A stretch of DNA of 64,000 nucleotides, from contig NZ_JAQSLN010000005.1 of NCBI RefSeq assembly GCF_028649655.1, positions 249,409-313,408 on the forward strand. The letters run 5' to 3'. Within the stretch, counting starts at the first letter, position 1. Every line of letters begins with the position of its first letter. This document shows positions 1 to 64,000 of this stretch, one piece after another. The notes beneath the pieces were generated by a model that saw only the letters and a program-made list of their open reading frames with translations, did not search any database and was not told the DNA's origin. The DNA comes from Halobacteriovorax sp. GB3. GTDB taxonomy: Bacteria; Bdellovibrionota; Bacteriovoracia; Bacteriovoracales; Bacteriovoracaceae. Made by a program: the position numbers and the translations under genes.

Positions 1-30
1 GCAACAAACAATCTTGTTGCTAAACTTTAA
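1..30 (+). CDS. atpF: ATP synthase subunit b, C-terminal end (partial)
   Basis: Only the last nine codons (reading ATNNLVAKL) and the stop are in the window, in frame 1. They lie 20 bases upstream of the delta-subunit gene, where subunit b normally sits in the order b-delta-alpha-gamma-beta-epsilon. The identity rests on gene order alone, because the visible peptide is too short to recognise. Confidence 0.55.
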   Translation, partial: ATNNLVAKL

Positions 31-50
31 TTTATTGCAGGAACAGTAAG

Positions 51-590
51 ATGAAAGAACAAAATGTTTCAAAAGCTTACGCGAAGGCATTGATTGAGCT
101 TGGTAAAGAAAGCAAGGTTGACGTTGCACAAGAATTAACAACTTTAAGTGAAGTTATTAATAAGAGTGCAGATCTTGAAACACTTCTTTTCTTAGACGTA
201 TTCACAGTTGAAGAAAAGATTGATGTTATGACAAAGGTCTTTGAAAAGATGACTCTTTCAAGCGTTGTTAAAAGCTTTGTTTACTTTCTTATTCAAGAGA
301 AGAGAATTGGTCTTTTCCCACTTATCTTTAAAGAAGTGATCGTTATTGATGATCACGAAAAAGGTTTCCTTAGAGGAACGATTGAAGGAAGTGAAGATCA
401 AGTATCTGATGAATTTAAGAGCAAGCTTATTTCTTATTTAAAAGAAAATGCTGGAATCGAAGCACAACTTGAATATGTAAAAAACGAAAAGATCACTGCA
501 GGTTTCAAAGTAACTGTTGAAGACCTACAGCTTGATGCTTCTCTTGATAACCAATTAGAAAAATTTAAAGAAACAGTATTAAATAACTAA
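51..590 (+). CDS. atpH: ATP synthase F1 subunit delta
   Basis: Delta subunit of the F1 sector. It sits on top of the alpha3-beta3 hexamer and joins it to the peripheral stalk (subunit b), so that F1 does not spin with the rotor. At 179 residues it has the usual family length. The N-terminal half is a helical domain beginning with the typical SKAYAKAL stretch, and the C-terminal half holds the weakly conserved stalk-binding region. An AGGAACAG ribosome site precedes the ATG. It is first of five consecutive F1 genes read as one unit with atpA 27 bases downstream. Family sequence conservation is low, so position strengthens the call. Confidence 0.93.
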   Translation: MKEQNVSKAYAKALIELGKESKVDVAQELTTLSEVINKSADLETLLFLDVFTVEEKIDVMTKVFEKMTLSSVVKSFVYFLIQEKRIGLFPLIFKEVIVIDDHEKGFLRGTIEGSEDQVSDEFKSKLISYLKENAGIEAQLEYVKNEKITAGFKVTVEDLQLDASLDNQLEKFKETVLNN

Positions 591-617
591 TTTCTTAACC
601 ACGAGTAGAGGTAAAAG

Positions 618-2126
618 ATGTCTATGAACCCAGAAGAAATTACGAGCATCATCAAAGATAGAATTTCTAACTTTGAGACGAAGCTTCAAGTTGATGAAGT
701 TGGTACAGTTCTAACTATCGGTGATGGTGTTGCACGTGTTTTCGGTCTTAAAAATGTTATGGCCGGTGAACTAGTTGAATTTGAAACAGGAACTAAAGGT
801 ATGGTTCTTAACCTTGAAGCAAACAACGTTGGTGTTGCTGTTCTTGGTGAAGATCCAAATATTACAGAAGGTTCTACAGTAAAAAGAACTGAGAAAATTG
901 TTGAAGTTCCAGTAGGAGATGCACTTCTTGGACGTGTAGTTAACCCAATCGGTGAAGCTATTGATGGTCAAGGTGAAATCGTTGGTACTGAAACAAGACA
1001 AGTTGAAGTTAAGGCTCCAGGGATTATCGCAAGAAAGCCTGTTCACGAGCCAATGCAAACAGGTATTAAAGCAATCGATTCTATGATTCCAATCGGACGT
1101 GGACAACGTGAGCTTATTATTGGTGACCGTAAGACAGGTAAAACTGCTGTTGCCATCGATACAATCATCAACCAAAAAGGTAAAGATGTTGTTTGTATCT
1201 ACGTTGCTGTTGGACAAAAGCAATCAACAGTACGTCAAGTACAACAAAAGCTAAAAGAAGCTGGTGCTCTTGATTATACAATCATCGTATCTGCAACTGC
1301 TTCTAACACTGCACCTCTTCAGTTCCTTGCTCCATATACAGGTTGTACAATGGGTGAGTACTACAGAGATAACGGTAAGCACGCACTAATCATTTATGAT
1401 GATCTAACGAAACAAGCACAAGCTTATAGACAAATGTCACTTCTTCTTAGACGTCCACCAGGACGTGAAGCGTTCCCAGGGGATGTTTTCTATCTACACT
1501 CGAGACTTCTTGAGCGTGCAGCGAAACTTTCTGACGAACTAGGTGGTGGATCACTAACTGCACTTCCAGTTATTGAAACACAAGAAGGTGACGTATCTGC
1601 ATATATTCCAACTAACGTAATTTCGATTACTGATGGACAAATCTTCCTAGAGTCTGACCTTTTCAACTCAGGTATTCGTCCAGCTGTTAACGTTGGTCTT
1701 TCAGTTTCACGTGTTGGTGGTTCAGCGCAGGTAAAAGCAATGAAAAAAGTTGCTGGTACTCTACGTCTTGACCTCGCTCAATACCGTGAACTTGCAGCCT
1801 TCGCAGCATTTGGATCTGATCTTGATGAAGCTACTAAAAAGCAGCTTGATAAAGGTGAGAGACTTGTTGAACTTCTTAAACAAGGTCAATATGTACCAAT
1901 GGACGTTATGGACCAAGTAGCAGTTATTTACGCTGCAACTAAAGGTATGTTTGACTCTGTTCCTGTTGTTAACATCAGAGACGTTGAGAAGGATCTTATT
2001 GAACACCTAAATGCTAAGCATAGCGATCTTATGACTGCTCTTAGAGCTGAGAAAGTAATTGCTGGTGACAATGAGACTAAGCTAGTTGGAATCATTAAAG
2101 ATTTCGTAGCTTCAAAAAAATACTAA
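618..2126 (+). CDS. atpA: ATP synthase F1 subunit alpha
   Basis: Non-catalytic nucleotide-binding subunit of F1, three copies alternating with beta around the gamma shaft. The 502 residues match the family length. The N-terminal beta-barrel is followed by the Walker A loop GDRKTGKT at residues 169-176 and a central nucleotide domain that includes the [12 protein letters not shown] stretch. The C-terminal helical bundle covers roughly the last 120 residues. The ATG is preceded by AGAGGTAAAAG. A second in-frame ATG two codons later cannot be excluded. It lies between atpH and atpG in the F1 operon. Confidence 0.98.
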
Positions 2127-2179
2127 TTAATCTTTGAGAAGGGGAGCGATCCTCTTCTCATCGTTGATTGAGGGGCCGT

Positions 2180-4485
<2,306 letters not shown>

Positions 4486-4501
4486 TTAGCTGAGGTTTAA
4501 A

Positions 4502-4927
4502 ATGAATAACTATACTGTTGATATTTTGACTCCAAATAAAATTGTGGCAAAAGATATTCCTGCTGAGAATATATTTGTCCCAACAATTAAAGGTCAAATT
4601 GAAGTAAAGAAAGATCATACTCATATCGTTGAGAAACTTGCTACAGGTTTAATCTCTGTTATGGGTGGAGCTGATGATCCAGATCGTCACTTCACTGTAA
4701 CAACAGGTATCTGTAAGGTTCTTGCAGGTAAAGTACTGATCCTTTCGAATACTTCAGAAGAAGCTCATGAAGTTGACGTAGAAAGAGCTAAGCTTTCTCT
4801 TCAGAATGCTCAAGGAATGCTTTCTACAACGCTTTCTGACGAAGATATTGTTAAATATCAAAGAAAGGTTGAAAGGGCTAAACTTAGAATTCAATGTGCT
4901 AAGTTTGTTCGCAACCGCGAAGTTTAA
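4502..4927 (+). CDS. atpC: ATP synthase F1 subunit epsilon
   Basis: Epsilon subunit at the base of the gamma shaft; it couples the rotor ring to F1 and can inhibit ATP hydrolysis. The 141-residue protein has an N-terminal beta-sandwich beginning YTVDILTPNKIV and a C-terminal two-helix hairpin (ERAKLSLQNAQ...ERAKLRIQCAK). It is the last gene of the F1 unit, 16 bases after atpD, and is followed by a strong intrinsic terminator. Confidence 0.95.
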   Translation: MNNYTVDILTPNKIVAKDIPAENIFVPTIKGQIEVKKDHTHIVEKLATGLISVMGGADDPDRHFTVTTGICKVLAGKVLILSNTSEEAHEVDVERAKLSLQNAQGMLSTTLSDEDIVKYQRKVERAKLRIQCAKFVRNREV

Positions 4928-4952
4928 AAAACCGACAAAATTGCTCTGTTAT

Positions 4953-4988
4953 AAAAGACCTAAGTGTAAAAACTTAGGTCTTTTTTTA
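4953..4988 (+). terminator. Intrinsic terminator of the atp operon
   Basis: A 13-bp perfect stem (4953-4965 with 4972-4984) has a six-base loop, and its right arm runs into a T-tract. It lies 25 bases after the atpC stop and closes the ATP synthase transcript. Confidence 0.92.
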
Positions 4989-4994
4989 TCCACC

Positions 4995-5023
4995 TTGAAA
5001 ATTTGAATTTCTAAAGCGAAAAT
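4995..5023 (+). promoter_or_regulatory. Possible sigma-70 promoter, very close to the 5031 start
   Basis: TTGAAA (4995-5000) and GAAAAT (5018-5023) are spaced by 17 bases. The -35 box is good and the -10 box weak. Only seven bases separate the -10 box from the ATG at 5031, and no Shine-Dalgarno sequence is visible, so the message would start at or next to the start codon. Confidence 0.4.
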
Positions 5024-5030
5024 AGATGTA

Positions 5031-6488
5031 ATGAAGAAATTATTAGTAGTTAGCTTTCTATTCTCGTTATTAAATGTACAAACTTATGCGTTTGAGAACC
5101 TCTCTGTTTTCCTTGATTACTTTGAAAGAAGTTTCACTTCGAAGCATTGGCTTAATGACTATTATTCAAATGTAAGTCCGATTGAAAATAATAAGAATGA
5201 AATTGAAAAGAAAGATGATGTAAATGTCGTTGTAGATAGTGTTGCACAAGTTATGGCCGCAACGAAAAAGAAAGCTGCACCGTCGGACAATCTCACAGAT
5301 TTATTAAGTTTCATTGAAAAGATAGATAAAAAGAATAATGGCATTCAATTGCAGTCTAACTCAGCAATTGAGCTAACACTTTCTTCAGCCAATATTGGAA
5401 TCAATAGAGGTAAAAGAGTCAATCAATTCAGTGTTACTAATATTACAAATGGTCAGATTAGCTATTCTGAAGAGCAAAAGGCCCTCCTCAATTTCGATAG
5501 TAATAATGGTAAGGGAACGATTCGATTTCATGTAGATGAAGCAAAGTACATCCCAACTTCATTTGAAATTTCACTTGAATTTGGACTCAAAGTAGTTGAT
5601 GTTCCAATTTTTGAAAGAGAAACATATCTTCGATTCTTAGATAAGTATGCGCCAGATGCTTTCGGTGGGGCTTTACTTATAGATCTTTATGACCAAATTG
5701 AAAGTACTGAGATAAATGCGCCATATGCTAAGAAGATATATCTAGATTCTCGATACAGAAAGACAACGCAAGATGGTGATTATCGTTACGTATTATTTGT
5801 AGGAGTAGACCAAGGTAACGTTCTTGTACAATATATGACAATGGATGGGCTCTATGGCGAGAAAATCGTTAATATTCAAAACGATGAAGTCTTCTATGAT
5901 TATCCGATCATTAAACAAACAAAGACAAAGCATTTCAATTTATACGAAGAAAGCGTACTTTCTAAAAAGTTACAAGAGCTAAATTTAGGAACGAATAAAG
6001 TCGTTCAATTAGGTACATCGAATATAGCAAAAGAAATTGGTATCAATCGATATAGTCTTAACCCAATGACTGAAGTTGTTGGTATGAGAAATATGATTGA
6101 ATTCAAAAGTAATAGAAAGAGCATTGTGGCAAGTTACCAAGACGAAGCAAATCTTGTAATTCCTTCTAGAGAATACGTCTCATACCTTCTAGATCTCTTC
6201 GAGATTGGCGATTTAGAGACTAACTGTGTGGTTGATATAAATCCGGCTAAAGAGATTGAGAGAATCAATTTTGAGGCCCTAGACCACAAAGGTAAAATGC
6301 CTGCCGACTTATACTATTTCGACGAAGATGGAATGTTTGATATAGAACCAAGTGAGTTAACAAAAAAAGCATATTTCATTGGTTCAGGCCCAGGTGTTGT
6401 ATATCTTGAGTTGGAATACAAAGATAAGACAAAGGACTACGTTAAGACGTTTTGTTCAAATGGTAGTTACCTGATTGAACATCTCTGA
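5031..6488 (+). CDS. Exported protein of unknown function
   Basis: I do not recognise this family. The 485-residue protein begins with a clear Sec signal peptide (MKKLLVVSFLFSLLNVQTYA, cleavage expected near residue 20). A lysine-rich linker follows, then a long region rich in predicted beta strands with two well-spaced cysteines (C in LETNCVV and in KTFCSNG) that could form a disulfide. Export to the periplasm or cell surface is likely. It is the first gene after the atp terminator and appears to be a single-gene unit. Its 3' end overlaps the converging transglycosylase gene by 22 bases. No Shine-Dalgarno sequence precedes the ATG. Confidence 0.8.
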   Translation: MKKLLVVSFLFSLLNVQTYAFENLSVFLDYFERSFTSKHWLNDYYSNVSPIENNKNEIEKKDDVNVVVDSVAQVMAATKKKAAPSDNLTDLLSFIEKIDKKNNGIQLQSNSAIELTLSSANIGINRGKRVNQFSVTNITNGQISYSEEQKALLNFDSNNGKGTIRFHVDEAKYIPTSFEISLEFGLKVVDVPIFERETYLRFLDKYAPDAFGGALLIDLYDQIESTEINAPYAKKIYLDSRYRKTTQDGDYRYVLFVGVDQGNVLVQYMTMDGLYGEKIVNIQNDEVFYDYPIIKQTKTKHFNLYEESVLSKKLQELNLGTNKVVQLGTSNIAKEIGINRYSLNPMTEVVGMRNMIEFKSNRKSIVASYQDEANLVIPSREYVSYLLDLFEIGDLETNCVVDINPAKEIERINFEALDHKGKMPADLYYFDEDGMFDIEPSELTKKAYFIGSGPGVVYLELEYKDKTKDYVKTFCSNGSYLIEHL

Positions 6489-7843
6489 TTCTTCATATGT
6501 CTATCCCAATTTAAAGGATATCTCGAAGTTAGGAGCTTTTCTGGAACTTCAGTATATTTTCGACTAGTCAGTTTTAAGTCACTGAAAACGATTTTTTGTG
6601 ATGAATAGACCTTTTTCTTTTTCAAGAAATGATAATTGTAATACTTAATCATCGGACTACTATTTTTAAGCTTAGAATAGAATGTATGTGGCCTTAAACG
6701 ACAATTAGTCAGATATGGTCGGATGATTCTATTCTTATGATCTTTCATTAAATCGAATTCATCTTTATAAAAATAATCTAAATATGTAAGAGCATAGACC
6801 AGTGCTAAAAACTCACTATAGAAATTTTGAGCTGCGAATCCAATGTGTGGGTGGTCGTATTTTTTTAATATAGTTTGCAAGCTAGCCTTTGGTTGCTTAA
6901 GCTTTCGCCTTGCTCTAAGAAAGTGTGTAGGACCGGAGTTATAAGCAGCGACAGCAAGAGGCCATTGTTTTAAAATACGCTTATTCTGTTTGAGAAGATG
7001 AAATGCAGATAGAGTAGAAAGAATTGGATTAAGACGTCCATCAATTGTTTTATCCATCGGCATGTAAACTTTGGCAATATAAGGCATGAATTGCCAAATA
7101 CCAGTCGCCCCAACTTTTGATCTTGCACGAATATTAAAACTTGATTCTAAAAAAGGTATAGCGACTAACTCACGAGGAATATCGAAAAGTTTTGTGTAGT
7201 AGTCTATAGTTGCCTTAAAAGGAATGTAGTAGCGAACGCCTGAAGCGATTTTGTCTTGTTGACCAGTTTGAGAACGAATACCACTTATAAGGCGATTATA
7301 GAAATGACGGCGCTTCTTTACATTTTTTGGAATTTTGATTCCTTGTTTATTCAAGATAGCAATTATTTGCTTTTCTAATTTTCCTTTCTTTCTATTACGT
7401 GAAAGGTTTCTGAAGGCCTGTTTGTATAGTTTAATTTCTTTAGAGACTAATTTGTTTTGATAAAGATACCTCTCGTAGCTATTTTTTATCTTTGATTTGA
7501 GATGTTCAAACTCGATAACTTCATAGATTATATTCATTTGATTCTTATCATGAATAACAACAGAAGATCCTGGATATTTTGTGTAGATATAAAACCAGAA
7601 TTTAGTAGAGTTATAAAAATATTTAGGAACTTTGAAAGTAGATGAAACTCGATCTTTAGGATCATTGATCAACCGATCGAAAATCTTATCATCAATTGCC
7701 TCTGTGATTTTAACGTTATCAATAAACGCCTTACCAAGAATTCTGTCAGAAATAGATTCTTCGGAAGTTTTTAATACTTTTTTAGGAACAAGGGCCTGAG
7801 TACTAAATGAAAAAAATATAAATAATAAAACTAACTTTCCCAT
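6467..7843 (-). CDS. Lytic transglycosylase (SLT domain, family 1-like)
   Basis: Periplasmic enzyme that cleaves the MurNAc-GlcNAc bond of peptidoglycan and leaves 1,6-anhydro ends. A signal peptide (residues 1-17) precedes about 200 residues of unassigned N-terminal region. The SLT fold starts near residue 215: the catalytic glutamate is E233 in IPFLESSF, followed by GATGIWQFMP and AVAAYNSGP, the standard family motifs. At 458 residues it resembles MltD-type enzymes, but no LysM repeats are visible. The start codon lies inside the end of the upstream patatin gene (13-base overlap), so the two should be cotranscribed and translationally coupled. Confidence 0.92.
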   Translation of the reverse strand: MGKLVLLFIFFSFSTQALVPKKVLKTSEESISDRILGKAFIDNVKITEAIDDKIFDRLINDPKDRVSSTFKVPKYFYNSTKFWFYIYTKYPGSSVVIHDKNQMNIIYEVIEFEHLKSKIKNSYERYLYQNKLVSKEIKLYKQAFRNLSRNRKKGKLEKQIIAILNKQGIKIPKNVKKRRHFYNRLISGIRSQTGQQDKIASGVRYYIPFKATIDYYTKLFDIPRELVAIPFLESSFNIRARSKVGATGIWQFMPYIAKVYMPMDKTIDGRLNPILSTLSAFHLLKQNKRILKQWPLAVAAYNSGPTHFLRARRKLKQPKASLQTILKKYDHPHIGFAAQNFYSEFLALVYALTYLDYFYKDEFDLMKDHKNRIIRPYLTNCRLRPHTFYSKLKNSSPMIKYYNYHFLKKKKVYSSQKIVFSDLKLTSRKYTEVPEKLLTSRYPLNWDRHMKNQRCSIR

Positions 7844-9012
7844 TCGTGATTTCTGAAAACTTCCATTGTTCGTTTATAACCAGCAGCAACTAATTCACTT
7901 GTTTTCTTCGGATTGAGAGAGAATGAGTTTCTAAAAAAGATCTTGTACTGTTCGTGTTTTGGAAAGATATCAATAAGATGAACATTAGATTTATAGTCTA
8001 ACTTTCTCTCGAGAATTGAAAGAAGTTGTTTTCTATGGATTTCATCGAAACGATTAGATTTCATATAATCATTAACAGTATCTAGAATATCTTGTGCATT
8101 ATTTCTTCTTGTACGAGAGGCAACAATCTTTTTCTGTATCATGAGATAGATTGACTGCATGCAAATAGCAGGAAGACCATAATTAACTAGGGAACCTATC
8201 TCATCATGATAGTGATAAGGCGTATGGGTCCAGCTGCTAATGATAAACTCACAACCATTATCAACTGCAACGTGAGTAGAGAGAGTTTCTCTAATTTCTC
8301 CATCAATATAATAATCAGTTTGATTGGTAACAGGATTACAAATTGGATAGGGAGAATAGAATGGCGGTACACTCATACTGGCCGTAACAGATTCAGAAAC
8401 TGGAATTCCTGTGTAGTAACATGCCGTAGAGTCGTGGGCTGGGCTCGGATAGTTATATTTACTGAAGATAACTTTTCTTGAATGATCTAATTGAGTTGCT
8501 ACAACGAAGAGATCAGCTAAATAATCATCAAAAGATTTCTTTTCACTAATTATGTTTTTGATGATGTAGTCATGTAAGCCTGTCGTTGAAAATATACCTG
8601 ATAGATTTAAAACAGGATTCAAAAACTTCTTCAACATGAAGGGGAACCCTTCAAGTGGATCATAGAAGTCAGTGTTTCTTCCACCCTTATTTGGATGTTT
8701 GAGGCTCAACATGTCTTTATATGTAATAGGCTTAATCTTAGAATTATTCTTATCACCTGTGAATGCTTGAATAATATCGACAGGTCTATAGCCAGAAGCA
8801 AAATATAAATTTATGAGAGATCCAGCTGATGAGCCAACATAAGTTGAAATTTCTAAGTCACTAGGCTTTGACTCGTTAGATTTTAAAGAAAATCCCAACT
8901 CTTCCAGAGCATGAGCAACGCCTAGGTGCCAGGCAGCAGCTTTAACAACACCACCAGATAGAACTAGGGCGACTTTTTTATTTTTAAAATTATTGAGATC
9001 CACTCTTTGCAT
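7831..9012 (-). CDS. Patatin-like phospholipase
   Basis: Serine lipase/acyl hydrolase of the patatin family, acting on membrane phospholipids. The oxyanion region is SGGVVKAAAWHLG (residues 19-31), the nucleophile elbow is GSSAGS with S62, and the catalytic aspartate is D237 in YIDGE. The last motif is normally DGG or DGA, so DGE is slightly unusual. No signal peptide is seen, so the protein is probably cytoplasmic unless secreted by another route. It is the first gene of a two-gene unit with the lytic transglycosylase. A promoter sits directly at its start codon and no Shine-Dalgarno sequence is present. Confidence 0.9.
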   Translation of the reverse strand: MQRVDLNNFKNKKVALVLSGGVVKAAAWHLGVAHALEELGFSLKSNESKPSDLEISTYVGSSAGSLINLYFASGYRPVDIIQAFTGDKNNSKIKPITYKDMLSLKHPNKGGRNTDFYDPLEGFPFMLKKFLNPVLNLSGIFSTTGLHDYIIKNIISEKKSFDDYLADLFVVATQLDHSRKVIFSKYNYPSPAHDSTACYYTGIPVSESVTASMSVPPFYSPYPICNPVTNQTDYYIDGEIRETLSTHVAVDNGCEFIISSWTHTPYHYHDEIGSLVNYGLPAICMQSIYLMIQKKIVASRTRRNNAQDILDTVNDYMKSNRFDEIHRKQLLSILERKLDYKSNVHLIDIFPKHEQYKIFFRNSFSLNPKKTSELVAAGYKRTMEVFRNHEWES

Positions 9013-9019
9013 AAAGTTA

Positions 9020-9047
9020 AGTATAGCTTGAAGTAGAAGATTCTCAA
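9020..9047 (-). promoter_or_regulatory. Sigma-70 promoter for patatin/transglycosylase unit
   Basis: Read on the minus strand: TTGAGA (9047-9042), 16-base spacer, TATACT (9025-9020). Each box has five of six consensus bases. The -10 box ends seven bases before the ATG at 9012, so transcription should begin at the start codon itself. Confidence 0.6.
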
Positions 9048-9064
9048 AATATTACGATTAAGTT

Positions 9065-9096
9065 TTGTCAGAGAAAGAAGAAAAACATATTATAAT
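9065..9096 (+). promoter_or_regulatory. Sigma-70 promoter for the HTH gene
   Basis: TTGTCA at 9065-9070 is followed after 17 bases by TATTAT (9088-9093), which overlaps a perfect TATAAT at 9091-9096 (20-base spacing). It lies back to back with the patatin promoter, and its start site would give a short leader carrying the GGAG ribosome site. Confidence 0.55.
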
Positions 9097-9117
9097 GGTC
9101 GGTTAAATGGAGTTAGC

Positions 9118-9396
9118 GTGGAACTAAGCAGGGAATGGTTAAGTATTTCAGAGTACTCTGAGTATTATGGAATATCGACATCAACGATCAGAAGATATAT
9201 CAAGACTGAACGAGTCAGGTATCAAAAAATCAACGGAAAATTCTTTATTTTTGATAGAATGAAAATGCGCGAGAAATCTAGGGAGTTAGATTTTTCAGTG
9301 CTTTCAAAAGATTTAGCTTTAGAGAATGAGATGTTAAAATCTAAAGTAGCTAAGCTCGAAGCAGAATTACGCGAATTACGAGTTCAAATTAATTGA
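9118..9396 (+). CDS. Small helix-turn-helix protein with coiled-coil tail
   Basis: A 92-residue protein. Residues 5-50 (SISEYSEYYGISTSTIRRYI and onward) fit the winged HTH of the MerR/excisionase type, where the second helix reads ISTSTIRR. Residues 60-92 form a heptad-like coiled coil (LALENEMLKSKVAKLEAEL), suggesting a dimer. The start is a GTG at 9118 with GGAG at 9109-9112. An ATG 11 bases upstream runs into a stop after six codons and is ruled out. It could regulate the divergent patatin unit, the downstream barrel protein, or neither; targets are unknown. Confidence 0.75.
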   Translation: MELSREWLSISEYSEYYGISTSTIRRYIKTERVRYQKINGKFFIFDRMKMREKSRELDFSVLSKDLALENEMLKSKVAKLEAELRELRVQIN

Positions 9397-9415
9397 TCAA
9401 CGAAAGAGTATTTAG

Positions 9416-10879
9416 ATGAAAAAAATTCTATGGATTGGACTTTTCTTTCTCACCTTTAATGTATTTGCAGCGCAATCAATGCGTCGTTGTATGTTATTAC
9501 CTATAAATGACACAATTGGTGGGAGTGTCGGTTTTCAAGTTTTTGAAAATTTAGAAAGATATCTGAAAGATTCTGATTGGTGTTATTACGAATCAAATAG
9601 TGAGATATTGAATATACTCTCGGGGTATCGAAACTCGTTAGATGAAGCTCTTGCCAATGAAGATGTGCTGCGAATTCTATCTGAAAAAGCTCAATCCGGT
9701 TCTCTTATCAAAGTGAAAGTTAACTTTGTCGCTAAGGGAAGTGAAGTGTCTGTTTCTGTCATTGGAGCAAATGGACGAGACGTCTATTTTATGGAGAAAA
9801 CATCAGTTGATTCTAAAGATCCAGTTCTTTTGGCCCAGACAGTTAAAAACTGGCTAGAGGTTTATGAAAAAAATATTCCATATGATGGAATAGTAACAGG
9901 TGTCCTAGGTAATCAATTTACAACAGACATTGGACGATTGTACGGACTGTTTCAAAATGCAGAAATTGAAATTAGACGAATTAAAAGGAAGAGAAGACAT
10001 CCTCTTTTAAAAGAAGTTGTCGATTGGGAAACGGTAAAAATAGGTGAAGGAAAAATTTTTCATACAGCTGACACTCAATCACAAGGAAAGATAAACGTTT
10101 ATGACAGTAAAAAACGTGTGCGAATGAATGATTGGGTCATCATTAAAGAAAAGAGCATCGCTGATAATAATAAGATGTTTGAAGTTAAAAAAGATGATGA
10201 TTTTAGCTTTGGAAAATTAGGTAATGCTGGAGTTTACTTCAATATTGGGAGTGGATCAGTAACTTACAGTGAAGGAAGCACGACGAATAAAATGAGTGGT
10301 CTCCTTCTTGGTGTAAATCTAAAGGCCGAATTATGGGCAACAAGGAAATACTGGGGTGGATTAGAGATTGGCAGAAAGTTTGGTTCATATAGTAAAGATG
10401 AAGGTGACCTTCAAAGTGATTCTAATTCAATTAGTTTCGGACACTATAAGATTAAGGCCGGATATAAATATCTACCATTGGGATTTTTCTATGGACCTCA
10501 AATTGATGGCTATCTTGGATATGCATCTTATACCTATGGCCTAGATAATCAGACCAATGATGGTATTGGTGAAGTTGAATTTAGTGGATTATTTCTAGGC
10601 GCAAGAGGAAGTATTCCTCTGATGAAACTATATAGACTTTATTTGTCACTAGATTTTATGTTAGGACCGTCTTATCAAGAAGAAGTAACAATAAATGGTC
10701 CTGATGATAGTTCTTCAAACTTCAATTTAGAATTTGGTGGCTCTTATCAATACAGTCCAAATATGCTAATAGAAACATCTGTAACACATACTAATAGTAA
10801 GGCTAAATTCAAAGGTCCTGAAAGAACATTAAAGCTTAAGGATACTTCTTTGAAGATTGGAACTTCATTTAATTTTTAG
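9416..10879 (+). CDS. Exported protein with C-terminal outer-membrane barrel, unknown function
   Basis: The 487 residues begin with a signal peptide (MKKILWIGLFFLTFNVFA). Residues 20-150 look like a soluble alpha/beta domain and 150-250 like a small beta domain. From about residue 260 to the end, alternating strands typical of a beta-barrel finish in KIGTSFNF with the C-terminal phenylalanine used by the Bam machinery. The soluble part faintly recalls FlgT-type periplasmic domains, but I would not name it so. It lies 19 bases after the HTH gene, which implies cotranscription, and 8 bases before ligA. Confidence 0.75.
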   Translation: MKKILWIGLFFLTFNVFAAQSMRRCMLLPINDTIGGSVGFQVFENLERYLKDSDWCYYESNSEILNILSGYRNSLDEALANEDVLRILSEKAQSGSLIKVKVNFVAKGSEVSVSVIGANGRDVYFMEKTSVDSKDPVLLAQTVKNWLEVYEKNIPYDGIVTGVLGNQFTTDIGRLYGLFQNAEIEIRRIKRKRRHPLLKEVVDWETVKIGEGKIFHTADTQSQGKINVYDSKKRVRMNDWVIIKEKSIADNNKMFEVKKDDDFSFGKLGNAGVYFNIGSGSVTYSEGSTTNKMSGLLLGVNLKAELWATRKYWGGLEIGRKFGSYSKDEGDLQSDSNSISFGHYKIKAGYKYLPLGFFYGPQIDGYLGYASYTYGLDNQTNDGIGEVEFSGLFLGARGSIPLMKLYRLYLSLDFMLGPSYQEEVTINGPDDSSSNFNLEFGGSYQYSPNMLIETSVTHTNSKAKFKGPERTLKLKDTSLKIGTSFNF

Positions 10880-10887
10880 GAAAAAAA

Positions 10888-12771
10888 GTGAATCGTATAG
10901 TAGAGCTAGAGAAACAAATTCGTCATCACAAAGCATTGTACTATCAAGGTCGTCCAGAGATATCAGATTTTGATTACGATAGGCTAGAAGATGAACTTAA
11001 AGAGCTCGCTCCTAATAATCCAATACTTCGTATGGTCGGTTCGCAAATTAGTAGTGAAGACAAAGTTAAACACGATAAAAAAATGCTCTCTTTGGGTAAA
11101 ACATATGATCCTAGTGAACTGCTCACATGGAAAGCAGAATATCCTGTTGTTAGTATGTTTAAAATAGATGGTATTAGCTGTTCTCTAATCTATGAAGATG
11201 GTGAATTAGTAATCGCTAAAACAAGAGGTGATGGTACGTTTGGAGAAAACATTACTTCAAAAGTTATGTGGTTACCTGAAGTTCCTAAAAAAATATCTAT
11301 TCAAGAAAGAGTTGAAGTTAGAGGTGAACTTTTTTGTACAGAGGAAGAGTTCTTCCATTTATCAGAAGAAATGGAAAAAATCGGTCTTGATAAACCAACA
11401 TCTCAGAGAAATATTGTAGCAGGTCTAATGGGTCGTAAAGATCGTTTAGAGCTATGTCGTTATTTGAAGTTTAAAGGGTTCGATGTTCTAACTGATGCAA
11501 TCGATTTTAATTTCGAGATGGATAAATATCACTGGCTTAAAAAAGAAAATTTTGATGTTTTGGAAATTGAATTACATGAAAAGACACAAGAGATTAAAAA
11601 AGTTATAGAAGACGCCAGAGTTTTCATGTCTGAAGGTGATTTTCAAATAGATGGTCTCGTATTTGCTTATAATGATTTGAAACTTCAAGAAGAGTTAGGA
11701 GAAACAGCTCATCATCCGCGCTATAAAATGGCGTTTAAATTTCAAGGTGAAGCTAAGACAACTGTATTGAAAGACATTCTATGGAATGTTTCTAGAAACG
11801 GTATTCTAACGCCAGTAGGTATTGTGAAGCCAGTAGAACTAAGTGGTGCAAAAATTTCAAGAGTAACATTACATAATTATGGCATGGTAAAACAACACGA
11901 CTTAAAGAAAGGTGATACGATCGAAATTATTCGCTCTGGAGAAGTTATACCAAAGTTCATGAGTGTTATTTCAAGAGGTGATGGTGTTTTTGAGAGACCA
12001 GAGCAATGTCCTAGTTGTGACCAGAAAGTTTATATCGAAGATATTAGACTTGTTTGTAGAAATGAATATTGTCCTAGCATAGTTAAAGAATCTATCTTGA
12101 ACTACATTCAGAAGATTGGCATTGATGATATTAGTGGTAAACGTTTAGAAGAGATGATCAAAATGGACTTAGTTAAGTCTATTGAAGATTTATATAAATT
12201 GAAAGAAGAAGATTTTCTAAAGCTTGAAAAAGTAAAAGAGAAATTAGCAAATAAATTCTTTGTTGGAATTAATGCATCGAAGAAAGCTAATTTAATTAAA
12301 TTTCTTTCGGCCCTAGGGATTACTGGTGGTGCGATTAATAAATGTGAAAAAGTTGTACACGCAGGATTTGATAGTATTGATAAAATACTTTCAATGAGTG
12401 TCGAGCAATTAGAGCAATTAGATGGCTTTGCTGAAAAATCTGCCACTGAATTTGTTAAATCAATTCAAGCTAAAAAAGAACTTATCACTAATCTTCGTGA
12501 ACTTGGTGTTGAAATGAAGCATGAAGTAGAAGATCTCGGTGAACAAAAACTTGAGGGTCTTCACTTTGTTATTACTGGTACGCTTTCAGAGAAAAGATCC
12601 ATTATTGAAAAGAGAATCAAAGAAAGTGGTGGAAAAACAGGAAGTAGTGTAACTAGTAATACAAATTATCTAGTTTGCAATGATAAAGAAAGTACAAGCT
12701 CAAAGGCAAAGAAGGCAAGAGAGCTTGGTATTCCGCTAATCTCTGAAGAAGAATTAAAGGGAATGATTTAA
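10888..12771 (+). CDS. ligA: NAD-dependent DNA ligase
   Basis: Seals nicks in duplex DNA using NAD+ in replication and repair. The domain order is complete. An N-terminal Ia helix region is followed by the adenylation domain with the AMP-accepting lysine K92 in FKIDG. The OB fold precedes a four-cysteine zinc finger (C374, C377, C390, C395). The helix-hairpin-helix repeats follow, and a C-terminal BRCT domain begins near residue 555 (GLHFVITGTLS). At 627 residues it is shorter than the usual 660-690, mostly through compact loops. The start is a GTG with AGGA upstream. The stop lies one base from the stop of the converging phospholipase D gene. Confidence 0.96.
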   Translation: MNRIVELEKQIRHHKALYYQGRPEISDFDYDRLEDELKELAPNNPILRMVGSQISSEDKVKHDKKMLSLGKTYDPSELLTWKAEYPVVSMFKIDGISCSLIYEDGELVIAKTRGDGTFGENITSKVMWLPEVPKKISIQERVEVRGELFCTEEEFFHLSEEMEKIGLDKPTSQRNIVAGLMGRKDRLELCRYLKFKGFDVLTDAIDFNFEMDKYHWLKKENFDVLEIELHEKTQEIKKVIEDARVFMSEGDFQIDGLVFAYNDLKLQEELGETAHHPRYKMAFKFQGEAKTTVLKDILWNVSRNGILTPVGIVKPVELSGAKISRVTLHNYGMVKQHDLKKGDTIEIIRSGEVIPKFMSVISRGDGVFERPEQCPSCDQKVYIEDIRLVCRNEYCPSIVKESILNYIQKIGIDDISGKRLEEMIKMDLVKSIEDLYKLKEEDFLKLEKVKEKLANKFFVGINASKKANLIKFLSALGITGGAINKCEKVVHAGFDSIDKILSMSVEQLEQLDGFAEKSATEFVKSIQAKKELITNLRELGVEMKHEVEDLGEQKLEGLHFVITGTLSEKRSIIEKRIKESGGKTGSSVTSNTNYLVCNDKESTSSKAKKARELGIPLISEEELKGMI

Positions 12772-12772
12772 T

Positions 12773-14182
12773 TTAATCACACCCTATGAATTTCTTCGTT
12801 TTATAGTCATAACCGTAACACTTATTTAGCTCTCTATATCTGTTAAAAGGAACGTTATATTTCTTTTGCAGATATTTTTTGAGTGTTTGCAATTCATACC
12901 AATCCAAAGAAACGGCCATTGGAGAATGCAATTTAACAAGGTTTTTGTCTTCCTCAACTATTGTATCAACAACAGTTGTAATAGATTTTTCACCACGATT
13001 AAGATCCCAGATATAATTAAAATCATCTACTACAGCGCTGTAAATATGATCATATTTTTTTCCAGAAAAGAAAACTAAGTTATCATACTGTGTCCTTTCA
13101 GCCGTTTTAGAAAAGTTATAAGAACCAGTAATTAATTCTGTTTTATTAGTGTTGTAATCAATAAGAATAGTCTTATTGTGATTCATACGAGTAAACTTAA
13201 TTGATGGGCTGAAGGCATAGAACTTGAAACGAACAGGAGGATTAACACCTTTGTTGAGTTTCATCCATTCTTTTACAATGTATGGAATCTGAACAGACTT
13301 TGAGTTTGGCTTATATTCTTGATTGTCAGCAACAATCTTAATCTCAACACCACGCTTGGCTGCATTCACTACCTCTTGTGCAATCTTTTTAAGATAAAAA
13401 TGATTAACATTGAGATAGATATTTTTTTTAGCTCGTTTTAATGATTCAATAACTTCATCTTGAACAATCCAAGATTTTGACTTCGTTTTCGTAGAGAGTG
13501 TCGTTCCTTCTTTTAATGCTCCAATGTCTGTGTAATCAATGTTTAGGCTTGAAGAAAAAAGATCAACTTTATTATCATCAGAAGCATTAACAGGGATTTC
13601 TAAACCTGGAGTTGGTTTGTCATTTTTGGAAATTAAGTCATCTCCACTATTCCACAATAAGGCGAACTCTCTCTTAAACTCTGAAAGAATATTAGAATGT
13701 TCTTTGTCTAAATTTGATCCTTCAAAGAAGATAAAGGTTTCATTGAAAGTAGAGGCAGCCTTAGTTGAAAAATTTGCACTGGAATTAACTAGAAACTGAT
13801 CATCTACGATAACAAATTTTTCATGAAGTTTTCTGTGAGAACCTCTAAATTGCACACATGAAGATTCTTCAATTTCTTTGATTCTCGTTTTAAAGTATCC
13901 TGCCTTAAATAAATTTCTATGTACGACAACATTGACCTTAGCTCCATTATCACATGCATTTCGCATGGCAACTTCGAGCTGTTTAACTTTACTAGACCAA
14001 CTATATATCGTGATATAAGCATATTTTTTCGCGTTACTAATATTTTTATAAATATTATCAAAAGCTTGTGTTCCTTCTCGTGGTGAGAACATTGCAGTAA
14101 CTTCGCTAGAAGAAGCTGGCTGTCTCGTTATTGATGAACACGCAGTGATAAGAAAGAGTGTGCTTAAAAGTACAAATTTCAT
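12773..14182 (-). CDS. Phospholipase D-family lipoprotein
   Basis: Two HxK(x4)D catalytic motifs mark the PLD superfamily: HEKFVIVD near residue 120 and HNKTILID near residue 335, each followed by a short Asn/Ser segment (SSANFS, GSYNFS). Two motifs in one chain form a complete active site for phosphodiester transfer or hydrolysis. I chose the ATG at 14182, which gives MKFVLLSTLFLITACSS, a lipoprotein signal with lipobox ITAC. The upstream ATG at 14203 would add seven residues. The protein is anchored in the envelope. The substrate could be phospholipid, cardiolipin or nucleic acid; the sequence does not decide. Confidence 0.88.
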   Translation of the reverse strand: MKFVLLSTLFLITACSSITRQPASSSEVTAMFSPREGTQAFDNIYKNISNAKKYAYITIYSWSSKVKQLEVAMRNACDNGAKVNVVVHRNLFKAGYFKTRIKEIEESSCVQFRGSHRKLHEKFVIVDDQFLVNSSANFSTKAASTFNETFIFFEGSNLDKEHSNILSEFKREFALLWNSGDDLISKNDKPTPGLEIPVNASDDNKVDLFSSSLNIDYTDIGALKEGTTLSTKTKSKSWIVQDEVIESLKRAKKNIYLNVNHFYLKKIAQEVVNAAKRGVEIKIVADNQEYKPNSKSVQIPYIVKEWMKLNKGVNPPVRFKFYAFSPSIKFTRMNHNKTILIDYNTNKTELITGSYNFSKTAERTQYDNLVFFSGKKYDHIYSAVVDDFNYIWDLNRGEKSITTVVDTIVEEDKNLVKLHSPMAVSLDWYELQTLKKYLQKKYNVPFNRYRELNKCYGYDYKTKKFIGCD

Positions 14183-14246
14183 AAAAATCCTTATAGAATA
14201 CATCCATATGACTTGTCGGGAATAGCATTAAAAGGTTGAGAAAATA

Positions 14247-15617
14247 ATGGCCAAGAAAAAAAGTACAGTATTTACATGCAGCAATTGTGGAAATCAGACA
14301 CCGAAATGGATGGGAAGATGTACTGAATGCGGGGAATGGAATACTTTTGAAGAAGAACTATTCACAAAACCTCAACCGACTAATATTCCCCTAGGTAAGG
14401 GTGTTAGTAATAGTGAACCACCTAAAAAAATTAGTGAAATTGAAAAGACTGATTATCATCGTGTCAAAACTGGGATAACTGAGTTTGATCGTGTTGTTGG
14501 AGGCGGAGTTGTAAAGGGATCTCTCATTCTTATTGGAGGAGAACCAGGCATTGGAAAATCGACGCTGCTAACAGAACTCATGAGTAAATTATCTGAGAAA
14601 AAGGATGGAAATGTTCTTTATGTCTCTGGTGAAGAGTCTGCTGGTCAGGTTGCCGATAGAAGTAAACGTATTGGTGTCGATGAGAGTAGCTTCTATATTT
14701 ACAACGAAACGAATTGGCAGAAAATTCTCGAACAAATGCACAAGATTAAACCTCGATATATGGTTCTTGATTCAATACAGACGACGGTATCTTCAGATAT
14801 TCAATCTGCTCCAGGTACAGTTTCGCAAATTAGAGAAGTTACTTATGAATTAATGAATCACGTTAAGGGTAATGGGATCACTTGCTTTGTTATTGGTCAT
14901 ATAACGAAAGAAGGTAATATCGCAGGACCAAAGATTCTAGAGCATATGGTTGATACTGTTATTTATTTTGAAGGTGATCAGTTTGGACAATATCGTATGC
15001 TTAGAGCGATTAAAAATAGATTTGGAAATACCAACGAAGTTGGTATTTTTGAAATGAAAGAAAATGGTCTTAATGAAGTATCAAATCCTAGTCAATATTT
15101 TCTAGACGATCATATCGAAGGCTCATTTGGTCGAAGTCTCACTTGCATCATCGAAGGAAGTCGATCTCTCTTTATTGAAATACAGGCCCTTGTTGTAGAA
15201 AACAAATATGGAAATGGAAGAAGAACAACACAAGGCCTAGACCATAATCGCTTATCAATGATAGTAGCAGTTATAGAAAAGTATATGGGAATTCCTCTTG
15301 GAATGAATGATATTTATGTCAACATTGTTGGAAATATGAAAATCACAACAAGAGAAAGCGATTTAGCAATTGTGGCCTCGTTGTTGAGTTCTTATAAATC
15401 AAGACCCGTCGATCCTCAAACTGTGTTTATTGGAGAGGTCGGTTTAACTGGTGAGGTACGAAGCGTTCCTAGAATGGAAATGCGATTAAAAGAATTGGCC
15501 CAGTTAAATTACAAGAGAGTAGTTACTAGTGTTAAAGTAGCTAAAGAATATGAAGGTAAGTACTCTCTTGAAATTATGGGAATCAAGAGAGTACAAGATT
15601 TAGAAAAATTTCTATAG
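14247..15617 (+). CDS. radA: DNA repair protein RadA
   Basis: RecA-like ATPase that promotes branch migration during homologous recombination. The N-terminal zinc finger has C11, C14, C25 and C28. Walker A is GGEPGIGKST (97-106), the RadA-specific KNRFG motif is at 256-260, and a Lon-protease-like C-terminal domain without catalytic function runs from about residue 290. The 456 residues are typical. It is divergent from the phospholipase D gene, and its end overlaps the converging glpK by six bases. Confidence 0.97.
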   Translation: MAKKKSTVFTCSNCGNQTPKWMGRCTECGEWNTFEEELFTKPQPTNIPLGKGVSNSEPPKKISEIEKTDYHRVKTGITEFDRVVGGGVVKGSLILIGGEPGIGKSTLLTELMSKLSEKKDGNVLYVSGEESAGQVADRSKRIGVDESSFYIYNETNWQKILEQMHKIKPRYMVLDSIQTTVSSDIQSAPGTVSQIREVTYELMNHVKGNGITCFVIGHITKEGNIAGPKILEHMVDTVIYFEGDQFGQYRMLRAIKNRFGNTNEVGIFEMKENGLNEVSNPSQYFLDDHIEGSFGRSLTCIIEGSRSLFIEIQALVVENKYGNGRRTTQGLDHNRLSMIVAVIEKYMGIPLGMNDIYVNIVGNMKITTRESDLAIVASLLSSYKSRPVDPQTVFIGEVGLTGEVRSVPRMEMRLKELAQLNYKRVVTSVKVAKEYEGKYSLEIMGIKRVQDLEKFL

Positions 15618-17099
15618 GTATAATTTTTTAATTACATGATTCCAAAGTTCAGTTTTTTTATAGAAATAATCCTTCTCTTTAAGTGGAGAGAAGGTTTTAT
15701 CTTCTTTCCAAAGGTTCATCACTTCATCAAGCTTTACAGCGCCTGAACCAATATAGGCTCCAAGGCCTGCACCAAAAGCAGTTGTTTCAATAACCTCTGG
15801 TCTTATTATGTTTAAATTCGAAAATGTAGATTGCATTTCAAGTAAAAGATTATTTGCTACAGCACCGCCATCTACTTTCAGTGAATTAAGCTTAGTGTTT
15901 GAATCTTGCTCGAATGCCTTTATGATATCGTTAATAGAAAGGCAGATCCCTTCAAGACAGGCTCGTGCAATATGAGAGCGACCAGTGTCTCTAGTTAAAC
16001 CTATTAAGGCTCCTTTAGCATCTGGTTTCCAATAAGGACTACCAAGACCAGAGAAAAAAGGAAGAAAGAGAACATTTTCCATTTCTTCTAAATTCTTTAT
16101 TGTTCTTGCAAGTTCTTCAATAGCGGGAGAAGTGTCGATAAAGCCAAGATTATCTCTGACCCATTGAACAGCAGCACCTGCAATATAAGAGCTACCTTCT
16201 AAGGCGTAATACATCTGTTCGTTGTGCTTGTAGGCACAAGTCGTAAGCAAGCCATTCTCAGAGTGAACAATATCTTCTCCTGTATTTAGTAGTAGGAATG
16301 CTCCTGTACCATAAGTACACTTCATATCACCCTTTTTAACACCTGCTTGACCAAAAAGAGCAGCTTGTTGATCACCGAGTAAACAGGTAATAGGAATGCC
16401 GTCTGGTAAGAATTGAAGACCTTTTGTTGTTCCGTAATCAGTAAATGAATCGCAGATTTCAGGAAGAGTCGATTGATCAACACCAAGAATATTTAGGAGT
16501 TCACTATCCCAGTCACCAGTCTCAAGGTCCATGAGAAGAGTTCTTGATGCATTTGTTGCATCTGTTTTAAATGAAGATTGACCAGAAAGTTTATAAAGAA
16601 GATAAGTATCGATTGTTCCAAAACGTAACTTCTTAACTTCACTGTGTTTTTTAACAAGCTGATTATTATTCAGTAACCAATGAATCTTAGTTCCTGAAAA
16701 ATAAGGATCAAGAGGAAGGCCTGTTTTAGATTTGAAGAGTTCTTCTACACCATCATCTTTTAGAGACTGGCAGAATTTTGAAGTTCTTCTATCTTGCCAC
16801 ACAATAGCTTTTGCCAGGGGAGTTCCATTGAGATCAAATGCACATGTTGTTTCTCTCTGATTAGTGATGCCAATACATTTAATATGATTCGCATCAACAT
16901 TTGAACTAGATAGAACCTCTTTTACAGACATTTGAACGCTGTGCCAGATATCATCTAAATCGTGCTCAACCCAACCAGGTTTTGGGTAATGTTGAGGAAA
17001 TTCAAAATTGACCTTATGATCAATTGCAAAAGTTTGAGTATTGATTAATAAAGCGGTCGTACCAGTTGTTCCCTGGTCTATTGAAAGAATGTAATTCAT
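15612..17099 (-). CDS. glpK: Glycerol kinase
   Basis: Phosphorylates glycerol to glycerol-3-phosphate with ATP. FGGY-family features are seen from the N-terminal phosphate-binding DQGTTGTTA to the later GGAVANNLLLEMQ stretch, over 495 residues. The start is ATG 17099. A GTG two codons earlier lies within the AGAGGTG ribosome site (17103-17109) and is not credible as the start. No glpF transporter or glpD dehydrogenase is adjacent. In a predator the substrate could come from prey lipids, but that is inference. It follows a small pilin-like gene by 8 bases. Confidence 0.96.
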   Translation of the reverse strand: MNYILSIDQGTTGTTALLINTQTFAIDHKVNFEFPQHYPKPGWVEHDLDDIWHSVQMSVKEVLSSSNVDANHIKCIGITNQRETTCAFDLNGTPLAKAIVWQDRRTSKFCQSLKDDGVEELFKSKTGLPLDPYFSGTKIHWLLNNNQLVKKHSEVKKLRFGTIDTYLLYKLSGQSSFKTDATNASRTLLMDLETGDWDSELLNILGVDQSTLPEICDSFTDYGTTKGLQFLPDGIPITCLLGDQQAALFGQAGVKKGDMKCTYGTGAFLLLNTGEDIVHSENGLLTTCAYKHNEQMYYALEGSSYIAGAAVQWVRDNLGFIDTSPAIEELARTIKNLEEMENVLFLPFFSGLGSPYWKPDAKGALIGLTRDTGRSHIARACLEGICLSINDIIKAFEQDSNTKLNSLKVDGGAVANNLLLEMQSTFSNLNIIRPEVIETTAFGAGLGAYIGSGAVKLDEVMNLWKEDKTFSPLKEKDYFYKKTELWNHVIKKLYL

Positions 17100-17107
17100 G
17101 AACACCT

Positions 17108-17308
17108 CTAATGTAATTCTATTGTGCTAGTACTGGGTTTTGCGATAATCTTTACGAGTATAGTCCAACGTTTTCCAATATTTGTATTTACACCTGCGAG
17201 GAGAACATAGGAGAGACTAATCATTACAAGAACAAGTAAAATGAATTCAAGAAATACCTGACCAGATTGATCTTTATGAATAGGGATTTTTTTACTTGAA
17301 TCGCTCAT
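17108..17308 (-). CDS. Small pilin-like (class III signal peptide) membrane protein
   Basis: A 66-residue protein with a charged N-terminus, then SG, QVFLEF and a hydrophobic helix (ILLVLVMISLSYVLLAGV). If cleaved after the glycine, the mature chain would carry glutamate at position 5, the hallmark of type IV, Flp and TadE-type pilins. The short size suits a Flp/TadE-like subunit or minor pseudopilin. No prepilin peptidase or tad gene is in the window. No Shine-Dalgarno sequence is visible. It precedes glpK by 8 bases, an odd partner. It could instead be just a single-pass membrane protein. Confidence 0.55.
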   Translation of the reverse strand: MSDSSKKIPIHKDQSGQVFLEFILLVLVMISLSYVLLAGVNTNIGKRWTILVKIIAKPSTSTIELH

Positions 17309-17378
17309 AATTGAATTTTTTTTGGTAAAATGCTAATAAATCTTAACTCTATTTTAGAGATAAAAAAGCTGAATACAA

Positions 17379-17930
17379 ATGAAAAAATATTTACCAATTA
17401 CCTTAGTTTTAATTTTATCCTTAATCGTCATCTTGCCGCAAGTGACGAATGTTTTTCAATCTGTTGCCACTCCAAGTAAGACAGAACAAAAAATTAATTC
17501 GCATTATGAAAATAATCTCAAAAAATTGAACTTCACTAATTTGGAAGGTAAGAAATTTTCAAAAGAAGAGTTATCAAATAATGTTGTTATTCTGAATTTT
17601 TGGGCAAGCTGGTGCAAGCCTTGTATTCAAGAGTTTCCAACACTCGTGAGTTTAAGAAATAAATTTCCTAAAGAGAAATTAACTATTCTTGCAATTAATA
17701 GTGATAAAAGCGATACAAAGAAAGTTATTAAAAAAACAATTGATAAATATGGATTAAACTTTGATATCGTTCCATTTGGCGAAGGAAAGATTACAAGTGA
17801 ATACCGAATCGAAGGGATTCCTGTAACGATTCTTTACAAGAATGGTAAAGTTGAACGTATCTTCAATGGTGAGGTGGACTTTAATTCAGAAGAATTTCTA
17901 GAAAACCTTAAAGACCTTCTAAAGAAATAG
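17379..17930 (+). CDS. TlpA/ResA-type thioredoxin-like protein
   Basis: Periplasmic thiol-disulfide oxidoreductase anchored by an uncleaved N-terminal helix (residues 4-25). The thioredoxin fold carries the redox motif WCKPC with C79 and C82, a cis-proline region at GIPVTILY, and the extra strand typical of TlpA-like proteins. Such proteins reduce disulfides in c-type cytochrome maturation or in envelope proteins. No cytochrome genes are adjacent, so the partner is unknown. The last 23 bases overlap the converging hutI gene. Confidence 0.88.
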   Translation: MKKYLPITLVLILSLIVILPQVTNVFQSVATPSKTEQKINSHYENNLKKLNFTNLEGKKFSKEELSNNVVILNFWASWCKPCIQEFPTLVSLRNKFPKEKLTILAINSDKSDTKKVIKKTIDKYGLNFDIVPFGEGKITSEYRIEGIPVTILYKNGKVERIFNGEVDFNSEEFLENLKDLLKK

Positions 17931-19131
17931 CTAAATTTCTGCCCCAGCTATAAGTAACCTCATCTATCTTCGAAACTTTGAAGCAAGTGAACCTTGGTTT
18001 AAGGCCAATTTTAATAGCGCCTTGATCTTTGAGATTTAAGGCGTGAGCAGAGTTCAATGTAATTGCTGCCCATAATTCAGCGATATTAAGTTTATAGTGT
18101 GGGGCTGCAATAGAGGCGACAAGCAAAAGGTTATCGCAATGACACGAGCCAGGGTTATAATCGGAAGCAATTGCTACCTTTGCACCAGCATCAAGAAACT
18201 GACGCGCTTTCGCTTGAGGTTTTCCAAGAAAAAATCCTGTTCCTGGTAAAAGCGTTGCAACAGTCGAACTCTTAGCAAGAGCTTCGATTCCATCAGCACC
18301 AGTACATAATAGGTGGTCAGTACTAAGAGCATTGTTCTTAGCAGCTAGGATGGCACCTTTATTATCATTGAATTCGTCAGCGTGACTCTTAACCGGAATA
18401 TTATAAATACTAGCGAGATCAAATAGTTGTTGAGTATCCTCAGAGTCGAAGTAGCCCTGTTCATGAAAAATATCGACAGCATCGATAATCGATTCTTCAC
18501 CTAATTTCTTTAAGAGAGGTAAGACAACCTCACTCATATATTCTTTTGAAGAAGGATATTGTTTTGGAACTGCGTGAGCGGCCATATAAGTATTGATGAT
18601 TTGAACACGATCTTCAAAATGAATCTTTAAGCGATTGATGACATGAGAACATTCATATTCTTTGTCAAAGTTTAAACCGTAGCCACTTTTAATTTCAATT
18701 GTACCAATACCATAACTATGAATTCTTTCAATTCTTTGGCGTGCTTGTTCAAAAAGTTCATCGCTACTCAATGAATTTGTGCCGTTCATCGTATTAAGGA
18801 TACCACCGCCGGCATTTGCTATTGCAACGTAGTCAGCACCGTTAAGTCTCATTGTATATTCTTCAGAGCGATTACCTCCAAAGATAACATGCGTATGACT
18901 ATCAACAAGTTCTGGTGTTAAGACATGGCCTGATAAATCCTTAGCTTCAATCTCACTGTATTCACTCGGTAGATTATCTGAAGGTCCAACCCAAAGTATC
19001 TCATTTTTATCAAAAACTACTGTAGCATTATTTATGATTGAAAGGTCTTCAGGCACAAGTTTACGTCCATCTTTTTCGAAAGCTTTTGTAAGAGTTACGA
19101 TTTGTGAAAGATTTTTATAAACTTGTACCAT
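17908..19131 (-). CDS. hutI: Imidazolonepropionase
   Basis: Third enzyme of histidine degradation: it hydrolyses imidazolone-5-propionate to N-formimino-L-glutamate. It is a TIM-barrel amidohydrolase with the metal-binding DSHTH pair (H79, H81), a later HADEF histidine and the C-terminal catalytic aspartate in ASDYNPGS. The 407 residues match the family. It lies 9 bases after hutH and closes a long minus-strand run. The hutU gene, needed between HutH and HutI, is not in the window. Confidence 0.95.
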   Translation of the reverse strand: MVQVYKNLSQIVTLTKAFEKDGRKLVPEDLSIINNATVVFDKNEILWVGPSDNLPSEYSEIEAKDLSGHVLTPELVDSHTHVIFGGNRSEEYTMRLNGADYVAIANAGGGILNTMNGTNSLSSDELFEQARQRIERIHSYGIGTIEIKSGYGLNFDKEYECSHVINRLKIHFEDRVQIINTYMAAHAVPKQYPSSKEYMSEVVLPLLKKLGEESIIDAVDIFHEQGYFDSEDTQQLFDLASIYNIPVKSHADEFNDNKGAILAAKNNALSTDHLLCTGADGIEALAKSSTVATLLPGTGFFLGKPQAKARQFLDAGAKVAIASDYNPGSCHCDNLLLVASIAAPHYKLNIAELWAAITLNSAHALNLKDQGAIKIGLKPRFTCFKVSKIDEVTYSWGRNLAISLEGL

Positions 19132-19140
19132 GATTAATCC

Positions 19141-20697
19141 TTAGTTTAATTCACCTGTTTCATTTTCTACGACGCTAAGAAGTTCAAATGATTCAATAAG
19201 ACGAACAATATTTTCCATGTCCTTGTAGAAAATTCTATCTTCGACGATTGGAGCTACGTGTTTTCTAATAAGCTTTCTAGCAGCTTCAATAGCAGGAGAT
19301 GATTCAGCTTCTTGGAAGTCTAGTGCTTGAGTATTACAAAGTAACTCAATACCAAGAACTTGCTTAACATTGAAAAGAACTTCATGAAGTTTGCGACCAG
19401 ATGTAACACCCATTGAAACGTGGTCTTCTTTATCTGTCGATGTTGGAACAGAGTCAACAGAAGCTGGATGACATAGATATTTATTTTCAGAAGTTAAGGC
19501 CGCTGCAGTAACGTGAGCGATCATTAAACCACTATTGAGTCCAGACTCTTTAACGAGGAAAGCAGGAAGTTCTGAGAAAGTAGGGTTCATCATTTTTTCA
19601 ATACGTCTTTCTGATATATTACAAAGCTCAGCAAGGCCCATTGCTAGATAGTCCATAGCAAAAGCGAGAGCTTCTCCATGAAAGTTACCACCTGAAACAA
19701 CTTTTTTCTCGTTGACGAAAATTAGAGGATTGTCTGTAACAGCATTGAGCTCAGTTGAAATAACTTCTTTTGCGTGAGCAAGTGTTTGGCGACAAGCTCC
19801 GTGCACTTGTGGAACACATCTTAATGAATACGGGTCTTGGACCTTATTACATTCTCTATGACTGTCTTTAATTTTGGAACCATCAAGAATTAGATTTAAA
19901 TTAGCAACAGCATCTAGTTGTCCTGGGTGAGGCTTTAAACTCGTAATTAGAGGATCGTAAGCTTGATCAGTTCCTTGAACACCATCCATAGTCATTGTTG
20001 CTGTAATATCAGCAAGCTTCATAATTCTCTCTGATTCATAAACGGCTAGCGCGCCCAGAGCAGCCATAACTGCTGTTCCGTTGATCAAAGCGAGTCCATC
20101 TTTTGGACCGAGTACTGCTGGCTTCTTTCCAATTTCATTGATTGCAAATGATGAATTGATGATTTTACCTTCATACTCAACTTCACCTTCTCCAATTAGA
20201 GCTAGAGCAATATGAGATAGAGGGGCTAAGTCACCAGAAGCTCCAACAGATCCTTTTTCAGGAACAACTGGATTAATACCATGGTTGATAAAATCACAGA
20301 TTAGCTGGACGATTTCTGGGTTTACTCCAGAGAAACCTGAAGCAAGACAATTTGCCCTAAGAACCATAATTGCTCTAGTGATTACTGTATTAAAAGCATT
20401 TCCTACACCAGTACAGTGTGAACGAATAAGGTTAACTTGTAATTGTGCTAAATCTTTTTGATCAATATGCTTACTTGAAAGGGCCCCGAAACCAGTATTG
20501 ATTCCGTAAACAGGTTTGCCTTCATTAACAATATCAAAAACAAAGTCTCTAGAACTTTGCATTCTTTTGAGTGAAGACTCTGGGATTACTACTTTAATTT
20601 CACCAACTTTAGCGTTAGCAATTTCATAAACTTTAGAAATGGAAAGTGAGTGTCCATCAAGTTCGATCACTTTAGCATCAGATAAATCAACGTTCAT
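19141..20697 (-). CDS. hutH: Histidine ammonia-lyase
   Basis: Deaminates L-histidine to urocanate. The self-processing MIO triad Ala-Ser-Gly is at residues 153-155 in GSVGASGDLAPL, and the active-site tyrosine is in VYGINTGFG. The 518 residues fit the family (about 510). The start is ATG 20697, two bases after the rpe stop, so hutH is probably translated from a polycistronic message with def, fmt and rpe. This linkage is unusual for a catabolic gene. Confidence 0.96.
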   Translation of the reverse strand: MNVDLSDAKVIELDGHSLSISKVYEIANAKVGEIKVVIPESSLKRMQSSRDFVFDIVNEGKPVYGINTGFGALSSKHIDQKDLAQLQVNLIRSHCTGVGNAFNTVITRAIMVLRANCLASGFSGVNPEIVQLICDFINHGINPVVPEKGSVGASGDLAPLSHIALALIGEGEVEYEGKIINSSFAINEIGKKPAVLGPKDGLALINGTAVMAALGALAVYESERIMKLADITATMTMDGVQGTDQAYDPLITSLKPHPGQLDAVANLNLILDGSKIKDSHRECNKVQDPYSLRCVPQVHGACRQTLAHAKEVISTELNAVTDNPLIFVNEKKVVSGGNFHGEALAFAMDYLAMGLAELCNISERRIEKMMNPTFSELPAFLVKESGLNSGLMIAHVTAAALTSENKYLCHPASVDSVPTSTDKEDHVSMGVTSGRKLHEVLFNVKQVLGIELLCNTQALDFQEAESSPAIEAARKLIRKHVAPIVEDRIFYKDMENIVRLIESFELLSVVENETGELN

Positions 20698-20699
20698 TT

Positions 20700-21347
20700 T
20701 TATTCCCTTAATGATTCTATATTTGAAAGATAGTCGTTTTGGTTTCCGTTAAATACATAAGAGCCTGCAACAAGATTGTCCGCTCCATGTGTGACAAGTT
20801 TTTGAGAGTTGTTGTTTTTAACTCCACCATCAACTTGTACTTGAAATTTATATTTCTCTTTTAATGGTTTGATAGCATCTAGTTTTTCGTATGTTTCCTC
20901 AATAAACCCTTGGCCTCCAAAGCCGGGTTCAACAGACATAACCAACAGCAAATCAATCTCTTCTAAAATATCTTTTGAAATTTCAGACACTGAAGTTTTA
21001 GGTTTTATCGAGATACCAACACTTGGGTAAAATTGTTTGGCGTATTTTATAAGTTCAAGGCAGTCATCTATAGCCTCGTAATGGAATGTTATATTGTGAA
21101 TTCCATAGTCTTTCATCATATCAACATGAAACTTAGGATTGGTTACCATTAAATGGGCATCTAAGGGAAGTTTTGTAATTTGAGATATTCTCTTTATTAC
21201 TGGACCACCAAAAGTGAGATTTGGAACGAAGTGACCATCCATTATATCTAAGTGCAACCAAGTTTTAGGAGAAGATTCAATTACTGAAATTTCACTTTGG
21301 ATATTGGTAAAATCACAAGCAAGGATACTTGGAGCAATGATAGTCAT
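20700..21347 (-). CDS. rpe: Ribulose-phosphate 3-epimerase
   Basis: Interconverts D-ribulose 5-phosphate and D-xylulose 5-phosphate in the pentose phosphate pathway. It is a TIM barrel with the metal-binding HLDIMDGHFVPNLTFG segment, the catalytic aspartate in VDGGV and the SVEPGFGGQGF loop. The 215 residues are typical. It is one base from fmt and two from hutH, clearly part of the same transcript. Confidence 0.97.
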   Translation of the reverse strand: MTIIAPSILACDFTNIQSEISVIESSPKTWLHLDIMDGHFVPNLTFGGPVIKRISQITKLPLDAHLMVTNPKFHVDMMKDYGIHNITFHYEAIDDCLELIKYAKQFYPSVGISIKPKTSVSEISKDILEEIDLLLVMSVEPGFGGQGFIEETYEKLDAIKPLKEKYKFQVQVDGGVKNNNSQKLVTHGADNLVAGSYVFNGNQNDYLSNIESLRE

Positions 21348-21348
21348 G

Positions 21349-22299
21349 TTAAACCTCAGGGTTGATGATTAATATTTCCTTTGAATTCTGAAGACCATTT
21401 AAAAGCGTTTTATCATCACCAGCTTTCTTTCCTTCAAGCTGGATAAATTTAAGTCTGATTGCACAGTCTTTACAACCAACGACAAAGGCATTGTGTTTTA
21501 AGTCGAGTTCACCAGCAGGAATGTTACCTGGGAACTTTTCTATTTCAAAAACTTTCAATCGCTTTTTGTTGAGAAAGCAATATGTTCCAGGCCAGGGATC
21601 AAGGGCCCTGATTTGGTTTTGAAGTTTCTCAAATGTTGATTCTTTGAAATTGAGAAGGCCATCCTCTTTTTTGAGTGTTGGAGCAAAGCTAACAGATGAT
21701 TCGTCTTGAGCTGTATACTCTAAATTACCTTGATCAATTTTTGATATGAGAGAATTACAAGAAAGCGCGGCTTGAAATTTGAGTCTCGTATAAAGTTGTC
21801 CACCAGTTTCAAATTCCCCAATTGTCAGAGGATCACTAATAATTAAGTCTCCCGCATCCATTTTCTTAACCATCTTTTGAATAGAGACACCAGTTTCTTT
21901 ATCTCCATTAAGAAGAGCATATTGAATCGGAGCAGCTCCACGGTACTTTGGCAAAATTGATGTATGAATATTGAAACAACCTAGTTTAGGCATATTCAAA
22001 ACACGAGAACCAAGAAATTGAGCAAATGCTAGTACAACGAAGAAATCAATGTCTTCGTTTTCAAGTTGAGTAAGAAATTCTTCTTCTCTATTGATGTTCT
22101 CTGTTTGATAAAGTGGTATTTTCTTACTCTTTGCAAATTCAGCCACTGGTGGTGATTGGACTTTTTGCCCTCTACCAGCTGGACGATCAGGCATTGTAAT
22201 GACACCTTTCAGATTGATCTGTGGGTGAGTTGAAAGTAGCTCTAGCGTAGGGACAGAGAAATCTGGAGTCCCACAAAAAACAACATTGAATTTTTTCAT
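21349..22299 (-). CDS. fmt: Methionyl-tRNA formyltransferase
   Basis: Formylates initiator Met-tRNA with 10-formyl-THF. The Rossmann domain opens FCGTPDFSVP, and the catalytic Asn-His-Asp region includes FNIHTSILPKYRGAAPIQ. The C-terminal OB-like domain binds tRNA. The 316 residues are normal. It lies 4 bases after def; the def-fmt pair is widespread in bacteria and supports both calls. Confidence 0.97.
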   Translation of the reverse strand: MKKFNVVFCGTPDFSVPTLELLSTHPQINLKGVITMPDRPAGRGQKVQSPPVAEFAKSKKIPLYQTENINREEEFLTQLENEDIDFFVVLAFAQFLGSRVLNMPKLGCFNIHTSILPKYRGAAPIQYALLNGDKETGVSIQKMVKKMDAGDLIISDPLTIGEFETGGQLYTRLKFQAALSCNSLISKIDQGNLEYTAQDESSVSFAPTLKKEDGLLNFKESTFEKLQNQIRALDPWPGTYCFLNKKRLKVFEIEKFPGNIPAGELDLKHNAFVVGCKDCAIRLKFIQLEGKKAGDDKTLLNGLQNSKEILIINPEV

Positions 22300-22303
22300 A
22301 TGA

Positions 22304-22900
22304 TTAAAGACCTTTCTTCTTCTTAGTTTTTAAAAACTTCTTTGTAAGAAGGTTCTTTTTAAGAAGACTAAGTCTATCGAGAAAAACAATTCCGTCTAAA
22401 TGGTCATTCTCGTGTTGGAGACAAACTGCTCTGAATCCTTCAAATTCTTGAGAGTGTGTATTACCTTCGAGGTCTTGCCATTCTAAAACGATATGTTCGG
22501 CACGTTTTACTTCTTCATAAATTCCTGGAACAGAAAGACAGCCTTCTTCGCAAACAACTTCACCATCTTTTTCTTTAAACACAGGATTGATATAAACCTG
22601 AGGATTAAATTCTGAAAGAATATAATCAGTTGATCCATCAGCAAGAGTTGTCTCTTCGCGATTATAGTCAATATCGACAACAAACATACGAATACTTTTT
22701 CCAACTTGTGGCGCAGCAAGGCCGACACCTGGAGCTTTGTACATTGTGAAGAGCATGTCTTTAGCAAGTTGTTTGAGTTCATCGTTAAATTCAGTAACGG
22801 GCTCAGCAACTTTTTTTAAGACTGGTGCTGGTAGAGTGAATATTTTGAGGCGTTCGCCCTCAAGTTCATAGTTCTGTAAGAAATTTGTTTTTGCATCCAT
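22304..22900 (-). CDS. def: Peptide deformylase
   Basis: Metalloenzyme that removes the N-formyl group from new proteins. All three motifs are present: GVGLAAPQVG (58-67), EEGCLSVPG with metal ligand C121, and QHENDHLDG with ligands H163 and H167 and catalytic E164. The 198 residues include a basic C-terminal tail (KKFLKTKKKKG) of unknown role. The AAGGTG ribosome site is four bases from the ATG. A 17-base inverted repeat lies just upstream. Confidence 0.97.
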   Translation of the reverse strand: MDAKTNFLQNYELEGERLKIFTLPAPVLKKVAEPVTEFNDELKQLAKDMLFTMYKAPGVGLAAPQVGKSIRMFVVDIDYNREETTLADGSTDYILSEFNPQVYINPVFKEKDGEVVCEEGCLSVPGIYEEVKRAEHIVLEWQDLEGNTHSQEFEGFRAVCLQHENDHLDGIVFLDRLSLLKKNLLTKKFLKTKKKKGL

Positions 22901-22919
22901 GGTGCACCTTATAACATGC

Positions 22920-22936
22920 AGACTTTATTAAAGTCT
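22920..22936. repeat. Perfect inverted repeat upstream of def
   Basis: AGACTTT and AAAGTCT arms are separated by ATT. The repeat is flanked by a second, outer pair (GGTGC at 22901-22905 and GCACC at 22938-22942). It sits in the only appreciable gap (42 bases) between the GT39 gene and def. No T-tract follows, so it is not an obvious terminator; it could be an operator or an mRNA-processing hairpin. Confidence 0.45.
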
Positions 22937-22942
22937 AGCACC

Positions 22943-24574
22943 CTATTGAGGGTTATAGTCTCTATTTTTAAATAGTATCATTGTTTCTTTTAGTTCAGAA
23001 ATCTTGCCATTTTTTATGGCGTCAATGATGTGACTAACACGTCTTCTGCGCTTCCAAATACTCCATGTGTAAACTACGTCTGTTTGATCTTTTTGAGATA
23101 ACTTATCGTAATTATATTTATATGTAAGATAGTAAGACTGATTCTCTTGAACGTACTGTTGAAGTTCGTGTGAATTCATTGAGAGAATTTCACGATTGAA
23201 GGCTTCAGAGACAAAATAAGGTTTATGGACGACAGATGCTAGTTTCTTATTTCCAACTATTTCGATAACTTCTCCTGGCACAAGAGGCAAAGTAAAAGAT
23301 GGTATGAGAACTGTCCATAAGCTACCAAAAACTAACGCTGCACTAAAGAATCGGTACAGATGATTGTTGCGTTGAGTAAAGTGGTAGATAGCAAAAGCGC
23401 AAGATGCTATTGCTATGAAAAGCCCAAATAAATGAGAAGGGTTACTATAAACTTCTGAAATTGTGAGGGCCACACCTAAAAAGAAAATTAAAATAACCAA
23501 AAAGCCAGAGATGAGATAGTTCGTGAATTGAAATAACCTCTGTCTACGTTCTTTTACTAATCCGAGAAAGCATCCCTTTAAAATTAGTAATAAGAAAAAA
23601 GGAATAGAAGGAACCGCATAGTGATGCGACCTTTGGCTTGGAATAAGCCATAGCGTAAAAAAGAATACAAAATTACAGAAAAGAAAAACGTAAAGATTCT
23701 CATTTCCTTTTTTAACAGATTCTTTATTGTCGTAGAAATAATAGTAAATGAATGGGCAGAATAACGACCAAGGTAGTCCATAGATTAAGAGACCTTGGAA
23801 GACGTGGCGAATTGGATACGAACGTGCCGTAAATTTTCCGACATTCTCTCTTAGAAAAAAGTAGTTAAAAAACTCATCACCAAATCTTAAATAGCAAATG
23901 ATAAACCAAATTGAGCCGATTAAAAGAGAGAGGCTTAGCCATAAAAAAGTCTTTTTGATTGGCAATTGTTGTTTAGTTAAAAGGAGATAGATACCGTAAA
24001 GACCCAGACCCCCTGCGGCCATTACTAATGAAACTGGACCCTTGATTAGTATCGAAAGCCCTGTAAATAGAAACGCCAAGAAGAGAAATCTCTTTTTAGA
24101 GGTGTTTAAAAAATCATAGTAATAGAGCGAACCAAGTGCTGTTAGACAAGCTAGTGGCATCTCCATCATAAAAATACGTGTATATTTGAAAAAACAAAAA
24201 CAGGCCGTGAAAAAGACAAATGCATAGAGCCTAGAAGTGTTAAAGTTTCTCTTACTCCAATCTGCAAATAAAAAGAGATAGAGTAGAGAAGTAAGAACTA
24301 CACTTAATCTTGAGCTAAAAAGACTTGCTTGACCCTCGAGAAAATAAAATGGGAATGACAGCCAAAAGTGAAGTGGTGGTTTGGACCAATGATGCTCTCC
24401 CATATAAAGTGGGGCGATGAAGCTCTTCTCCTGAAACATTTCTTTAGCAATTTGTAGATAGAATCCCTCTGTTCCTTGGCGCAAACCATTTAAGTTTCCT
24501 ATGTCAAAGATATAGAGAAATAAAACAGTTACTAACATTAATGAAGGAATGAGGAACTTTTTCATCTTTAGCAT
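22943..24574 (-). CDS. GT39/ArnT-type membrane glycosyltransferase
   Basis: Polytopic membrane protein of 543 residues with about ten to twelve hydrophobic helices. The N-terminal loop holds the GLRQGTEGFYLQIAKEM segment and then HHWSKPPLHFW, matching the first periplasmic loop of dolichyl-/undecaprenyl-phosphate-sugar transferases (ArnT, PMT superfamily), which has acidic catalytic residues. Such enzymes move a sugar or amino sugar from a lipid carrier to lipid A, protein or glycan. An LptF/G gene directly upstream makes LPS modification a reasonable guess. The start could be 24574 or the ATG three codons later. Confidence 0.75.
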   Translation of the reverse strand: MLKMKKFLIPSLMLVTVLFLYIFDIGNLNGLRQGTEGFYLQIAKEMFQEKSFIAPLYMGEHHWSKPPLHFWLSFPFYFLEGQASLFSSRLSVVLTSLLYLFLFADWSKRNFNTSRLYAFVFFTACFCFFKYTRIFMMEMPLACLTALGSLYYYDFLNTSKKRFLFLAFLFTGLSILIKGPVSLVMAAGGLGLYGIYLLLTKQQLPIKKTFLWLSLSLLIGSIWFIICYLRFGDEFFNYFFLRENVGKFTARSYPIRHVFQGLLIYGLPWSLFCPFIYYYFYDNKESVKKGNENLYVFLFCNFVFFFTLWLIPSQRSHHYAVPSIPFFLLLILKGCFLGLVKERRQRLFQFTNYLISGFLVILIFFLGVALTISEVYSNPSHLFGLFIAIASCAFAIYHFTQRNNHLYRFFSAALVFGSLWTVLIPSFTLPLVPGEVIEIVGNKKLASVVHKPYFVSEAFNREILSMNSHELQQYVQENQSYYLTYKYNYDKLSQKDQTDVVYTWSIWKRRRRVSHIIDAIKNGKISELKETMILFKNRDYNPQ

Positions 24575-24583
24575 ATGATGGCC

Positions 24584-25687
24584 TTAATTTAATTTTCGAT
24601 TCTTTAAAAAGAAAAAACTTAGAATAAAGAGAAATAAAACTGGAACACTGAAAGTTGCCGTATATGGATTGATCTTAGAATTAATTCCAAGCTCAATGGC
24701 ATAAGAATTCACAAGCCAATAAACAATCGTAAAAACAAAAACAAAAAGAATACTCTTTCCGAATGAACTATTTCTTCTGTTGGGATTAAATATTGGAACA
24801 CAGGCAATCAAAGCAAATATAATGCAGATAACTGAATTTGATATCTTCTCTAAAAAAAGAACGGTGTACTCATCAACATTTAAGCCAGAGGAAGTAAGGT
24901 TGTTGATGTAACTCAATAGCTCATTATATGAAAGAGTTGTAATATCGGCCTCTATTTGCTTAAAGTCAGCAAGGGTTTCTTCGAGTTTGATAACTTCTGA
25001 GTCGATATGCTGAGTGATTGGAAAAGTTGTCTCATTGAGCTTTGTAATTTTAATTATGTCTTTAGCAACCCAGTTCCCATCATTATACTGAATTTCTTTA
25101 GCAATGAGCTTTTTCGAGAGATGATAGTCACTATTATAATAGAAAATATTTGGCGAAAGAATCTTATTCTTTTTTGAGTCGAAACTAAGAAAAGAGAAGT
25201 AATACTCTTTACTCTTATACCAAATGAGACCACTGCCAATTGTACTGGCCTTAAGTCCTTTCGATTGGAGGTTTCTAAATTTGTCATCAGCATCTTCAAT
25301 GAGATTATGTCGCTGCTTCTTAAAATATGGCTGCATATAGGCGCCAACAAAAAATTGTAAGAGGGAAACAACAAGAGCTACTTGAAAGACATCGACAACA
25401 TACTTTTTTCTTGAGTAACCAGAAGCAAATATCGCAGTTAACTCATTTCGATTTTTAAGTTTATTGATACTGAAAAGAGATGCAATTAAACAGGAAATAG
25501 GGATAATCCTATTCAATGTGATAGGAAGTTCAACGAAGTAATTAAGAAGAACTTCCGCTGCAGTAATATTAGATCTTAGAAAACCTGAAATTAATGAACC
25601 AACGGAAACGAGTAAAAGAAAAGCAATAAATGATGCTATAAAAAAACGAATCCACTCAGTAATAATAAGCTTTTTAATTGAATGCAT
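24584..25687 (-). CDS. LptF/LptG-family permease
   Basis: Inner-membrane component of the LPS transport ABC system that extracts LPS and passes it to LptC/LptA. The 367 residues have the family layout: two or three N-terminal helices, a large periplasmic beta-jellyroll (about 120-255) and three C-terminal helices. The ISCLIASLFSINKLKNRNELTAI segment includes the coupling helix contacting the ATPase. Which of LptF or LptG it is cannot be decided, and no partner gene or lptB is in the window. Confidence 0.82.
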   Translation of the reverse strand: MHSIKKLIITEWIRFFIASFIAFLLLVSVGSLISGFLRSNITAAEVLLNYFVELPITLNRIIPISCLIASLFSINKLKNRNELTAIFASGYSRKKYVVDVFQVALVVSLLQFFVGAYMQPYFKKQRHNLIEDADDKFRNLQSKGLKASTIGSGLIWYKSKEYYFSFLSFDSKKNKILSPNIFYYNSDYHLSKKLIAKEIQYNDGNWVAKDIIKITKLNETTFPITQHIDSEVIKLEETLADFKQIEADITTLSYNELLSYINNLTSSGLNVDEYTVLFLEKISNSVICIIFALIACVPIFNPNRRNSSFGKSILFVFVFTIVYWLVNSYAIELGINSKINPYTATFSVPVLFLFILSFFFLKNRKLN

Positions 25688-25689
25688 AT

Positions 25690-26397
25690 TTAAATCAATT
25701 TATTTATAAAACCAATGATTGGTTTGAAAAGTATTGTGGTTACGAAATAATTTACTCTTGGATGCTTCTCAAGGAAAACGACAAGATTTGGTGAAAAACG
25801 ATAATATTGCTCGACTCCATAGAAACCAATTCTAGATTTCATCAACTCTCGCTTGAAGCCTCTAAGGTTTTCAAGAAGATCTTCATCATGAGGATAGCAG
25901 TGAGTTGCAACATAACAGGCTTTAGAGTTAATTTGAATTCTATTGTAAGCTTCTTGAAAGACTGCAAGGTTATAGGCCTTTCTTCTTTTTACAAACTTTT
26001 TAACCATTTGTGCGTTGACGTGTTGAAATTTAAACCCTGTAGAGAATTTAATGAATTGCTCTAAACAACGAACAGATTCATGTCTAAGTCGCGGAGAGCG
26101 ATCATAGGCCTTAGCTAAATCCCAGTAGGCATGGCTAACAAGAAGGAGTTCTGCAATATCTTTTTCAACATCAAAAAGCTTAGGTGTTAATTTATCTTCT
26201 TTGGTTCCGTGATAAGCAGCTAAGGCATTAAGGTAGCCCATGTATTTATCGACGGCCTTTGGAATATCTCCACGTTGAGAAAACTCTTGTGCTCTTTTTA
26301 AAAGAGTAAGGCGTTCTCGATATGCTTGAACAATCGCTTGAGGTTTTTTCTCTTCTTCTTGTTCTTCTTCCTGTCCCTTTCCTTTACCTTTCGTCAT
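25690..26397 (-). CDS. CFI-box C-terminal domain protein
   Basis: No signal peptide. Residues 1-20 are a low-complexity Lys/Glu stretch. Residues 22-120 are helical with TPR-like character. From C161 the C-terminus (CYVATHCYPH, then LRGFKRELMKS, then YYRFSPNL) fits the CFI-box-CTERM pattern, whose usual form is CFIATAAYGS followed by LRxFRD and YYxxSP. The function of that domain is not established. It is two bases from both neighbours (LptF/G gene and OM protein), so cotranscription is certain in practice. The recognition comes from memory of the motif, not an alignment. Confidence 0.62.
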   Translation of the reverse strand: MTKGKGKGQEEEQEEEKKPQAIVQAYRERLTLLKRAQEFSQRGDIPKAVDKYMGYLNALAAYHGTKEDKLTPKLFDVEKDIAELLLVSHAYWDLAKAYDRSPRLRHESVRCLEQFIKFSTGFKFQHVNAQMVKKFVKRRKAYNLAVFQEAYNRIQINSKACYVATHCYPHDEDLLENLRGFKRELMKSRIGFYGVEQYYRFSPNLVVFLEKHPRVNYFVTTILFKPIIGFINKLI

Positions 26398-26399
26398 GA

Positions 26400-27272
26400 C
26401 TAGAACCTATAAGAAAGTGAGAAAGAAGTTTCTTTGATATCTTCTTCTTTTTGATTGAGTTTTTCATCTTCAGAAAGAGAAGTATTTTTTAGTGCAAAAT
26501 TCAGTACTAGTCTTGGTTGTACCCAACCGATTCCAGCACCAGTTGATCTTTCCTTTAGTAACTTATCTTCTGATGCTCCAAAGCGAAGAAAGAAATTATT
26601 CCATACTTTCAATTGGAGGGCCGCTCTAACAAGTGAACTTTCTTGAAGGTCTTGATTGTAGTCTGCACCTGCATCAAGCATAATATTGATATAATCTTTT
26701 AACGTATATTGAAGACCAACGATTGCACGAGTTTCAAATTCTTTTGCCTTAAAAGGGTCATTTACGACAATACCCATGGCGAGATTTTTGTCAACGAAGT
26801 GTGAAACTCCGAATGTTGTAATGACATAGTCCTTGTCTACGCCATCGATAGTATCAGTTATTTTTTTATAAGTAACACCAGATGACGACCACTTTCCAAT
26901 GGTAGAAGCGATTGAGGCATTAAATTGTTTACGGCTTTCGTTATTATAATCTTGTTTAAAATAACTAAGAGAACCTTTAACATTTCCTTTAGTGTCTGAA
27001 GCAATGAAACCATAAGATTTCGATTCAGAATTTGTTGTTTGCGATTGAGCAGTAATATCAGAATTAGATTTCTGAATATAGAGGGCGGATAAATTAAAGA
27101 AACCAAGTGTCGCCGGATTTAACATTGTCGCTTCATCGACAAGTGGTGTCGCAATCCCAGTTCCCGCAGTTGATTTCATTCTGGTCGTTTCGTAGTTGAA
27201 GATTCTTGCATATGACTTGCTTATAAAAGTTGAAGCAATTAATATGAGGGGAAGGTATTTAAGAGATTTCAT
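26400..27272 (-). CDS. Exported outer-membrane barrel-like protein, unknown function
   Basis: I place the start at 27272, giving a clean signal peptide (MKSLKYLPLILIASTFISKSYA). An upstream ATG at 27296 would add eight residues. The mature protein of about 270 residues is rich in amphipathic strands and ends FSLSYRF, the C-terminal aromatic typical of Bam substrates. The MLNPATLGF stretch near the N-terminus recalls the FadL/PorV-type hatch region, but the similarity is short. It is the first gene of the long minus-strand run leading to hutI. Confidence 0.7.
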   Translation of the reverse strand: MKSLKYLPLILIASTFISKSYARIFNYETTRMKSTAGTGIATPLVDEATMLNPATLGFFNLSALYIQKSNSDITAQSQTTNSESKSYGFIASDTKGNVKGSLSYFKQDYNNESRKQFNASIASTIGKWSSSGVTYKKITDTIDGVDKDYVITTFGVSHFVDKNLAMGIVVNDPFKAKEFETRAIVGLQYTLKDYINIMLDAGADYNQDLQESSLVRAALQLKVWNNFFLRFGASEDKLLKERSTGAGIGWVQPRLVLNFALKNTSLSEDEKLNQKEEDIKETSFSLSYRF

Positions 27273-27327
27273 AGAATATCCGAGTGTTTTAATCATCCAT
27301 AATTAATAAAAGGTTAGGATAAGTATA

Positions 27328-28215
27328 ATGAAGATTAGAAAAGCTGTCATCCCTGTTGCAGGAAAAGGAACGCGCTTCTTACCGGCAACTAAACAAGTTC
27401 CAAAAGAAATGCTTCCAATTGTGAATAAGCCAATGATTCATTATGCAGTAGAAGAAGCTGTTAATTCAGGAATAGAAGAGCTAATTTTCGTAACTTCGTC
27501 TGGAAAAGAGGCCATTGAAAACTATTTTGATAGAAATCAAGAGCTAGAGGCTTTCCTTAAAAAGAATAATAAAATTGAGATGATGGAAGATATTCAACGC
27601 ATTGGTAAAATGGTTGAAGTCGTATCAGTTCGTCAAAAAGAACAATTGGGCCTTGGACACGCAATTAATTGTGCAAGGGGTCTAGTTGGCAATGAGACTT
27701 TTGCCGTCATTCTTGGGGATGATCTCGTTTTAAGCGATACGCCTGTAACACGACAATTAATTGATGTTAGTGAAAGAAATGAAGCGAAGTCAGTGATTGG
27801 CGTAATGGAAGTCCCAAGAGAGACAACGAATAAATATGGTATTGTTGATGGTGACTTTTTAAAAGAAGATGCAAAAACTCTTCTTATGAAGCAAATGGTA
27901 GAAAAGCCATCTCCAGAAGATGCTCCTACAAATCTCGCAACACCTGGCCGCTATATTCTTAATAAGGAAATCTTTGATTGTTTAGATGAGATTCCTAAAG
28001 GAGTTGGTGGTGAATATCAATTAACTGATGCAATTAATCTACTTTGCTCGAAAGATAAAGTTTTCGCCCATATTTTTACAGGGGATCGATTTGATACAGG
28101 AAGTATTGCTGGATATTTAAATGCAACTGTTGAATTTGCCTTGAGAGATAAGAAAACTAGGAAGATAATGGAAGAGATCATCAAGGAAAAGATGAAATCT
28201 TATAATCTAGGATAA
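27328..28215 (+). CDS. galU: UTP-glucose-1-phosphate uridylyltransferase
   Basis: Makes UDP-glucose for polysaccharide and lipid synthesis. The nucleotide-binding PVAGKGTRFLPATKQVPKEM motif is at the N-terminus. The aspartate-containing ILGDD and the VEKP motif follow in order. The 295 residues are standard. It is divergent from the OM-barrel gene and leads into an exported unknown protein three bases later. Confidence 0.96.
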   Translation: MKIRKAVIPVAGKGTRFLPATKQVPKEMLPIVNKPMIHYAVEEAVNSGIEELIFVTSSGKEAIENYFDRNQELEAFLKKNNKIEMMEDIQRIGKMVEVVSVRQKEQLGLGHAINCARGLVGNETFAVILGDDLVLSDTPVTRQLIDVSERNEAKSVIGVMEVPRETTNKYGIVDGDFLKEDAKTLLMKQMVEKPSPEDAPTNLATPGRYILNKEIFDCLDEIPKGVGGEYQLTDAINLLCSKDKVFAHIFTGDRFDTGSIAGYLNATVEFALRDKKTRKIMEEIIKEKMKSYNLG

Positions 28216-28218
28216 AAA

Positions 28219-29274
28219 ATGAAAGTTCTACTGTGCTATTTGTTAGCAATATCATCATCATTTGCGGCCGTTCCAACAGCTGAAGGCCTTTTTAGAAATC
28301 CAAATAATAAAGATGTGACGGGAAACCTTGTCTACATCTCGATGATGATTAAGAAAATTTCTAATAATACGGCTCCAGTTGTTTCTGAAGTACTTAATTC
28401 TGGAAATGAAACTCAAAACGTTAATCAAGAAAGTGAAACAACAGTAGAACTACAACCAACAAAGAAAGAAGAGAACTTTTACTTTAAGTTCTTAATAAAC
28501 AATGAAGAAAATAGACAAGGTGAGATTATCCAGGCTGAGTACAGTGATCAAAGCTTTGTGAATGATAAAATGATTCGTGTTGAACATTTTAAAAACATTT
28601 CATCTTTATTAAATAAAGAAGAGATTGTTGAAAGAGAATTATTTTATTCGATACTATCAATGTATAGCCTTAATGACTCTAAACCAATTTCACACCTTTT
28701 TAGAAAGTATTCAAAAGACTATCTTACTAATAAGATGATTCTTAATGCAGATAAAGTCAGCTTACTTGATCAGTACAAAAAGTACTTAGTAACAGTTAAT
28801 GCAGATAGCTCTTTAAAAGAACACATAACTTCACCACTTAAAAGTGAAGATGAAGAAGTTCAAAAGAAAATCAATGAAACATTAAATAAAGAGCTCTATG
28901 CCAAATCTGAGCATGTGAAATTAGTTAAAAGAGGAAGTGAGTTCTCTTGGAATGTTAATTTCGATGGTATCGATGCTTACTTTACAAATGAAGAGCACCA
29001 ACTTGCACAATTAAAGTTGAATTTTAAAGAGACGAAATTAGATCTCTACGCACTTGATTACCTGCTCTTTGACGGCCAACATGAGATGCCTAAAAAGATT
29101 TTGATTAAGATAAATGATAAAACTTCATACGAAGTAAGAGTACTTGCCTATAATGACATTCTTTCAAAAAATAAAAATTTTAATGAAAGAGTGACTGAAT
29201 ATTTCAAAAACTTGGCAGAAAACAAAGAGAAATTAACTGGGTTTGAATATTCCAATAGTGGTCTAACTTATTGA
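28219..29274 (+). CDS. Exported protein of unknown function
   Basis: Not recognised. The 351 residues start with a signal peptide (MKVLLCYLLAISSSFAA). Residues 55-85 are an Asn/Gln/Glu-rich linker, and the rest is a mixed alpha/beta region with no cysteines after the signal and no obvious catalytic motif. The AGGA ribosome site overlaps the galU stop, so the two genes are cotranslated from one message, but that gives no clear functional hint. Confidence 0.75.
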   Translation: MKVLLCYLLAISSSFAAVPTAEGLFRNPNNKDVTGNLVYISMMIKKISNNTAPVVSEVLNSGNETQNVNQESETTVELQPTKKEENFYFKFLINNEENRQGEIIQAEYSDQSFVNDKMIRVEHFKNISSLLNKEEIVERELFYSILSMYSLNDSKPISHLFRKYSKDYLTNKMILNADKVSLLDQYKKYLVTVNADSSLKEHITSPLKSEDEEVQKKINETLNKELYAKSEHVKLVKRGSEFSWNVNFDGIDAYFTNEEHQLAQLKLNFKETKLDLYALDYLLFDGQHEMPKKILIKINDKTSYEVRVLAYNDILSKNKNFNERVTEYFKNLAENKEKLTGFEYSNSGLTY

Positions 29275-29299
29275 AAAGAAGTTAACTAACGTTTTTTTG

Positions 29300-29326
29300 T
29301 CAAGTTATCCGCCATTTGTCCGATAT
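29300..29326 (+). promoter_or_regulatory. Sigma-28 (FliA)-type promoter
   Basis: TCAAGTTA (29300-29307), 11-base spacer, TCCGATAT (29319-29326), against the consensus TAAAGTTT-N11-GCCGATAA. The spacing is exact. The expected start near 29333 leaves a leader of about 30 bases with AGAGGA ahead of the ATG at 29365. Confidence 0.65.
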
Positions 29327-29364
29327 GAGTAAAGAAGTAGGATTTTACTCTTAGAGGACAGAAT

Positions 29365-31296
29365 ATGAAAAAATACATTCCCCTTCTACCTGTTCTTGCA
29401 CTTACTGTTACAAGTGCAAACGGAATTACACCGAGAAGACTTTCGGCCGGAAGTACATTAGGAACTTCGAGTTCTAATAATTATTCTAGTGCAGAAGTTA
29501 CTAAGCCTGTTTATACAAATGTACGAGGCAGTGTTACTCAATCGTGCTCTAAAGAAGATATGCAACGTAATATCTCTTATGATTTTCTTCGTACCTTGAT
29601 GGGTGATGAGGATATCAAGATTTTTAAATCAAGAGATGGTAGTCAGTTTAGAGTAATTGTTCCTAATTATATTCAAGCATGTCTAGATCTCAAATATGAT
29701 GTGATGCTCATGGGGAATGACCACATTGTTAAATTTAGAAATGATTATGACTTTGACTATGAAGAGCTTGCAGAAGAGGGAGAAAGTCCTGACTCATTTA
29801 GAAAGCTGTCGATTGAAGATAAATACTTTAGATGTATTGGAAAAAAATATCCTGAACTTATTGATGAGCATACAAGTGCCTTTAATAGAGTTAAGGCTTT
29901 TGAAGATGGTCATCTAAGACAAATGACTATCGAACATCCAATTTCTGGGATGGATAAAGATCGAAGTTCTAAACTGTATATTGCCTCACCTGAATACTCA
30001 GTATTTAATCAAGCAGTACATGGTAAAGTAGAAAACTATAGACCACCATCGGATAGTGAATGGAAATGTACTTATCTTGAAAACGCATCAGGAGGTCCTC
30101 TTGATACGCTTGTTTATGAATCACAAAATGATAAAGAAGCTCGAAAGGCCTATAGTGCATGTCGCTCAAATGAATTATCAAAAGTGATCGATGAGCTTGA
30201 TCGTTTAAAGAGTGATAATTCTGATATCGGAAATGCTGGACAGCTAATTGCGATTCTTGAAGGAGTAAAAGATAAACTTCGTGAAGAAAAAGCAAATGAG
30301 CTTCTAGATCGACTAAGAGAGCTTGAAAATGAATTGATTCCTTCGGATGAAGATCTTGAAGAAGGAAAAGAGCTGGCGATTAATGATAAGCAAGAAGTTT
30401 ACGAGCTTTTAGAGGATTATAATAAAGTTTTAAAGCAATATGAAAATCTTGTTGTAGATACTGGAATTGTAGATCTTTACGAACTTGCTCATCAACGTTC
30501 TGTTGCAAAAACACCTGAAGAAAAAGCTTCTATTGATAAGCGTGTTGCTAAATTAAATGAATTAATCTCTGGGTTTGGTCGCCACAGTGACAAAGATGAA
30601 TTTAAGTATCTTGTCGATGCTATGAAGAACCACAATTTTGGTATCAAAGCTAAAGAGATCTTTACAGTAAAATCTAAATCAGAAAACTTTGGTAATGTTT
30701 ATTTTGAAAAAAACAAAAGAGAAAGAGATAAGAAGTTAACTTTCTCTAAAGCAGAAAAAAGTGTAAAAGCTGATATTGAAAGATTTGAAAAGAATGTCCT
30801 AACAGAGTGGAGAGATGTTTCTCAACTTAAAAGAGGAAAGGACGCTCCTTTGAAGAGACTTAGAAATAGAATGCAATCTCTACAATCGAGAAGAACTTCA
30901 CTGATTTCTAATTATCAGCAGAACTATCAAAACGATATGCAAAAATATTGTTACTCTGGGTACAATCAATACTCATGTCAAATGGCGCAGTATAGACAAC
31001 AGATGAACCAATACTTACTTCAAAAGCAACTTGGAAAAGTACAAACTTCATCGACAAACTTAAATAATCAATATGCAGGTTGGATGAGAATTTATCAAGA
31101 TTCAATGATGCAAAGAAACCTTGCTAGCGTGAACAATAATGACTCACTAGGTGGATCAGATTTATCTATGTGGGGTTATGATATGGGAATGAATAATGGA
31201 CTTGGGCCGTTAAATTTAGGTGTTCAACAGCAGAACCAATTTCAGGTTTCGCCCTCAACACAGATACCCTCGAATGTTTTAAGATTTAATCAATAA
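29365..31296 (+). CDS. Large exported coiled-coil protein, unknown function
   Basis: The 643 residues start with a signal peptide (MKKYIPLLPVLALTVTSANG). A central region of about 270-530 is highly charged and helical with coiled-coil character (RLRELENELIPSDEDLEEGK and similar). The final 130 residues are Gln/Asn/Tyr/Gly/Met-rich, with the paired cysteines of KYCYSGYNQYSCQM in a region that looks disordered. Several other cysteines occur in the N-terminal third. No known domain is seen. The sigma-28-type promoter suggests expression with motility genes, and the intrinsic terminator after the stop makes it a single-gene unit. Confidence 0.8.
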   Translation: MKKYIPLLPVLALTVTSANGITPRRLSAGSTLGTSSSNNYSSAEVTKPVYTNVRGSVTQSCSKEDMQRNISYDFLRTLMGDEDIKIFKSRDGSQFRVIVPNYIQACLDLKYDVMLMGNDHIVKFRNDYDFDYEELAEEGESPDSFRKLSIEDKYFRCIGKKYPELIDEHTSAFNRVKAFEDGHLRQMTIEHPISGMDKDRSSKLYIASPEYSVFNQAVHGKVENYRPPSDSEWKCTYLENASGGPLDTLVYESQNDKEARKAYSACRSNELSKVIDELDRLKSDNSDIGNAGQLIAILEGVKDKLREEKANELLDRLRELENELIPSDEDLEEGKELAINDKQEVYELLEDYNKVLKQYENLVVDTGIVDLYELAHQRSVAKTPEEKASIDKRVAKLNELISGFGRHSDKDEFKYLVDAMKNHNFGIKAKEIFTVKSKSENFGNVYFEKNKRERDKKLTFSKAEKSVKADIERFEKNVLTEWRDVSQLKRGKDAPLKRLRNRMQSLQSRRTSLISNYQQNYQNDMQKYCYSGYNQYSCQMAQYRQQMNQYLLQKQLGKVQTSSTNLNNQYAGWMRIYQDSMMQRNLASVNNNDSLGGSDLSMWGYDMGMNNGLGPLNLGVQQQNQFQVSPSTQIPSNVLRFNQ

Positions 31297-31297
31297 G

Positions 31298-31327
31298 AAA
31301 AGCCCGCATAAAGCGGGCTTTTTTTTT
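31298..31327. terminator. Bidirectional intrinsic terminator
   Basis: A 10-bp stem (31298-31307 with 31313-31322, core GCCCGC/GCGGGC) has a five-base loop, with T-tracts on both strands. It serves the 29365 gene on plus and the porin-like gene on minus, whose stop codon is at 31326-31328. Confidence 0.92.
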
Positions 31328-32780
31328 AGAATTTTATAGATGCGTTTAATTGTAGAAGATATGAGTTATTAGCTTCGTTTACATTTGAAGCATCGTTAGT
31401 GAAGGCCCAGTAGTCACCTGCAAAAAGGTAAGCTGCTTGTCCACCGATTGCAACGGCTTCGTTCCAATCATATGTGAAACCTAGATCCACTTCCATTCCT
31501 AAGTCATCTTTTTGATCAACGTTTGCAGTTCCAACCCAAGCTCTTCCTTCGTGATTGTAAAAGCCAGCATTCGCTTGAGCAACTTCTTCTGCTTTTGCAT
31601 AAATAAGAGCTGCATCCCAAGTCCATTTATTTGTCTTATACTGACCTCTTAATTTTCCATACATTGTGTTTGTCACGTATGAATCGTATAGAGAATAAGA
31701 TTCATCACTAACAGCTCTCATGTTGTAGCGGAAAAGCAAGTTAGCAATTTGAAAGTTCGGGTTTAGATACATTGCTTCGAACGAAGATTGTGTCGCAGAT
31801 TGACCACTAACTTTACCGGCATCAAATCCAAAAGACCAAGAGTCATTTGCTTGATAGCTTGAAGAGAAGAGAATTGCTTGAGCCTTGTACTTAACGTTAT
31901 CGCTATTACCATAGACATCACCAAGTTCACCACTCATGATTGGAACTTCAACTTCAAACTTTAATTTATCAAAAGTCTTTTTGAAATAAAGGTCTGTAAT
32001 CTTAACGTTTGTTTCACCAAAAGCTTGGCTTCCTGCTTCGTCAGCAACTTTACCATTATTAGAGTTTTTCTTTTTAGCGTAGAGAACTCCAAAAGCAATA
32101 TCATTATCAACATTATCGTAGAAAAGACTGATACCAGTTTCTTTAACTCTATGTGATCTTGTCAGTGATCCATCAGAAGAAATTTTCGCCCAATAAGGTG
32201 AGATGAAGAAATTACCAATTTTAATCTTGGCCGTAATTCCGTCTCTTACAAAAGTGTGACGATCCCAAACGTTATCACCAGAGTTTTGGATAGCTCCCAT
32301 ACCCCAGTGAGCAGAGTGGCGTCCAATCACGTATGTTGCAGTATCTGAGTAAAGTTCCATATAAACCTTATTAAGGTTAAGTTGGTTATCAGTACTTGTG
32401 TTGTAGTAATAAAGAGCTGAAGCGGCATCGCCTTTTTTCGTTTGGTCATCATTTTCACCAAGTCTACCACCTCTTCCGTATCCCGAAGTGATTTCAGCCT
32501 TAATGCTCGCTGAGTCATTCACGATAAGATGTGGATTGAGACGAAAAACATAGCTTTGATAAGAAGCATTTTTTTGGCTTCCACCTGCTAAAGTTACTTC
32601 TTGAGACCCAGCAGATGACGTATAAGGTACGTTTTCGCTTGTAGCTTTGATTCTTCTGTAATTGTTAATAAGCGTAGTGTCGACTCCAAAAACTCCGTGC
32701 CAGTCGATTGGAAGGGCGTGAGCAGATGTCGCAGTTAGCGCAAGAGCAGCAAATAGTGATTTTGTTTTAAACACGGTCAT
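31326..32780 (-). CDS. Outer-membrane porin-like beta-barrel protein
   Basis: A 484-residue protein with a signal peptide (MTVFKTKSLFAALALTATSAHA) and a long run of amphipathic beta strands ending QLNASIKF with terminal phenylalanine. WGMGAIQNSG and similar loops suggest a channel or major OM protein; the substrate is unknown. The ATG at 32780 has an excellent AAGGAGAGA ribosome site. An upstream ATG at 32801 lies ahead of that site and is rejected. A promoter, a strong ribosome site and a strong terminator imply high expression. Confidence 0.85.
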   Translation of the reverse strand: MTVFKTKSLFAALALTATSAHALPIDWHGVFGVDTTLINNYRRIKATSENVPYTSSAGSQEVTLAGGSQKNASYQSYVFRLNPHLIVNDSASIKAEITSGYGRGGRLGENDDQTKKGDAASALYYYNTSTDNQLNLNKVYMELYSDTATYVIGRHSAHWGMGAIQNSGDNVWDRHTFVRDGITAKIKIGNFFISPYWAKISSDGSLTRSHRVKETGISLFYDNVDNDIAFGVLYAKKKNSNNGKVADEAGSQAFGETNVKITDLYFKKTFDKLKFEVEVPIMSGELGDVYGNSDNVKYKAQAILFSSSYQANDSWSFGFDAGKVSGQSATQSSFEAMYLNPNFQIANLLFRYNMRAVSDESYSLYDSYVTNTMYGKLRGQYKTNKWTWDAALIYAKAEEVAQANAGFYNHEGRAWVGTANVDQKDDLGMEVDLGFTYDWNEAVAIGGQAAYLFAGDYWAFTNDASNVNEANNSYLLQLNASIKF

Positions 32781-32819
32781 TCTCTCCTTGGAATGGTGCA
32801 ATGTAGTCCTTTGGGAAAT

Positions 32820-32847
32820 AATATATGATATTAAAAGTTCTCGTCAA
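32820..32847 (-). promoter_or_regulatory. Sigma-70 promoter for the porin-like gene
   Basis: On the minus strand TTGACG (32847-32842) is followed after 16 bases by TATATT (32825-32820). An overlapping TATTAT gives 18-base spacing. The ribosome site of the 32780 gene lies about 35 bases downstream. Confidence 0.6.
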
Positions 32848-32861
32848 AATCTTTAGGCAAA

Positions 32862-34751
32862 ATGCCATGGAGTGTTGAAACAGTGATTTATATAAGAAAC
32901 GTTCTAAGATTCATATTTATCCTTATGGGTACTTCTTTTTTAGCATTTAATATCTATGTTACCAAGTTGATTGCTGAAGTTGATCTAACTCCCTTTGAGA
33001 AGATTAGGGGAAAAGATAATTTTAAAACAGCAGTCTCAAGCTTTGAAGCAGGTTCTTTCGTTGATAGAGAGGAGTTTGAAAATTATCTTCTTTTTTCATC
33101 TGACTCAAGATCGATGGACATCTTATTAGATGAGCTCAAAAGAGAGAGATATTTAAGTGAAGATAAAAATAGCTATTTATTGGAAAAAGACTTTGAAATA
33201 GAGGGACTGTTTAGAAACGATTGTGAGGACCTCTATTGCTTTCAATACTATATGTCCTTCGCAAATATTCCGGCGGATATGTGGAAGGGTTTAATTGGAG
33301 TTGAAGATAATCGATTTCTTACTCATAAGGGAATTGATCTAAAATCAATTTTAAGGGCCATCATCATAGATATTAAAGAGATGAAAATGGTTCAGGGTGG
33401 TTCGACAATTACTCAGCAGCTTGTGAAAAACCTCTATCTAACAAATGAGAAAAAGCTAAGCAGGAAATTGAAAGAAATTATAATCTCCATCTACTTAGAA
33501 TATAAGTATGAAAAAGAGATGATTCTAGAGCTATATTTTAACGAAATTTACTGGGGAAGTATGTATGGTCTTCGTATGAAGGGAATCTATACGGCTTCAT
33601 TATTCTATTTTAAAAAGAAACCTCATACCTTGAACCCATATGAAACGGCTATTCTCGTATCAATGCTTAAAGGACCTTCGTATTACAATCCTGTTAGACA
33701 TGTAAATCGACTCAAGCAGAGAGCAAATATTGTGTATGAGAAGTTGAAGGAGAAATCACTTACACCAATTGTAAAATCATTTCAGTGGGACGATGAACAA
33801 TGGTCGCGATGGTCAGAAAGTTTAAAATCAGAAACTAGAGCAAAAATTTTGAAATCACTATGGTGGACTAGTACTGAGAAGAGTGATTACGACGAATATG
33901 ACCGCTATATTTTGAAGCACAAAGCGATCAAACGCCTAGGTGAAATAAAATATGAAAATGTGGCGTTTAAAGGAGTTATTAAAAACCTGCAAACCCAAAA
34001 ACAATACGGGTTTTATAGTAAGTACGAAAGGGATAAGGAAAAGGCCTTAACAAGTGAGCCTCATCAAATTGGAAGTACAATCAAGCCAATCGTTTATGGT
34101 ATCTTTCAAGACTTTGGGAAAAAATGGTCCGATAGCGTTGATACTGGTCCTATAGAATTGAAATTGATCTCCGGTACTTGGAGTCCACGCGAAGCGAGTA
34201 AAAAAGAGATAGAAAGTGCGACTTTGAAGACGGCACTGCTCATGTCTTTGAATCGACCGTTGATTCGGGTTGCAAACGAAATTGGCTTTGACAAAATTGA
34301 GCCATTCCTTGCTGAGTACTTTGAAAACCTACAAAAGCCACTGGCCGAATATCCAGCTCAGCTTTTAGGTGCCATTGAGATTCCAATTTCAAGCTATCTC
34401 GATATCTATGAGAAATTTATTAGAAAATCTTGCAAAACATACAAAGAGAATAGCGTTATCGATGTTCTCTCAGATCCAACGATTACGACAATTAGACGAG
34501 TTGTAGGGAAGAGTCTTAAAGACATGCGCTTTTTCGGCAAAACGGGAACGACAAATCAAGGGTATGATAATTGGTATGTGAGTTTTGATGGAGTGAATTT
34601 AGGTCTCTTTTGGGTTGGATATGAAGGCAAGAGAGATGGAGATGAGCTTAAGCTCTATGGAAGTACGACAGCATTTAAAGTTTTTAATGATTTTTCTCGA
34701 GATAAAGGAAAAAGGTTTAACGAGCTTAACTGTGAAATTTTTAATGATTAA
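32862..34751 (+). CDS. Class A penicillin-binding protein (bifunctional)
   Basis: Polymerises and cross-links peptidoglycan in the periplasm. After one N-terminal membrane helix (about 12-35) comes a GT51 glycosyltransferase domain: catalytic E148 in GVEDNRFLTHKGID, QGGSTITQQLVKN at 178-190 and the later FNEIYWG. The transpeptidase domain has SxxK (S405-TI-K408), SxN (S462-L-N464) and KTGT at 560-563, all intact. At 629 residues it is short for class A, because the linker and the transpeptidase C-terminus are compact. The ATG at 32862 has only a weak ribosome site; a GTG at 32883 preceded by GGAG is a possible alternative start. Confidence 0.93.
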   Translation: MPWSVETVIYIRNVLRFIFILMGTSFLAFNIYVTKLIAEVDLTPFEKIRGKDNFKTAVSSFEAGSFVDREEFENYLLFSSDSRSMDILLDELKRERYLSEDKNSYLLEKDFEIEGLFRNDCEDLYCFQYYMSFANIPADMWKGLIGVEDNRFLTHKGIDLKSILRAIIIDIKEMKMVQGGSTITQQLVKNLYLTNEKKLSRKLKEIIISIYLEYKYEKEMILELYFNEIYWGSMYGLRMKGIYTASLFYFKKKPHTLNPYETAILVSMLKGPSYYNPVRHVNRLKQRANIVYEKLKEKSLTPIVKSFQWDDEQWSRWSESLKSETRAKILKSLWWTSTEKSDYDEYDRYILKHKAIKRLGEIKYENVAFKGVIKNLQTQKQYGFYSKYERDKEKALTSEPHQIGSTIKPIVYGIFQDFGKKWSDSVDTGPIELKLISGTWSPREASKKEIESATLKTALLMSLNRPLIRVANEIGFDKIEPFLAEYFENLQKPLAEYPAQLLGAIEIPISSYLDIYEKFIRKSCKTYKENSVIDVLSDPTITTIRRVVGKSLKDMRFFGKTGTTNQGYDNWYVSFDGVNLGLFWVGYEGKRDGDELKLYGSTTAFKVFNDFSRDKGKRFNELNCEIFND

Positions 34752-34764
34752 TTGCGATAAATAC

Positions 34765-34793
34765 TTGCCAAAATCCTAGGCTGGCGTTATATT
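34765..34793 (+). promoter_or_regulatory. Sigma-70 promoter for tRNA-Gln and prs
   Basis: TTGCCA (34765-34770), 17-base spacer, TATATT (34788-34793). The start would be near 34800, about 17 bases before the mature tRNA. No terminator separates the tRNA from prs. Confidence 0.7.
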
Positions 34794-34816
34794 TCTGATA
34801 GTTTCGTACACATTGT

Positions 34817-34892
34817 TGGGGTATCGACAAGTGGCTAAGTCAGCAGATTTTGATTCTGCCATTCGAAGGTTCGAGTCCTTCTACCCCAGCCA
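34817..34892 (+). tRNA. tRNA-Gln (UUG)
   Basis: A complete cloverleaf: acceptor TGGGGTA pairs with TACCCCA, the D stem is GAC/GTC, the anticodon stem GCAGA/TCTGC encloses loop TTTTGAT with anticodon TTG (34850-34852), and the T arm GAAGG/CCTTC encloses TTCGAGT. The 3' CCA is encoded, after discriminator G. The tRNA ends 19 bases before the prs start, so the two share a transcript and need processing. Confidence 0.97.
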
Positions 34893-34911
34893 TCTTTTTT
34901 TCGGAGAAGCA

Positions 34912-35856
34912 ATGAAACGAATAGTCTTAGTTTCTGGTTCATCTAATCCTAAGCTTGCTTCCCAAATCTCTGAACATTTAGACGTGCCCTTGGTAGACCC
35001 ACAGTTGGTTAGATTTGCTAACGGCGAAATTTATTGTGAAATTGAAAAAAACGTCCGCGGAGCGGACGTTTTTATTATTCAGAGTACTTGTACACCAGTG
35101 AATGATAATTTGATGGAATTATTGATTATGATTGATGCTCTTAAGAGAGCTTCAGCATCCTCAATAACGGCTGTCGTCCCTCATTACGGATACTCTAGAC
35201 AAGATCGTAAGGCATCTCCTAGAACTCCGATTTCGGCTAAACTCGTTGCTGATTTGGTAACAGTTGCAGGAGCTTCAAGAGTTATCACGATGGATCTCCA
35301 CGCTGGCCAAATTCAGGGTTTTTTCAATATCCCATTTGATAATATTTATGCTTCTCCAGTGTTGATTGATTATATTAGAGAAAATGTTTTCGATACGAAC
35401 ACTATCTTCGTTTCTCCAGATGCTGGTGGTGTTGATCGCGTACGTCATTACGCCAAGAAATTAAAAGCAGATATTGCGATGATCGATAAGCGCCGAACGG
35501 GAAAAAATGTAGCTAAGGCCATGAATATCGTTGGTGATGTAAGAGGGAAAAATTGCATTATTATCGATGATATGATCGACACTGCAGGAACACTTATTGA
35601 GGCATGTAAGGCCTTGAAAGACCATGGAGCACAGAAGGTTGTAGCTTGTGCAACGCACCCAATTTTCTCTGGCCCGGCCATTGAAAGAATCGTCAATTCA
35701 GATGCTCTCGATAAAGTTATTGTTACAGATACAATTCCACTTTGTGAGAGTGCCAAAGATGTTGATAAGATAAAGGTCTTGTCTACAGCTGAAATATTGT
35801 CTAAAGCAATTCATAGAACATTTAATAACGACTCAGTTAGTTCTCTTTTTGTTTAG
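34912..35856 (+). CDS. prs: Ribose-phosphate pyrophosphokinase
   Basis: Makes PRPP from ribose 5-phosphate and ATP for nucleotide, His and Trp synthesis. At 314 residues it is typical, with FANGEIYCEIEKNVRGADVF near residues 35-54, the SRQDRK catalytic-lysine region, and the ribose-phosphate loop IIIDDMIDTAGTL. The start is ATG 34912 with GGAGAAGCA upstream; the longer open frame that begins at 34813 runs through the tRNA and is false. A perfect terminator-like hairpin lies inside the coding sequence at 35047-35073. Confidence 0.97.
   Translation: MKRIVLVSGSSNPKLASQISEHLDVPLVDPQLVRFANGEIYCEIEKNVRGADVFIIQSTCTPVNDNLMELLIMIDALKRASASSITAVVPHYGYSRQDRKASPRTPISAKLVADLVTVAGASRVITMDLHAGQIQGFFNIPFDNIYASPVLIDYIRENVFDTNTIFVSPDAGGVDRVRHYAKKLKADIAMIDKRRTGKNVAKAMNIVGDVRGKNCIIIDDMIDTAGTLIEACKALKDHGAQKVVACATHPIFSGPAIERIVNSDALDKVIVTDTIPLCESAKDVDKIKVLSTAEILSKAIHRTFNNDSVSSLFV
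35047..35073 (+). terminator. Terminator-like hairpin inside prs
   Basis: A 12-bp perfect stem (35047-35058 with 35062-35073, core CGTCCGC/GCGGACG) has a GGA loop, and the right arm ends in TTTTT. It encodes residues 45-54 of Prs, about 135 bases after the start codon. Structurally it is as good as the intergenic terminators in this window. Whether it terminates in vivo would depend on ribosomes covering it. Confidence 0.5.
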
Positions 35857-35871
35857 GAAATCGGAATCAAC

Positions 35872-36444
35872 ATGACAAAGTTAATCGTTGGATTAGGTAA
35901 TCCAGGTAGTGAGTATGAGCTTACGAGACATAATATCGGTTGGGATGTTATGGAGAAACTTAGCTTTAGAGATAGAATCTTTTGGAAAGATAAGTTTAAA
36001 GGGCTCTATGCAAAATTAGATATTGATGGGGAAGATGTTTACTTTCTAAAGCCTCAAACATATATGAACTTGAGTGGTGAAAGTGTTCAACCTTTAATGC
36101 ACTTTTTTAAAGTAGAACTTCAAGATATTTTGGTAGTTCACGATGAATTAGATTTACCTTATGGAACAATAGCATTTAAAGATGGTGGTGGTCTTGCTGG
36201 TCACAATGGTCTAAAATCAATTGCTGCTTGCTTAGGTAATCAAGCCTTTAAAAGGTTGAGAATGGGTATAGGTCGCCCACCGAGGGGTTCAGTAAGTAAC
36301 TGGGTACTTTCGACATATTCAGATGATCAAAAAATAGTATTAGATCAATATTTAGAAGAGTCAGCAAAGGCAATCGAGTTATTTATAAAAGATGACTTTG
36401 TTAAGGCACAGAGAAAATATAATAGAAAGAAAATAGTAGAATAG
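35872..36444 (+). CDS. pth: Peptidyl-tRNA hydrolase
   Basis: Releases tRNA from stalled peptidyl-tRNA. The N-terminal GLGNPGSEYELTRHNIGW carries the catalytic histidine (H20). KPQTYMNLSGESV and the VVHDELDLPYG aspartate motif follow. The 190 residues are normal. It is 15 bases after prs. The ribosomal protein L25 gene often found between prs and pth is absent. Confidence 0.97.
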   Translation: MTKLIVGLGNPGSEYELTRHNIGWDVMEKLSFRDRIFWKDKFKGLYAKLDIDGEDVYFLKPQTYMNLSGESVQPLMHFFKVELQDILVVHDELDLPYGTIAFKDGGGLAGHNGLKSIAACLGNQAFKRLRMGIGRPPRGSVSNWVLSTYSDDQKIVLDQYLEESAKAIELFIKDDFVKAQRKYNRKKIVE

Positions 36445-36457
36445 AGAGAGGTAACGA

Positions 36458-37567
36458 ATGGCCCTTAACTGTGGTATTGTAGGTCTTCCTAACGTTGGAA
36501 AGTCGACAATTTTTCAAGCATTAACTTCAGCTCCAGCTGAAGCAGCAAACTATCCATTTTGTACAATTGAACCAAACGTTGGGATTGTTAACGTTGGTGA
36601 TGAAAGACTACAAAAACTTGCAGACTTAATTGGTCCTGAAAAAGTAATACCAACAATCGTTGAGTTTGTTGATATTGCAGGTCTTGTAAAAGGTGCCAGT
36701 AAAGGTGAAGGTCTTGGAAACCAATTCCTAGGTCATATTCGTCAGGTTAATGCGATCGTTCAGGTTGTAAGATGTTTTGATGATGGAGATGTTGTTCACG
36801 TAAACGGAACAGTAAACCCAATCGATGACATTGAAACAATTAATATGGAATTAGCTCTTGCAGACTTAGAAGTTGTTGAAAGAAAGCAGTCTAACCTTCC
36901 AAAGCTAATTAAAAATCAAAACAAAGAAATTTCTAGTAAAGCAAAAATGCTTGTTCCTGTTTTAGAAAAACTTGTGGCCCATCTTGAAGAAGGAAAAGCT
37001 GCAAGAATTCTAGATCTTAGTGAAGAAGACAAAGAGCTTATTAGCGATCTTAATTTAATTACTCTAAAGAAAACTCTTTATCTTTGTAATGTAGATGAAG
37101 ACTCAATGAATGATGATAATGACTATGTTAAGCAAGTTAGAGAATATGCTTCAACTGAAGGTTCTGAAGTATTGAAGATTTGTGGAAAACTTGAGTCAGA
37201 AATTTCAGCACTTGAAACTGAAGAAGATAAACTAGACTTTATGGAAGCTGCTGGAATTGAAATCTCTGGACTTGAGCTGCTAACTCATGCTGCATATAAA
37301 ATGCTTGGGCTAAGAACTTATTTTACTGCTGGAGTTAAAGAAGTTCGTGCATGGACATTCAAGGCCGGTGCGAAGGCCCCTGAAGCTGCAGGTGTCATTC
37401 ACACAGACTTTGAAAGAGGATTTATTAAAGCAGAAACTTATCACTGCGAAGATCTTTTTAATCTTGGATCTGAATCTAAAGTTAAAGAAGCCGGTAAACT
37501 TCGTATGGAAGGTAAAGAATATGAAGTGAAAGACGGTGACGTTATCCACTTCAGATTCAATGTTTAA
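36458..37567 (+). CDS. ychF: Redox-regulated ATPase/GTPase YchF
   Basis: Obg-family P-loop protein (Ola1 in eukaryotes) that binds ribosomes and is linked to translation fidelity and stress. G1 is GLPNVGKST at residues 8-16, the FVDIAGLVKGASKGEGLGNQ switch region is complete, and the C-terminal TGS-like domain includes TFKAGAKAPEAAGVIHTDFE. The 369 residues are typical. It lies 13 bases after pth; pth-ychF is a widespread pair. Its last four bases overlap the converging transglycosylase gene. Confidence 0.97.
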   Translation: MALNCGIVGLPNVGKSTIFQALTSAPAEAANYPFCTIEPNVGIVNVGDERLQKLADLIGPEKVIPTIVEFVDIAGLVKGASKGEGLGNQFLGHIRQVNAIVQVVRCFDDGDVVHVNGTVNPIDDIETINMELALADLEVVERKQSNLPKLIKNQNKEISSKAKMLVPVLEKLVAHLEEGKAARILDLSEEDKELISDLNLITLKKTLYLCNVDEDSMNDDNDYVKQVREYASTEGSEVLKICGKLESEISALETEEDKLDFMEAAGIEISGLELLTHAAYKMLGLRTYFTAGVKEVRAWTFKAGAKAPEAAGVIHTDFERGFIKAETYHCEDLFNLGSESKVKEAGKLRMEGKEYEVKDGDVIHFRFNV

Positions 37568-39627
37568 TCTTTGATTGCGACTTTAAACGACTCACCCAAA
37601 GGCAGGGTGAGTCGGTTTCTATCTTGTAATAAATTATAAAAAAATAAATTTCTATAAATGTACTTCACATAATTTCTTGTTTCTTCATAGGGAATAGATT
37701 CAATCATAACGAGCGGATCTTCATCCACAAAATGTCCACGAATCCATCGTTTTACTCTATTTTGACCAGCATTATAGGAAGCGAGCGCTAGAATTAAATT
37801 ACCGTCAAACATACGAACTAATTTTTTAAAATAAGTAATACCTATTTTTAGGTTTGTTGATGGAGTTTCAAGTTGAGAAGCAACAACGCGAGAGTTGAAA
37901 TCACGAGCAGTTGCAGGCATGAGCTGCATAAGACCACGAGCACCAACGTGAGACTTTGCTCCTGGATTGAATGCCGACTCTTGTCTGATTAACGAAAGAA
38001 TAACAAGTGGGTCGATGGAATTATCAACTTTTTTGATTTCTTTTACATATTCAAATGGAAAGAGAAACTTTAGAGAGCGGCTTCCAACGGAAAGTAGATT
38101 ATCGTTAAATGAACTATGAAGCAGTTTAAAAGTTTGAAGGTATTCACCATTATTATTGAAAGATTGAATTAACCCAATACTTAAAAAGCGCTTAATCTCT
38201 TTGTTTGAGAAATGCTTGTATTTACCAAGATTGGTTAGGAGATGTTTTTTATCTGAAGAGAGAACTGTTTGTATTTCTTTTTCTGCATAAGAAGAAAGGT
38301 CTAACTTTAGCCAAGTGCTCAAACGAGCAAGAGAAAGATTAAGATCATTAGAAAAATCATCTTTTGAAACAGAATAGAGATCGATTTTATCTTTATACTT
38401 TTTAATAAGGCGATGAGGTGAACTATAATTTTCTAGATCTGAGATATATTTCATACTCAATATCGAATAAAAACTTAAAGGACTGTTTTTTGTGATGAGT
38501 TTGAAAAGATGCTTTGAGATCGACTGCTGATCAATCTTTAAAAAAGTATAAGCAATCCAAAATTTCAATTTCTCATCAAAAGAAGTGAAGTCATTGAGAA
38601 GTTCGAGACTCTCAATTGTTTTGGAAGCGGATTGATAATCTTTGAAAAGAATGTCACTCCAAAGAATATAAAAAATAGTCTGAGAGTAGTCACCCTTGCT
38701 AGAGACGTGGAGAGCATGTTTAAAGATATGCTTAGCAGTTGCAGGTTGTTCATCATATAAAGTATTGTACCCAAGCTTAATGAGTGTTTTCCAAGTATAT
38801 TCTGTATCGAGGTAACGTCTGTTTTCTAAGTGGAAACTGATCATATGATCTGAGAACGTCTTAACCTTAGAGTAATCTTTATTCTTACGTGCAGCTCTAG
38901 CACTTTTTTTCATTTTGTTAAAAGCACCAATGAAATATTTCTTATCAGGTCCACCAATGGAGCCTTTCTCTTGAATGAAATTAGTCAACTCTTGATTAAG
39001 GGGCAAGTGGTCGAGTAAGCGCTTTGGTGGAATTTGATTAAGGTGAATATAATTCTTAACAACTATCTTTGATAAGAGATCATATGTCTTTTTATCATTC
39101 TTTTTGGCACGGGAGAGAATTCGTATAATAAGTTTGAGATGATCTTTTTTACTTTGATGAAAAATCGCTTTAGAAAGAAAAACCTCATCGATACTGTTGA
39201 TATTTTCTAAATCTTTTAGGCTTTTGTTGATTCGTCGAATCGCTTTTTTCCAACAATAATTTGATAGAAGATCAATAGTCTTATTGAAAATAGGATTTAG
39301 CGATTCTTTTGAAACTTTTTGCGTACATCTAATTCTTATCTCTTGAAGAGAAAGATTATTCTCTTTTATTAGTTTTATCTTCTTAATGAGTGGGAGATAA
39401 CTTGAAAATGGAGAGCTTTTATCAATATTCTTTTCGAGATTACTAAGTGTGTAGTTCTTAGGGGTCGAATAGCGTAGCTCTCTATTAAGATCATAGATAC
39501 TTTTAGCGATACTCTTATTTTTAGAATCAACTTTAGAATTAATGATGTTGAAAGCATTCGTCGCATTGGGGTGAGGGGTGGCGAAGCTATTAAGAGTATA
39601 TAAAAAAAGAAGAACGATAAGTCGCAT
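37564..39627 (-). CDS. Soluble lytic transglycosylase (Slt70-like)
   Basis: Periplasmic peptidoglycan-cleaving enzyme of 687 residues. A signal peptide (1-16) is followed by a long alpha-helical superhelix domain (about 25-525), as in Slt70. The catalytic SLT domain has E550 in LIRQESAFNPGAKS, GARGLMQLMPATA and LASYNAGQNRVKRW. Length and domain order match Slt rather than MltC/D/E. It is the second transglycosylase in the window and is distinct in architecture from the one at 6467. A small HAMP membrane protein lies just upstream on the same strand. Confidence 0.94.
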   Translation of the reverse strand: MRLIVLLFLYTLNSFATPHPNATNAFNIINSKVDSKNKSIAKSIYDLNRELRYSTPKNYTLSNLEKNIDKSSPFSSYLPLIKKIKLIKENNLSLQEIRIRCTQKVSKESLNPIFNKTIDLLSNYCWKKAIRRINKSLKDLENINSIDEVFLSKAIFHQSKKDHLKLIIRILSRAKKNDKKTYDLLSKIVVKNYIHLNQIPPKRLLDHLPLNQELTNFIQEKGSIGGPDKKYFIGAFNKMKKSARAARKNKDYSKVKTFSDHMISFHLENRRYLDTEYTWKTLIKLGYNTLYDEQPATAKHIFKHALHVSSKGDYSQTIFYILWSDILFKDYQSASKTIESLELLNDFTSFDEKLKFWIAYTFLKIDQQSISKHLFKLITKNSPLSFYSILSMKYISDLENYSSPHRLIKKYKDKIDLYSVSKDDFSNDLNLSLARLSTWLKLDLSSYAEKEIQTVLSSDKKHLLTNLGKYKHFSNKEIKRFLSIGLIQSFNNNGEYLQTFKLLHSSFNDNLLSVGSRSLKFLFPFEYVKEIKKVDNSIDPLVILSLIRQESAFNPGAKSHVGARGLMQLMPATARDFNSRVVASQLETPSTNLKIGITYFKKLVRMFDGNLILALASYNAGQNRVKRWIRGHFVDEDPLVMIESIPYEETRNYVKYIYRNLFFYNLLQDRNRLTLPLGESFKVAIKD
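37588..37614 (+). terminator. Hairpin after ychF, inside the slt coding end
   Basis: A 10-bp stem (37588-37597 with 37605-37614, CGACTCACCC/GGGTGAGTCG) has a seven-base loop and is followed by GTTTCTATCTT, a weak T-rich tail. It lies 20 bases after the ychF stop and overlaps the last codons of the converging slt gene. It is a plausible terminator for the tRNA-prs-pth-ychF unit. Confidence 0.5.
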
Positions 39628-39640
39628 TTAGTTCCGTGGG

Positions 39641-40222
39641 TTAGAGGTGTTTAGTAAAACGCTCTTGAATTTCATCAAGATTGATGTTGATCTGTTCAAT
39701 GACAGCTTTTTTATCTTCAGGAATAACGTGAGTTAAATTTTTTAAATACGAGTTCACTTCACTTAAATAAACAACATCCTTTTTGTAATTTTCTTTAATC
39801 GTTTCAAAGGTACTATTTACGTCGTCTTCTAGGTCACGAAAGTAATCGCCTTGTCTAAAATAAAGTTTGCCCTCGCTTAATCCTTCACGAATTGAAGAAA
39901 GATATTTTTTAAGCTTGTAAACAGGCCCAGCAATCTTGTGAGTAAATAAAATACAAATGATGAATACGAGTACAGAGAAGCCTAGCTGCCAGAGAGCTAA
40001 TGTAATCATCAATGCTTGTTTGTAATTGCGCAATTCGAGAACTTTTTCAGGATTTGTCGAGGCAATGACATTTATATATTTTTCTACCAGCTCATAGATG
40101 GTAAAAGGATAAAAAAGACTCGATATAATAACCAATAATGTAATCATCAGTGAAAATTTCAGCTGAAATTTCGGGTTTACGAGGTATATTCGCCTTCTGT
40201 GTTGTGACACTAAGTTCTCCAT
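39641..40222 (-). CDS. Two-TM membrane protein with HAMP-like domain
   Basis: The 193 residues have a basic N-terminus, a membrane helix at about 23-45, a short periplasmic loop of about 30 residues, a second helix at about 72-93, then AGPVYKLKKYLSSIREG, a good HAMP start (conserved AGP..L). A charged coiled-coil tail follows. No kinase, cyclase or methyl-accepting output domain is present, so it is a stand-alone sensor or scaffold. Its stop is 13 bases from the slt start, so it may be cotranscribed with slt and could regulate envelope cutting; this is inference. Confidence 0.7.
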   Translation of the reverse strand: MENLVSQHRRRIYLVNPKFQLKFSLMITLLVIISSLFYPFTIYELVEKYINVIASTNPEKVLELRNYKQALMITLALWQLGFSVLVFIICILFTHKIAGPVYKLKKYLSSIREGLSEGKLYFRQGDYFRDLEDDVNSTFETIKENYKKDVVYLSEVNSYLKNLTHVIPEDKKAVIEQININLDEIQERFTKHL

Positions 40223-40299
40223 GGTTTAGGCTACGCATTAATATGATACGAGATGGAGGATATTCAGCTCAAGCGGCTGATTTTTCTGCCCCTTAGTAA

Positions 40300-40328
40300 T
40301 TGATAAGTAAGATCAGATTCATTAGAAT
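40300..40328 (+). promoter_or_regulatory. Sigma-70 promoter for mrp
   Basis: TTGATA (40300-40305), 17-base spacer, TAGAAT (40323-40328): five of six consensus bases in each box. The mrp ribosome site AGAGGTG and ATG 40353 follow at a normal distance. Confidence 0.7.
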
Positions 40329-40352
40329 TTTTTGTAATAAAAGAGGTGAAAT

Positions 40353-41504
40353 ATGAAAGCAGAAGTAAAAGATATTATTGAGAGGGTAAAGAACCCAAAT
40401 ACTCAAAAAACTCTAACAGAAGAGTCAAGAATTGTTGAAATGGTAATAGAAGATGACTCTTTTAGTCTGACATATAAAAGAGATGGAATCACACCTGCAC
40501 AGAAAAGACAGGTTGAAGATGTCATTGTTAATGAGCTCAGCAAGTATTACAGCGAAGAAAAGATAACTGTGAAAACAGTATCAACAGACTCAAAAGACGT
40601 CTTAGGAGCGAAACCAGCGCCTGCTAGTGCTCCAAAACAAGATAATGCACAGATTAAAGCGGGACATGGTCCTGTAGGGGCAAATAAGAAACGTGTACCA
40701 GGTGTTAAAAATGTTATTGCCGTCTCATCTGGTAAAGGTGGTGTTGGTAAATCAACTGTAACAACGAATATGGCCTTCGCTCTTAAGAACCAAGGAATGA
40801 AAGTTGCGATCCTAGACGCCGATGTCTACGGTCCATCAATTCCAATGCTTATGGGAAAAAGAGATGCTAAGCCACAGGCAAATGCAGATAAGAGAATTAT
40901 TCCAGTTGAGACTAACGGAGTTGGATTTATCTCATTTGGTCTTTTTATTGGGGAAGATGATGCCGTTATTTGGCGAGGTCCAATGCTTGGTGGAGTTCTA
41001 AATCAATTTCTTTTTGATGTTGAGTGGGGAGAGCTTGATTATCTTCTCATTGATCTGCCTCCTGGAACGGGTGATATGCAGCTTTCTATGGTTCAGGCAA
41101 CTGAAGTTGATGGAGCTCTTGTTGTTTGTACTCCACAAGATGTGGCCCTTCTAGACGCTAGAAAAGGTGCTCAAATGTTTAAAAAAGTGAATGTTCCAGT
41201 TCTTGGGATGATCGAGAATATGAGTTACTTTGCACCAGATGATATGCCAGAGAAAAAGTATTATATTTTTGGTGAAGGTGGAGTGAAAAAGGCCGCTACA
41301 CAATTTGAGGCACCATTTTTAGGTGAAATTCCAATGGAAATCGCGCTTCGTGAAAGTTGTGATAACGGGAACCCATATATGAGTAATGGCGACTATGAAG
41401 GTCGTCCGGTATGGAATGCCTATATGGAGTTAGCTTCAAAGCTTGTTAACATGAATAATGGTGATGAGAAGAAGGGATTCTTTTCTAAAATTTTTAAGAG
41501 ATAA
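40353..41504 (+). CDS. mrp: Mrp/ApbC-family P-loop ATPase
   Basis: Iron-sulfur cluster carrier/assembly ATPase family. An N-terminal MIP18-like domain (1-75) and an Ala/Pro-rich linker precede the P-loop domain with the deviant Walker A SGKGGVGKST (126-135), DADVYGPSIPMLMG and DLPPGTGDMQL. The CxxC pair that holds the bridging cluster in many homologs is missing: the region reads ENMSYFAPDDMPEKKY, and the protein has only two, widely spaced cysteines. APD-type variants are known in other groups, so this may be a subfamily feature; cluster binding should not be assumed. Confidence 0.9.
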   Translation: MKAEVKDIIERVKNPNTQKTLTEESRIVEMVIEDDSFSLTYKRDGITPAQKRQVEDVIVNELSKYYSEEKITVKTVSTDSKDVLGAKPAPASAPKQDNAQIKAGHGPVGANKKRVPGVKNVIAVSSGKGGVGKSTVTTNMAFALKNQGMKVAILDADVYGPSIPMLMGKRDAKPQANADKRIIPVETNGVGFISFGLFIGEDDAVIWRGPMLGGVLNQFLFDVEWGELDYLLIDLPPGTGDMQLSMVQATEVDGALVVCTPQDVALLDARKGAQMFKKVNVPVLGMIENMSYFAPDDMPEKKYYIFGEGGVKKAATQFEAPFLGEIPMEIALRESCDNGNPYMSNGDYEGRPVWNAYMELASKLVNMNNGDEKKGFFSKIFKR

Positions 41505-41507
41505 ACA

Positions 41508-42041
41508 TTGGCTTTTTTAACGACAATTGAAGAACAGGCATCTTTTAAGTTTACTGGTCGAATTAACGTCCTAAGTGTTGAGAATAATCAATTCTATGGT
41601 TATGTCTTAATGAGGGATGGTTATCTTGTTCAGGCGAAATTTAGAGGAGAGAAACTAGAACATGCTCTTTATAGTATTGTTTTTGCCGATATTGAGAACC
41701 AACTCAATCTAAAATTTGTTGTCGAGCCAGAAATCGTATCTGATGATGAAGCAATCTTTAAAATGTCGTTTTCAGACTTGAAGAAAAACGCTGAGACATC
41801 TTATGCTAAATTCAAAGATTCTATAAAGTTACGTCCTCCTGCGGACCTACATCTATTGATTAGGCCGGAATTTATTATCGAGGGTGCTAATTTAGAATTG
41901 ATAGAGTTTAAGACTTTAGAGACAATAACCGAGTATTCTAAAGTAGAAGACATCTATAAAAATAGTGATTTATTAGATCATGAAATAACAGAGGCCCTCG
42001 TTTCTTTAAGGAAGAAAAAGGCCTTAAAAGTTTGTAGGTAA
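41508..42041 (+). CDS. DUF4388-like protein
   Basis: A 177-residue cytoplasmic protein. Residues 5-75 (TGRINVLSVENNQFYGYVLMRDGYLVQAKFRG in part) fit the DUF4388/PATAN pattern, in which a short beta-strand unit presents a 'GxVxxxDGxIvxA' turn; such domains occur with response regulators and gliding/motility systems. The rest is not recognised. The start is a TTG at 41508, four bases after the mrp stop, with only AGAG upstream, so the exact start is uncertain. Confidence 0.58.
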   Translation: MAFLTTIEEQASFKFTGRINVLSVENNQFYGYVLMRDGYLVQAKFRGEKLEHALYSIVFADIENQLNLKFVVEPEIVSDDEAIFKMSFSDLKKNAETSYAKFKDSIKLRPPADLHLLIRPEFIIEGANLELIEFKTLETITEYSKVEDIYKNSDLLDHEITEALVSLRKKKALKVCR

Positions 42042-42059
42042 AATAACTTAGGAGAACCT

Positions 42060-42251
42060 GTGAAATCTCAAGTCCACAACGAAGGCGAGCTAAGAGAGCT
42101 CAAAGTAAACATCGAAAAAAACGTGGTTGATTCAATTGAAAGAATGGCCGAGAACTCGGGCTATACGATTGATGAAATTGTGGTAATCGCTTTAAAAAGA
42201 TTTAGAGCAAGCCACTCTGATTATGACGGTAGCATTCTAAACGGTGACTAA
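42060..42251 (+). CDS. Small ribbon-helix-helix-like protein
   Basis: The 63-residue protein has a strand-like segment (RELKVNIEKN) followed by two helices (VVDSIERMAENS, TIDEIVVIALKRFRAS). This matches the ribbon-helix-helix DNA-binding fold of MetJ/Arc/CopG type, which acts as dimers. The start is GTG 42060 with AGGAGA seven bases upstream. It is last of the mrp unit and is followed by a terminator. The target is unknown; autoregulation of the unit would be typical. Confidence 0.6.
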   Translation: MKSQVHNEGELRELKVNIEKNVVDSIERMAENSGYTIDEIVVIALKRFRASHSDYDGSILNGD

Positions 42252-42253
42252 AA

Positions 42254-42288
42254 AAATAAAGGCCTCTATATCGAGGCCTTTATTTTTA
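42254..42288. terminator. Intrinsic terminator of the mrp unit
   Basis: A 13-bp perfect stem (42254-42266 with 42273-42285, core AAAGGCCTC/GAGGCCTTT) has a six-base loop and T/A-rich tails on both sides. Confidence 0.9.
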
Positions 42289-42470
42289 CCAAATTTCAAT
42301 AGTTTACTAAGATAGCTTTTTTGAACATATCTCCTTACTCCCAGTAAAAATCGTCCTTTTTTTAGATAGTGTAAAAGAATTAAACAGTCCTGTAATAAAT
42401 TCTCTTCATTTGATTCACGTAAATTCAGTCACTTCTACTATGTTTTGGTCTTATACCCCTGTTAAGTCCT

Positions 42471-42488
42471 TTGGCATGCGCGTTGCAT
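42471..42488 (+). promoter_or_regulatory. Sigma-54 (RpoN) promoter
   Basis: TTGGCATG-CGCG-TTGCAT matches the -24/-12 consensus TTGGCACG-N4-TTGCAT at all but one position. The GG (42473-42474) and GC (42485-42486) pairs have the required 10-base separation. The start is predicted at about 42498, giving an 18-base leader with AGGGGAA before ATG 42516. A short inverted repeat, TTACT-CCC-AGTAA (42335-42347), lies about 135 bases upstream, where an activator could bind. Confidence 0.8.
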
Positions 42489-42515
42489 TAGTATTAGGCA
42501 TACAGGGGAATACTT

Positions 42516-43616
42516 ATGAAACTACTAACAACAAAAAAACTTATGACAACTTTTGCATCACTTGGATCTGTTCTTGTTATGGCATCAGCTTACAAGACAG
42601 CTCAAATGAATAGTGCAGATTTTATGCAAGATTCTGAGATCAAGTTTGCTAAGAGATTTGATAGTTCAATGGTTAGAAATGTTGCCTCTGCTAATAAGAA
42701 TACACCAGAGATTTTCCCATTTGTATTCAATGCTCAAAATAGAGAACTAATTGCAGGACAGTGGGAAGTAGTAAGTATTAGAGATGAAAAAGAGAATAAA
42801 GTTTATGATATTTCTGAAGAAGATAAGCAACTTATGATTAACCTTGAGTTAATTGGATCAAGTCTTGTTAGAGTTGGAAATGATGAAGAAATGAAATTTG
42901 ATATTTCTTTCATGCACGAATCAGGAAAAACAATCACTCTTTTTAGATCATTCAATGGTGGATATGAGATGATCAACGCTAGAAGAGTTAGAATTGTTAC
43001 AGAAACTTATGAAGAAACAGTTGCACCATCTAGAGATGAAGCTCCTGCAAAGAAATCGGATGTACTTGTAAATTCTTTAAATAGAAATACAGTTCTTGAA
43101 AGAGCTCTATTCCCAGAGAAAACAAGTGAAATTCTAAAGAATAGAAGTGTTGAAGGTGAGCTTGCTCTTGGTGAAGGTTCAATTGAAAACTTAAGCTTCA
43201 TCATCGAGATTAACGAAAATGAAGTAATCGACTTCTCTCAAGCGGGAATCACATTACAAGATGGTGGATCGTTTCAAGCTGAAGTAGATGGAGAAGTTAT
43301 CTCAGGAGTACTTACTAACAACGGAAATAATGGAGTACAAATTAGATTTGTAACAGGAACAAAGCTTAAAGGTGCAATGCTTAGCTTTGTAACATACGAA
43401 GAAAAAGAAAGAATCAGAATGAAAGAAGAAGAAGCTGAAATGTTTAAAGAAGAAAAACTAGCTGAAGAAGTAGAAGTTAAGACAGAAGAGAACATGATTC
43501 AAGACCAAGTAACTAATGAGAGAGAGCAACTTGCACAAGAAGAAGCGATGGAAGTAGAAATGGTTTCTGAAGAGCAAGCTGCGGAAATTGCCCAAGAAGA
43601 AGGATTTGATTGGTAA
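42516..43616 (+). CDS. Exported protein with acidic tail, unknown function
   Basis: Not recognised. The 366 residues begin with a signal-peptide-like stretch (MKLLTTKKLMTTFASLGSVLVMASA). The middle contains two lipocalin-like or repeat-like beta segments with similar endings (FRSFNGGYEMINARRVRIVT, and the later QIRFVTGTKLKGAMLSFVTYE). The last 80 residues are strongly acidic and Glu-rich (KEEEAEMFKEEKLAEEVEV). It is a single gene between a sigma-54 promoter and a terminator, so expression should depend on RpoN and an NtrC-type activator. Confidence 0.78.
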   Translation: MKLLTTKKLMTTFASLGSVLVMASAYKTAQMNSADFMQDSEIKFAKRFDSSMVRNVASANKNTPEIFPFVFNAQNRELIAGQWEVVSIRDEKENKVYDISEEDKQLMINLELIGSSLVRVGNDEEMKFDISFMHESGKTITLFRSFNGGYEMINARRVRIVTETYEETVAPSRDEAPAKKSDVLVNSLNRNTVLERALFPEKTSEILKNRSVEGELALGEGSIENLSFIIEINENEVIDFSQAGITLQDGGSFQAEVDGEVISGVLTNNGNNGVQIRFVTGTKLKGAMLSFVTYEEKERIRMKEEEAEMFKEEKLAEEVEVKTEENMIQDQVTNEREQLAQEEAMEVEMVSEEQAAEIAQEEGFDW

Positions 43617-43666
43617 GTCGATACAAAATGAGAAAAAAGAATCATCTGAATAGGTGACTCAAAGGC

Positions 43667-43702
43667 AAAAAAAAGCCCCTCAAATTGAGGGGCCTTTTTA
43701 TT
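43667..43702. terminator. Bidirectional intrinsic terminator
   Basis: GCCCCTC (43675-43681) pairs with GAGGGGC (43687-43693) around a five-base loop; a T-tract follows on plus, and an eight-T tract on minus. It separates the 42516 gene from the converging etfA. Confidence 0.9.
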
Positions 43703-43704
43703 TC

Positions 43705-44655
43705 TTAACCAAGAACTTTCTTTAATTCATCTTTAAGAATTGGAACAATTTGGAAAAGATCTCCAACGATTCCATAGTCAGCTTTAGTGAAGATTGGAGC
43801 ATCAGCGTCAGTGTTGATAGCAACGATAACTTTTGATGTTCTCATCCCAGCAAGGTGTTGAATAGCACCAGAGATACCACAAGCAATGTAAAGAGTAGGA
43901 GCAACAGTTTTACCTGTTTGTCCAACTTGCATTGATGGAGCAGCATATCCAGAATCAACAGCTGCTCTCGATGCACCAACTGTTGCACCAAGAACGTCAG
44001 CTAGCTCTTCAAGAATTTTGAAGTTCTCAGCAGACTTCATTGCACGACCACCAGAAACAATAATATTTGCTTCAGTAAGGTCTAGCTTTTCAGAAGCACC
44101 TTTAATGATTTCTTTAATAGCGGCACGGATATTTCCAGCATTACCAGTTACTTCATTTGTAGCACCAGCACCAGCTGTTGGAGCCTCTGGCATACCAAGA
44201 GCGTTTGGTCTAATTGAAACAAAGTGTGGCTTAGGTCCAGAGATTTCAACTTTTGCAAGACACTTTCCAGAGAACATTGGTCTCGTTCCTGAGAAATTAT
44301 CTCCATCCATAACAAAGTTTGTTACATCTGAAGCTAGACCAGCTTCGAAAGCACCAGCTAATCTTGGAAGAAGATCTTTACCAAGAGAAGTTGCACCACC
44401 AAAAACGAAGTCATAGTTTGAACCGATGAATTCTTTAAGAGCATTTGTATAACCCTCTGGTGAGTAGTTATCTAGACCCTTAATTGAGTGAACATTAGCT
44501 GCACCATATTTTGCAAGTTCAGTTACAGCAGCAGCTGGAACTTCACCAACAGCAGCAACGTCAACATCGTGTCCTGTAAGTTTTCCTAGAATTTCATAAG
44601 TTACAGACTTAACTGTATCACCTGATATTTCAGCAAGTACTAATACTTTAGCCAT
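43705..44655 (-). CDS. etfA: Electron transfer flavoprotein subunit alpha
   Basis: FAD-binding subunit of ETF, which takes electrons from acyl-CoA dehydrogenases and hands them to ETF-quinone oxidoreductase. The C-terminal FAD domain has SRAAVDSGYA, the VGQTGKTVAPTLYIACGISG signature and the final NTDADAPIF motif. The 316 residues are typical. It is last gene of the acyl-CoA dehydrogenase-etfB-etfA unit. Confidence 0.97.
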   Translation of the reverse strand: MAKVLVLAEISGDTVKSVTYEILGKLTGHDVDVAAVGEVPAAAVTELAKYGAANVHSIKGLDNYSPEGYTNALKEFIGSNYDFVFGGATSLGKDLLPRLAGAFEAGLASDVTNFVMDGDNFSGTRPMFSGKCLAKVEISGPKPHFVSIRPNALGMPEAPTAGAGATNEVTGNAGNIRAAIKEIIKGASEKLDLTEANIIVSGGRAMKSAENFKILEELADVLGATVGASRAAVDSGYAAPSMQVGQTGKTVAPTLYIACGISGAIQHLAGMRTSKVIVAINTDADAPIFTKADYGIVGDLFQIVPILKDELKKVLG

Positions 44656-44670
44656 TTTATATACTCCTAA

Positions 44671-45459
44671 TTAAATAACTTTTGCTTCTTCTCTAAGAAG
44701 CTTAACAACGTCTGCAACAATAGAGGCTTGGTTAGCTTCTTCCATTGCATCAAATTTCTTACCAGCTGGTTTCTCTGGTGGAAGTTGGAACCCAGAGTAT
44801 TTAACTCTTCTGTCATCTTCAGAAACACCAACGTCAGCAAGTGAGTGTTGTGTAAGTGGTTTTCTCTTAGCTTTCATGATTCCTGGAAGAGAAGCATATC
44901 TAGGAGTGTTAAGACCTTTGTTACAAGCGATAACAACTGGTGCGTTTACTTCGTAAACTTCCATTGCTCCACCTTCGATTTCTCTTTTTAGAGTGTACTT
45001 TCCACCTTCTTCGTTGCATTCAACTACAACTGAAACGTGTGGAAGATCCATCATTTGAGCAACAAGTTGTGGAACTTGAAGACAGTCATCATCAATAGCT
45101 TGTTTTCCAGTGAAAACTACATCTGGAGTTTTCCCAGACTTCTCAATCGCACCTTTGATTGCCTTAGCAGTCATGAATGAATCAAGATTATCGTCACCTT
45201 CAACAAGGATTGCTTCATCAGCACCCATTGCAAGAGCTGTTCTTAGGGCTTCAGTATCTTTAACACCACCAACTCTAACAACTGTTACTGTTGAACCACT
45301 GTTAGCTTGTTTTGTTAGAAGAGCTTGCTCAACTGCGAACTCATCATAAGGGTTCATGATCCATTTAATCGAAGTCGTTTCGATAAATGAACCGTCTGCT
45401 TTAGGCGTAATTTTAGTTTCCGTGTCTGGAACTTGCTTAATGCATACGAAAATGTTCAA
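44671..45459 (-). CDS. etfB: Electron transfer flavoprotein subunit beta
   Basis: AMP-binding partner of EtfA. The protein starts MNIFVCIKQVPDTETKI, with the NPYDEFAVEQAL and GKQAIDDDCLQVPQLVA segments typical of the family and the recognition region following. The 262 residues are normal. It is two bases downstream of the acyl-CoA dehydrogenase stop. Confidence 0.97.
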   Translation of the reverse strand: MNIFVCIKQVPDTETKITPKADGSFIETTSIKWIMNPYDEFAVEQALLTKQANSGSTVTVVRVGGVKDTEALRTALAMGADEAILVEGDDNLDSFMTAKAIKGAIEKSGKTPDVVFTGKQAIDDDCLQVPQLVAQMMDLPHVSVVVECNEEGGKYTLKREIEGGAMEVYEVNAPVVIACNKGLNTPRYASLPGIMKAKRKPLTQHSLADVGVSEDDRRVKYSGFQLPPEKPAGKKFDAMEEANQASIVADVVKLLREEAKVI

Positions 45460-45461
45460 TT

Positions 45462-46604
45462 TTAGCTCCTTGAAAAAATTTCTTTAGCAATTACTAATCT
45501 CTGAATTTGTGATGTTCCTTCATATATCTGAATGAGTTTTGCATCTCTCATCAGTTTTTCTACTGGGTATTCTTTAGAGTAGCCATAGCCTCCAAAAACC
45601 TGAACAGCATCAGTGGCTACTTCCATGAACGCATCTGCTGAAAAAGCTTTCGCATATGAAGCAAGTTGCGTATTAGGCTTACTATTATCTAACAACCAAG
45701 CCGCTTTGTGAACTAAAAGACGAGAAGCTTCTACTTTCATTGCCATATCAGCAATCATGAATTGGATGGCTTGGTGCCCCGAAAGGGGTTTACCAAATTG
45801 TGATCTTTCTTTTGAATATTTGACTGCGTGGTCAAGAGCACACTGCGCTCCACCAACGGCGGAAGCTGAAACCATCGGTCTAGAATGATCTAGTGTCTTC
45901 ATTGCAATCTTCCAACCTTCGTTAACATTTCCAAGGACATTTTCTTTTGGAACTTTAACGTTGTTAAAAGTTACAGCTCTTGTATCAGAACAACGATGTC
46001 CCATCTTATCTTCTTTCTCTCCAATTTCTATGCCTTCACATTTCTCAACAACAACTGCAGTGATTCCCTTATGCTTTAGTGCTGGATCTGTTGTGCAATA
46101 AACAACAAAGAGATCAGCGTAACCTGCATTTGTAATCCACATCTTGTTACCATTTAAAAGATAGTGATCGCCATTATCTTTAAGAGTTGTCTTTATGCCG
46201 GCAGCATCAGAGCCATTTCCCGGTTCAGTTAAACAGAAGGCTGCAATTTTATAATCTTCTGTGAATGGAGTAAGAAATCTTTTTTTCTGTTCATCGCTTC
46301 CTCCAATGACAATTGGAAGGAGAGCAAGATCATTTGCCATGATGGCCGTATTCATACCTAAGCATCCATAGGCGAGAGATTCTGTGATAATCATAGAATC
46401 CATTGCACTAAAACCAGCTCCACCATATTCAGCTGGAATACAAGTATTGACTAAACCTAGCTCCCAAGCCTTTTTGAGAATAGGTAGTGGCATTTCAGCT
46501 TTTTCATCATATTCACCAGCCTTTGGCATCATTTCATTACGAGCAAATTTTAGGGCCATGTCATGAATTTCTTTTTGTTCGGGAGTCAATTCGAAATTAA
46601 TCAT
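45462..46604 (-). CDS. Acyl-CoA dehydrogenase
   Basis: FAD enzyme that makes 2-enoyl-CoA from acyl-CoA and passes electrons to ETF. All family marks are present: the N-terminal helical domain, the FAD-contacting FCLTEPGNGSDA and WITNAGYADLF, and the catalytic glutamate E362 in IYEGTSQIQR. The position of this base fits short/medium/branched-chain enzymes rather than isovaleryl- or long-chain types. The 380 residues are typical. It is first in an operon with etfB and etfA, with AAGGAT ahead of the ATG and a strong promoter at 46640-46668. Confidence 0.95.
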   Translation of the reverse strand: MINFELTPEQKEIHDMALKFARNEMMPKAGEYDEKAEMPLPILKKAWELGLVNTCIPAEYGGAGFSAMDSMIITESLAYGCLGMNTAIMANDLALLPIVIGGSDEQKKRFLTPFTEDYKIAAFCLTEPGNGSDAAGIKTTLKDNGDHYLLNGNKMWITNAGYADLFVVYCTTDPALKHKGITAVVVEKCEGIEIGEKEDKMGHRCSDTRAVTFNNVKVPKENVLGNVNEGWKIAMKTLDHSRPMVSASAVGGAQCALDHAVKYSKERSQFGKPLSGHQAIQFMIADMAMKVEASRLLVHKAAWLLDNSKPNTQLASYAKAFSADAFMEVATDAVQVFGGYGYSKEYPVEKLMRDAKLIQIYEGTSQIQRLVIAKEIFSRS

Positions 46605-46639
46605 AAGAAGATCCTTAGATAAGAAAATAATATAAAGAA

Positions 46640-46668
46640 ATTATAGGTAGTGACTGGACTGGGGTCAA
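46640..46668 (-). promoter_or_regulatory. Sigma-70 promoter of the acyl-CoA dehydrogenase/ETF operon
   Basis: On the minus strand TTGACC (46668-46663) is followed after exactly 17 bases by a perfect TATAAT (46645-46640). It begins 11 bases beyond the folK stop, so this operon is transcribed independently of folK. Confidence 0.85.
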
Positions 46669-46679
46669 TTTATGAAAAA

Positions 46680-47159
46680 CTAGGCAAGTTTAATATCGAA
46701 CTTTGGTTGAGCACAGTTGTCAAACTTCTTAGGAAACGAGAAATGCTTTTTGAGTACTTGAAAATATGGAAGTTCTTTTAAAGGTAAAACAACAAAACTT
46801 CTTTCAAAGAGTCTTGGGTGAGGAGTTGTTAGTACCTCTGTATTAATTTTGTCTAAACCGTAGAAGAGAATATCGATATCAATGAGTCTAGGCCCTTTAT
46901 CAATATCACGAGTTCGTCCTAGAGATTTTTCGATCTTTAGTAAGTGCGCCATAATATCTTCTGGCTTTCTATTGCGTGGAAGTTCACACTCTATAACCAT
47001 ATTATAAAAATCAGGTTGATCACAATAATCTACTGCTTCAGATTCATATACTTTGCTAAGAGCAATGATAGGATACGAAAGATGGATAAGCTTAAGTGCT
47101 TCAATGAGATTATTTTCGCGGTCAGCTAAATTTGTTCCCAGTGCTAAAACTAATGACAT
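46680..47159 (-). CDS. folK: HPPK, folate biosynthesis pyrophosphokinase
   Basis: 2-amino-4-hydroxy-6-hydroxymethyldihydropteridine pyrophosphokinase, which transfers pyrophosphate from ATP to the pterin. It shows LALGTNLADRENNL, the GPRLIDIDILFYG signature with the magnesium-binding aspartates, and PHPRLFERSFVVLPL. The 159 residues fit. Its ATG overlaps the stop of the small lipoprotein gene (TAATG), so it is translated by coupling. Confidence 0.96.
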   Translation of the reverse strand: MSLVLALGTNLADRENNLIEALKLIHLSYPIIALSKVYESEAVDYCDQPDFYNMVIECELPRNRKPEDIMAHLLKIEKSLGRTRDIDKGPRLIDIDILFYGLDKINTEVLTTPHPRLFERSFVVLPLKELPYFQVLKKHFSFPKKFDNCAQPKFDIKLA

Positions 47160-47374
47160 TAATCTTCCTTCTTAATAGAGGACTGATCATCACTATCATT
47201 TTCATCTAAAGTATCAGAATTTCCTGTTTCTACTTTTGGAATGACATATTGGTATTCTGCCGATGGAAGAACGCGACCTGATTTATATCTAGGAGGAGAC
47301 TTCACACCGCAACCAAGAAGTAGAGAAGAAAGAAGAATAAGTGTGAGCTTAAAACTCAAGGCTGAATCCAACAT
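47159..47374 (-). CDS. Small lipoprotein, LptM-like
   Basis: The 71-residue lipoprotein has a hydrophobic signal, lipobox LLGC (Cys22) and then CGVKSPPRYKSGRVLPS. The CGxK-x-P pattern directly after the acylated cysteine recalls LptM (YifL), which helps LptD mature, but the match is short. The C-terminal tail is acidic. The start is uncertain: ATG 47374 lacks a ribosome site, and a TTG at 47359 preceded by GGAT gives a more usual signal. Either start overlaps the end of the upstream gene; coupling is likely. Confidence 0.6.
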   Translation of the reverse strand: MLDSALSFKLTLILLSSLLLGCGVKSPPRYKSGRVLPSAEYQYVIPKVETGNSDTLDENDSDDQSSIKKED

Positions 47375-48317
47375 TAAGGATATCATTACCAAAATCCGCA
47401 CGTAAAAACCAGCCTGGAACAAGCCTTTTTAGAACAGTGACACCAAAAACAACCTGCTTCTTTTGGATTTCACTTACGAGATTGAGCTCATTTTGGAGTT
47501 CAGTATCTGTTTTTGGATCGTCGGGATCTTGTACACCTGCACCAGGGCTATCTGCGTTTACAATTTGAAACCCAAGATAAGGTTGGAAATAAGTAAACAT
47601 TGGTCCTGCAAAAGTGTACTTTGCTCTCAGAGTATAAGTTGTAATTTTTGTACCAAGTCCGTCATCAGGAAAGTCCTGAAGAACACCCTCTCCATAGAGC
47701 GCTTCACCCCAAATATTGTCATCGAATTGATAGGCCCACGTCGCATTGAAGAGATTCGTTCTACTTGTGTTTTTGTCTTTGTCTAAAGTAGAGAGAAACC
47801 CTAGGTTTGCAGAAATGATATTATCTGTTTTGATGGCCCTATTTTTATTATCCTCGATCTCTAAATTGTCATCGAGAAGTTCTGTACTATAAAGATCTTC
47901 TTCACTGTTGATAAGAGTCGCTTCTTCCTCTTTCTCTTTCTTTTTAACTTTAAAAAAACTGTCATCACCACGTATCACTTTAACTTCGGTGCCAAGTCTT
48001 AACTCTTTGAAGAGTTCCATCGAATAAATTTTTAAGATTTTAATACCAGAGACATCGGATGTATCTTTTGCTACTAGAGCACGCGTTACAAGCTTATTAG
48101 AGTGAACGAGAGAAATGAAATCACCTTTTTGAAAAGATTGATTTGAATTCGTTAATATAATGATGCGTCCAGATGTTGATATCTTTGTAATCTTCTCTGT
48201 TGGAAGATCTGATGCGAATGAATCGAGACTTCCCTGATCCTCAAATTCATCAACGAATGATTGAGCAAATGAAAAGTTGATTAAAAAAGTCAATATTAAG
48301 AGAGTTATAACTTTCAT
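47349..48317 (-). CDS. Exported protein with OM-barrel-like C-terminus, unknown function
   Basis: The 322 residues have a signal peptide (MKVITLLILTFLINFSFA). Residues 35-120 form a small beta domain (GRIIILTNSNQSFQKGDFISLV), like a domain that binds a ligand or another protein. A Lys/Glu linker follows, and then about 150 residues of amphipathic strands ending NVGFSLEF with terminal phenylalanine, as in Bam substrates. It leads a unit with the LptM-like lipoprotein and folK. No Shine-Dalgarno sequence is present; the promoter -10 box is six bases before the ATG. Confidence 0.72.
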   Translation of the reverse strand: MKVITLLILTFLINFSFAQSFVDEFEDQGSLDSFASDLPTEKITKISTSGRIIILTNSNQSFQKGDFISLVHSNKLVTRALVAKDTSDVSGIKILKIYSMELFKELRLGTEVKVIRGDDSFFKVKKKEKEEEATLINSEEDLYSTELLDDNLEIEDNKNRAIKTDNIISANLGFLSTLDKDKNTSRTNLFNATWAYQFDDNIWGEALYGEGVLQDFPDDGLGTKITTYTLRAKYTFAGPMFTYFQPYLGFQIVNADSPGAGVQDPDDPKTDTELQNELNLVSEIQKKQVVFGVTVLKRLVPGWFLRADFGNDILNVGFSLEF

Positions 48318-48323
48318 CGTTAT

Positions 48324-48352
48324 ATTGTAAATGACTAGGAAAATATCGTCTA
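48324..48352 (-). promoter_or_regulatory. Promoter immediately at the 48317 start codon
   Basis: On the minus strand TAGACG (48352-48347) is followed after 17 bases by TACAAT (48329-48324). Six bases then separate it from the ATG, so the predicted message is leaderless. Confidence 0.5.
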
Positions 48353-48449
48353 TGCGGACGAAGTTTCTCTAATAATTTGAAAAAAAACTAAATAAAGATT
48401 TTTATGCGCCGAGTGGGTAATTGAGTATGACCAAAGAAGGGAGCATCTT

Positions 48450-49097
48450 ATGAAATTAAAGAATATACTACTCGTTTTATCAGTTTTTTCACTGGTAGCT
48501 TGTTCGTCTAACAGCGAAAAGAAAGAAGTCGCTGAGACGAATGTTGAAACATTAGAAGATCAATTACTTGAAGAAGATGCGGACTTTATAGTTGATGCAG
48601 ATGATTCAGCCCTTTTAGAAGAGGCAAAGACTGACCAACCGCTAATGGCAGAACAAGAAAAAGTAGAAGAAACGAATCCAATCATGGCAGAAGCAACTAT
48701 GGCGCCATCGATTATGGAGCAAGCAGAATATACAGTTCAAAAAGGTGACACTTTAATGTTAATTGCTTTCAAAGTTTGGGGTGATTATGAGAAGTGGAGA
48801 GAGCTATCTCAAGCTAACGGTGGAATTCAAGAGAAGAATTTAAAGCCAGGAACTGTTCTTAGATATGCACCAAATGGTTTTGCTTGGAATCCACAAGGAC
48901 TACCTCACTTAATTAAGACAGGTGAGACTCTTGGAACTATTTCTGTTGATAAATATGGAACAGATAGAAAGTGGAGAGATATCTGGGACAATAATAAGCC
49001 AATGATTAAAGATCCAAATTTGATTTTTGCTGGTTTCACGCTGTATTATATCCCTAGCGATAATAGAGATTTGGCATCAGAGCCTGAAGCACTATAA
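48450..49097 (+). CDS. LysM-domain lipoprotein
   Basis: The 215-residue lipoprotein has lipobox LVAC (Cys19). An acidic linker (20-90) is followed by two LysM-type modules, YTVQKGDTLMLIAFKVWGD (about 93-140) and a diverged one from LIKTGETLGTISVDKYG (about 155-205). It should tether the outer membrane to peptidoglycan or position wall enzymes. A GGGAGC ribosome site precedes the ATG. It is the first gene of a cluster with the M48-like lipoprotein, AmgK and MurU. A strong terminator 27 bases after its stop lies inside the next gene. Confidence 0.88.
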   Translation: MKLKNILLVLSVFSLVACSSNSEKKEVAETNVETLEDQLLEEDADFIVDADDSALLEEAKTDQPLMAEQEKVEETNPIMAEATMAPSIMEQAEYTVQKGDTLMLIAFKVWGDYEKWRELSQANGGIQEKNLKPGTVLRYAPNGFAWNPQGLPHLIKTGETLGTISVDKYGTDRKWRDIWDNNKPMIKDPNLIFAGFTLYYIPSDNRDLASEPEAL

Positions 49098-49108
49098 GAA
49101 GTATTTAT

Positions 49109-49894
49109 ATGTTGAAAATATCTGGCCCTCTAACGAGGGCCTTTTTTATTTGTATTGTTCTATTAATAACAGGTTGCTCGACTAATAGGAGTAAGCCGGA
49201 ATGGAATTTTGAAGTTAATAAATCTGCAAAGGGTGACTATGGCGATCATTTTGAAAGTATCGGCCAAAGTTTTTTAAAAACTCCTGGTACGAGAGTTATT
49301 AATCTTACATGGTCATCGAAAAACTATCTGAAAGATATTTACGATAGAATCGTAAAAAACAATGAACTTCTTCTAGCAAATGCTCCAAGACCAACATTTA
49401 ATATCATTAAATCTGATACGCCTTTTTACTTTTCCTTACCTAAGGGACATTTCTTTTTTAGCTCTGGCTTGATTACGAAGTATCTTAGAAATGAACAGCT
49501 CCTTGTGGCCATGATGTCAGCAGAGATCTTTAGAAGTGTTAATTCAATTTATGAGAAAAACGTCGTAGTTCCTGTTGGGTATATGACCTTAGAACACATC
49601 TTATCGATTCTAAAAATATCGTTGAAATTAAAATCTGAAGTAAATAAGAATTCATATATTCTATTAAGAAGAGCTGGATATGATCCATCGGCATATTTAG
49701 TTTGGCTACAAACACAAAATAAAAACATGCTCGACTTTGCTCTTCAACACGGTACTTCGAGAAGAATGTCAAAAGAAGAGTATTTATTCAAAAATTATAT
49801 CGCATCTAAGAAAGACCGATTTGAAGGTATCGAAGAGAAGAACTCAAGTCGAAGTTTTTATAGATTCCTAAATAACATCAAGGGTAGAAGATGA
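49109..49894 (+). CDS. M48-like lipoprotein lacking the HExxH zinc site
   Basis: The 261-residue lipoprotein has lipobox ITGC (Cys23). The segment SLPKGHFFFSSGLI followed by NEQLLVAMMSAEIFRSV lines up with the M48 metallopeptidase pattern LPxGxifvxtGLl...neaELaaVLAHEiaHv, and GYDPSAYLVWL fits the later GYDPxAxxxf helix. At the zinc site the two histidines are replaced (A138, R142), leaving only E139, so proteolysis is not expected. It could be a chaperone-like pseudopeptidase. The start codons overlap a strong terminator hairpin, and the end overlaps the AmgK-like gene by four bases. Confidence 0.72.
   Translation: MLKISGPLTRAFFICIVLLITGCSTNRSKPEWNFEVNKSAKGDYGDHFESIGQSFLKTPGTRVINLTWSSKNYLKDIYDRIVKNNELLLANAPRPTFNIIKSDTPFYFSLPKGHFFFSSGLITKYLRNEQLLVAMMSAEIFRSVNSIYEKNVVVPVGYMTLEHILSILKISLKLKSEVNKNSYILLRRAGYDPSAYLVWLQTQNKNMLDFALQHGTSRRMSKEEYLFKNYIASKKDRFEGIEEKNSSRSFYRFLNNIKGRR
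49124..49147 (+). terminator. Intrinsic terminator overlapping the M48-like signal peptide codons
   Basis: GGCCCTC (49124-49130) pairs with GAGGGCC (49135-49141) around TAAC, followed by six Ts. It would end the LysM transcript, but it also encodes residues 6-13 of the M48-like lipoprotein, the n-region and the first part of its signal helix. Confidence 0.8.
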
Positions 49895-50892
49895 AATTAG
49901 AGCAATCTGAAAGGTTATTTGTCGAAGAGCTCTTTGAGCAGTCAGTGAAAAAGAAGGGCGATCTTGGTGAACTGAAGGATGTTATTCGTCTTACTGGTGA
50001 TGCGTCGACAAGACGTTATTATCGAATTGAAACATCGAAAAAGTCATATGTGATCTGTATCGATGGCCCAAGTGATAAAGACTGTGACTTCGATCAAATG
50101 CAATGTCTCTTAGAAGAGCATGGCGTTCGAGTTCCGATGATTCATGATAAAAGAAATGAATTTGGATATCTATTAGAAGAAGACCTAGGTGATGTAACCT
50201 TATTGTCAAAGCTCGCTGGGATCGACAAGGAAGAAGAATTTGTACTTTATAAGAAAGCGATCGAAGAACTAGTTAAGATTCATTCTATCGATATTGAACT
50301 AAACGCTCCTTTTCGCGAAAGGTATTTCGACTTTGATAAACTAAATCAAGAAACAAATATGACTCATAATTATTTTGTTCTGCAATATTTAAAAAATACG
50401 AACGAACAAGATCAAGTTACGGTTAAAGAAGAGTTTGAAAAAATAAACTCATATTTAGAGCAAGGAAAGCAAGTCGTCTGCCATCGAGATTATCATAGCC
50501 GAAATTTAATGCTCAAAGGCAATGAAATGATCGTTATTGACTTTCAAGACGCACGAATTGGATTGCCACAATATGATTTAGTCTCCTTATTAGAAGACTG
50601 TTACTACAAGATTAATGAAGATAATAAAGCGAAATTAATTCGCTTATACATCGATAGAATGAATTTTTCTGAAGATGACTTAGAAGAGTTTTATAGGGCC
50701 TATGATTATTCTGCGCTCCAGAGAATTTACAAAGCAATTGGTAGTTTCTGTTATATTAACTTTGAAAGAAAAGATAGTCGATATTTAAAATATGTCGGCT
50801 ATAGCTTCGAAGGAATGAAAACAATATTACAACGAAGACCTGAGCTTAATGATCTCTATATAAGTTTATCTAAAATATATTATGAAAGTTAA
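49891..50892 (+). CDS. amgK: AmgK-like N-acetylmuramate kinase (APH fold)
   Basis: Anomeric sugar kinase that phosphorylates MurNAc (and GlcNAc) at C1 in the peptidoglycan recycling bypass known from Pseudomonas. The aminoglycoside-phosphotransferase fold has the catalytic loop CHRDYHSRNLM (D200, N205) and IDFQDARIG (metal-binding D217). The HRDYHxRN...IDFQDA signature is the one used by this subfamily. The 333 residues are right. The name is supported strongly by the adjacent MurU-like gene, which overlaps by 11 bases. Confidence 0.86.
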   Translation: MKLEQSERLFVEELFEQSVKKKGDLGELKDVIRLTGDASTRRYYRIETSKKSYVICIDGPSDKDCDFDQMQCLLEEHGVRVPMIHDKRNEFGYLLEEDLGDVTLLSKLAGIDKEEEFVLYKKAIEELVKIHSIDIELNAPFRERYFDFDKLNQETNMTHNYFVLQYLKNTNEQDQVTVKEEFEKINSYLEQGKQVVCHRDYHSRNLMLKGNEMIVIDFQDARIGLPQYDLVSLLEDCYYKINEDNKAKLIRLYIDRMNFSEDDLEEFYRAYDYSALQRIYKAIGSFCYINFERKDSRYLKYVGYSFEGMKTILQRRPELNDLYISLSKIYYES

Positions 50893-51673
50893 ATCAGCTC
50901 TTATCTTATCAGCAGGATTTGGAACAAGAATGGGGAAGATTGGAAAATCTCTGCCTAAACCTTTATGGCCATTCAATGGAACAACTCTGTTAGCTGAGCA
51001 AATTCAATTTGTAAGATCACTTGGAATAGAAGACATTTATGTCAATGTCCACCATCAAGCAGAAGATGTTATTAGTTACGTTGAACGATTTTTTCCTTCT
51101 GTTCACATTCTTCATGAAAAGGAAATTCTAGGATCTGGGGGAGCGATACATAACGTCGCCCATAAACTGTCTTATTGTGGTAGCTTACTTACGATAAATA
51201 GTGATGTACTCATTAGTATGAATCACGACGAATGGAAAGAGTTCTTCTTACCATTAATGGGATGCTCTCGTTTACTGGCCTTACCTGTGAAAGAAATAGG
51301 ATATAATGAATTCATATTGAATAAGTCTCTGTTGTCTAAAATCGAAAAGTCGACGAAAGAAAATTATTATACCTATGCAGGTGTAGGAATCATTGACTTA
51401 GAGAAGATTGATGAGACTCCTGGAGAAAGTTCATTTTTTCAAACGGTGGCAGACTTTAAAAATAAAGAAGTAGAAGTCTATCGTCCTAAAACTTTGTCCT
51501 ACACTGATTATGGAACGCTGGATCTCTATCTTGCAAATATTGGAAAGATAAAAATCTCTAGTGAAATAGGATTTTTAAAAATCTTAAAAAAAAATGGAAA
51601 GACGAAACTCGAATACTTGAATTATGGATCAAAAACAATAACTCAAGATGAGATTAACCCTCTTCCTGAATAA
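50882..51673 (+). CDS. murU: MurU-like nucleotidyltransferase
   Basis: Uridylyltransferase expected to convert MurNAc-1-phosphate to UDP-MurNAc, returning recycled sugar to wall synthesis downstream of MurA/MurB. The nucleotide-binding ALILSAGFGTRMG...KPL motif is at residues 6-27. NSDVLISM carries the metal aspartate and FFQTVADF is near the C-terminus. The 263 residues are slightly longer than MurU (about 225), the extra being at the C-terminus. A GlmU/RmlA-like enzyme for another sugar is possible, but the AmgK partner argues for MurU. Confidence 0.82.
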   Translation: MKVKSALILSAGFGTRMGKIGKSLPKPLWPFNGTTLLAEQIQFVRSLGIEDIYVNVHHQAEDVISYVERFFPSVHILHEKEILGSGGAIHNVAHKLSYCGSLLTINSDVLISMNHDEWKEFFLPLMGCSRLLALPVKEIGYNEFILNKSLLSKIEKSTKENYYTYAGVGIIDLEKIDETPGESSFFQTVADFKNKEVEVYRPKTLSYTDYGTLDLYLANIGKIKISSEIGFLKILKKNGKTKLEYLNYGSKTITQDEINPLPE

Positions 51674-51842
51674 GTTTAATACAATCAACAGGACATGCTT
51701 CAACGCACAAGTCACAGAGAGTACAACTCCAATTATCAATCGTGTAAACGTTATCGTTCACAATGATCGCGTTTTCTGGGCAGACCACATTGCAATTGTC
51801 ACATTGAATACATCTATTGTTGATTTGTAATTTAGGTAGCAT
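51654..51842 (-). CDS. 2[4Fe-4S] ferredoxin
   Basis: A 62-residue electron carrier with two complete cluster motifs: CIQCDNCNVVCP and CTLCDLCVEACP. It is the classical bacterial ferredoxin layout with a short N-terminal strand. It converges on murU, and the 3' ends overlap by 20 bases. The partner enzyme is not evident from neighbours. Confidence 0.93.
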   Translation of the reverse strand: MLPKLQINNRCIQCDNCNVVCPENAIIVNDNVYTIDNWSCTLCDLCVEACPVDCIKLIQEEG

Positions 51843-51900
51843 AATATTTAAATAATGCCACTGATTAAGATATATGCAATAGAGGGGTTTTTTCCTTAAG

Positions 51901-52608
51901 ATGAAAATTATAAGTAGAAGTGCAGTTGTTCGAAATGTCTTGTTATTTAGCCTCCTAAGCTTGGGCTACTTGCATATTGTTTATGCTTTTCACGCAGGAA
52001 AGAGTGCGGTTTCAATGCCAGATATTATTGCCTTTTTGAAATCAAATTTTCCATTGCTTGCTCTTACATTGGCCACAATAGTATCTGTTTTTAAATGTTG
52101 GAAACTCTCTACATACATTTATGGTATCTTTACGGTTACAGTCACATTCCACAGCTTAACCATTTTCTTCGATTCATTCGATAAAGTAGTACTTGTCTTC
52201 AATCTCTTATATGTGCTTGCAGCTTTTTATCTCTATCAACTATTGTATTTAGAATTCTCTGAAGCAATTTATAATCCTAAATTTAATGGGCGAGATTTGG
52301 ATAAAAGAAAAGTCATCGATGGAATTGTTCTCAATTTTGGCGACGAAAATATAGAAGGTTTTATTACTCATCTCGATAAAACCAGCTTCTTTTTTAGGGC
52401 CTATGAAAAGAAAATTGGAATAAGAGGTAAAGCAAAGTTTTCTTTAAATTATCTGAGTAAAGAGTTCAACATTAGTGGAAAAGTTATGACTCAATTTCAT
52501 GATGGTTACGGAATTAAAGTTATTGATAGTGAAAATAGTGCCGAAGGTGACCTAAGTTGGCGAGAGCTTTATGATATTCTTATAGATAGAGGTCTCTATT
52601 CAATTTAA
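51901..52608 (+). CDS. Four-TM membrane protein with PilZ-like C-terminus
   Basis: The 235 residues have four hydrophobic helices (about 11-30, 48-66, 70-90, 95-115) and a cytoplasmic beta-rich domain from about 135. The segment KIGIRGKAKFSLNYLSK, then ISGKVMTQFHDGYGIKVI, resembles the second half of PilZ c-di-GMP-binding barrels, but the RxxxR and [DN]xSxxG motifs are not clearly present. Treat PilZ as a weak suggestion. A small lipoprotein gene follows after 14 bases. Confidence 0.6.
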   Translation: MKIISRSAVVRNVLLFSLLSLGYLHIVYAFHAGKSAVSMPDIIAFLKSNFPLLALTLATIVSVFKCWKLSTYIYGIFTVTVTFHSLTIFFDSFDKVVLVFNLLYVLAAFYLYQLLYLEFSEAIYNPKFNGRDLDKRKVIDGIVLNFGDENIEGFITHLDKTSFFFRAYEKKIGIRGKAKFSLNYLSKEFNISGKVMTQFHDGYGIKVIDSENSAEGDLSWRELYDILIDRGLYSI

Positions 52609-52622
52609 ACATTGGATTTTTA

Positions 52623-53102
52623 ATGAAGGTTAACTTTTTACTTTTTACTATTGCAGCACTTTTTATTTCTTGTAGTAAGGATTTAGGTCCTGAAGAAACG
52701 CTAAGGGAATTTATTAATTATAGATTCAATACTGGTCAATCTAAAAGTAAGGTTCTCTCTTATCTAGAAGAGACAATTAAAGAAGAAACAGAGCAATTCC
52801 TATTTATTAATAAACAAGAGTTAACAGCTGAAGAAATTGAGAAAAAGAATAAAGAAATAGAATTATTCTTAAATCCAGAAGGTTATAAGAAAAGAGACTT
52901 CAAAATTTTACACAAAAACTGCAACGAAACTCGTTGCTTCATTACATACTCACTGGCCTATACACAAGGTGGAAGTGAGAATGATTCTCTTACAGAAGTT
53001 AAGAAAATAGCCGAGATTAAAGTCTTTGATAAAGAATGGAAGATTGTTGATATCACGAATGTAAAAACATATATCGAAGGTAAAAAAACAATCTCTAACT
53101 AG
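52623..53102 (+). CDS. Small lipoprotein, unknown function
   Basis: The 159-residue lipoprotein has lipobox FISC (Cys17). The mature part opens GPEETLREFINYRFNTG and continues with helices, then strands (CFITYSLAYT, IAEIKVFDKEWKIVDI), a layout like NTF2-like/DUF4878 lipoproteins. A cysteine pair (NCNETRC) could form a disulfide. It is cotranscribed with the preceding membrane protein. It ends two bases before the sigma-28-type promoter of the next gene. Confidence 0.7.
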   Translation: MKVNFLLFTIAALFISCSKDLGPEETLREFINYRFNTGQSKSKVLSYLEETIKEETEQFLFINKQELTAEEIEKKNKEIELFLNPEGYKKRDFKILHKNCNETRCFITYSLAYTQGGSENDSLTEVKKIAEIKVFDKEWKIVDITNVKTYIEGKKTISN

Positions 53103-53103
53103 G

Positions 53104-53130
53104 TAAAGTTTTCCGCCCTAAGTCCGAAAA
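53104..53130 (+). promoter_or_regulatory. Sigma-28 (FliA)-type promoter
   Basis: A perfect -35 TAAAGTTT (53104-53111), an 11-base spacer and TCCGAAAA (53123-53130). The spacer starts TCCGCC, as at the 29300 promoter. The start is predicted at about 53137, on the ATG of the next gene. Confidence 0.7.
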
Positions 53131-53137
53131 GCTTAGT

Positions 53138-53653
53138 ATGAGCGTGAAAACGAACGAAGAACATTTAATTAGCCAGCTTTTAAACGAAACTTACGGACTT
53201 GTTGAAAAAGTAGGTCCTGTCGAGCTTTCATCACTTCCAGATTACTTTGAGAAACGTAATCGTCAAATCAACTTTGATGACAAGAGTTTTTTAATTAATC
53301 ACCTTCTTTTAAGTAATATTGATTGTGAAAAGATCTCTCTTTCTAAGGCAAGCGACTTCTTTCACATCCCAATGAATGGAAAAGACCTACACGCACCTAG
53401 AAATTGGGGTGTTTTTCACGAAATAACCTTGGCCATGAAAAGCAATGAGAATAAATTATTTCGACTAAAAGACTGGGATGAAACGTTCTATTCTGTTTTA
53501 ATGAATTCATATCAGTTGAATAAAGAACCTATTTTCTTCGTAGAGAATAATGAAGTTTACTTTATTCTTATTGAAGATGGTGATACGACGTTGGTTCGTG
53601 AAATAGAAAATATACTAATGAATGAAAATGAGCTTTTAAAAACAGCGGCATAA
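53138..53653 (+). CDS. Cytoplasmic protein of unknown function, sigma-28 controlled
   Basis: Not recognised. The 171 residues have no signal peptide or membrane helix. The protein is acidic overall, with an N-terminal helical part and a C-terminal alpha/beta part (EPIFFVENNEVYFILIEDGD). It has its own sigma-28-type promoter and terminator and is therefore a single-gene unit. No Shine-Dalgarno sequence is visible, and the -10 box ends seven bases before the ATG, so the message is probably leaderless. Coexpression with flagellar/attack-phase genes is inferred from the promoter only. Confidence 0.7.
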   Translation: MSVKTNEEHLISQLLNETYGLVEKVGPVELSSLPDYFEKRNRQINFDDKSFLINHLLLSNIDCEKISLSKASDFFHIPMNGKDLHAPRNWGVFHEITLAMKSNENKLFRLKDWDETFYSVLMNSYQLNKEPIFFVENNEVYFILIEDGDTTLVREIENILMNENELLKTAA

Positions 53654-53683
53654 AAAAAGGCTCCTTTCGGAGCCTTTCTTATT
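53652..53683. terminator. Bidirectional intrinsic terminator
   Basis: AAAGGCTCC (53656-53664) pairs with GGAGCCTTT (53669-53677) around TTTC, with T-rich tails on both strands. It separates two convergent genes. Confidence 0.9.
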
Positions 53684-54519
53684 TATAGTGACATGTAATA
53701 GTCTTTAATCATGAGAGCATCGTCTTCGAGGTTAGGGCTGTTACAGATAACATATCCTCTACAATCGTACTCTTTAAGAACTTTAAAAAGTCCTCTCCAG
53801 TTGAAGTCAGATTGCTCAAGGTTAAGATGCTTTAGATCACCTTTAGAGTTTGAGCTAATTCCTGAAATATGGATGTGCATATTTTCGAGAGCTTCTGGAG
53901 TGAGTTCTTCTTTCAATTTATCAAGTACAAGTCTGAACTCTTCTTCAGTATTGTACTCACCAGTTCTTGCGTAAAGGTGAGAAAAATCCATACAAGGACG
54001 ACATGAGGAAACATTCTTTGTTAAAGAGATTAGTTCTTCAAGAGATCCAAATTGAGATGTCTTACCTGTAAGTTCTGGACGTAGTTCGATTTCGATATCA
54101 AGACGACTAAGTCTTTCTTCGATAACGTTCATACTTTTTTCAACGAGATCAAATACGTCATATGGCGAATCTTTCATATAGAAAGCCGCGTGAAAAGTCA
54201 TAGATTCAGCACCGCAAAGATCAGAAATCTTAGCTGTCTGAATAATTCTTTCTACAGATGAATCGATTTTATCTTGCTCTCTAGCATTTAGGTTAATGTA
54301 ATAAGGACCGTGTGAAGTAAGTGGAACACCTAATTCATATGAAACTTTACGTAAACCAGAGGAAACTTCTTCTTTCATTCGCACGCCATGCGCGAATTCT
54401 AATTGCATGCAGTCTAATCCTAATTCATGGATTCTTCTAACACCATCAATTGGATTATTTTTTTTGGAAGTTGAGTTAGGAACTCCCGCAGTACCAAATA
54501 GTAGACGTTCTATTTGCAT
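53683..54519 (-). CDS. Endonuclease IV-like TIM-barrel protein
   Basis: The 278-residue protein matches the AP endonuclease 2 / EndoIV barrel: SHGPYYINLNAREQDK near residue 70 (EndoIV H-PYLINLA), TFHAAF, a metal glutamate in IELRPELTGK, PCMDFSHLYARTG (EndoIV CxDxxHxxAxG) and MHIHISGI. It probably cuts DNA at abasic sites. Related xylose-isomerase-like sugar enzymes are an alternative, because the GQGSNLG-type loop is altered. The start is ATG 54519 with GGGGGA upstream; the TTG one codon earlier is less likely. Confidence 0.8.
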   Translation of the reverse strand: MQIERLLFGTAGVPNSTSKKNNPIDGVRRIHELGLDCMQLEFAHGVRMKEEVSSGLRKVSYELGVPLTSHGPYYINLNAREQDKIDSSVERIIQTAKISDLCGAESMTFHAAFYMKDSPYDVFDLVEKSMNVIEERLSRLDIEIELRPELTGKTSQFGSLEELISLTKNVSSCRPCMDFSHLYARTGEYNTEEEFRLVLDKLKEELTPEALENMHIHISGISSNSKGDLKHLNLEQSDFNWRGLFKVLKEYDCRGYVICNSPNLEDDALMIKDYYMSL

Positions 54520-54776
54520 CAATTCCCCCGATTAATAAGTTTGAAAGGCAGAAAACTATCGCTGTCATATCACATATTGGAATTTCGCTGTAGGCGCACT
54601 GTGGCAAACCTATTGATTACAATATGTTATGTGACTAGTTTTACGAATCCCGCCCCTCGTTGACTAAACGCATAACTTATAGCCGTATTAAAAATTCTTG
54701 TCTATAATCAAGCTTTGAGAATTGTAAGAATGACAAAAGATTGTAAAAAAGGAAAAGCCTTATTAAGTTAATTTTA

Positions 54777-55556
54777 TTGTATTTTTGGTGGTTGGCCTAT
54801 GTACTTTTCTTTGCATTAATTGGATACCTCACAGGTGGTCTCGAGTTGATGTATGTTCTAATTCTTGCTTTTGTCTTTGCCTCACTAATTCTTTACGCCT
54901 TTGGTGATCGAATCGTTCTCGGTCTTGTTAATGCTCGTAAGGCCATTATTGATCGCGAGTTATGGAGAAAGGCCAATAACATTGCTTCGAAACAAAATAT
55001 TGGCTCCGTCCAAATTTACACAGCTAAACATCTCGCATCTAATATCTACTTTATCGAGTCTTCATTTGGTAATAGGGCCCTTATTTTTGGCGGTAATATT
55101 GAAAGATATTTAAGTGATTCAGAAATTGAAGTGCTGACATATGCTAGCTTGAAGATGTTTAACGGTCATTTTGCAAAAATTAGAATCATGTTTGGACTTC
55201 TCAATTATGCCTTCGATCTTCCGTCTTATCTTTTTAGAAAGACAACTAAACTGCAGTGGCTCGATTTAATTTATGGTTACCTAAGGTCTCCGCTACTTCT
55301 AATTCAAAACACGCTCTTTAGAAGCCGTAAAATCAGATACTTAGATGAGCTTGTTGCCGAGGAAACAGGCCTTGGTAAAGAATTGGGATCTGCAATTTAT
55401 AAACTTTCTGATGTTCGAGCTTTAAACAATACTTTTCTACAAGAAAGTATCATGAATTCACTTACTTATGCCGATAATAAAGTAAATGAAAACACTTCTT
55501 TTTTTGTCGATCAACCTAGATCGCAGGAGCGTTTTCAGATTCTTTTATCGGAATAA
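54777..55556 (+). CDS. HtpX-like membrane protein with lost catalytic site
   Basis: Two N-terminal helices (about 3-22, 26-43) lead into FGDRIVLGLVNARK, matching the HtpX FSDKxVLxxxxAxx. ASNIYFI and LIFGGNIERYLSDSEIEVL then align with HtpX xNAFATG and xVTxGLLxxLxxdELegVL. Where HELAH should follow, the sequence reads ASLKM (123-127), so no zinc-binding histidine or catalytic glutamate is left. The later helix SRKIRYLDELVAEETGL mimics SRxREyxADxxgA. It is a pseudopeptidase candidate. The TTG start lacks a nearby ribosome site; an ATT at 54762, eight bases after AGGA, is an alternative. It heads the unit with the CHASE2 kinase. Confidence 0.72.
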   Translation: MYFWWLAYVLFFALIGYLTGGLELMYVLILAFVFASLILYAFGDRIVLGLVNARKAIIDRELWRKANNIASKQNIGSVQIYTAKHLASNIYFIESSFGNRALIFGGNIERYLSDSEIEVLTYASLKMFNGHFAKIRIMFGLLNYAFDLPSYLFRKTTKLQWLDLIYGYLRSPLLLIQNTLFRSRKIRYLDELVAEETGLGKELGSAIYKLSDVRALNNTFLQESIMNSLTYADNKVNENTSFFVDQPRSQERFQILLSE

Positions 55557-55561
55557 GGTGA

Positions 55562-57442
55562 ATGAGAAAATTTAGTTTTAAAGATTTAGACTTCTCAAAA
55601 TTATATCCTTTTATATTTACGGTCATTCTCGTGGCCATTCTTTTTCAGTACTCTTTTTCTAACTTAGAATCAGTATTTTATGATCTTCGCGTTAAATACG
55701 ACTTTGGTATAAGCTTTCGCGATAATATCGTCATCGTTACGCTAGATGAGGAAAGTGATAACTTTCTTGGTGAATCTTATCCTTATACATATGCGACTCA
55801 CAACAGAGTTTTAAAAAGAGTTTTAGATGAAAAGCCACTAGTAATTAATTATCTTGTTCAATTAGATGAGCCAGATTCAGCAAGATCAGAAGCGAATTTA
55901 AATAAATTGAAAGCAACGATAAAAGATTTTGTTAAAACAGGTGGTGCCTTTCGGTTTGGTACAAGCTTGGATGCGTGGGGTGAGCAATTACCTCCTGAGC
56001 CTTTAAAGGATCTCGGTTTTTCCTTGGCCCTAATCAATGTTGATAATGCTTCATTTGCAAGAGATGACGTTTCTAGAAAAGCGATCCTTAATCATTCAGG
56101 TGAAGATACACTTCACTTATGGACGGCTAATGCTTACAGAAGAAGGATTGGACGCTTACCGCTGAAACTAAATGACATAACAGGCGCTTATTATGTCGTT
56201 GAAAGCGATGCTACATTCGTTAATTTTAGATATTATACATCGACAGTAGAAGACACTGGTAGAATTAAGAGAATTCCATTTCATAGAGTTGTTGTTGGAA
56301 ACTTCCCTAAGGGATTGTTTAAAAATAAGATCGTTCTCTTTGGGCCAAGTTATATTTCGAATGCCTCTGATTTTGTTATGACCCCTTATGATCGAGAGAA
56401 GTACTCATCTTCAAAAATGAGTGTTCATGGCGCAATTATGCAGTCCCTGATTCAAAATAAAACAATTTTTCAATTACCACGTGCCATTTCTTATTTCATT
56501 TCACTCATTCTAGGTCTTGTTCTTGCTTATGTGATCAATCGAATTAAGCCAACTCGTGGACTAGTATTTACTGTATCTACAATAGTCATAGTTATATTGA
56601 TTTCATATTTAGCCTTCTGTTTGTTTGGAGTCTGGATATACTTGTCACACATTCTCTTAACTATATTCGTTGTCTATTACATATGGGTACCTTTCAGAGC
56701 GATTGGAGAATACCAACGTCGATACGCAATTCAGGAAGAAACAAAACTTCTTAAGAAAGTTGAGAATCTAAAGCAGAATTTTATTTCGTTGATGAGTCAC
56801 GATTTAAAAACACCTGTCGCAAAGATTGCTGGTATCGCAGATGTGGCCATGCATAAGTTTGGTCGTTCAGAGCCTGAAGTGAAACATGAATTTCAAAGAA
56901 TTATTGAAGCGACAAAAGAATTAAATAAATTTATCACCTCGATTTTAGATTTAACAAAGATCGAATCGCGAAATATTAGTTTGAATAAGACGTCGAAAGA
57001 TATCAATACAATCATTGATTCAGTCATTGATAACTTAAAATTTGAAGCTGGCCAGAAAAATGTAAAAATAGATAAAGAACTGAGTCCGCTTTATCCAATT
57101 CAGGTAGACGTTATATTAATTAACAGAGTTATTTCTAATCTAATTGAAAATGCGATAAAATATTCAGGAGAAAACACTTCTGTTCATGTTCGAAGTTGGG
57201 ATGATGAACAATGGGTTTATCTTGAAATCAAAGATGATGGAGTAGGTATTCCGCTAGAAGATCTAGAAAATATCTTTGAAAAGTTTTATCGAGTGAAAAA
57301 TGACCAAAGTCACGTCATTAAGGGAAGTGGTCTTGGTTTATATTTAGTTAAATATTTCGTTGAGTTACATGGAGGGACAATTGAAGCTTCCTCTAAACTT
57401 GGTGAAGGGACAACTTTTACGATAAAGCTCATTAATGAATAG
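55562..57442 (+). CDS. CHASE2-domain sensor histidine kinase
   Basis: Membrane sensor kinase of 626 residues. A helix at about 14-30 precedes a large extracytoplasmic CHASE2 domain (about 35-305, opening ESVFYDLRVKYDF). Three closely spaced helices (about 308-375) and a short coiled coil follow. The HisKA box is SLMSHDLKTP (H413), and the HATPase has N (NLIENAIKYS), G1 (DDGVGI) and G2 (GSGLGLYLVK) boxes. It should autophosphorylate and pass the phosphate to the regulator encoded 9 bases downstream. The ligand sensed by CHASE2 is unknown. Confidence 0.93.
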   Translation: MRKFSFKDLDFSKLYPFIFTVILVAILFQYSFSNLESVFYDLRVKYDFGISFRDNIVIVTLDEESDNFLGESYPYTYATHNRVLKRVLDEKPLVINYLVQLDEPDSARSEANLNKLKATIKDFVKTGGAFRFGTSLDAWGEQLPPEPLKDLGFSLALINVDNASFARDDVSRKAILNHSGEDTLHLWTANAYRRRIGRLPLKLNDITGAYYVVESDATFVNFRYYTSTVEDTGRIKRIPFHRVVVGNFPKGLFKNKIVLFGPSYISNASDFVMTPYDREKYSSSKMSVHGAIMQSLIQNKTIFQLPRAISYFISLILGLVLAYVINRIKPTRGLVFTVSTIVIVILISYLAFCLFGVWIYLSHILLTIFVVYYIWVPFRAIGEYQRRYAIQEETKLLKKVENLKQNFISLMSHDLKTPVAKIAGIADVAMHKFGRSEPEVKHEFQRIIEATKELNKFITSILDLTKIESRNISLNKTSKDINTIIDSVIDNLKFEAGQKNVKIDKELSPLYPIQVDVILINRVISNLIENAIKYSGENTSVHVRSWDDEQWVYLEIKDDGVGIPLEDLENIFEKFYRVKNDQSHVIKGSGLGLYLVKYFVELHGGTIEASSKLGEGTTFTIKLINE

Positions 57443-57451
57443 GAGAACAAT

Positions 57452-58960
57452 ATGTATAGAGTACTTGTAGTTGATGATGACAAAGTCTTGCAGGACAATG
57501 TTAAACAAGCACTAGAAATTCACCATTTTAATGTTGATGTTGCTAATAATGGAAAAGAAGCAGTTAGTGCTGTCTATAAAGAGAAGTATGATCTCGTCGT
57601 CATGGACGTTAACATGCCTGAGATGGATGGAATTGAAGCTCTCGCTGAAATAAAAAAATATGATCCAACAATCATTGTTCTAATTCTCACAGCATATTCA
57701 AACGTTTCTGATGCCGTTAAAGCAGTTAAAGAGGGGGCGTTCAATTATTTAGAAAAGCCAATTTCTAGTGAGAACTTAGTTGCTCTTATCAAAAGGGCTC
57801 TTAAGGCCCGTTCACTCGTTGAAACATCAATGTTCTCGGCTCCAACACTTTCTCTTGGTGATGGTAACGATAAATTTGTTGGTGAATCGGATGTCATGAA
57901 AAAGGTTTTCAATGTCATCAGTAAGCTCGCTCAAGTTAACACACCTGTATTGATTCGTGGTGAATCAGGAACTGGTAAAGAGCTTGTTGCAAAGGCCATT
58001 CACTATAACGGACCTAGAAAAGATGATAAGTTTGTAACGATTAACCTCGCTGCTATTCCTGATAGTCTTATTGAGTCTGAACTTTTTGGACACGAAAAAG
58101 GTGCTTTTACAGGAGCTACAGAAAGAAAAATTGGTAAGTTTCAATATGCCGATGGTGGAACAATCTTTCTCGATGAGATTGGAGATATTTCTGGAACGAT
58201 GCAGGTTAAACTTCTTCGTGTTCTTCAAGAAAAGAGTTTTACACCTGTTGGATCAAATAGAGATATCAAGTGTGATGTTCGTGTCATCGCGGCTTCACAT
58301 AAGCCATTTGAGAAAATGATTAAAGAGGGAGATTTTAGAGAGGATTTATTTTATCGTCTCAATGTTCTACCTGTTTACTTACCGCCTTTAAGAGAGAGAA
58401 AGGATGACATTAACTTTCTAGTTGATTACTACGTAAAATATTTCAACAACCTTCATAACTTAACAATTTCAGAAGTTGCTCCAGATGCCATCGAATTGCT
58501 GAAGAATTATTCATGGCCAGGAAATATTAGAGAACTTAGAAATGTTATTGAGCATGCTTTTATTATAGAATCTACTGATATACTAACGGCGAGTTCTCTC
58601 CCTGAAACAGTGAGAACAAATAATAATTCATTAAGTAAAGTTCCGGCTCCAGCGCCAGAAGATAGAGATGATGAAAGTATTATTGATTTCGTTGGAATTA
58701 AAGAGTCTGTTCTAGACAAAGAAATTAAAGAAGAAGAAAGTAATGATTATAAATTTACTTTTGCTACTGTAAATGACAACAACGAAGTTAAAATGGACTT
58801 CCAGGTAGCGAAGGAATTATTTGAAAAACAATTTATAATAGAAGCTTTAAAAGTAAATAATGGAAAGATTAATCAGACGGCACTTAAGGCCAATATTCCT
58901 AAGAAGACACTTCTTAGAAAAATTGAGAAGTACGAGATTAATCCAAAAGAATATTACTAG
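57452..58960 (+). CDS. NtrC-type sigma-54-dependent response regulator
   Basis: The 502 residues are a receiver domain with phospho-acceptor D52 (MDVNMPEMDG), an AAA+ domain with Walker A GESGTGKE (170-177) and an intact GAFTGA loop (217-222) that contacts sigma-54, then a FleQ/NtrC-like Fis-type HTH at the C-terminus (KINQTALKANIPKKTLLRKI). It should activate RpoN promoters after phosphorylation by the CHASE2 kinase. A strong AGGAGAACAAT ribosome site precedes the ATG. A candidate target in this window is the sigma-54 promoter at 42471, which is unproven. Confidence 0.96.
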   Translation: MYRVLVVDDDKVLQDNVKQALEIHHFNVDVANNGKEAVSAVYKEKYDLVVMDVNMPEMDGIEALAEIKKYDPTIIVLILTAYSNVSDAVKAVKEGAFNYLEKPISSENLVALIKRALKARSLVETSMFSAPTLSLGDGNDKFVGESDVMKKVFNVISKLAQVNTPVLIRGESGTGKELVAKAIHYNGPRKDDKFVTINLAAIPDSLIESELFGHEKGAFTGATERKIGKFQYADGGTIFLDEIGDISGTMQVKLLRVLQEKSFTPVGSNRDIKCDVRVIAASHKPFEKMIKEGDFREDLFYRLNVLPVYLPPLRERKDDINFLVDYYVKYFNNLHNLTISEVAPDAIELLKNYSWPGNIRELRNVIEHAFIIESTDILTASSLPETVRTNNNSLSKVPAPAPEDRDDESIIDFVGIKESVLDKEIKEEESNDYKFTFATVNDNNEVKMDFQVAKELFEKQFIIEALKVNNGKINQTALKANIPKKTLLRKIEKYEINPKEYY

Positions 58961-58969
58961 AGGAAGGTA

Positions 58970-59479
58970 ATGGATAGAATTTGGAAAATGACATTGATGA
59001 TGGTTGGAATCATCTTGGTAGATCAATTTACTAAAGGCTATATTCAGCACGAATATACACTTGGAGAAATTAGACCCGTGATAGATGGTCTTTTCAATCT
59101 TACTTATGTTCAAAATAAAGGTGCTGCCTTTGGTTTTGGAGCAAACCATTCTGACTTATTTAGAATCATCATGTTCCTAGTCTTACCGACTGGAGCTTGT
59201 TTTTGGCTCATGTATTTAATCTGGCAAACAAGGCATACAGCGCTTTTACTTTGTACATCGTATTCAATGATTTTAGCTGGAGCGATCGGGAATCTCATCG
59301 ATCGATTTAGTTTGCGATTTGTCGTTGATATGTTTGATTTTTACTATGGCACATGGCACTTTGCTGCTTTTAATGTGGCAGATAGTGCGATTACAGTAGG
59401 TGCTATTTTTCTAATTTATGATTTTTTATTTTTAGAGAAAAAGAGAATTGAAAAACAGGAATTAAAAAAGACCTCTTAA
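58970..59479 (+). CDS. lspA: Lipoprotein signal peptidase
   Basis: Signal peptidase II, the inner-membrane aspartyl protease that removes lipoprotein signal peptides. It has four hydrophobic helices and the conserved NKGAAFGF, GNLIDRF and FVVDMFDF (catalytic D120) motifs, with FNVADSAI carrying catalytic D138. The 169 residues are typical. It lies 9 bases after the response regulator, so it may share its transcript, although a housekeeping gene would be expected to have its own promoter. The stop codon lies within its terminator. Confidence 0.96.
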   Translation: MDRIWKMTLMMVGIILVDQFTKGYIQHEYTLGEIRPVIDGLFNLTYVQNKGAAFGFGANHSDLFRIIMFLVLPTGACFWLMYLIWQTRHTALLLCTSYSMILAGAIGNLIDRFSLRFVVDMFDFYYGTWHFAAFNVADSAITVGAIFLIYDFLFLEKKRIEKQELKKTS

Positions 59480-59495
59480 AGAGGTCTTTTTTTAT
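59464..59495. terminator. Bidirectional terminator spanning two stop codons
   Basis: A 12-bp stem (59464-59475 with 59481-59492, core AGACCTC/GAGGTCT) has loop TTAAA. The lspA stop (59477-59479) is inside the loop, and the converging ferredoxin gene ends at 59492. It works on both strands, with T-tracts on each. Confidence 0.9.
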
Positions 59496-59941
59496 GCTTC
59501 AGCAGTTTTTGATTCTGCTTGACCTTCTTCTGTTTGCTCTGGCTCGAGACTAATTCCGTAGGACTCGTTTACTTCTTCAAGAGCTTCTTCACTAACGTAA
59601 AGTTCTGTCTTCAAAGTTTCATTTCCCCAGGCTATGAAAGCATCATTGTGCTCGTACATTGTGATCGTTTCCCAAGGGCAATCTTGAGAACAGTTTTGGC
59701 AACCGATACAACGCGCGAGGTCGATTTCTACCGTTTGACGAAAGGCTGGATTATTTGCATCAGGTCCAGGTACGAGCTCAATAGAGTCTACTGGACAACC
59801 TTGGATACATACTTCACAACCAGTACATCCAGATTGGTGAACAACTGCTAGTAATTTCGGTGGTTTTTTCCCTTTTCTTACCGGCTTAAGCCTTGCTGTA
59901 TGATAAGGGTTCTCAACTAATACTTTTCTTTCTTCGCTCAT
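59492..59941 (-). CDS. 2[4Fe-4S] ferredoxin-like protein with long tails
   Basis: The 149 residues carry two cluster motifs: CTGCEVCIQGCPVD (about 39-52) and CIGCQNCSQDCPW (about 78-90), separated by a 25-residue insert. A basic N-terminal segment (LKPVRKGKKPPK) and an acidic C-terminal tail extend beyond the cluster domain, so it is longer than simple ferredoxins. A tryptophan follows the last cysteine-proline pair. It is transcribed divergently from icmF. A role as electron donor, for example for cobalamin reduction, is possible but only inferred. Confidence 0.88.
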   Translation of the reverse strand: MSEERKVLVENPYHTARLKPVRKGKKPPKLLAVVHQSGCTGCEVCIQGCPVDSIELVPGPDANNPAFRQTVEIDLARCIGCQNCSQDCPWETITMYEHNDAFIAWGNETLKTELYVSEEALEEVNESYGISLEPEQTEEGQAESKTAEA

Positions 59942-60011
59942 CAGTCTTCTCTTAGTTTCGCTAAAATTATAGCTTCCATCATAGCTTATTTTCGCTAATG
60001 GATAAAGCCTT

Positions 60012-60046
60012 GAGGTTTTGTAACCTCGTATATATTAGGATATATT
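60012..60046 (+). promoter_or_regulatory. icmF promoter with overlapping inverted repeat
   Basis: TTGTAA (60018-60023), 17-base spacer, TATATT (60041-60046). The -35 box lies within the inverted repeat GAGGTT-TTGT-AACCTC (60012-60027), a likely repressor operator. The ATG of icmF is about 60 bases downstream with CGGGGAA. Confidence 0.6.
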
Positions 60047-60104
60047 TCATATACTTTAAAAAACCGATTTTGGGAATCTAAATAAATTATATTTGCGGGG
60101 AACT

Positions 60105-63100
60105 ATGAAAAGTTTAAGGTTTGTGACAGCTGCGAGTCTATTTGACGGTCACGATGTATCAATAAATATCATGAGAAGGCTTCTTCAGGCCAATGGAGCC
60201 GAGGTAATTCACCTTGGGCACAATAGATCTGCACAAGAGGTTGTCGATGCAGCCCTTCAAGAAGATGCAAATGCCGTTGCTCTAAGCTCTTATCAGGGTG
60301 GGCACAATGAATACTTTGCCTATATTAGAGAGCTTCTTGATGAAGCTGGCGCTACACACGTTAAAATCTTTGGTGGTGGTGGGGGTGTTATTACACCTTC
60401 AGAAATTAAGGCCCTACATGAAAAAGGTATTACAAAGATTTATTCACCTGAAGACGGTATGAAATTAGGGCTTCAGGGAATTATCAAAGACATGATCGAT
60501 AGAGCGAGTTTTTCAACTATTGAAAATGTTGAGTTTATCAATCTAAAGAGTAAGTCTCTTCCAAAGAGTGATATTGCAAGAGTGATCACATATATCGAAG
60601 ATAATGGTGACCTCCCATTTGAAGTCGATCAAAAGAGTACGCCAGTTCTAGGTATTACTGGGACAGGTGGAGCAGGGAAGTCGTCTTTAATTGATGAAGT
60701 CCTTCTTCGATTTCACAGGTCATATAAAGATAAGAAAATTGCCCTTGTCTCTGTTGATCCGACAAAGAAAAAAACTCAGGGAGCACTTCTAGGGGATAGA
60801 ATTCGTCTTGGTAGTGCTGTTTATGAAAACTTCTATATTAGATCTCTTGCGACAAGAGATTCTAAATCAGAACTATCACCACAGATTAAAAAGGTTGTTT
60901 CTTTCTTAAAGTCGCAGGATTTCGATTTAATTATTGTTGAAACTTCTGGTATTGGACAAGCTTCAGATGAAATTACAAAAGTAGCTGATAAGTGTATCTA
61001 TGTGATGACTCCTGAATATGGGGCTGCATCGCAGTTAGAAAAAATTGAAATGCTTGAGCAAGCTGATTTTATTGTTCTTAATAAATTTGAAAAGCCAAGG
61101 TCTGAAGACGCTCTTAGGGATATTAGAAAGCAATACCGTAGAAATACTGGTCTATTTGCAGGGCACCCTGGAAGTCCTACAGATGAAGAGCTACCAGTAT
61201 TTGGAACAATGGCATCACAATTTAATGATGCTGGTGTAAATGCGCTATTCTTTGAACTTGCAAAGACATTTGACTTTGATGTTAAAGACCTTGAAGAGCT
61301 AAAAAAAGAGAGAGTTCCTTCAAATAAAACGAAGATCATACCACCTGAAAGATCACTTTATTTGAGAGAGATCTCTTCTGCTTGTAGAAAATACAATGAA
61401 GCAGCTGAAAGAAATGCTGAACTTGTTAAGGATTATGAAGCTCTTCAAAACGTTGCTTTAATGATGCCTGAAAATAAGGATGTTTTAGCGAAGCTTGAAG
61501 AAGTAAAAGAAAAAATCCCATCAGATGTTTTCAAAGAGATTGAAGTTTTTGAAAGTGCTGTCGAACAATATAGATCTGGGATTTTTACTTATAAAGTAAG
61601 AGATAAAGAGATTAATGTTAAAACAAAATATACATCACTTAGTCACAATGAAATTTCAAAAGTTGGTTTTCCAAATCTCAATTCAACTTATGAAAAATAC
61701 CGTTATATCAAAAAGACAAACCTTCCTGGACACTTCCCATATGCTGCTGGGATCTTTCCATTTAAGCGAGCAGACGAAGATCCAAAAAGAATGTTTGCAG
61801 GAGAAGGTGGACCAACGAGAACGAATAAGCGTTTTCATTACCTTTCTGAAAACGATCCGGCCAAAAGACTTTCAACAGCTTTTGATTCTGTAACTCTCTA
61901 TGGAGAAGACCCAGATTTAAGGCCTGATATCTTTGGTAAAATTGGTGAAGCTGGTGTTTCTATTGCTACCCTTGATGACATGCAAGAGCTTTTTAAAGGG
62001 TTTAAATTAACAGATCCAATGACATCTGTTTCAATGACTATTAATGGTCCGGCTCCAATCATTCTCGCTATGTTTATGAACACCGCTATGAAGCAAGATC
62101 TAGAAGGTGATGACTTTTGGGATGAAGAAAAACGTGCCAATGTTATGAGAATGGTAAGGGGGACAGTTCAAGCTGATATCCTAAAAGAAGACCAAGCTCA
62201 AAATACATGTATTTTTTCTCTAGAATTTGCTCTTAAGTTAATGGGTGATGTACAGGCATACTTCTGTAAAAATCTTATTAAAAATTATTACACAGTATCG
62301 GTTAGTGGATACCATATTGCTGAGGCGGGAGCGAACCCAATTTCGCAAGTTGCTTTCACGTTGGCCAATGGATTTACTTTTGTTGAGTACTACCTTTCTA
62401 GAGGAATGAATATCGATGAGTTCAGTGGAAATTTATCATTCTTCTTTAGTAATGGATTAGACCCTGAGTATACTGTTATTGGAAGGGTTGCCAGAAAAAT
62501 TTGGGCCGTAGCGATGAGAGATAAATACGGTGCAAGTAAGAAGTCTCAAATGTTTAAATATCACGTTCAAACATCTGGGCGCTCACTGCATGCTCAAGAA
62601 ATCGACTTCAATGATATTAGAACAACACTACAAGCTTTCCTTGCTCTAAGTGACAATTGCAACTCACTTCATACAAATGCATACGATGAAGCTATTACAA
62701 CTCCTACTGAAGAGTCTGTAAGAAGAGCAATGGCGATTCAGATGATTATCAATAGAGAATTTGGGCTTAATAAAACAGATAATCCTCTTCAAGGTTCTTA
62801 CATCTACGAAGAATTATCAGAAATCGTTGAAGAAGCTATTCTGGCAGAGTTTGAAAGAATTTCTGATAAAGGTGGTGTTCTAGGTGCAATGGAATCGATG
62901 TATCAACGTGGAAAGATCCAAGATGAGTCTCTTTATTATGAAACATTGAAAGACAATGGTGAGTTACCGATTATCGGTGTAAATACTTACATTGCAGATA
63001 ATATTGATGAGCAATTAAATCAAGAGATTGAACTTTCAAGATGTTCTGATGAAGAGAAGAAGGATCAGATCAATCGTCTTGAAGAATTTAAAAAGAGAAA

Positions 63101-63260
63101 TTCGAAAGAGTCTAAAGAGGCCCTTGAAACTTTAAAAGAAGTTGCCTTAAGTGGTGGAAATATTTTCGAAGAGCTTCTTAAAACAGTTAATTACTGTTCT
63201 TTAGGCGAGATTACTGGTGTCCTTTATGAGATCGGTGGTCGTTATAGAAGGAATATGTAA
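60105..63260 (+). CDS. icmF: Fused isobutyryl-CoA mutase (IcmF)
   Basis: Adenosylcobalamin enzyme that interconverts isobutyryl-CoA and n-butyryl-CoA, with its own chaperone built in. The domains in order: a B12-binding domain with DGHDVS (14-19) and GHNRSAQEVVDAAL, a MeaB-like G domain with Walker A GTGGAGKSS (186-194) and base-specificity loop NKFE instead of NKxD, a linker, then the large TIM-barrel substrate domain (from about 530 to 1050). The 1051 residues match IcmF. The start is ATG 60105 with CGGGGAA; a TTG at 60093 overlaps that site. Related fused mutases (for example pivalyl-CoA mutase) differ only at substrate residues. Confidence 0.94.
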   Translation: MKSLRFVTAASLFDGHDVSINIMRRLLQANGAEVIHLGHNRSAQEVVDAALQEDANAVALSSYQGGHNEYFAYIRELLDEAGATHVKIFGGGGGVITPSEIKALHEKGITKIYSPEDGMKLGLQGIIKDMIDRASFSTIENVEFINLKSKSLPKSDIARVITYIEDNGDLPFEVDQKSTPVLGITGTGGAGKSSLIDEVLLRFHRSYKDKKIALVSVDPTKKKTQGALLGDRIRLGSAVYENFYIRSLATRDSKSELSPQIKKVVSFLKSQDFDLIIVETSGIGQASDEITKVADKCIYVMTPEYGAASQLEKIEMLEQADFIVLNKFEKPRSEDALRDIRKQYRRNTGLFAGHPGSPTDEELPVFGTMASQFNDAGVNALFFELAKTFDFDVKDLEELKKERVPSNKTKIIPPERSLYLREISSACRKYNEAAERNAELVKDYEALQNVALMMPENKDVLAKLEEVKEKIPSDVFKEIEVFESAVEQYRSGIFTYKVRDKEINVKTKYTSLSHNEISKVGFPNLNSTYEKYRYIKKTNLPGHFPYAAGIFPFKRADEDPKRMFAGEGGPTRTNKRFHYLSENDPAKRLSTAFDSVTLYGEDPDLRPDIFGKIGEAGVSIATLDDMQELFKGFKLTDPMTSVSMTINGPAPIILAMFMNTAMKQDLEGDDFWDEEKRANVMRMVRGTVQADILKEDQAQNTCIFSLEFALKLMGDVQAYFCKNLIKNYYTVSVSGYHIAEAGANPISQVAFTLANGFTFVEYYLSRGMNIDEFSGNLSFFFSNGLDPEYTVIGRVARKIWAVAMRDKYGASKKSQMFKYHVQTSGRSLHAQEIDFNDIRTTLQAFLALSDNCNSLHTNAYDEAITTPTEESVRRAMAIQMIINREFGLNKTDNPLQGSYIYEELSEIVEEAILAEFERISDKGGVLGAMESMYQRGKIQDESLYYETLKDNGELPIIGVNTYIADNIDEQLNQEIELSRCSDEEKKDQINRLEEFKKRNSKESKEALETLKEVALSGGNIFEELLKTVNYCSLGEITGVLYEIGGRYRRNM

Positions 63261-63826
63261 TGACTAAAAAATCAAAAGTTTATACAAGAACTGGTGATAA
63301 AGGAACTACGGGACTCGTTGGAGGGTCCCGCATTTCTAAAGGTGAAGATTTAATTGACCTCTATGGTGAGGTTGATGAATTGAACTCACACTTAGGATAT
63401 GCCATCTGTCTTAATAAAGAAGAAGAGCTCAATAGTTTTTTTAAAAAGATCCAAGTTAAACTTTTTGATTTAGGTAGCAATCTTGCTTGCGAGCAAGATA
63501 AGCGATTGCAATTCAAGTTACCTCAGATTTCTGAAGAGGATATTAAAGAATTAGAAAGTGAAATTGACCGCCTTGACTCTACCCTTGAGCCATTAAAATA
63601 CTTTGTCTTACCTGGTGGAGATAAAGGTGCTACTTATTTCCATGTTTGCCGAACTGTTTGCCGTCGAATTGAGAGAAAACTCGTTAAAAGGCAAGAGGAT
63701 GCAAATGATTTACCATCTAATTCAACTCAATATATGAATAGGTTGTCGGATTATTTCTTTGTTGTCTCTCGATATTTAAATAAAGAGTCTGGAGAGAAAG
63801 AGAATTACTGGATACCTAATTCGTAA
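63260..63826 (+). CDS. ATP:cob(I)alamin adenosyltransferase (PduO-type)
   Basis: Makes adenosylcobalamin from ATP and cob(I)alamin and can hand it to the mutase. The PduO-family signature TRTGDKGTTGLVGGSRISK is at residues 9-27. YGEVDELNSHLG and VCRTVCRRIERKLV, with the nucleotide-binding Arg and Glu, follow. The 188 residues are right. The ATG overlaps the icmF stop (TAATG), so the cofactor-making enzyme is translated in fixed coupling with the enzyme that uses it. Confidence 0.95.
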   Translation: MTKKSKVYTRTGDKGTTGLVGGSRISKGEDLIDLYGEVDELNSHLGYAICLNKEEELNSFFKKIQVKLFDLGSNLACEQDKRLQFKLPQISEEDIKELESEIDRLDSTLEPLKYFVLPGGDKGATYFHVCRTVCRRIERKLVKRQEDANDLPSNSTQYMNRLSDYFFVVSRYLNKESGEKENYWIPNS

Positions 63827-64000
63827 TTACTTTTTAAACAAAGAAAGAATCTTATTTTTAATACCTGTTGATTCTTCATCTTCGTCTTCTTCTTTTTTTA
63901 ATTTTCTCTTTTTTGTTTTTTCTTGAACCTGTGGTTTCTTGCGTTCAATTTTAATCATGCGAGTTTGACCACTTGATTCCTCAAGATCGAAAAAGTTCTC
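63827..64000 (-). CDS. Unknown protein, C-terminal 57 residues (partial)
   Basis: An open frame enters from the right edge and stops at 63827-63829, directly abutting the stop codon of the adenosyltransferase gene. The visible part is extremely charged: a Lys/Arg stretch (KPQVQEKTKKRKLKKEEDED in part) and an ending with STGIKNKILSLFKK, an amphipathic helix that could lie on a membrane. The function cannot be told from this fragment. Confidence 0.65.
   Translation of the reverse strand, partial: ENFFDLEESSGQTRMIKIERKKPQVQEKTKKRKLKKEEDEDEESTGIKNKILSLFKK

Follow-up and report, generated by a model that had tools for sequence, protein, structure and literature searches.

Does a membrane protease stripped of its catalytic residues take part in controlling the histidine kinase encoded beside it? 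The question is raised by three adjacent genes of Halobacteriovorax sp. GB3, found in a window of 64,000 nts (i.e., the whole stretch of DNA that was analyzed), in which an HtpX-like pseudopeptidase gene precedes a CHASE2 histidine kinase gene and an NtrC-type response regulator gene (Table 1). CHASE2 domains are widespread, and to our knowledge no ligand has been established for them. Dead membrane proteases are retained as regulators among the iRhoms (rhomboid pseudoproteases) and other pseudoproteases, although iRhoms are unrelated to the present protein in fold and come from unrelated organisms. Bacterial pseudoproteases in two-component signalling have hardly been described, and a full-text literature search found no paper on HtpX with CHASE2, or on HtpX with pseudoprotease.

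Table 1. Features of the pseudopeptidase, kinase and regulator unit and of its flanks, in window positions
Feature	Position	Strand	Description
TIM-barrel gene	53683..54522	-	divergent; flanks the unit across the class; served as synteny anchor
Promoter-like dyad	54677..54708	+	TTATAGC-N16-GTCTATAAT; conserved, 5′ of the unit
HtpX-derived pseudopeptidase	54777..55556	+	259 aa, TTG start; N-terminal membrane helix hairpin, M48-like alpha/beta domain (ASLKM replacing HExxH), second helix pair, C-terminal helices
CHASE2 histidine kinase	55562..57442	+	626 aa; CHASE2, membrane helices, HisKA with SHDLKTP, HATPase
NtrC-type sigma-54 response regulator	57452..58960	+	502 aa; receiver, AAA+ with GAFTGA, Fis-type HTH
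lspA-like signal peptidase II gene	58970..59479	+	3′ of the regulator here and in most relatives

A remote relative of HtpX and the loss of its zinc site

The pseudopeptidase of the window matches no Pfam family, even at an E-value of 1, nor does any of 35 family members match a relevant one at 0.1, the cut-off of PF01435 not being reached. The likeness to HtpX is therefore remote, and it was tested by profile and by structure. A profile of the 35 family orthologs was aligned by hhalign with that of six active M48B-type proteins at a probability of 99.1% (E 9.8e-19). The 206 aligned columns extend from the hairpin at the N terminus as far as the helices that follow the catalytic site, in agreement with an earlier sequence-only reading in which the protein follows HtpX from its two N-terminal helices to the post-catalytic helix. 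Beyond the range of this alignment, the C-terminal segment of the window protein reads VDQPRSQERFQIL, a similar and possibly corresponding stretch to the (S)THPxxxxRI of HtpX. A search of PDB sequences with the family profile returned nothing significant (best E 0.18).

The AlphaFold model of the pseudopeptidase (pLDDT 89.4, pTM 0.85) recovers the structural similarity to HtpX that the same reading had anticipated, with a Z-score of 10.9 (rmsd 2.8 over 96 residues) to the HtpX domain 3cqb. The best PDB matches were Ste24p (Z 12.2) and ZMPSTE24 (Z 11.4), of the M48A group; BlaR1 (Z 9.5) and BepA were also among the matches, and all those that stand out are M48/M56 gluzincins. Because the Foldseek E-values are modest (best 0.002), the structural case is that M48/M56 proteins head the list at Z 9-12 with a gap below them. 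The fold includes both the N-terminal membrane hairpin and the second helix pair of HtpX, the hairpin (H4-27/H32-58) being resolved in the model of the L153 homolog. In contrast with the pseudopeptidase, Ste24p and ZMPSTE24 are active and have more transmembrane helices; we know of no kinase linkage for either. BlaR1, an M56 sensor-transducer, shows the gluzincin membrane protease fold employed in signalling but is an active protease that has a sensor domain of its own within the same chain and works without a histidine kinase.

In the hhalign alignment, HELSH of HtpX falls on ASLKM, the reading already given to the catalytic motif from the letters of the gene, and the third-ligand segment SRSREYLAD (SRxREYxAD) falls on FRSRKIRYLDE, with no Glu in the aligned column. 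HExxH is found at the motif site in none of 91 distinct family members, the window's included. The residues in the motif columns vary and for the most part are non-ligating, and no conserved polar residue substitutes for the zinc ligands; the remnants consist of HE in 3 of the 91, two His at the right spacing in one member and an isolated Glu in the motif helix of a few. An HEIEH in L101 was considered as an active site and rejected as a chance occurrence, given its C-terminal position. Since both the zinc-binding and the catalytic residues are missing, proteolytic activity has presumably been lost.

The closest active relatives point to the kind of HtpX from which the family may derive. A retrieval profile built from the dead family alone, with no active member, scored active HtpX proteins of the SDKIVL type (MEROPS M48B; L115-L118) from sister families of Bdellovibrionota at 77-87 bits, whereas shuffled or reversed controls reached no more than about 5 bits. 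Inside the class Bacteriovoracia, the best active M48 scored was a 284-aa HtpX-like protein of the same genome (41 bits), and no close active HtpX of the SDKIVL type was found among the loci scored. The SDKIVL-type proteins share with the pseudopeptidase the hairpin with an SDKIVL/GDRIVL segment, the M48 domain and the second helix pair, in the same order and with the same spacing. In contrast, the pseudopeptidase lacks HExxH and the third Glu ligand, evolves far faster and adjoins a CHASE2 kinase, whereas no kinase or TIM-barrel neighbour was found at L115-L118. A simple reading of these scores, which are preferred to a tree made unreliable by long branches, is that the SDKIVL-type HtpX was retired in the Bacteriovoracia lineage while an E. 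coli-type HtpX and others stayed active.

Gene order and selection across Bacteriovoracia

The sequence-only reading had set the pseudopeptidase gene five bases upstream of a CHASE2 kinase gene followed by its regulator, and coordinates and domains agree: the kinase ATG lies five bases past the pseudopeptidase stop, Pfam matches CHASE2 (E 1.2e-22), HisKA and HATPase in the kinase, whose sequence includes SHDLKTP, and Response_reg, Sigma54_activat and HTH_8 in the regulator. The two proteins thus have the full composition of a CHASE2 sensor histidine kinase (CHASE2, HisKA with its His, HATPase_c) and of an NtrC-type regulator (receiver, sigma-54 AAA+ with GAFTGA, Fis HTH). The pseudopeptidase may in fact start at an in-frame ATT (54762), located a few bases past an AAGGA and five codons upstream of the TTG; a similarly placed ATT occurs in L059.

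A protein search in 97 relatives gave a match in 35 genomes, and the 20 orthologous loci that were examined all have the gene directly 5′ of the kinase. Gene order was then followed across this class of predatory-type bacteria at 117 loci whose kinase ortholog was usable, gathered from the kinase (45 loci) or from the TIM-barrel gene (72 loci); several genomes are sampled twice, leaving the 91 distinct proteins mentioned above. A same-strand open reading frame of 155-337 residues overlaps the kinase gene or ends within 25 nts of it at 116 of the 117, overlapping in 88 and lying 0-25 nts apart in 28, although the starts are those of the longest reading frames and the overlaps are hence upper bounds. 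The gene is therefore present beside the kinase in relatives, as the sequence-only reading required, and its place is fixed, with the close spacing of coupled genes and the conserved linkage expected of an accessory subunit of a two-component system. The sole exception is L087 (genome G032), where kinase and regulator are kept. In other families of the phylum, no HtpX-like neighbour of the kinase homologs was found. A profile search of 129 genomes of the class gave a match in 119, some of which matched solely through other M48 genes. The pseudopeptidase is lost, shortened or past profile recognition in L087, L060, L160, L062/L095 and L102, and because L060 and L160 are the two deepest branches, the gene may or may not be ancestral to the whole class.

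Nucleotide comparisons of close pairs gave dN/dS values of 0.17 (L075/L176), 0.076 (L130/L135), 0.065 (L163/L166) and 0.052 (L132/L144), which are rough since many dS exceed 1. In the four best pairs, the dN of the pseudopeptidase was 1.9-7.4 times that of the kinase, and it was several-fold above that of the regulator. The protein is a conserved, fast-evolving pseudoenzyme under purifying selection and not a broken gene, because it is fixed with the kinase and regulator across the class and dead in every member examined. It represents a new, unannotated pseudopeptidase family in a familiar setting, that of a two-component system with a neighbour protein. As no Pfam family matches it, annotation pipelines would probably leave it as hypothetical. 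Its interest lies in its completeness across the class and in its clear active relatives: it shows a protease retired to what is probably a regulatory role, for which active counterparts in sister families allow comparison, and, beside one CHASE2 kinase throughout the class, it offers a concrete candidate for the control of that kinase.

A candidate regulator of the CHASE2 kinase

The reading we prefer, to which we give a probability of about one half, is that a zinc-dead HtpX, no longer proteolytic, has been kept to serve the CHASE2 kinase as an accessory subunit or a regulator. An ancestor shared by most or all Bacteriovoracia would have lost the zinc site of an HtpX-type membrane metalloprotease, and the gene of the dead protein would have stayed within a few bases of those for the kinase and its NtrC-type regulator. 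The capacity to bind a membrane partner or a peptide, though not to cut it, would most likely persist in the membrane hairpins and the protease-like groove. This binding, or a direct contact with the membrane or cytoplasmic part of the kinase, would set kinase activity, which in turn would set sigma-54-dependent transcription. Here the contact, the nature of the ligand and the direction of control are what we infer; the fold, the loss of the active site, the fixed and closely spaced gene order, the purifying selection and the rapid divergence are directly supported.

A precedent exists in Sinorhizobium, where JspA, a metalloprotease-family protein, modulates the ExoR-ExoS-ChvI two-component pathway (PMC10659215). 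JspA is a lipoprotein and a protease with a suggested role in the degradation of ExoR (PMC10659215); unlike the window protein, it is no pseudoenzyme. The absence of an HtpX-like neighbour from the kinase homologs outside the class also favours an accessory subunit. However, the kinase can persist without the pseudopeptidase (G032, L087), and a position in an operon is by itself no proof of contact. When the stop codon was read through at in-frame loci and the pseudopeptidase was folded with kinase residues 1-385 as one chain, the AlphaFold model (pLDDT 78, pTM 0.59, from a thin alignment) gave no confident relative placement, its pTM being about the value expected for two independent parts. 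The earlier proposal that a dead protease could take part in signal detection by the kinase is thus partly supported: the dead HtpX type and its unit with kinase and regulator stood, and the unit proved to be class-wide, while the predicted fold gave no confident contact with the kinase.

Further signs of a tie come from the six loci at which the pseudopeptidase is absent or beyond recognition by the profile. In five of them, the identity of CHASE2 to that of the window falls 5-9 points below the value predicted from the kinase domain, against a spread of 3.9 among intact loci (Mann-Whitney p 0.002, a statistic that ignores phylogeny, the six representing about four lineages on the regulator tree, of which two are the deepest). 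This co-degeneration weakly suggests that pseudopeptidase and kinase are functionally tied.

The M48 domain of known HtpX is turned to the cytoplasm, and by analogy that of the pseudopeptidase should be as well, on the side opposite to the extracytoplasmic CHASE2. Sensing in the periplasm directly through this domain would consequently not be an obvious geometry. Misfolded envelope proteins, which had been put forward as the signal, are a possible but unsupported choice. A stronger version of the preferred reading, which we hold only tentatively, is a class-wide complex in which the decommissioned HtpX would be a ligand-binding or gating subunit of the kinase, its fast evolution reflecting a ligand that varies between species (e.g., prey- or envelope-derived peptides). 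In that case a pseudoprotease would read the signal for a bacterial histidine kinase.

Among the rivals, the one that survives best, although we consider it somewhat unlikely, is that the protein rides in the operon with a separate envelope task, as a scaffold or chaperone of membrane proteins, needed alongside the kinase but with no direct part in signalling. Spacing that resembles co-transcription and strong positional conservation would be equally expected of such a passenger, as would the lack of a predicted contact in the fused fold (pTM 0.59, thin alignment). Its fixed position throughout the class despite great sequence divergence, and the lower conservation of CHASE2 where the pseudopeptidase is degenerate, are less readily explained in this way.

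A decoy in quality control is improbable to a greater degree. The dead HtpX would bind substrates or partners of active HtpX or FtsH and modulate their turnover, in the manner of iRhoms, with indirect effects on signalling. The fold and membrane hairpins that this would need are retained, and the genome itself keeps several active M48s, which makes the regulation of a paralog conceivable; however, the gene is linked to a kinase and not to active M48 genes, and its closest active relatives belong to sister families instead of its own genome. That the protein is still an enzyme, its active site rebuilt in a non-canonical form, is very hard to credit: the groove persists, as do HE or an isolated Glu in a few members, but nothing conserved and polar has taken the place of the zinc ligands in columns that are mostly non-ligating. 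Least probable of all is a decaying pseudogene or a chance reading frame between two conserved genes, to which extreme divergence, the lack of a Pfam match, the loss in G032 and truncation in a few lineages might point, since the frame is open at 116 of 117 loci, dN/dS is 0.05-0.17, purifying selection across the class contradicts decay and the M48-like fold is confidently predicted.

The upstream dyad and neighbouring genes

The core of the upstream dyad, TATAGC-N16-GTCTAT with small variants allowed in the second half, occurs at the exact spacing in 54 of the 117 loci, against 0.34 in shuffled controls. The two halves resemble -10 elements and face outward, which fits a divergent promoter serving both the unit and the TIM-barrel gene, the alternative reading being a site for a dimeric regulator. 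The core occurs once in the whole genome, and it was rejected as a means of finding a regulon, its matches with two mismatches being no more frequent than in controls. No sigma-54 -24/-12 site was matched 5′ of the unit in the 117 upstream regions; hence no autoregulation was found by the sigma-54 route.

The TIM-barrel protein, possibly endonuclease IV-like, is about 80-89% identical across the class, yet its gene adjoins one of the fastest-evolving genes. A second dead M48-type protein had been noticed nearby (49109-49894, + strand), and it is real by its motif, which is SAEIFRS here and AHEIIKS or the like in other genomes, with HExxH in 0 of 25 examined. The protein is a 261-aa lipoprotein, and 122 of 126 genomes of the class encode homologs of it. 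Where seen, these homologs are encoded about 5 kb upstream of the trio. At the other end, a strong bidirectional terminator-like hairpin of 13 pairs (59464-59492) lies between the lspA-like gene and a convergent ferredoxin-like gene.
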